Virus record (IMG/VR): IMGVR_UViG_3300037246_000415
Location: 1 to 22,007 of that record
Length of the DNA stretch: 22,007 bases
Reading direction: 5' to 3' (one strand)
Origin: a virus
Shown: one piece after another, positions 1-22,007 of the stretch
Numbering within the stretch: position 1 is the stretch's first letter
Layout of the letters: every line of letters begins with the position of its first letter
Position numbers and translations under genes: made by a program
Notes under the pieces: generated by a model
The model's database searches: none
What the model saw: the letters and a program-made list of their open reading frames with translations, nothing else
What the model was told of the DNA's origin: nothing

Positions 1-1176
1 CTGGGCCACCAAGCCCATCGTCTTGGGGGCGTCGATCTGGACCTGATCCCCGATCTCGACCCTGAAGCTGTCCCAGGCTCCCTGGACGTTCATCACCCTG
101 AAGGGCTCGTTCTGGAAGTAGATCCGCTCCTCGGCGATCCGCTCGGCTGCGTAGTCTTCCCGGTAGTCGGTCCCGATGTCCTGCCCCCGCCGTTCATGCT
201 TGGCTATCGACAGGGGGTCCTCGATGGGAGAGTTGAACGTCTCCACGGTGCCCCCTGCCCCGTCGTTCCGGGTCACCACGGCCGAGTTGACGATGTGGGT
301 GTCGGGCTTGCCGACGGTCAGATCGAGCAGGTTCCGGCCCTCCTCGAAGATGTAGGCGACCTGGGCCCCGGCTGGCTCAGGGCGAAAGGTGAAGTATTCA
401 AGCTCGCCGACCGAGTTCCAGCGCAGCCCCGCGTTCGCGATGGCGAGCTGGGCGCTGATCTGACTCCACCAGGTGCCGCTCGTGATCAGCAACTCCTCTT
501 GCAAGAACCCCTCGGCCGACTCGTGGAAGATAGCATCTCGGAACTGAGGATCGTTCAGGAACGCCCCGAACCCGGACTGCTTCAGTAGATCGTAGACCAC
601 GTAGGAGGGGGGATAGACCCGGTACCGTCGCCCGGTCTCATCCCCGGACTCGGGGTCTTCATCGGGGTCCCGGAACTGGAGGTCGGAGTTGATCGAGTTG
701 CGTCTCAGCCGAGCCAGGGGGTCGATGCAGACCAGCTCGGCCCGGCCGTCCTGGCTTACCCTCACGTCCACCAGGAGGGCCGTGAACACGGTCTGCGTCT
801 CGGTAGTCCCGCTCGGCAGCTTGACCCCCATCTTGACCGTCACGGTCGCTTGGTGCCAATCCAGGGGCGTCCCGGTGCCATTATTAAGGACCGACTGACG
901 GTCCCAATCGGAAAACCAGAACCCCAGGCCCCCGACTCCGAACTGGCTGATGAACGGGTTGGCTCCTGGCGTGATCGGCATGTTATCCACGTCGATCGAG
1001 AGCGTGCTGAGCTCAAAAGTCCGGGATAGGGGGCGGGATGAGACCCGGAGCACCGGAACGTCGGTGGTGACCAGGGAGATGGTCTTCGAGACCGGGGGCC
1101 CGATGGTCAGCTCGAAGACTGGCTCAGCCCCGGCTCGCTGCATGGCTTGGACAGCATCGGCCGAAAAGGACAGCAT
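1..1176 (-). CDS. Tail hub / baseplate-type protein, partial (C-terminus beyond the window)
   Basis: An open frame reads from an ATG at 1176 to the left edge without a stop, giving 392 N-terminal residues beginning MLSFSADAVQAMQ. The start overlaps the stop of the upstream gene as TGATG, so translation is probably coupled. The first 150 residues look beta-rich. Residues about 250-392 (NLLDLTVGKPDTHIVNS, then DYREDYAAERIAEERI and VEIGDQVQID) resemble the hub domains of gp27-like or prophage tail endopeptidase-like proteins, in which a beta-barrel domain ends in a motif of the type 'I-G-D-x-V'. Its place directly after the tape measure and distal-tail genes fits a tail tip hub, which would anchor fibres or a cell-wall hydrolase. 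The family call rests on pattern and gene order. Any enzymatic C-terminus would lie outside the window. Confidence 0.7.
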   Translation of the reverse strand, partial: MLSFSADAVQAMQRAGAEPVFELTIGPPVSKTISLVTTDVPVLRVSSRPLSRTFELSTLSIDVDNMPITPGANPFISQFGVGGLGFWFSDWDRQSVLNNGTGTPLDWHQATVTVKMGVKLPSGTTETQTVFTALLVDVRVSQDGRAELVCIDPLARLRRNSINSDLQFRDPDEDPESGDETGRRYRVYPPSYVVYDLLKQSGFGAFLNDPQFRDAIFHESAEGFLQEELLITSGTWWSQISAQLAIANAGLRWNSVGELEYFTFRPEPAGAQVAYIFEEGRNLLDLTVGKPDTHIVNSAVVTRNDGAGGTVETFNSPIEDPLSIAKHERRGQDIGTDYREDYAAERIAEERIYFQNEPFRVMNVQGAWDSFRVEIGDQVQIDAPKTMGLVAQ

Positions 1177-2837
1177 CAGACGAGTCCTGCGGGGACGTGC
1201 GCCACTTCTTCGAGCGTGATATCGCCAACGATCTCGTCGGTGAACGGGCCCCGGAACCCGGACGGGACTCCGGTGATCTGGAACAGCCGCCCCGCCGTCT
1301 GCTGAAGGAAAGCCTGGATGCCGGGATCGGTGCGCATCGTGTAGTCGTCCAGGATCTCCTGATCGGTCCATGCCCGCATCTCGATCCGGCAGGCATCGAG
1401 CGGAGTATTCAAGCCAATATCCCCAGGGCTGCCCAGGCCGAGGTCAGAGCCGATATAGATCCCGGCGTCCCCAATCGGTCCGGACGGTGCCGACTGGGTG
1501 CCACCACCGATACCGGCCCCGTTCTCGAATGCCCGGATCTTGAAGGCCGTCCCGGCGGTGATCTCCAGGCGGAAGATGATCTGGGTCCACTCGCCCGGAG
1601 TCGCGCTCGAGGATGGATTGAACACGGTCCCCGCGATGTTCGTCTCGTAAGCTCCGTTCCTCATGCGGATATACCGGTTGGAGGAGCCGTCCCGCCACGA
1701 TGCGAAGTAGACCGTATCGTCCCTGACCGGGAGAGCCTTGTACCAGAAGATGAACATCATCCCGCCGCCTGCTCCGGGGATCTGGTCATTGATGAATAGC
1801 TTGTCCGCCACTCCCGCACCCAGCCCAGCCTGAAGGTAGGAAGTCGCATAAAGGCCGTCCTCGATCATGGGGGCCGAGATGTGAAGCAGGGCCACGTCGG
1901 TGGCCGTTGACTCGACCGCGCTGATCTGGGTCACTCCGGCAGCGGTCGTGGTCATCGGCACCTCGACCTTCTGCCAGGCATCGGTAAGCGTCACCTCAGG
2001 CGACTGGATTGTTCCATCGAACCCCTGGAAGTTGATCTTGATCTTGCCGTCCCCCCGGACGTAGCAGGAAGCTATGAAGTCGCCAGACGGGCGGCTGGAG
2101 GTAGCTGGGAAGAAGGCCTCATCTCCCGCCACCAAGAATATGGACGCCCTCGGGCCGTCAGGGATGTTCGAGATGATGGCGTCGTGCTCGAACGAAGGTG
2201 CAGCGATCCAGCCCGGGCTGGCGGTCAGGGTGTTGGCGTACTGATCCCGCGCCGACTCGATGAGCAACGCTCGACCGATCATGCCCGGGACCAGCTTCAT
2301 GATCGCGTTGTTATTCCCGTCGCCCGAGACCAGTTGCTCCGCTCCCATCACCGGAGACTCCCAGGCGCCTGTCGGTTCCCGGATCCTCCACTGGTCCGTC
2401 CCTTCTCCGCTCTCGCCGATCTCAGCCAGCCCTCCGCCCTCGTCCTGGCCCGCGAACGTTGAGCTCCAGAAGGTCCGAGGTGACCAGTAGGGGCTGAAGG
2501 CCACCAACCGCTGGGTGTTGTACAGCTTGCCGAAAGCCATCCAGTCGGTCGGAGTCCAGCTGTCCACGGCGACCCGGAGCCGGATCAGCTCCCGCAGAGG
2601 TCGCGTCACGCGAGCCGAACCACGGAGCCGATCCGAGACGATGGTCCTGGGCTTGAACCCCGTGATCGAGGGGATGAATGGCATCCCGTCCGGACCCAGA
2701 TCCATCTCCACCGACTCGTGGTAGGGGAAGCCAGCGTTCCCGAGGATCGGGAGCATATGCCTGCCGTTGACCAGCCCCGGGGTCGTCGTCGAGAACAGCT
2801 CGACCGGAGCCGTGACGAGCTTAAACGTCCAACTCAT
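1176..2837 (-). CDS. Distal tail protein with LamG/concanavalin-like domain
   Basis: This 553-residue protein starts at an ATG that overlaps the tape measure stop as ATGA. The N-terminal region of about 120 residues (MSWTFKLVTAPVELF, later LRELIRLRVAVDSWTPTDW) has the layout of a distal-tail ring protein. Residues about 125-340 include a stretch like a carbohydrate-binding beta-sandwich (FIASCYVRGDGKIKINFQGF). Residues about 350-510 look like a LamG/concanavalin-type jelly roll: MMFIFWYKAL, YIRMRNGAYE, WTQIIFRLEI, then IGDAGIYIGS and LDACRIEMRAWTDQEI, the usual closing strand of such domains. The position after the tape measure gene and before the hub gene suggests a tail-tip protein contacting host surface sugars. 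The function is inferred and no catalytic motif is visible. Confidence 0.65.
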   Translation of the reverse strand: MSWTFKLVTAPVELFSTTTPGLVNGRHMLPILGNAGFPYHESVEMDLGPDGMPFIPSITGFKPRTIVSDRLRGSARVTRPLRELIRLRVAVDSWTPTDWMAFGKLYNTQRLVAFSPYWSPRTFWSSTFAGQDEGGGLAEIGESGEGTDQWRIREPTGAWESPVMGAEQLVSGDGNNNAIMKLVPGMIGRALLIESARDQYANTLTASPGWIAAPSFEHDAIISNIPDGPRASIFLVAGDEAFFPATSSRPSGDFIASCYVRGDGKIKINFQGFDGTIQSPEVTLTDAWQKVEVPMTTTAAGVTQISAVESTATDVALLHISAPMIEDGLYATSYLQAGLGAGVADKLFINDQIPGAGGGMMFIFWYKALPVRDDTVYFASWRDGSSNRYIRMRNGAYETNIAGTVFNPSSSATPGEWTQIIFRLEITAGTAFKIRAFENGAGIGGGTQSAPSGPIGDAGIYIGSDLGLGSPGDIGLNTPLDACRIEMRAWTDQEILDDYTMRTDPGIQAFLQQTAGRLFQITGVPSGFRGPFTDEIVGDITLEEVAHVPAGLV

Positions 2838-4912
2838 AAGTCTACCGCCGTCTGGTTGAAGTCCTGGAACCGGGTTATCTGCCGGGCTGCCTCGGCTGCC
2901 TCGGCCCGGGTTCCCATGAAGAACTGCGTCGAGATCGTGACCGGGGTAGGCGCATTGACGGCAGCCCCACCACCACGGACGATCTGCTCGAACTCCCGAT
3001 TCTGCGGGGCGGTCAAGATACGCTCTCCACCCTGGACGAGCGACAGCACCTCCTGGCCTGGACGTCCCGGCACCACACCACCCTCGTGGAAGTTCAGCAT
3101 CGATCCGATGTTTAGGACGCCGCCGAGCTGGCCGAAGCCAGGGATCAGGGACATGAGCAGCTTGAAGGCCAGCAGCTTGACGATCGCCGCGACCAGCGAG
3201 GCGACGATCCCCGCGAACACTTCCTTGAACACCTTGCCGAAGTCCTTTAGCTGGATCTTCCCCTCCATGATCCCTTGCTGGACCACGGCACCGAATCCGT
3301 TGCCCACGGCGGCCAGACCATTCACGGCAAGGAGCGCGAAGTTCTGCGCTGACGATCCGAGGTTCATAAACTCCTGGGAGACCGCGACCCCGAACTCGCC
3401 GAGCCGCCCCATCTCCTCCGAGACCTTCTCGATCGACTCGGGCCCGAGGTCCCCCATCTCCATGATCCGCAGGGCCATCTGATCGAGCAGGTCCAGATCC
3501 AGTTGGAGGGGCTCCCCGACCTCGATCAGCTCGTCCTTCATGCTGGCGATGTGGTCGGCGAGGTTGATCTCCGTATCGCCGAACCTCGCGAACCGCATCC
3601 CCACATCGGCGAGATTCGTCTTGATGAGCTCTAGCTCGGCGTTGAGTCGTTCGAGGTCTACGACGGCCTCGCCGCCACCAGTACCCACTTCCGGGACTTC
3701 TCCTTTTACGCCCGCCGGGGCAAGGGGTCCGAGTCCCGCCTCCTTGCGCCGCTCGAAAAGGTCGCCGAGACCGGCTTCCGCGATAGTGTCGAACGCCCTC
3801 GCGCCCTCCTGCTGGAATGGGCTCTCCTCGACCCCCTGCTTCGCGACCGTAATAGCCCGCTCGGCCTCGTCCACCGTCCCCTTCAGGGCAAGGGTGATGA
3901 GCCCTATCGCGATCGCTATGCCACCCAAGGCGAGCAGGAGAGGGCCAGCCGTGACCCCGAGCAGAGCGATCCGAACGGCCAGGATGGCGAGCTTAATGGA
4001 CTCGAAGGCAGCGACCACCTTGGGGGCTATGATCAGAACCCCACCGATCACCGATGTGGCCTTGCCAAAGGCGAAGATAAGCCCACCGGCTGCGGTGATC
4101 GAGACGGCGATCTTGGTGATCGCATTGACCACCGTGGGGTGTTCCTTCACGAACTCCCGGAGCTTGGCCACGAACTTGGTCAACTCCTTCAGCACCTCGA
4201 CGAATGCAGGCCCGAGAGCGACCAGCAGCTCCTGCCCCACCGCCTCGGCAGCCGCCTTGGTTTCCCGCATCGCGGCGGTGAACTTCTTGGCGGCCTCGGC
4301 CTCGACCTTGGTCAGGGTCACGCCTAGCTCGTCCGCCCGCTCGGTGTAGGCCCTGATCGCATCCTCGCCCTCGGCCAGGATCGGGATAAGCCCCGAGCCA
4401 GTCTCCCCGAAGATCCGGACGATGGCCGCGGTCCGCTCAGTCTCGTTGGCGAGCTTGGGGAGGTTGCGGGCGACTTCGATCATTACGTCGTCGATGGACC
4501 GGAGAGATCCGTCGGCGTTCTCGATGTCGATGCCCAACTTGATGAACTGGCCCGCCGCCTCGCCGAGCCCCGTCCGAGCGATGGACATATTGGTAATGCC
4601 CTGGCGCATCGCGTCGAAGAACTTGTCCTGAGCGAACCCGGTCTGCCCAGCGGCGAAGGCGAGCTTGGAATACCTCTCGGTCGTCAGCCCAAGCACCTGG
4701 GCCTGAGTGATCATCTCGTCGGTGGATCGTGCCGTAGCGGTTACGATGCCCACCAGGGCAGCGGTTACAGCGCCACCTACAGAGACGAACTTCTTGCCCA
4801 TCTCCTCGGCAGCCTTGCCGGTTTCCTTGAGCTGCTTCTGGGCACCCTTCAGGGCATTATCGGACCCGTTGATGCCCTTGATGATGAGCTGGATCAGGTG
4901 CTGTTTTGCCAC
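2834..4912 (-). CDS. Tail tape measure protein
   Basis: A 692-residue protein starting at GTG, chosen because GAGGGG lies 5 bases upstream and the reading begins MAKQHLIQLI. Its composition is typical of the family. It has an Ala/Lys/Glu-rich helical N-terminal part (KGAQKQLKETGKAAEEMGKK), a TP901-like core with short ALGLT/FAAGQTG-type motifs around residues 70-130, a cluster of hydrophobic segments around residues 265-350, and a second hydrophobic stretch near 580-610. The C-terminal region contains FHEGGVVPGRPGQEVLSLVQGGERIL, the conserved tail seen in many siphophage tape measures. It follows the tail assembly chaperone pair and precedes the distal tail gene, the standard order. By the usual rule of about 0.15 nm per residue the tail would be near 100 nm; this is an inference. 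Confidence 0.95.
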   Translation of the reverse strand: MAKQHLIQLIIKGINGSDNALKGAQKQLKETGKAAEEMGKKFVSVGGAVTAALVGIVTATARSTDEMITQAQVLGLTTERYSKLAFAAGQTGFAQDKFFDAMRQGITNMSIARTGLGEAAGQFIKLGIDIENADGSLRSIDDVMIEVARNLPKLANETERTAAIVRIFGETGSGLIPILAEGEDAIRAYTERADELGVTLTKVEAEAAKKFTAAMRETKAAAEAVGQELLVALGPAFVEVLKELTKFVAKLREFVKEHPTVVNAITKIAVSITAAGGLIFAFGKATSVIGGVLIIAPKVVAAFESIKLAILAVRIALLGVTAGPLLLALGGIAIAIGLITLALKGTVDEAERAITVAKQGVEESPFQQEGARAFDTIAEAGLGDLFERRKEAGLGPLAPAGVKGEVPEVGTGGGEAVVDLERLNAELELIKTNLADVGMRFARFGDTEINLADHIASMKDELIEVGEPLQLDLDLLDQMALRIMEMGDLGPESIEKVSEEMGRLGEFGVAVSQEFMNLGSSAQNFALLAVNGLAAVGNGFGAVVQQGIMEGKIQLKDFGKVFKEVFAGIVASLVAAIVKLLAFKLLMSLIPGFGQLGGVLNIGSMLNFHEGGVVPGRPGQEVLSLVQGGERILTAPQNREFEQIVRGGGAAVNAPTPVTISTQFFMGTRAEAAEAARQITRFQDFNQTAVDL

Positions 4913-4926
4913 GCTATCCCCTCGCT

Positions 4927-4993
4927 AGTCCGACGCTACTCGGACGCTGCTCGGACGCTAGTCCGACGCTGCTCCCGACGCTACTTCGACGCT
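4927..4993 (-). repeat. Six-copy 11-bp tandem repeat with interleaved dyads
   Basis: On the plus strand the units are AGTCCGACGCT, ACTCGGACGCT, GCTCGGACGCT, AGTCCGACGCT, GCTCCCGACGCT (12 bases) and ACTTCGACGCT, head to tail. The invariant part is GACGCT. Units alternate between TCCGAC and TCGGAC, so neighbouring copies are partly inverted to each other and can form stems such as CGGAC/GTCCG with a 4-base loop. The array fills nearly the whole gap between the chaperone extension stop (4981-4983) and the Shine-Dalgarno of the tape measure gene. A period of 11 is not a multiple of 3, and most of the array is outside any gene. Confidence 0.85.
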
Positions 4994-5190
4994 GCCGATC
5001 CGGCCGCCACCGCCACCGCGATCCCGGGCCCCATGTCGTCCTTCCCGGCCTGGAGGACCAGCTCGCGTATCATCTCGGTCTTCTGAGTCTCGGCCGCATT
5101 GGCAAAGGCCATGACGATATGGAACTCCCGCGAGGGTAGGTCCCAAACCTCGAACGGCCACTTGCCGTATATCTGGGCAGCCTTATTGAC
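4981..5190 (-). CDS. Tail assembly chaperone, frameshift-encoded C-terminal extension (GT-like)
   Basis: A 69-codon reading frame follows the chaperone gene in the +1 (equivalently -2) frame. It begins VNKAAQIYGKWPFEVW, continues with REFHIVMAFANAAETQ and ends VAAGSAASK with TAG. It has no ATG, GTG or TTG near its beginning; the first ATG is 27 codons in. The upstream chaperone frame overlaps it, and GGGG at 5197-5200 would let a glycyl-tRNA on GGG re-pair with GGG one base ahead. This matches the G/GT arrangement of siphophages, in which a fraction of ribosomes make a fusion that helps load tail tube subunits on the tape measure. The fusion would be about 218 residues. The exact slip site is inferred; a TTT CGC pair at the AKF-R codons upstream is a second candidate. 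Confidence 0.7.
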   Translation of the reverse strand, partial: VNKAAQIYGKWPFEVWDLPSREFHIVMAFANAAETQKTEMIRELVLQAGKDDMGPGIAVAVAAGSAASK

Positions 5191-5638
5191 CAGCCTCCCC
5201 GTCGGGGTCCACGCGAAACTTGGCGGCGACTGACGCCGCCTCCTTGACGTCCGTACCCGCGGCGATCGCCAGCACCTGGGTCGCCAGGATGATGAAGTCG
5301 TTGCCCAGGTCGGTTGCCGTCACGGCATCATCTGGACACTCGCTCGCCTCACCAGCCCAGAACTTAGGCTCGAGCATCACCTTCTCCAGGAGCTTGGACG
5401 CCAAGGGCGTGAGTTTGGTGATGTTCTTGTTCAGGTTCCCGAACTGCTTTTCTATGGCTCGCTTGCGGATCTTCGGATCGGCGTTGACGTCGGCGACGAT
5501 TGGATCCACCCCTGCCTCGATGAGGGTGAGGATGGACGGGCGCATGATGAGGATCTCGGTCCCCTCGGCACCCACGATCTTTATCCGGCTCTTTTCCCTG
5601 ATCGCCTTGGCGCGAGCGAGCGCCCCTGACTCTTCCAT
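5183..5638 (-). CDS. Tail assembly chaperone (G-like)
   Basis: This 151-residue protein lies between the tail tube gene and the tape measure gene, the diagnostic site for tail assembly chaperones. It starts at ATG with AGGGGG five bases upstream. The N-terminal third is a charged helix (EESGALARAKAIREKSRIK) followed by TEILIMRPSILTLIEAG. The remainder is helical with a hydrophobic C-terminal segment (DFIILATQVLAIAAG). Family members bind the tape measure protein before tail polymerisation and are absent from the finished virion. A frame-shifted extension overlaps the end of this gene. Sequence similarity to lambda G is not evident by eye, so the call rests on context, size and the overlapping extension. 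Confidence 0.8.
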   Translation of the reverse strand: MEESGALARAKAIREKSRIKIVGAEGTEILIMRPSILTLIEAGVDPIVADVNADPKIRKRAIEKQFGNLNKNITKLTPLASKLLEKVMLEPKFWAGEASECPDDAVTATDLGNDFIILATQVLAIAAGTDVKEAASVAAKFRVDPDGEAGQ

Positions 5639-5661
5639 CTCTGCCCCCTATCGTTTGGTTC

Positions 5662-6666
5662 CTACGTCACGGCACCAACGATCCCGTTGACGGCAGTAAT
5701 CGAGTAGAAGTCACTGCCTGAGACCATTGCCACGAAGGGGATAGTCTCGGTCATAACGCCGCCGCCGTCTACCGCACCTCTGGCTGAGCCGAACAGGACC
5801 TCGAACAGCTTGAATTTAAGCTCGTACTGCGAGGTGGTTGCCCCGACGATGACCTGCTCGCTCTGGTAGTTGAAGTTCAGCTCGCGGTGGGTCCGGAGCC
5901 TGAAGTAGTCGGCGAATACCTGATCCTCGAACTCTCGGGTCAGGGAGCCCGAGACGGCCATGATGTCGGTCGGGACCGTTTCCTTCATGACCGGATCGCC
6001 CAGATACTCCCGGTCGGTGCTGAGCGGTAGGGCGAAGTTGATGGTCGCGCTCTTGACGTTCAGCGGCAACGGGGTGCCGCCGCCGATATCAGCATGAGTG
6101 GCAATCAGGCCATCAGTACCGACCACACCATCGATCGCCACGACATCAGGAGCCGAGGGATAGGTCGGAGTTTCCAGGGCAACCGAGGCAGCGTGGACGA
6201 GCCCAATCCCGTTGAACACGGCTTCCAGGTTCTCGTTCGACAGGTTCAGAGTCACCCCGGCGAGCTTGATCCCGGTAATCGGCGTCATCAGGGGGCCCGC
6301 GCCCTCGTTGAACCGGCCCGTCAGCCCTACCTGCCTGGCTGTACTCGGGGTGAAGACATGGGTGAAGGCGGTAGTATCGACCGGCCCACTGACTGCATCA
6401 ATGCCACCGCACAGGTGGAGCCAGAGCAGCTCGGCCCCCTCATACTGAGGGTCGATGGTGAAGCTGCCCTCGGTCCGCTCCAGACGGTTCCGCATACCGG
6501 ACGCGCCCAGCCTCCCGAGTCCACGGTTGCCCCGTGTTTGCTCGGCTGCCGGTAGCCAGGAGGCCGAGACCCACCGATGGTTCTGGCCGCCAGTGGGGTC
6601 GGTCCCGTAGGTGGCCTCGGTTACGAAAGTGAAGAACGACTCAAGGCCCGTTCCGGGGGTAGGCAT
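5662..6666 (-). CDS. Major tail tube protein
   Basis: This 334-residue protein starts MPTPGTGLESFFTFVTEATYGTDP, an opening common in siphophage tail tube proteins, and has GGGAGG eight bases before the ATG. The sequence alternates in a beta-rich pattern (GSFTIDPQYEGAELLWLHLCGG, ITGIKLAGVTLNLS, LKFKLFEVLFG), consistent with the tube fold shared by lambda gpV and Hcp-like rings. A central repeat-like half is suggested by two similar beta modules around residues 60-150 and 195-330. It follows the head-tail joining genes and precedes the chaperone, as expected. It should polymerise around the tape measure protein to form the DNA conduit. Confidence 0.85.
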   Translation of the reverse strand: MPTPGTGLESFFTFVTEATYGTDPTGGQNHRWVSASWLPAAEQTRGNRGLGRLGASGMRNRLERTEGSFTIDPQYEGAELLWLHLCGGIDAVSGPVDTTAFTHVFTPSTARQVGLTGRFNEGAGPLMTPITGIKLAGVTLNLSNENLEAVFNGIGLVHAASVALETPTYPSAPDVVAIDGVVGTDGLIATHADIGGGTPLPLNVKSATINFALPLSTDREYLGDPVMKETVPTDIMAVSGSLTREFEDQVFADYFRLRTHRELNFNYQSEQVIVGATTSQYELKFKLFEVLFGSARGAVDGGGVMTETIPFVAMVSGSDFYSITAVNGIVGAVT

Positions 6667-6669
6667 CTT

Positions 6670-6837
6670 CTAATCCTCCCGCTTGGCCTTGGCCTTCTTG
6701 ACCACGGACCAGCTGCTAGGGTTCTGGGCGATGAGGGCCTTGCCGATCTCCTCGGACACCTCGACCTCCTCGCCCCGCTTGACTTCCATCCCCTCGAGGA
6801 GCACACCGCTCAAGGGGCCTTCGTATGTGACCTGCAT
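6670..6837 (-). CDS. Small 55-residue protein of the head-tail joining region
   Basis: A short gene fills the space between the tail terminator and tail tube genes. Translation begins MQVTYEGPLSGVLLEG and ends KAKAKRED. GGAGG lies five bases before the chosen ATG at 6837, and another ATG directly upstream would be only two bases from it. The start overlaps the preceding stop as TGATG. Residues 20-45 (KRGEEVEVSEEIGKALIAQN) resemble residues in the product of 8527-8922 (RAGDVLEVSHSNAMILLKAH), so the two may be small relatives. Both have a short beta module and a basic tail. Proteins of this size and pattern are common in siphophage head-tail regions, but I do not know their role. Confidence 0.8.
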   Translation of the reverse strand: MQVTYEGPLSGVLLEGMEVKRGEEVEVSEEIGKALIAQNPSSWSVVKKAKAKRED

Positions 6838-7301
6838 CATCGCCTCCGGTTGTAATTCATCGTCTCCGTGATCAGGAACGTCGACCAGCGCCCATCGAGG
6901 TCGTGATCGAACTCCCGTCTACGGGTCGAGTTGAACACCCGGCTGCCCCGGGACAGGTTGGCGTCCATGGCCTTTTCGACATCGACCGCCACCTGCTCGG
7001 CGATCTGTGGGGCACTGAGCCCCGGGAACCTCGCTTCGTCCTTCATGACGTACACCTGCACCAAGCACTCCATCTCGTCCTGGTCGCTGTTGCTGGCTAT
7101 GTTCTCACCGCCGCCGTCCTGGGCGACGATCAGGCACCAAGGCGTGTCGATGCTGGACAACTGCTGCATCGGGTTCGGGTCCTGAGTCACCGTCTTGAGC
7201 CCGAGCCAGTAGTTCACGCCCTCAGGGACTCCGATAAGGGCAGTCAGTTGGGCAACGATGACGTCCAGGATGTCCTGCCGGTAATTGGTTGGAACTGGCA
7301 T
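6837..7301 (-). CDS. Tail terminator / tail completion-like protein
   Basis: A 154-residue protein starts MPVPTNYRQDILDVIVAQL at an ATG that overlaps the previous stop as ATGA. A longer frame extends upstream but runs antiparallel to nothing known and overlaps the neck gene entirely, so I did not use it. The fold pattern is an N-terminal helix, then strands (YWLGLKTVTQ, PWCLIVAQDG, ECLVQVYVMKD), a helix (APQIAEQVAVDVEKAMD) and final strands ending TFLITETMNYNRRR. This arrangement matches lambda gpU/minor tail terminator-like proteins, which cap the tail and join it to the head. It sits between the neck gene and the tube gene, which supports the call. Confidence 0.65.
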   Translation of the reverse strand: MPVPTNYRQDILDVIVAQLTALIGVPEGVNYWLGLKTVTQDPNPMQQLSSIDTPWCLIVAQDGGGENIASNSDQDEMECLVQVYVMKDEARFPGLSAPQIAEQVAVDVEKAMDANLSRGSRVFNSTRRREFDHDLDGRWSTFLITETMNYNRRR

Positions 7302-7906
7302 CAGGAGTTCCCCACGACGACACCGATGCGCCCGCCCACAAGGGCAATGATCTCGCCCTCGACTCCGGCGATGGCCTTTGAGAAGTACCGGGTCTTCTTG
7401 AGCCTGACGCTCGGCTTGAGTACGTAGTGGAACTCCAGCCTCACCGAGCCGTCTGCGTTCGTCCCGATCGCCCGGGCCAGGAGAGCCTGACCTTTCCCCT
7501 TCTTCGATACGACGACGAACAGATCGGGGAAGTCCCTTGGGCGGCGTTTCCTCGCAAGGTCTGAGATCGGAATGGCGAGGTTGCGGGTCCTCTTGGCCCG
7601 TATCGTTCCACCGCGCTCTTGGATCCGGCTGGCAGGGTGGGCAGAGCCAACCACGCCGATGACTGCGGAGTTCCCGCCTACCTTCTCGACCAGGGCGGCA
7701 GAGGTGAACGATGCCGCGAACGTGCCGGTCCGCGCTCTCCATCCCATCCGAGTCTTGATCTGCAGCTTGACGGCTCGCTCTGCGATCAGGGTGGACTTGC
7801 GAACTGAGTCAAACATCACCTTCGGAATGTCCGCCTCGAGAGCCTTCAGCCGCTCCTCGGACTCCTTGACCCCGATGGCCTTGGCCTCCAGCCGGAACTT
7901 GGCCAT
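7301..7906 (-). CDS. HK97 gp10-like neck / head-tail joining protein
   Basis: This 201-residue protein begins MAKFRLEAKAIGVKESEERLKAL. The ATG overlaps the connector stop as ATGA, which decides the start over a longer frame reaching to 8362. The N-terminal helix followed by a basic region (AVKLQIKTRMGWRARTGTFAAS) is characteristic of HK97 gp10-like virion morphogenesis proteins: residues around 'R-T-G-x-F/L-xxS' followed by strands with G-S/H motifs (VGSAHPASRIQERGG). Members form part of the neck between connector and tail terminator. The C-terminal part is basic (LKPSVRLKKTRYFSKAI). The order connector, gp10-like, terminator, tube is the HK97 order. Confidence 0.8.
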   Translation of the reverse strand: MAKFRLEAKAIGVKESEERLKALEADIPKVMFDSVRKSTLIAERAVKLQIKTRMGWRARTGTFAASFTSAALVEKVGGNSAVIGVVGSAHPASRIQERGGTIRAKRTRNLAIPISDLARKRRPRDFPDLFVVVSKKGKGQALLARAIGTNADGSVRLEFHYVLKPSVRLKKTRYFSKAIAGVEGEIIALVGGRIGVVVGNS

Positions 7907-8523
7907 CAAAGGCCCCCGAACGTGGGGAGCTTCCAGGGGCCGAGCAGTCCAGCCACCTTGGGCGGCATCGGCTTCTGCGAGTAGACGATCAGCTGGCCGT
8001 CCACGTTCTGGCTCTCGATGTCGTCTCGGGTGTGCTCGAAGTCCCGCCATGATCGTGCTATCAGCATCAGACAGGCGAGAGCTGGGTCGTCGGGGATCAC
8101 CACGAACCCGCCGATGTAGACCACATGCCAATTCATCACACCCCGAGCGAACCGTTCGCCAGTCGTCAGTCGGATCAGGCCATGCTCGAGGTCGAGCCGG
8201 TAGTCGGTGCTCAGGTACGTCTTGATCACGGTGCCGGTGTGGTCGAGCCACTCCAACGTCGTGACGCTGACCAGCGGGTGCTGGCGAAGGAACAGAGCCT
8301 TGCCGCCAGTCCCGCTGTGAGTCTCGTCCAGGGTTCGGCTCTTGAACACCCGGCCGGTCCACTTCTCGATCCTGGCCGACTGGCCATTAATGATCCGACG
8401 CAGCAAGTCGTCGCCAGGTGGGACGGGAGCTGTGCCGCTGCCCGAGGTGCCAGCGATGAAGGCGATCGCATCGTCCTCGGTCACCAGAGCATTAGGGCTG
8501 ATATCTACGGTCGTGAGTGGCAT
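7906..8523 (-). CDS. Head-tail connector protein (HK97 gp6-like adaptor)
   Basis: A 205-residue protein starting MPLTTVDISPNALVTEDDAIAF, with AAAGGG about six bases upstream. The helix LLRRIINGQSARIEKWTGRVFKSR (given here by its sense: a helical segment at residues 40-63 containing IEKWTGR) is the hallmark of gp6-like connectors, where 'x-A-S-x-x-I-E-x-x-T-G-R' begins the domain. It is followed by paired strands (LVSVTTLEWLD, YRLDLEHGLIRLTTG) and a helical C-terminus (ALACLMLIARSWRDFEHT). These proteins form a ring under the portal and provide the docking site for neck proteins. It is placed between the capsid-proximal small gene and the gp10-like gene as expected. Confidence 0.85.
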   Translation of the reverse strand: MPLTTVDISPNALVTEDDAIAFIAGTSGSGTAPVPPGDDLLRRIINGQSARIEKWTGRVFKSRTLDETHSGTGGKALFLRQHPLVSVTTLEWLDHTGTVIKTYLSTDYRLDLEHGLIRLTTGERFARGVMNWHVVYIGGFVVIPDDPALACLMLIARSWRDFEHTRDDIESQNVDGQLIVYSQKPMPPKVAGLLGPWKLPTFGGL

Positions 8524-8526
8524 TGG

Positions 8527-8922
8527 CTACCCTTTGGAAACGCTCTTGTCGCCCTTCTTGAGCTTGGTCGTCTTCGTCTCAGGTGCCGCGGCGGTCTCAG
8601 GCGGTGAGCCAGGGGGCTCGGCCCGCTCGGCTACGGGATCGGGCTCGGGCGCCTTGGCCTCGTCCTTGACCTCCTCGACCGATTCCGGGTGGGCCTTGAG
8701 CAGGATCATGGCGTTGGAATGCGATACCTCTAGAACGTCCCCCGCCCTGGCCGTCAACCATCCGGCTCTGACGGGGTGCTTGAACCTCAGTTTCATCGTG
8801 TCCTCGCCCCCTTGGCTTGCCTCCCAGGCAGCCCGCTTGATGTTCGCCGTCTCATCCCCCGGCCCAGGAACACCCGAGCCGAAGGGGGACGCCGGAGTGT
8901 GAATATAGAACGGCACCTTCAT
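8527..8922 (-). CDS. Small protein following the capsid gene, unknown function
   Basis: A 131-residue protein begins MKVPFYIHTPASPFGSG at an ATG. A TTG two codons upstream (8928) and an internal ATG at 8796, which has GAGG five bases before it, are alternative starts. Residues from about 43 (MKLRFKHPVRAGWLTARAGD) form a small beta module resembling the 55-residue product at 6670-6837. The C-terminal 50 residues are rich in Pro, Glu, Ala and Lys and are probably disordered, ending basic (TKLKKGDKSVSKG). The gene is between the major capsid and connector genes. That position often holds decoration proteins or assembly factors, but nothing in the sequence proves such a role. The start region contains a strong hairpin, annotated separately. 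Confidence 0.7.
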   Translation of the reverse strand: MKVPFYIHTPASPFGSGVPGPGDETANIKRAAWEASQGGEDTMKLRFKHPVRAGWLTARAGDVLEVSHSNAMILLKAHPESVEEVKDEAKAPEPDPVAERAEPPGSPPETAAAPETKTTKLKKGDKSVSKG

Positions 8923-8929
8923 GGTCAAT

Positions 8930-8967
8930 GGGGGACCGGGCTACCCCGGCCCCCCTCAACCTCCTTT
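8930..8967 (-). promoter_or_regulatory. Strong hairpin lying between a Shine-Dalgarno and the next start codon
   Basis: Just after the capsid stop codon the minus strand has AAAGGAGG (8967-8960), then TTGA, then an 11-bp stem: 8955-8945 pairs with 8940-8930 around the tetraloop GTAG, all G-C except one G-U. ATTGACC and the ATG at 8922 follow. Unfolded, the Shine-Dalgarno is 37 bases from the ATG; folded, the effective spacing is 11 bases, or 5 bases to the TTG at 8928. No U-tract follows, so a factor-independent terminator is unlikely, although the hairpin could also protect the capsid message 3' end. Confidence 0.75.
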
Positions 8968-8970
8968 GGT

Positions 8971-10425
8971 CTAGATGCTCGGAACGTCGGCCATGATGTG
9001 AACCGGTCCACCGGTGGCCGGGATGCCCTCGACGAGCTGGAAGTCGCCACGGTCGAAGGCCACGATCAGGCCCTGATCGGACGGAATCCACCGGTCTGTC
9101 TCGACACCGAGCCCCGGACGCTTGCCGATGAGGAACCGGTCCTTGTGGACCAAGATCCCGCTGCCCTGATCGGTCGTGATGCCATCGAAGGCACCAACGG
9201 CGTTCAGGTCGGAACGGGCGAACTCGCTCAGGATGATCGGGATGGAGTCGTGCGACCCAACCTGACCGGTGAGCAGGTGCGCCTGCGGACCGAGGTCGTG
9301 CAGGGTCTGGTGCCCGGCGAGATCCAGGAACTGGAAGTAGGTCTGAATGTCCACGATCCAGACCAGCGAGCCCAGCCGCACGTTCCAGGGGGTTCCCATC
9401 GCCGAGCGAGCCGTCCGGACCAGGGTGTCGGTGAGCTTGACGTCGCCGATCCCGGTCACTCCGCCCGCCGTCAACCCGTCAATGGCGATCTGACGGAGGC
9501 CGTTGATGAACACCTCGGCGGTGATCCCGCCCGGTGCCTCGGTGATATCGGAGTCGATGTGAGCAACAGTGTTGTCGCCGTTGATGATCCCGACTTCCCA
9601 CCCGTCGCCGATGGCCTGAGCCATCTCGCGCATCAGCCAGCCGAGCGACGCCGCGATGGTGTCCTCGTCCCATTCCCGAGTGAACACCTCGAGCGCCCGC
9701 AGCTTGTTGGCCGTGAACGTGATGTTGTCGGTCGGGGTCAGGCCGTCGAAAGCCCGGTCACCGTCCGCCAGGACCGCACCATACGCGGCGGTCGCTGTGG
9801 CCTGGGGAGCCACCTGAGCCAACGGACGCGCGGCCGAGAAGGGCCACGTGAACGGATTGGTCGGCATGTTGATGGTCTGGAACAGAGCCGCGACTCGCAG
9901 CTCCAACCGGATCTGTTCCATCAGGGTCTGGGAGAACCCGGTCGGGACCCACTCGGCACCCTGACCGGCCGCGGCGGTGTCCATGGCCTTCTGGAGTTCG
10001 GACGCCATGCCCTGGAACTCGCCATAGGACTTGAGCTGCGTCATCTCGGGGGCGGCACTGGACCCTCCCCGGCTCCTGAACGAGCGAGCGATCGCGTCCA
10101 TGACGATACACTCGTCATTGCGCTTCTGCAGCTCCTTGACGACGGGGTTCACGATCCCGCCGTCACCGGCAGGACGGGACTCCATCAGACGCTCAAACGA
10201 CTTCTGCGAGGAGTCGAACTTGAGCATCCGAGGGTCCATCTCCGGGAACAGGGCCCGGACGTTTGCGTTCCTCTGCGACTCCTTCAGGGACTTGGAGAGA
10301 TCGGCGGCGATCTTCTCCACCTTCTCCAGCCGCTCGCCATGAGCGTCGGTGTCCTTCGTGACCTCGGTACGGAGATCTTCGATCGATTTCGTGAGCTCCT
10401 CCGTGGCCTGCATTACAGGATCCAT
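8971..10425 (-). CDS. Major capsid protein (HK97 fold)
   Basis: This 484-residue protein begins MDPVMQATEELTKSIEDLRT at the ATG preceded by AGGAGG nine bases upstream. A longer GTG reading would place the start on top of that site and was rejected. Residues 1-55 are a heptad-like coiled coil, and residues to about 110 form the delta/scaffold region normally removed by the prohead protease. The mature part follows (AEWVPTGFSQTLMEQIRLELR, the usual N-arm and E-loop approach; then TREWDEDTIAAS and YFQFLDLAGHQTLH). The region SGILVHKDRFLIGKRPGL and IVAFDRGDFQLVEG near the C-terminus is the typical HK97 P-domain ending. Position after the protease supports the call. The exact cleavage site cannot be read by eye. 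Confidence 0.95.
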   Translation of the reverse strand: MDPVMQATEELTKSIEDLRTEVTKDTDAHGERLEKVEKIAADLSKSLKESQRNANVRALFPEMDPRMLKFDSSQKSFERLMESRPAGDGGIVNPVVKELQKRNDECIVMDAIARSFRSRGGSSAAPEMTQLKSYGEFQGMASELQKAMDTAAAGQGAEWVPTGFSQTLMEQIRLELRVAALFQTINMPTNPFTWPFSAARPLAQVAPQATATAAYGAVLADGDRAFDGLTPTDNITFTANKLRALEVFTREWDEDTIAASLGWLMREMAQAIGDGWEVGIINGDNTVAHIDSDITEAPGGITAEVFINGLRQIAIDGLTAGGVTGIGDVKLTDTLVRTARSAMGTPWNVRLGSLVWIVDIQTYFQFLDLAGHQTLHDLGPQAHLLTGQVGSHDSIPIILSEFARSDLNAVGAFDGITTDQGSGILVHKDRFLIGKRPGLGVETDRWIPSDQGLIVAFDRGDFQLVEGIPATGGPVHIMADVPSI

Positions 10426-10440
10426 CTTGTCTTTCCTCCT

Positions 10441-10469
10441 GCCCGCCACGCGGGCCTTATGTGGCGGGC
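10441..10469 (-). promoter_or_regulatory. Perfect 9-bp inverted repeat adjacent to the capsid gene ribosome binding site
   Basis: GCCCGCCAC at 10441-10449 and GTGGCGGGC at 10461-10469 are exact reverse complements separated by 11 bases. The hairpin occupies the gap between the protease stop (10471) and the capsid Shine-Dalgarno AGGAGG (10435-10440), touching the latter. There is no U-tract. Such a structure could block upstream RNA decay or separate capsid translation from that of the protease, or be an RNA processing site. The stem is seen; the function is inferred. Confidence 0.75.
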
Positions 10470-10470
10470 G

Positions 10471-11418
10471 TTACCGAGCCCGTACCTCGTCAGTCAAAAC
10501 ACGCACCCCCTGCATCGCCTTCTCCAAGGCGGCAAGGCGAGCAACATTGGCGGCTGCCCCCTTTTCTCCCGCGCCCGTAGCGGTAGGGGGCAGAGCCTCC
10601 GCTCCAGGCAAACGATCAGCCAGGAAGGCAGCCACAGCTCTGGCCTGCTCGGGGTCCAATCCCTCCAGGCCCTTGATCTGTAGGGCCAACTCCGGCCCTT
10701 CCTTCAGTCGTTCAAGCTCGGCCGACAGTCGCTCGACTTCCTCGACCAGATCATCCAGGCGGGTCGGGGTGGCCTTGAGCTTGGGCAGCACACCGAGGCG
10801 CTTGGCCATGCCCAGGACGGCACCAGCCGACAGGGCCAGCGCGTCAGGGTAGGCAGGGATCGGGACCGCCGAGTACTCGAGCAGCTCCCATTCCTTGAAG
10901 TCGAACCCACCGGTCCAGACCTCCTTCTCGACATCATCGACCGTGACCGTTTTCATGATCTTGTCGTACGCCTTGGGGACGAACCTGATCGAGACGGCGG
11001 TCATGAACCCGTCTACGTACTGACCAAAAACCTTCTTGTTGAACCCATCGGGATCGTTCTTGAGGTCGAACTGAGCCAGCGAGTACACACCATCGTCCTC
11101 GGGCTCCTCGCCCATCGACTTGCCGATCGGTGGATTCTCGTCGTTGTGGCCGAACAGGATCACCGGGGTCTTGCGGAACTCCTCGTTGTCCATGCCCTTC
11201 GGTTGAACGGTGTCGCCATAACGGTCGGTCTTGGGGCCTGAGATCCTGAAGATCCCCGTCCCCTTGTCCACATCGAAGCTGGCTGGGCCCTTCGGCGCAT
11301 CCCCTGCCCGCAGACAGGCGAGGTCGGGAGTCGTCTTGTCGTCCAGCGCCTTGGCGAGCGTCATGCGCTCGGCGTACTTCAGCGGCTGGAACTCTCGAAG
11401 TCGTTTAAGGGCGTCCAT
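10471..11418 (-). CDS. Prohead maturation protease (HK97 gp4 / S78 type) with C-terminal coiled coil
   Basis: A 315-residue protein starting MDALKRLREFQPLKYAERMT. AGGAGG lies upstream of this ATG; an in-frame ATG 11 codons earlier has no good site and was not used. The start overlaps the portal gene by 14 bases. The herpesvirus-type prohead protease fold is shown by ILFGHNDENPPIG with catalytic His near residue 91, TAVSIRFVP with catalytic Ser near 143, and WELLEYSAVPIPAYPDA with the third catalytic-site acidic residue probably near 181. The C-terminal 100 residues include a coiled coil (LDDLVEEVERLSAELERL) and a scaffold-like Ala-rich tail. The protein may therefore both scaffold and cleave the delta domain of the capsid protein. 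Confidence 0.93.
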   Translation of the reverse strand: MDALKRLREFQPLKYAERMTLAKALDDKTTPDLACLRAGDAPKGPASFDVDKGTGIFRISGPKTDRYGDTVQPKGMDNEEFRKTPVILFGHNDENPPIGKSMGEEPEDDGVYSLAQFDLKNDPDGFNKKVFGQYVDGFMTAVSIRFVPKAYDKIMKTVTVDDVEKEVWTGGFDFKEWELLEYSAVPIPAYPDALALSAGAVLGMAKRLGVLPKLKATPTRLDDLVEEVERLSAELERLKEGPELALQIKGLEGLDPEQARAVAAFLADRLPGAEALPPTATGAGEKGAAANVARLAALEKAMQGVRVLTDEVRAR

Positions 11419-13594
11419 TGGTCTCCACCTCCTGGGCCGATAGGCCGACATCTTCTGCCTCGCCCGTCAAGATGGGCTCGACGGTGCATCGGCAGTTGAT
11501 CGTCTCATCTGCGCAGCCACCAGCCGGGTCCCCGGGGAACTTGAGCAAGCAGCCACCGACCACAAAGTCATCGTTCAACCCCACGACCTGGCCATCGGCC
11601 TTGGTGTGGGTTGGCCGTGTCCCGGCCGCCTTGCCTCCAGGGGTCGCGAGCCACCGCTTCCGGTCCACCAGCCCCCCGGTCTGCTTGTAGCCCTCGATGG
11701 CCCCGAAGTTGAAGCTCTTGATCGCCTCAGTCCTGGCGATGGTGTTTGCCCGGGTCCGGTTGGCGAACTCCATGACTTCCTTGATGCGGTCGGATAGGCC
11801 AGACACCGACTCGCCCTCGGCGATCCCTTCGGCGATCGTGGTCTTGAGGCGGTCAATCGTAACGTCGTCTACCTCGGTCACCAGCTTGGCGCCCTCGCGC
11901 TTGATGAACTCCAGCACATCGGGCGATTGGATGTTGAAGTCCAGATCGGTGATCCCCATGTTCTCCAGCGCCGCCCCTCCAGAGGCGGCGAGGGCTTGGG
12001 CATACACCTCGTTGAACCGATCCCGGTTGCCCTCGAAGAGGGCTCGGATAATCAACTCGATCTCGTCGACGCCCCTCGTGACGGCTGCCTTAGACCACTG
12101 CTTCCGCCCCTTCTTGGCGCGAGCCAGCACTTCCTCGAGGTCGCGGAGTAGGGCATCCTCCTGTTCGGCGAACATCTGCTGAGCTACCCGGACAAAGACT
12201 CGGGCCCAGACCTGCACATTCCGGTCGAAGATCCGCCACAAGGCCTGACGCCTGAGGGCCTTGGAACCCTTCTGGACCTCCTCGAGCAGTCGATCCACCG
12301 CAGAGGACCCGCGCTCAGGCGCGATCGGCTTGGGCTCGGGCTTGGGTGCTGAGAACGGGAGCCCGCCACCGGGCATCAGGTTGAACGGCAGCAAGGCCTC
12401 GTCCCCGCCTTCCAGCGGAAGGAGGACGGGCAGCTGCCCCGTTGACAGCCACTGTCGGACTTCGTTCCGAACCAGGATGCCGGTCGTCACCATGGGGACC
12501 GCCGCGGTCGCGATCGCTACCCGGTCAGCCTGGAGGGCTGCGATCCCGGAGAGGTCGGCCATCAGGACCAGATCATCGCCGTACCGGACAGCCAGATCCT
12601 GGGTCAACCGTTGGCCCAGCTTCTTGAGCTTGGGGACGATGGTCAACTCCCAGAACTGCCGCTTCTGCTCCTGGGCATTGGCGTAGGTGGCGCCGTCCAG
12701 GAGCGTGACCATGACGGGTGGCACCCCGAGGGCCATCAGGATCTCCTCGCGGTTCATCCTCCGGAGCTGCTCGAACAGCATATCGGCGTGGGAAGGTTGG
12801 ACTGACTTGAAGTCGAGATCGTGGCTCAGGCCTTTGATGTCCCATGCCCGCTCGGAACCGGTGTGCTCCTGCCTGAACTCCTCAACGAGCTTCCGGAGGG
12901 TGGCGGGGTCGAGCTGCTCGGGGCTCTTGAGGATGCCGCTGAGCGTGGCCCCTCGCTTGAAGAACCCGGCGTTGAAGGCCACGGCCCAGAGGTCAACGAG
13001 CGCGGCCATGCTGGCGGGCTCGACGCTACCCTGACCTCTGAAGTCACGGTTCGGGCTGAAGTACCGGAGGTGGATGATCTCATCGCGGAGGAACTTGATC
13101 TTCCGGCCCTCGACGTCGTACTCGTAGCCCCTGACCTTCGTCTCCCGGTCGGGAAGCGGGCTTACCCTTGAGGGCTTGAGCGGGGTGATCGTTTCCGGCA
13201 CCCCCCCCGTCATCGCCTGCCCCCCTTCCAGGAGCCAAAAGGACTCGCCGCCGATCTCGAGGAACGCGGCGGTCGATTCCATCAAGTCATACCCGGTATC
13301 GTTTCGGTTCGGATGCTCGAGCAGGCGGGTCAGCTCGTGATCGGGAAGCTCCTCAAGCTCACCGTCGGCGGCCTGCCTGAATGTCCTCCAGGGGACCGAG
13401 GCGATGGCGTGCTGGATAGCGTAGACACCGGCGTATACCGTAGCCAGCTTCTCGTAGAGCCCGCCAGCGGTGATATTGTCGAAGTTCTCGCCTTCCTTGG
13501 CGGGCTTTCCTTCGGCCTGGGACGGGATCAGGACGGAGTAGGAGACCGAGCGCCGGAGCACCCGGTTGACCAGCCGTCTGATGCGTGACCACAT
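11405..13594 (-). CDS. Portal protein fused to a MuF-type head morphogenesis domain
   Basis: This 729-residue protein starts at an ATG with GGAG six bases upstream, inside the end of the preceding gene. Residues about 40-390 are an HK97-type portal: VYAGVYAIQHAIASVPWR, ESFWLLEGG, EIIHLRYFSPN, GILKSPEQL, and EILMALGVPPVMV, the conserved 'LGVP' clip/stem motif. A Pro-rich linker lies at about 405-428. Residues about 540-705 match the MuF fold: RANTIARTEAIKSFN at about 615-629, W648, H663, GLNDDFVVGG, FPGDP and the closing NCRC at 700-703. In many phages these are separate genes. The portal ring is the packaging and ejection channel, and MuF is a minor capsid protein thought to enter the head. 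The fusion places MuF at the portal vertex. Confidence 0.93.
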   Translation of the reverse strand: MWSRIRRLVNRVLRRSVSYSVLIPSQAEGKPAKEGENFDNITAGGLYEKLATVYAGVYAIQHAIASVPWRTFRQAADGELEELPDHELTRLLEHPNRNDTGYDLMESTAAFLEIGGESFWLLEGGQAMTGGVPETITPLKPSRVSPLPDRETKVRGYEYDVEGRKIKFLRDEIIHLRYFSPNRDFRGQGSVEPASMAALVDLWAVAFNAGFFKRGATLSGILKSPEQLDPATLRKLVEEFRQEHTGSERAWDIKGLSHDLDFKSVQPSHADMLFEQLRRMNREEILMALGVPPVMVTLLDGATYANAQEQKRQFWELTIVPKLKKLGQRLTQDLAVRYGDDLVLMADLSGIAALQADRVAIATAAVPMVTTGILVRNEVRQWLSTGQLPVLLPLEGGDEALLPFNLMPGGGLPFSAPKPEPKPIAPERGSSAVDRLLEEVQKGSKALRRQALWRIFDRNVQVWARVFVRVAQQMFAEQEDALLRDLEEVLARAKKGRKQWSKAAVTRGVDEIELIIRALFEGNRDRFNEVYAQALAASGGAALENMGITDLDFNIQSPDVLEFIKREGAKLVTEVDDVTIDRLKTTIAEGIAEGESVSGLSDRIKEVMEFANRTRANTIARTEAIKSFNFGAIEGYKQTGGLVDRKRWLATPGGKAAGTRPTHTKADGQVVGLNDDFVVGGCLLKFPGDPAGGCADETINCRCTVEPILTGEAEDVGLSAQEVETNGRP

Positions 13595-13597
13595 ACG

Positions 13598-13927
13598 CTA
13601 CTCCAGGATCGGGAGAACGGTGAACCGTTTGGACTCGGTGTGAAACAGATCCGTCGCACCGAACGAGATGAAGCCCTGAATGTCCCAGGGTCCATCAAAG
13701 CCCATGTCCCCGGCAATGGTCGTGTACTGCATTTTGCCGTCTAGGCCGTCTGTGACGAACGTCGCTGCCTTGGTCAGGATGATCGGGGGGTTACCCGATG
13801 CCGGGGGTTTCCGGAGCTTGATCTGCTTCGTCAGGGCGGCGTCGATGGGGATGACGTCCCCGGCCTCGTCGACCACGGTCAGCTCGAGTACCGTCCCGAC
13901 GTCTCCCTTGTGGATGTTTATGCTCAT
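13598..13927 (-). CDS. BppU-N-like beta-sandwich virion protein
   Basis: A 109-residue protein starts MSINIHKGDVGTVLELTVVD at an ATG overlapping the stop of the repeat protein as ATGA. The pattern is two-sheet beta-sandwich: GDVGTVLELTVVDEAGDVIP, KQIKLRKP, GKMQYTTIAG, GPWDIQGFISFG and SKRFTVLPILE. This is the layout of BppU N-terminal domains (DUF2479-like), small immunoglobulin-like modules found in baseplate and fibre proteins where they attach receptor-binding parts to the virion. Being coupled to the repeat protein, it may be the adaptor holding that protein to the particle; this partnership is inferred. Family assignment is by pattern only. Confidence 0.65.
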   Translation of the reverse strand: MSINIHKGDVGTVLELTVVDEAGDVIPIDAALTKQIKLRKPPASGNPPIILTKAATFVTDGLDGKMQYTTIAGDMGFDGPWDIQGFISFGATDLFHTESKRFTVLPILE

Positions 13928-16245
13928 CGTTTTGCCTCCTCTTCCAGCCGTCTCTGGTTGGCCATCTTCTCGAAATTCTGCCTGCGAACGGCAATCACGA
14001 TGAACCCCAGGCGTTCGGCCGGTGGTGCCCCTGATGCCTCGCCCTCGATCCGGGCTCCGATCTCGTCGGCTGCCTGATTGGCTCCTTCGATCCGGGCCCC
14101 GATCTCGGCGGTGGCGCTGGCCGTGCCATGAATCCTGGCCCCTCGTTGGAAGCTCGTCGCTGGTCCTGTGTGCCTGACCCCCTGGATCCTGGCCCCGATC
14201 TCGCCCTGGGCGGCGTCTAAGCCCTCAACCCGGGCTCCCCTGACCGATGAGGCCTGATCGATACCGTGGACCCGTCCACCGACCTCTGCGGAGTCCTGAG
14301 CCACTCCCTGGACTCGGGCTCCGATCTCAGCCTGATCCGAGGCAGCCCCATGGACCCGGCCCCCGACCTCGCTGGTGACGTGGGTCGCCCCGCCATCGCC
14401 CTCGATCCTGGCCCCGATCTCATCCGCGATGTTGGCCTGGCCGTGGATGCGTGACCCGATCTCAGCCGTGACGTTCAGGACACCCTGGACCCGGCCACCG
14501 ATCTCGTCAGCAAGCCCGAGAACTTCTCCGTGGAGTCGGCCTCCGATCTCCCCGGTCGCCCCGAGGATGCCCTCGATCCGGGCCCCGATCTCGGAACTGA
14601 CATTCAGAACGCCCTGGATGCGAGCCCCGATCTCGTCTGTGGACTGTGCGATGCCCTGAATCCGGCCGCCGATCTCATCGGTGACCAGGATACCGACGCC
14701 CTCGATCCTGCCGCCTACCTCGTCGCCTATATTGGCGATGCCATGGACGCGCCCACCGGCCTCGCTGGCGGCCGAGTCGGTGCCGGAGATCCGACCGCCG
14801 ACCTCGGATACAACGGATGCGACGCCCTGGATCCGGGCACCGATCTCATCGGCGGCTGCCGCCTGGCCATGGATGCGACCGCCGACCTCGGCGCTGGCCT
14901 GGGCCACACCCTGAATCCGAGCCCCGATCTCGGCGGCGATATTGGCAATGCCGTGGGTGCGCCCGCCGATCTCGTCGGTGACGTTGGTCACTCCACCATC
15001 GCCCTCGATCCGGCCGCCTCGCTCGTTGCCCAGACCCAGTACTTGACCGTGAATCCGGGCCCCAACCTCGTCGGTTACATGAGTGGAGGGAGCATCCCAC
15101 GGACCCTCGATCAGATCGTCGGCCTCGTTCAGTTCAAGGGTGAAGACGTGATCGCCGCCGCCGTGGCCTTCCGGGTGGTCGATGACGCAGATCGCCTGGA
15201 AGAGATCGAACTCGTCACCGTCGGTCGGGTTGAGGGTCCGAGAGCAGGTCTTGACCCCGGTCCCCGAGTGGGTGCCCTCGGTCTGCTCCCAGGAGTCGGT
15301 GTGCGATGCTCCGACGAAGTTGTAGATCCCGAAGTGCCCGGTGACCGAGTTGAGCGTCTTGATCCCGTAGACGTGCGAGCCCTCGTTGAGGGTGCAATCG
15401 ATCTGGGCCTGATAGAGTCCGTTCGGGTGGACTCCGGGAGTCCCGCCTCCGATAAGACCCGCGCCAAAGTTCCAGCCCCAGGCCTCGGTCGCGGCCGTGG
15501 TCTTGCCGGTGGTCATCGAGAGCGACCCAGCCGTGATAGGTGACTCCTCGGTGGTCAGCTCCCTATCGAGCGAGTGGCCGTCGATGCCCCCGACACCATC
15601 GCCCAGGTAGCGGGTGTATGTCCCGGTCTTGGGTGAGCGGAGCCCGAGCAGGGCCTGACGGTTGCTGACCTTGCCTGTTCGGGGGTCAATGACCTTCGAG
15701 TCGACGCCCTCGGTCCACTCCCGCCAGCCGCGCATCGTCCTGGCCGCCTGGGCAGCGACCCAGAGCGGATCGGGGAGCATGATCCCGTGGACGATGTTAC
15801 CGGCGGGGAGATCAGCGAAGAAGGCCGCCCATGGCTTGAACGTCACGCTCTGCCAAGGACCGAGACCCCGGAATCGGATGTCTACCGAGCCGCCTGGCTG
15901 GCCGTACCAGACCTCGCTCTGTGCGGTGTTCCAGGCCCCGCCGAGCAGGGGATCGGGGCGGAGGTTCTCGAGCGTTACGACCCGAGCGCGGAACTCGAGC
16001 GGGGCCCAGATGGTCGGATCGTCCCACCACGACCAGACCCGAGCGCCGCCCGAGGGCAGGTGTTCTACGTGGTAGTGGTCGGCATCATCGAACACCACGC
16101 CCTGGACGTTGATCGAGTTGACGAACGCCCCAGGGGTGGTGAGCGGGGACTTGTCGGGAGCTGCCTCGATGCGCTCCCAGTCCGTCGAGGCAAGCTCAAC
16201 GAAGTCCCGAGCTTCTGTCTCAGCCGGTTGCCATAGCACTCTCAT
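13924..16245 (-). CDS. Putative virion fibre with about 24 copies of a 14-residue EIGARI repeat
   Basis: A 773-residue protein with three parts. Residues 1-215 are unrecognised and beta-rich, with many aromatic residues (ARVWSWWDDPTIW). Residues about 225-385 look like a jelly-roll virion domain (EGSHVYGIKTLNSVTGHFGIYN). Residues 393-735 are about 24 tandem repeats, mostly 14 residues long, of the form E-[IV]-G-[AG]-R-[IV]-x-G plus six variable small residues. A basic/acidic tail (RRQNFEKMANQRRLEEEAKR) closes the protein. Period and Gly spacing suggest a beta-solenoid or intertwined trimeric shaft, as in fibres and in the 14-residue YadA head repeats, although the YadA NSVAIG motif is absent. 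It is encoded between terminase and portal, so a head fibre is as likely as a tail fibre. No good Shine-Dalgarno precedes the ATG, which overlaps the previous gene by 26 bases. Confidence 0.75.
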   Translation of the reverse strand: MRVLWQPAETEARDFVELASTDWERIEAAPDKSPLTTPGAFVNSINVQGVVFDDADHYHVEHLPSGGARVWSWWDDPTIWAPLEFRARVVTLENLRPDPLLGGAWNTAQSEVWYGQPGGSVDIRFRGLGPWQSVTFKPWAAFFADLPAGNIVHGIMLPDPLWVAAQAARTMRGWREWTEGVDSKVIDPRTGKVSNRQALLGLRSPKTGTYTRYLGDGVGGIDGHSLDRELTTEESPITAGSLSMTTGKTTAATEAWGWNFGAGLIGGGTPGVHPNGLYQAQIDCTLNEGSHVYGIKTLNSVTGHFGIYNFVGASHTDSWEQTEGTHSGTGVKTCSRTLNPTDGDEFDLFQAICVIDHPEGHGGGDHVFTLELNEADDLIEGPWDAPSTHVTDEVGARIHGQVLGLGNERGGRIEGDGGVTNVTDEIGGRTHGIANIAAEIGARIQGVAQASAEVGGRIHGQAAAADEIGARIQGVASVVSEVGGRISGTDSAASEAGGRVHGIANIGDEVGGRIEGVGILVTDEIGGRIQGIAQSTDEIGARIQGVLNVSSEIGARIEGILGATGEIGGRLHGEVLGLADEIGGRVQGVLNVTAEIGSRIHGQANIADEIGARIEGDGGATHVTSEVGGRVHGAASDQAEIGARVQGVAQDSAEVGGRVHGIDQASSVRGARVEGLDAAQGEIGARIQGVRHTGPATSFQRGARIHGTASATAEIGARIEGANQAADEIGARIEGEASGAPPAERLGFIVIAVRRQNFEKMANQRRLEEEAKR
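14041..15069 (-). repeat. Coding tandem repeat, about 24 units of roughly 42 bp
   Basis: Within the 773-residue gene the Glu starting each unit is at residues 393, 408, 425, 439, 453, 467, 481, 495, 509, 524, 538, 552, 566, 581, 595, 609, 626, 640, 654, 682, 714 and 728. Two further units (about 669 and 701) begin with RGAR and lack the E-I. Most steps are 14 residues, with 15 or 17 where loops are longer. At DNA level units are recognisable by plus-strand words such as CCGATCTC but differ at many sites. Confidence 0.92.
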
Positions 16246-16675
16246 TGGGAGTTACCAGGACCCAACTGAGATTGGGGTCGTGCTCCGAGACGAAGATCTG
16301 GACCTTGTAGGTCTCGAAGGTGGCCTCGCCGACAGTGTATAGATCCTTGTCCTTAATCTCGGGATCGCCCGGGGTAGCGTTGCCACCCAGCTTGCGAAAA
16401 CAACGGAGCCCGGTAGGCGGCTCGGCTTCGTGGAACTTCGAGAGAAGTGGCTTGTGCCTGATCCCCATTGACGGCAGGACGTGGCGGGCACCGTTCGGGC
16501 AGGTGAGCCAGAGCGCCGTGATATGGATTCGCCCAGTAGGCCATTCCAAGAGGTAGACCTTGAGCTGTTGCCAGGGTGAGAGGCCGCCTTCGATCTCGAC
16601 GAACCGGCCTGATCCTTCACGGAAGTTCTCTCCATTCGATAGCGAGACGTTCCAAAGTACGCGGTGACTCTGCAT
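16220..16675 (-). CDS. Unknown 151-residue protein, probable virion component
   Basis: I chose the ATG at 16675 (MQSHRVLWNVSLSNGENFRE) because AAAGGGG lies eight bases upstream and the longer frame would run across the end of the preceding gene. The protein has alternating strands (RFVEIEGG, WQQLKVYLLEWPTGRIHITALWL split by turns, and FETYKVQIFVSEHD) with a Cys-containing LRCFRKLGG loop. It ends SWVLVTPNESAMATG. It is packed between an all-beta small protein and the repeat fibre gene. I do not recognise the family. A small all-beta accessory virion protein is the simplest reading. Confidence 0.7.
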   Translation of the reverse strand: MQSHRVLWNVSLSNGENFREGSGRFVEIEGGLSPWQQLKVYLLEWPTGRIHITALWLTCPNGARHVLPSMGIRHKPLLSKFHEAEPPTGLRCFRKLGGNATPGDPEIKDKDLYTVGEATFETYKVQIFVSEHDPNLSWVLVTPNESAMATG

Positions 16676-16706
16676 AGCAGCGCCCCTTTCTATTTGGTTG
16701 TTTGGT

Positions 16707-17042
16707 CTAGACCAGCTCGGAATAGATCGCGACGCTGGCCGTGATCCCAACTCCACCAGCGGGGGCCAGCACATCAAAGACGTCATCACCCAGGATCATG
16801 ATCTCGTCATGGGTCGGAATGATGAGCCCCTCCGTTACCGTAATGGCTATGCTCCCAAGCTCAGCGTCGAAGGCTGCCCCGAGAGCCGAGTTCAGCCTCA
16901 AGGTCGGCGTCTGAGTGACCGTCGCCGAGTAGACGATGGTCGCATACAGAAACCGCCTTGCCTGGGGTGAAGCATCCGATACCGTGATCGGCGCATTGGC
17001 CGCGCTAGTCCCGCTGGTCCGTTTGATTGCCCTTGCTGACAT
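16707..17042 (-). CDS. Small all-beta protein, probable virion structural component
   Basis: A 111-residue protein begins MSARAIKRTSGTSAANAPITV at an ATG with AGGAGG about seven bases upstream. The sequence consists of short strands without charged clusters: ARRFLYATIVYSATVTQTPTLRL, then LGSIAITVTEGLIIPT, EIMILGDDVFDVLAP and ITASVAIYSELV. This 'xFLYATVxYSAxxTxxxT' pattern recurs in small proteins encoded near phage structural genes, but I cannot attach a family name or function. The gene is co-directional with and directly downstream of the 217-residue gene (9-base gap), so the two are probably expressed together. Confidence 0.75.
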   Translation of the reverse strand: MSARAIKRTSGTSAANAPITVSDASPQARRFLYATIVYSATVTQTPTLRLNSALGAAFDAELGSIAITVTEGLIIPTHDEIMILGDDVFDVLAPAGGVGITASVAIYSELV

Positions 17043-17051
17043 GCTTCCCTC

Positions 17052-17705
17052 CTAGCTGTAGTCCAGCTCGATCCGGAACGCCAACTCACCAACCGAGTCC
17101 TTGAGCCCGACCGCTGAGGGCGAGCAGGACAGGATGATGAAGAAGTCGTGCGAGGTCGAGGTTCCCTGGTCAGTAAGGCCCAGGGCAGCGGCCGATCCCT
17201 CGGCATCGGTGAAGATGATATCGCCCTGCTCGGCCGCCTTCACGTTGACGTCCAGGGGGACGGTCGTGGTCGACGCACCCTGCTGGTAGCCGAAGAAGAT
17301 GGCGTTCTCGGTGATGACCGAGGAGCCGTGAGCGAAGTTGATCAGCAGGGCACACTCGGACGTCAGGATGGCGTCGATGTCCTCGGTCCCATCGCCCCAG
17401 TCAGCCTCGGAGTCACCGGCGCCCCCGCCTGTCTGCGAGATGAACTTGTTGTTCTCCGGGGTGTTGCCGGTCGACTTGTCGGTCGAGGGTAGCGTCCGGA
17501 CGTGGGTCGTATCCTGCCAGGCCCCGACCGTGACCTTGGACCCGAACCCACCAGCCCCGGCGAACTCCAGCTCGTCGGTCGCGAGCGCACCGATGGTCGT
17601 CGGTGAGACGCCCTGTAGCGTCCAGGTGAAGGTCGCGTTCAGCCAGAGGCGACGCGCCCATGGGCCGATACCACTTCGGCCGAGGTTCCTTGTTCCGTAC
17701 CGCAT
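17052..17705 (-). CDS. Putative virion structural protein, 217 residues
   Basis: The chosen ATG (MRYGTRNLGRSGIGPWARR) has GGAGG eight bases upstream. A frame extending 16 codons further into the gap has no site and was rejected. The first 20 residues are basic, then the protein is beta-rich and acidic: ATFTWTLQGVSPTTIGALATD, GGFGSKVTVGAWQD, ENAIFFGYQQGAS, GDIIFTDAEGS, HDFFIILSCSP and a final strand ELAFRIELDYS. It lacks membrane segments and catalytic motifs. With its downstream neighbours it forms the accessory structural block between terminase and portal. A decoration protein or fibre attachment protein would fit, but I cannot choose between them. Confidence 0.7.
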   Translation of the reverse strand: MRYGTRNLGRSGIGPWARRLWLNATFTWTLQGVSPTTIGALATDELEFAGAGGFGSKVTVGAWQDTTHVRTLPSTDKSTGNTPENNKFISQTGGGAGDSEADWGDGTEDIDAILTSECALLINFAHGSSVITENAIFFGYQQGASTTTVPLDVNVKAAEQGDIIFTDAEGSAAALGLTDQGTSTSHDFFIILSCSPSAVGLKDSVGELAFRIELDYS

Positions 17706-17768
17706 CTGGCTGTCCTCCGTTTGTGTTAAGAGCCGGACCGGGGCTGGACCCAACCGCCTCCGAGGACC

Positions 17769-17832
17769 GGCAACACCTTGATCAAAGGCTGCCTTGTCGT
17801 CTCCGGGCTGGACTCGAACCAGCCACCCCTGC
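17769..17832 (-). other. tRNA T-arm-like hairpin (partial tRNA or attachment-site-like sequence)
   Basis: On the minus strand a 6-bp perfect stem, GGCTGG (17824-17819) with CCAGCC (17811-17806), encloses the loop TTCGAGT, giving the canonical T-arm word GGTTCGAGTCC. CCGGAGA follows where an acceptor 3' strand would be. Upstream I cannot find a matching acceptor 5' strand (TCTCCGG), a D-arm or an anticodon stem, and CCA is not encoded. A second hairpin (CCTT/AAGG inside GGCA/TGCC) lies at 17769-17793. This 135-base gap is the largest non-coding stretch in the window. It could be a tRNA relic or the tRNA-derived core of a phage attachment site. Confidence 0.45.
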
Positions 17833-17840
17833 CCGCGAAA

Positions 17841-18332
17841 CTAGAACTTGATCCGCATTCCACCGCTCAGGCCGATGAGATCCTTGGCGTCCTCCTCGCT
17901 GAGCTTCCGCCCGTCTACATTGGCGAACATGGCGGTCCCGGCTGCGACCCCAACCTCGGCACCTCCTCGGACCGCTATCGTCCCGAGGGCCGACGCCGCG
18001 ACTTCAACGTATGTCCGGAGCCCGCCTTCCAAGCCGGTCATGTAGAACCGACCGAACCCCCAAGGCGAGCCCTTGATCCTGGCAGCACCGACCTCGCCCT
18101 CGATGGTCGTGGCGTTGACCCTGACCCCGATGGCGAAGCGACGGCTCGGGTGGATCGCGGCGGCAACGTAAACCTCAACCCCGGCTGCGTCCGCGGTGTC
18201 GTCCACGGCCATCAAGAACCCCGGTCCGATGTCGAAGCTAAACTTGTAGGCGGGGCCCTCTTCGGGGGCGTCCTGGGCCATGGCAGGCGGGGCCATCAGA
18301 GCCACAGCCAGCGCGGCTAGAATCAATCGCAT
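17841..18332 (-). CDS. Outer-membrane beta-barrel-like protein (Lom/OmpX size class)
   Basis: A 163-residue protein starts at an ATG with AGGAGG five to six bases upstream. Residues 1-19 are a signal peptide (MRLILAALAVALMAPPAMA) with probable cleavage after AMA. The mature part of about 144 residues alternates short strands and turns (KFSFDIGPGFLMAV, VEVYVAAAIHP, FAIGVRVNATTI, LRTYVEVAASALG) and ends GLSGGMRIKF, a terminal Phe that is the usual insertion signal of outer-membrane barrels. Size and layout suit a barrel of about 6-8 strands, comparable with lambda Lom and the Ail/OmpX family, which change host surface properties. It points to a Gram-negative host. A loop with charged residues (NVDGRKLSEEDAKDL) precedes the last strand. 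Homology is inferred from pattern only. Confidence 0.75.
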   Translation of the reverse strand: MRLILAALAVALMAPPAMAQDAPEEGPAYKFSFDIGPGFLMAVDDTADAAGVEVYVAAAIHPSRRFAIGVRVNATTIEGEVGAARIKGSPWGFGRFYMTGLEGGLRTYVEVAASALGTIAVRGGAEVGVAAGTAMFANVDGRKLSEEDAKDLIGLSGGMRIKF

Positions 18333-18341
18333 CTCATCCTC

Positions 18342-19046
18342 CTAGTTTCTGCCCTCTAGGGCTGCGGCAATCCTTGAGACTCGAACCGAACTCAGGTTCT
18401 CCGGGACCGCATGGCCTGCCTCGGCCTCGACCTCGAAGTACACCTGGGTAACCTTGTTCTCGCTGGTGAACTGCCTGACCTTCATCTCGAAGCCCAGCAC
18501 CGCGCGGTCAAGGTCCCCGTACGTCCAGACCTTGCCCTCGGGGTGGGGGACCTCGAGCCTGAAGTCCTGCCAGACGAAAGTCCCCACTGCTAGAGCCTCT
18601 GGGCCGGAAACCGGCAGAGGCCCGGTGTCCAGGGAATCGGTGACCAGTCGGGCGGTGCTCCTCATGATCGGGATGGTGGCGCTGACCGGGAACGCCCGAA
18701 TCCTCAGATAGACCGCGTTGATCTGACCCTGGCGAACGACTGGCTTTGTGACACGGTAGCCAATGCCGATCCAGTTGTCGATGAAGTCGATGGCATGGAC
18801 GAGCGTGGTCACATCGTCGTCCGGGCTCCCGATCGGGTCGGCTACGCGCTCGACGACCTCTAGGATGTGGGCAGCATGAGCCCCGGGACCTACGGACCCA
18901 GGCTCAGGCCCCCAAAGGGCATTGAAATCCCGGTCCTTGGTCGTGACCACGGTCAAGAACTCCGACTCCATGGCCATCGGTTCCTCCGGGTTCTGGCAGG
19001 CCAGGCCGATCAGGACAGCCAGGCCGATCAGTCTACTTCTGCCCAC
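18342..19046 (-). CDS. Lipoprotein-like protein with C-terminal beta-sandwich
   Basis: This 234-residue product starts at GTG (MGRSRLIGLAVLIGLACQNP), overlapping the end of the 45-residue gene by 14 bases. The N-terminus has two Arg, a hydrophobic stretch and Cys17 in a G-L-A-C context, close to but not an ideal lipobox. Residues about 75-225 look like an all-beta domain: VHAIDFIDNWIGIGYRVTK, AVYLRIRAF, TFVWQDFRLEVPHPEG, then VWTYGDLDRAVLGFEMKV and TQVYFEVEAEAG. The WTYGDLD...GFE motif is reminiscent of fibre-like virion domains in other phages. It may therefore be a surface-displayed lipoprotein or a virion protein with a coincidental hydrophobic start. The following barrel gene is 9 bases away, suggesting joint expression. 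Confidence 0.65.
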   Translation of the reverse strand: MGRSRLIGLAVLIGLACQNPEEPMAMESEFLTVVTTKDRDFNALWGPEPGSVGPGAHAAHILEVVERVADPIGSPDDDVTTLVHAIDFIDNWIGIGYRVTKPVVRQGQINAVYLRIRAFPVSATIPIMRSTARLVTDSLDTGPLPVSGPEALAVGTFVWQDFRLEVPHPEGKVWTYGDLDRAVLGFEMKVRQFTSENKVTQVYFEVEAEAGHAVPENLSSVRVSRIAAALEGRN

Positions 19047-19170
19047 GGCCCCCGCCCTTGGGCTTGTAATCCTTGTCCTTGTTGGCCGGGCTGGCCGGGT
19101 GCCAGAGCACCCACGCCACGCCGAATGCGAGCGCGGCTCCCATGGCGAAGGCGACGAAGATGTCCATCAT
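19033..19170 (-). CDS. Small single-membrane-segment protein, 45 residues
   Basis: The product begins MMDIFVAFAMGAALAFGVAW, has one hydrophobic segment (residues about 4-23) and a short, strongly basic C-terminal tail (NKDKDYKPKGGGRGQK). GAGGAGG lies two bases before the first ATG and five before the second (19167), so the true start is probably the second. Long frames reaching further upstream overlap terL and are not supported. It starts 12 bases after the terL stop. A membrane peptide with a basic tail could be a small holin-like or regulatory peptide, but no family is recognisable and no endolysin is nearby. Confidence 0.65.
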   Translation of the reverse strand: MMDIFVAFAMGAALAFGVAWVLWHPASPANKDKDYKPKGGGRGQK

Positions 19171-19181
19171 GTCCTCCTCGG

Positions 19182-20849
19182 TTAGCTGACCACGGTCGGG
19201 ACGCCCTTCTTGCGGAGCTGCCACGCTATGGCCCATGCGAAGATACGATCCCGCCAGTTGCCCGAGGTGCCAGCGGCATCCTCTTCCCCCGCTTCGTCTC
19301 CCGCCTGCATGGCGATACACTCGGCGAGGAAGGCTCGGCTACGGATCACCATGCCGCCGATGGTAAAGCACTCGCGCAGATCGTCAAACATCTCTGGCCG
19401 CGTTTTGCCGTCTGTCGGCCAGCCGAGCTTGAAGCGTCGGGTCTCCCCGCTGCGCTGGTCGTAGTACCGATGCCGGTAGATCGGGTAGTACCCGCTGCCT
19501 CTGAGGGCGGCGATGGTGGTGTGCCCGTGATTGTTGATCTCGGGACCGACAAGGGCCTGGTTGTACCAGTAGCCGAGGTTGACCAGGATCCTCTTGCCGA
19601 AGTCGGTCGGATTGGCGTGGCCATGCCACTCGGCGACCTGCTCGGGCGGGTCGGTCGATAGGTCCAGGACAGCCGCGACCGAGTAGGCGCAGCCAGGCAG
19701 GCCCTCGGCCACATCGGCCCCGATGACGTATCGGTGCCCCTTCTGAGGCTCGACCCAGACGGTCAGGCCGGGCTGGCAGAGGCCGTGGAGCCGGGCCTCG
19801 GGATGGATGGGTCGGACCCGCTTCTCGACGACCTGCAGGAGGTCCCGGAGGAGTTCGTTGTCGAACTTGGGCGTCCCGCCAACGAGGAAGCAGGTCTCAT
19901 CGTCCTCGGGATGCTCCTGGTTGAACAGCGGGCCGAGCCGCTTCTTCTTCTCCCGCCTCCACGCTACCTGCTCGGCGTCGAGCCCGTAGAGCCTGACCAG
20001 TCGAGTCTCGTCCTTGCTGAGGTCCCCGAGGTCAGGCCATCCACCAGGGCAGGCCAGCCGGTTGCCCGGGTCTTCCCACCAGGTGAAGAAGTGGGCAGTC
20101 CTGCCCGTCTCGCCATCCCGAGCCTCCTTGTAGATCTGCCGGAACCGGTCGAACCCCTGAGGCGTCGACTCGAAGTCCAGCCAGGCGTCTGAGATGGCAG
20201 CCTCACCGGCGGCGGCCAGGACCTTGCCGAGGTCGGGATAGTGGGCAGCCTCGGAGAAGTGCCCACAGGACATATCGCCCGCCCTGCCTGACTCCTTGCC
20301 TCCGGCGGTCAGGAGCCGAAGGTGTGACCCGTTATCGGCGAACACCAACTCCCGACGACTCGAGCGCTCGGTCGGCCCGGTGATGAAGGCAGGCATCGAC
20401 TCATGGGCTCGGCGGATACGGTCCCAGAGCTCTGCGGTCGAGTCGGCGACGTGAGCCATGATGTAGGCGTGTTGGAATGACCGAGCCCGACAGCGCCAGT
20501 AGTACAGGGCGTCGATGATGGTCGAGAGGCCTTCCTTCCTGGCCTTGACGATCACATTCTCCCGGGTTCGGTCCTGAAGGAACTGCCACTGGATCGGGTT
20601 AGGCCTGAGCAGGACGATCCGCGAGGTCTTGTCGGTCAGCGTCCAGTACCGGCTGGCCCAATAGATAAACCCCGCAGTCGGGTCGGTGGTGGTCTGGGCG
20701 AAGCACCGAGCGACCTCGGCCCGCTGCCAGAGCGGATCTGTCCCGACCTGGCGGCGCTCGAGTAGGACGGCATCCCGATAGTCCTGATCCGACATCGACC
20801 AGACCGATGGGGTCACTTCTTGTTTTTGCGCCATCCCGGAGGCCACCAT
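19182..20849 (-). CDS. terL: Terminase large subunit (packaging ATPase and nuclease)
   Basis: A 555-residue protein, normal length for the family. The ATPase domain has an adenine-binding region PNPIQWQFL (residues 84-91), a P-loop variant KARKEGLST (102-110) in place of the classical GxxxxGK[ST], a Walker B-like strand CGHFSEAAHY with Glu near 200, and the coupling motif ESTPQG (227-232). The RNase H-like nuclease domain shows Asp near 379 (VIGADVAEG), Glu near 437 (VGPEINNHG) and Asp near 534 (NWRDRIFAWA), the expected acidic triad. It moves DNA into proheads through the portal and cuts concatemers. The start at 20849 overlaps the 89-residue gene by 37 bases; an in-frame ATG at 20834 is equally possible as neither has a strong site. 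Confidence 0.95.
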   Translation of the reverse strand: MVASGMAQKQEVTPSVWSMSDQDYRDAVLLERRQVGTDPLWQRAEVARCFAQTTTDPTAGFIYWASRYWTLTDKTSRIVLLRPNPIQWQFLQDRTRENVIVKARKEGLSTIIDALYYWRCRARSFQHAYIMAHVADSTAELWDRIRRAHESMPAFITGPTERSSRRELVFADNGSHLRLLTAGGKESGRAGDMSCGHFSEAAHYPDLGKVLAAAGEAAISDAWLDFESTPQGFDRFRQIYKEARDGETGRTAHFFTWWEDPGNRLACPGGWPDLGDLSKDETRLVRLYGLDAEQVAWRREKKKRLGPLFNQEHPEDDETCFLVGGTPKFDNELLRDLLQVVEKRVRPIHPEARLHGLCQPGLTVWVEPQKGHRYVIGADVAEGLPGCAYSVAAVLDLSTDPPEQVAEWHGHANPTDFGKRILVNLGYWYNQALVGPEINNHGHTTIAALRGSGYYPIYRHRYYDQRSGETRRFKLGWPTDGKTRPEMFDDLRECFTIGGMVIRSRAFLAECIAMQAGDEAGEEDAAGTSGNWRDRIFAWAIAWQLRKKGVPTVVS

Positions 20850-21082
20850 CCAGAGTCGGGTTCAACGGTGACGACCCAGACCGTCTCGGTCGGTGCCTGG
20901 ACCCAGAAGGTGTCGGCCGGGCATGGCGGGCAGGCGGTCGAGTCGGCGGCGGTTGTATCGCTCGGGGCACCGGGGACGCTGACGGTCGTCGACTGGTCGC
21001 AGGCATGGATGGACAAGACGACCGCGCAGAACAGGAACCCAGCTACTCCAGCCGTAAAACAGACCCAGATCATCGCCTTCAT
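20813..21082 (-). CDS. Membrane-anchored Pro/Cys-containing small protein
   Basis: An 89-residue protein starts at an ATG overlapping the terS stop as ATGA. Residues 1-27 form a hydrophobic segment (AMIWVCFTAGVAGFLFCAVV) ending in SIHAC, which could be a membrane anchor or an imperfect lipobox. The rest is a low-complexity region rich in Thr, Ser, Pro and Asp with a TACPPCPADTFW motif (CxxC), then TETVWVVTVEPDSGWWPPGW and a basic end. The Pro-rich exported tail resembles outer-membrane spanins in general character, but no partner inner-membrane spanin is next to it. Its location between the two terminase genes is unusual for a lysis gene. Function unknown. Confidence 0.65.
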   Translation of the reverse strand: MKAMIWVCFTAGVAGFLFCAVVLSIHACDQSTTVSVPGAPSDTTAADSTACPPCPADTFWVQAPTETVWVVTVEPDSGWWPPGWRKNKK

Positions 21083-21609
21083 TGTTTCCTCCCGTTGTCG
21101 CCTGGCTCATCCCCGTTCGGCCCGTCCTTGGGCAAGGGCAAGGTCTCGACGCCGGGCGGAATGATCGAGTAGTTGAGGCGGTCGAGCCCGGCCCTCGAAA
21201 GCAGGTCCACCTGGATCCTGGCCGCCTCTTCGGGGCTCATCGCCGCCTCTATCGGGACCTCGGCCACCAACGTCGGGGAGTCGATCCCGAGTAGCTTGGC
21301 CCGGCGCTCCATGATCTTGAGCACCTTATCGATGGCGCCCAGATGCCCGGTCGTGGCTGACGACCAGATCCCGAGCTGCAGGCGGTCGAGCCGGTCGACC
21401 TCAATGGCCCGAATGGCGGTTGCGTCCTCGCTCGACACCTCGGCCAGGCGGAGCATCTCCTTCTTGACATGCTGGAAGGCTGCCTGGCCTGAGATCCCGA
21501 CTTGGTTCCCGATCTCGGAATAGGTGGCGCCCGAGCGGCGGAGGTTCATGCACTGAGCCCTCCGGACGCTGCCGCGGACTCGTCTGGCTCCTGTCTTTGA
21601 TTCAGCCAT
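21079..21609 (-). CDS. terS: Terminase small subunit
   Basis: A 176-residue protein starts MAESKTGARRVRGSVRRAQCM; its ATG has GGAGG nine bases upstream (with AGGAAG closer) and lies within the end of the preceding small gene. The basic N-terminus leads into a helix-turn-helix (MNLRRSGATYSEIGNQVGIS, then QAAFQHVKKEM), as in DNA-binding domains of small terminases. Two long helices follow (RAIEVDRLDRLQLGIWSS and IDKVLKIMERRAKLLGI), the usual oligomerisation region ending in a 'R-R-A-K-L-L-G-I/L' motif common in the family. The C-terminal 40 residues are Pro/Gly-rich. It recognises the packaging site and delivers DNA to terL. Its neighbour terL, one small gene away, supports the call. Confidence 0.88.
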   Translation of the reverse strand: MAESKTGARRVRGSVRRAQCMNLRRSGATYSEIGNQVGISGQAAFQHVKKEMLRLAEVSSEDATAIRAIEVDRLDRLQLGIWSSATTGHLGAIDKVLKIMERRAKLLGIDSPTLVAEVPIEAAMSPEEAARIQVDLLSRAGLDRLNYSIIPPGVETLPLPKDGPNGDEPGDNGRKQ

Positions 21610-21778
21610 CTTCCTGTACCTCCGGCCGTTTCGGACAGCCTAGAACGTGCTCCCGGGCGAACTTAAACAGGGCATCCATGTGGGCCAAGAAGTCATCTGC
21701 TCCCGGGCTAGGCTCAGTCTCGGAACAATGCGGGCAACAGAGCACTCGCTCGGTCGGGTCATAGATCACGCCTGCCAT
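21602..21778 (-). CDS. CCHC mini-protein (possible zinc knuckle)
   Basis: A 58-residue protein starts MAGVIYDPTERVLCCPHC. I chose the ATG at 21778 because GAGGGG is six bases upstream; a TTG two codons earlier is an alternative but sits directly on that site. Cys15 and Cys18 (CPHC) and His44 and Cys48 (HVLGC) are spaced as in small zinc-binding modules, with a helix between them (DDFLAHMDALFKFAREH). It ends four codons into terS with an 8-base overlap. The composition is acidic. It may be a DNA- or protein-binding accessory of packaging or of the unknown upstream gene; no specific role can be read. Confidence 0.65.
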   Translation of the reverse strand: MAGVIYDPTERVLCCPHCSETEPSPGADDFLAHMDALFKFAREHVLGCPKRPEVQEDG

Positions 21779-21788
21779 CGTCAACCCC

Positions 21789-22007
21789 TCACTGTCTCAA
21801 CTTGATCCATGGACGGCTGGGGTCAACTCCGAGCCCCTTGGCCGCCATCTGGGCGCAGGCGGTCCCGCCGAGATCGCCCGAGTGCATGATCGACTCCAGA
21901 ACCGACTGCAGCCGTTCGGCTTCGGTCATCTCGACGTCGCCCTGAATGTCCACCTCGACCAGCTCGAACTCGAGCAGGCACTTCGCCGTATGGTCAGCTA
22001 TCCCTCC
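21789..22007 (-). CDS. Unknown gene, partial (N-terminus beyond the window)
   Basis: An open frame enters from the right edge and ends at TGA 21789-21791, giving 72 C-terminal residues. The visible part reads LLEFELVEVDIQGDVEMTEA, then a helix (ERLQSVLESIMHSGDL) and TACAQMAAKGLGVDPSRPWIKLRQ. The GC-rich third codon positions and 10-base gap to the next start suit a real gene in the same transcription unit. I do not recognise the family. A small regulatory or packaging-related protein is possible. Confidence 0.6.
   Translation of the reverse strand, partial: GGIADHTAKCLLEFELVEVDIQGDVEMTEAERLQSVLESIMHSGDLGGTACAQMAAKGLGVDPSRPWIKLRQ

Follow-up and report, generated by a model that had tools for sequence, protein, structure and literature searches.

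A 14-residue repeat in a siphovirus-like phage

What kind of object is built by a long and strictly patterned repeat protein whose gene lies between the terminase and portal genes of a phage? The question is raised by an IMG/VR virus record of 22,007 bases (G+C, 64%), the whole of which we analysed and refer to as the window. Its source is a virus of bacteria that is known solely from environmental DNA. The likely genes of the window all have minus-strand orientation. From right to left they comprise a helix-turn-helix-like open reading frame (ORF), assigned by reading, in the small-terminase position (21609-21079), the terminase large subunit (TerL; 19182-20849; phrog_2, 4.5e-17), several small genes, a 773-residue protein (13924-16245), a 109-residue protein (13598-13927), the portal protein (11405-13594), protease-like and capsid-like genes recognized by position and reading, and the tape-measure protein (4912-2834). 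The portal is fused to a Mu-F-like head morphogenesis domain (PF04860, 5e-69; PF04233, 2e-15; phrog_2662). This gene set is that of a siphovirus-like tailed phage.

The 773-residue protein is encoded by an open frame with an ATG start and an ATGA overlap with the next gene. Its N-terminal region (residues 1-230; 15556-16245) belongs to no family and is followed by a Gly/Thr-rich domain (residues 266-383; 15097-15450), which carries a PW dipeptide at its end. The repeats then begin, with 24 units of the form E[IV]G[AG]R[IV]xG plus 6-10 variable residues (residues 393-741; 14023-15069). A charged C-terminal tail (residues 742-773; 13927-14022) is predicted to be helical (pLDDT about 80).

The original prediction of a 14-residue repeat was borne out. 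The core motif G[GAS]R[IVLT] occurs 24 times in register across residues 393-741, compared with a mean of 0.12 and a maximum of 3 in 5,000 shuffles of the array region. The array had been thought to end at 14041, where the codon for residue 735 ends. Gly3, Arg5 and Gly8 are present in all 24 units, as are Ala, Gly or Ser at position 4 and Ile, Val, Leu or Thr at position 6 (Ile or Val in 22 units), whereas Glu1 is present in 22, Ile or Val at position 2 in 20, and His, Glu or Gln at position 7 in 23. The near-regular period proposed at first holds for most of the array, with a spacing of 14 residues in 17 of 23 intervals, but the others measure 15 (three), 17 (two) or 18 (one); six units carry 1, 3 or 4 extra residues, always after Gly8. 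Self-identity within the array is 0.35 at lag 14 and 0.30 at lag 28, compared with about 0.09 at most other lags, and a one-unit DNA pattern matches the window 14 times against 0.01 expected. His alternates with Glu/Gln at position 7, with 17 changes where 11.3 are expected (p = 0.006 by permutation; three positions were tested), a hint in the sequence of a possible 28-residue super-repeat. The array consists of 21% Gly and 20% Ile plus Val, with 2.9% Leu and 4.0% Thr, and is free of Lys, Met, Tyr and Trp.

An old array under protein-level selection

The codons of the array bear on its age. Codons for identical glycines agreed among units at 33.6%, compared with 33.2% expected from the codon usage of the other genes. 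The corresponding values were 34.4% versus 26.4% for Arg and 69.7% versus 37.9% for Ala, so that synonymous saturation is clearest at Gly. Tandem Repeats Finder detected no DNA tandem repeat in the array region. Because glycine codons agree only at the level set by codon usage and no DNA array is found, the array is old and has been held by selection on the protein; persistence of the protein pattern while the DNA drifted is what such selection predicts. The probability that the array is instead a recent product of DNA slippage, or a chance periodicity without meaning at the protein level, is negligible given the saturated glycine positions, the absence of a Tandem Repeats Finder array and the motif count of 24 against 0.12.

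The repeat matches no named family in the libraries searched

The array had no match in Pfam up to E = 5 or in NCBIfam, and among PHROGs it showed one marginal overlap of 24 residues (phrog_30686; E 4e-4), which gave no signal in the own-genome search. These results agree with the initial view that the repeat has no named family. A literature search for EIGAR returned nothing relevant. The 773-residue protein also lacked a convincing match to a known tail-fibre family in Pfam, PHROGs, NCBIfam or phage tblastn.

Relatives in other phages were also sought, and none that was convincing emerged. Nor did a second copy of the array turn up in which change at its variable positions, proposed at first to be exposed and adaptable, could be followed. 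The whole 773-residue protein and residues 1-392 had no tblastn match among 50,697 phage records. An exact two-unit DNA pattern, which requires CGN arginine codons and exact 14-residue spacing, had no match in IMG/VR viral contigs or GTDB genome contigs, and a profile search with single-unit patterns yielded 23 candidates, none of which was confirmed. Because these patterns allowed no change in the spacing or in some of the codons, distant relatives may exist.

Several other matches were considered and rejected. When phages and plasmids were searched by tblastn with the array, all hits were weak (22-29% identity) and fell on host-specificity proteins, tail fibres and chemoreceptors; we judged them to be compositional. 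We judged in the same way the matches to chemoreceptor coiled coils in the PDB (E 7e-5), in which the glycine pattern is absent. A looser three-unit pattern retrieved six stretches from IMG/VR viral contigs, all of which were collagen-like GNQGASVTG proteins or unrelated frames.

Two known repeats come close in length. YadA-type beta-roll head repeats share with the array a period of 14 residues, a small and Gly-rich composition and the use of Ile and Val rather than Leu. By contrast, their glycines are spaced at about 7+7, compared with 5+9 in the array, and the near-invariant Glu1 and invariant Arg5 fall outside the YadA motif. As first proposed, the period is thus shared with YadA and the motif is not, and no Pfam YadA_head match was found at E up to 5. 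The triple beta-spiral of adenovirus and reovirus is a trimeric shaft built from short repeats of about 15 residues, a length similar to that of the window unit, but by eye its spiral pattern and turn residues are unmatched in the array. We regard the 14-residue repeat as a new repeat in an already known kind of object.

A BppU_N-like protein is encoded next to the array

Directly downstream of the repeat gene lies the gene for the 109-residue protein (13598-13927, minus strand), which has its own AGGAGG before the ATG and overlaps the end of the 773-residue gene by ATGA. The protein is 43% identical to a 113-residue homologue in a related phage contig, L008 (Z about 30), and 44% identical to a homologue in a second contig, L020. 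The L020 homologue matches Pfam BppU_N (PF10651) at 27.8 bits against a cut-off of 23.1. The window protein itself had no BppU_N hit in Pfam, two of five homologues matched at E up to 10, and a BppU_N-like profile had no match in the PDB. Judged by sequence, the 109-residue protein is probably a BppU_N relative, with the link running through its homologues.

In siphophages, it is through the N-terminal domains of BppU proteins that receptor-binding proteins or fibres are mounted on the tail; the lateral fibres of phage 80alpha are attached in this way (PMC7291167). Phage T5 encodes p132, a stand-alone protein with the BppU_N fold that is linked to fibres (PMC7291167). The 109-residue protein is thus a candidate stand-alone fibre anchor. 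The L-shaped tail fibre of T5 (pb1) offers a close likeness, in that a small stand-alone protein of BppU_N type accompanies a fibre (PMC7291167); for the window protein, this type is assigned by homology through L020. Unlike in the T5 system, the putative window fibre has no sequence match to phage fibres, its gene lies between TerL and the portal, and the 32 residues that follow the array contain no recognizable C-terminal chaperone domain.

Repeat types differ between related phages

The close kin of the window phage are L008 and L009. The portal of L008 is 57% identical to that of the window, and at the same locus L008 encodes a different repeat protein, then the homologous small gene, then the portal. 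The L008 repeat protein (575 residues; L008:523-2250) consists in large part of about sixteen 23-residue repeats (LDPATAAATGxALTxxLGALTI), and it had no match in PHROGs and none in Pfam above the curated cut-off. Its array spans about 350-360 residues, similar to the 349 residues of the window array, but the repeat differs in unit length, motif and composition, with 13% Leu and 13% Thr compared with 2.9% and 4.0% in the window.

The domains that precede the two arrays may nevertheless be related. Local alignment of the N-terminal domain of the L008 repeat protein with residues 266-383 of the window protein scored 55, compared with 33.4 +/- 5.9 for shuffled sequences (Z 3.7, p 0.005 from shuffles), whereas BLASTP alone gave E 0.31. 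In both proteins the domain ends in a PW dipeptide shortly before the array. The N-terminal region of the window protein (residues 1-230) is possibly the counterpart of a separate ORF, L008:189-530, although this similarity was not significant (p = 0.10). Should the two domains be true homologues, this one phage pair would have retained both anchor and mounting domain and exchanged the shaft repeat.

More distant phages show the module in other settings. L020 and L021 have no match to the window portal and so are not close kin. The BppU_N gene of L020 comes after that for a fibre-like protein of the beta-helix/G8 type. L021 (5044-6222, at the contig end) encodes a protein in which about six 37-residue D-x-W...P..EP repeats precede a fused BppU_N-like domain. 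Repeat types found beside a BppU_N-like gene or domain thus have units of 14 and 23 residues in the two relatives and about 37 residues in the more distant one. In L019, also more distant, TerL is followed directly by the portal and the module is absent there, which points to either a gain of the module by insertion in one line or its loss from the other. Of our results, the comparison with L008 is the most useful: drawn from the sequences of one pair of phages, it suggests that unrelated types of shaft repeat can replace each other on one mounting.

Role of the repeat protein

We consider it probable that the old 24-unit array forms a tail-fibre shaft and that the BppU_N-like protein anchors this fibre. 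The proposal that the 773-residue protein is a phage fibre gained from the BppU_N-like gene directly downstream and from the syntenic repeat protein of L008, but no sequence match to known fibres appeared. The repeat, its age, the selection on the protein and the neighbouring genes are observed here; we infer the virion location, the oligomeric state, the Glu/Arg pairing, the fold and the outward-pointing end. On this reading the 773-residue protein would belong to the virion of a siphovirus-like phage as an attachment fibre, with the array as its structural shaft acting together with the downstream protein. The BppU_N-like protein would probably anchor this fibre to the tail, the role proposed for p132 and the L-shaped fibres of T5, and the Gly/Thr-rich domain ahead of the array would be the likely globular or receptor-facing part. 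Each eight-residue core (E-I/V-G-A/G-R-I/V-x-G) would form one identical step of a shaft, probably a homotrimer, along which Glu1 and Arg5 would pair, and the residues after Gly8 would form a loop that tolerates zero to four extra residues.

Some observations speak against the tail-fibre reading. A place between TerL and the portal is unusual for a tail-fibre gene, and L019 lacks the module there; in addition, AlphaFold2 returned helices for the array (see below). One alternative explanation is a head fibre or capsid decoration, with the array protruding from the capsid; the position of the gene beside the portal and head genes would then be accounted for. The order TerL, module, portal, protease-like gene and capsid-like gene fits this explanation, as does L019, in which the direct succession of TerL and portal makes the module an insertion in, or a loss from, a head cluster. 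However, the adjacent small gene belongs with the BppU_N proteins, which in known phages serve as anchors at the tail or baseplate, and its L020 homologue adjoins a gene for a beta-helix fibre-like protein. We therefore regard a head location as distinctly improbable and continue to favour the tail-fibre shaft.

Fold of the array

A beta-solenoid or trimeric shaft with stacked Glu/Arg pairs had been proposed for the array, and structure prediction of the monomer did not return such a fold. For a segment of eight units, modelled with a three-row alignment of segments from the same protein, AlphaFold2 predicted a single helix with a mean pLDDT of 90.5. The whole array alone was also modelled as helices, with a mean pLDDT of 56.5, so that confidence was confined to the eight-unit piece. 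For perfect repeats, AlphaFold2 has been reported to over-predict beta-solenoids with confidence, and in one such case another model gave a similarly confident helix (PMC11795689). Given this bias, the failure to obtain a solenoid counts somewhat against one, and the helix is not established either. Power in the hydrophobicity profile was divided between period 2.0 (strand; 37%) and period 3.5 (helix; 33%).

An alpha-helical, coiled-coil-like rod, which would compete with a beta fold and be compatible with the fibre role, has several points in its favour besides these models. Fourteen residues make two heptads, with positions 2, 6, 9 and 13 as the hydrophobic positions, and Glu1 and Arg5 stand at i,i+4, as in an intrahelical salt bridge; both features argue for a helix. 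Unit lengths of 15, 17 and 18 correspond to discontinuities of +1, +3 and +4, which are tolerated in coiled coils, and weak matches of the array fall on coiled-coil chemoreceptors. By contrast, the glycine content, with two invariant glycines per 14 residues, and the strong preference for Ile and Val over Leu are at odds with a helical rod. Identity at lag 7 gives no signal (0.074), confidence falls for the full array, and position 13 is seldom hydrophobic (17%, compared with 83%, 96% and 54% at positions 2, 6 and 9). We consider such a rod unlikely, if still a serious competitor. Somewhat more doubtful is a flexible, largely unfolded spacer carrying repeated short binding motifs like beads on a string. 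This would agree with the low confidence of the whole-array model, with the linkers after Gly8, which vary in length and in some units contain DGG or GP, and with the near absence of large hydrophobic residues apart from Ile and Val. However, a hydrophobic residue at position 6 in 23 of 24 units and at position 2 in 20, together with invariant Gly3, Arg5 and Gly8, is a stricter pattern than expected of such a spacer.

On balance we have a mild preference for a beta fold over a helix, because Gly accounts for 21% of the array and Ile plus Val for 20%, compared with 3% for Leu; a beta-solenoid with a Glu/Arg ladder is a hypothesis. That the array represents a new fibre-shaft fold, with 24 near-identical eight-residue steps at a locus that swaps whole repeat types and keeps a BppU_N-like anchor, is conceivable, although we would not expect it. 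How far and how stiffly a phage attachment fibre extends depends on its shaft, and few shaft repeat folds have been solved. A regular, Gly-rich Glu/Arg repeat of no named family would make an attractive small subject for structural studies and protein-materials research.

Other features of the window

Two of the small genes between TerL and the repeat gene encode proteins with export-like starts. A 163-residue protein (17841-18332, minus strand) has a signal-peptide-like N terminus (MRLILAALAVALMAPPAMAQ), and its alternating Gly-rich sequence recalls a small outer-membrane protein, which is odd for a phage; it had no match in Pfam or PHROGs and no significant match in NCBIfam. A 234-residue protein (18342-19046, minus strand) has a lipoprotein-like start (GLAVLIGLACQNPEE) and no match in NCBIfam. 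Immediately upstream of the tape-measure gene, Tandem Repeats Finder detected an 11-bp tandem repeat of 6.4 copies (4923-4995; CGCTACTCCGA). Directly ahead of the tape measure, a 151-residue ORF is followed by a 67-residue ORF (4958-5638, minus strand), at the usual location of tail-assembly chaperones made by frameshifting.
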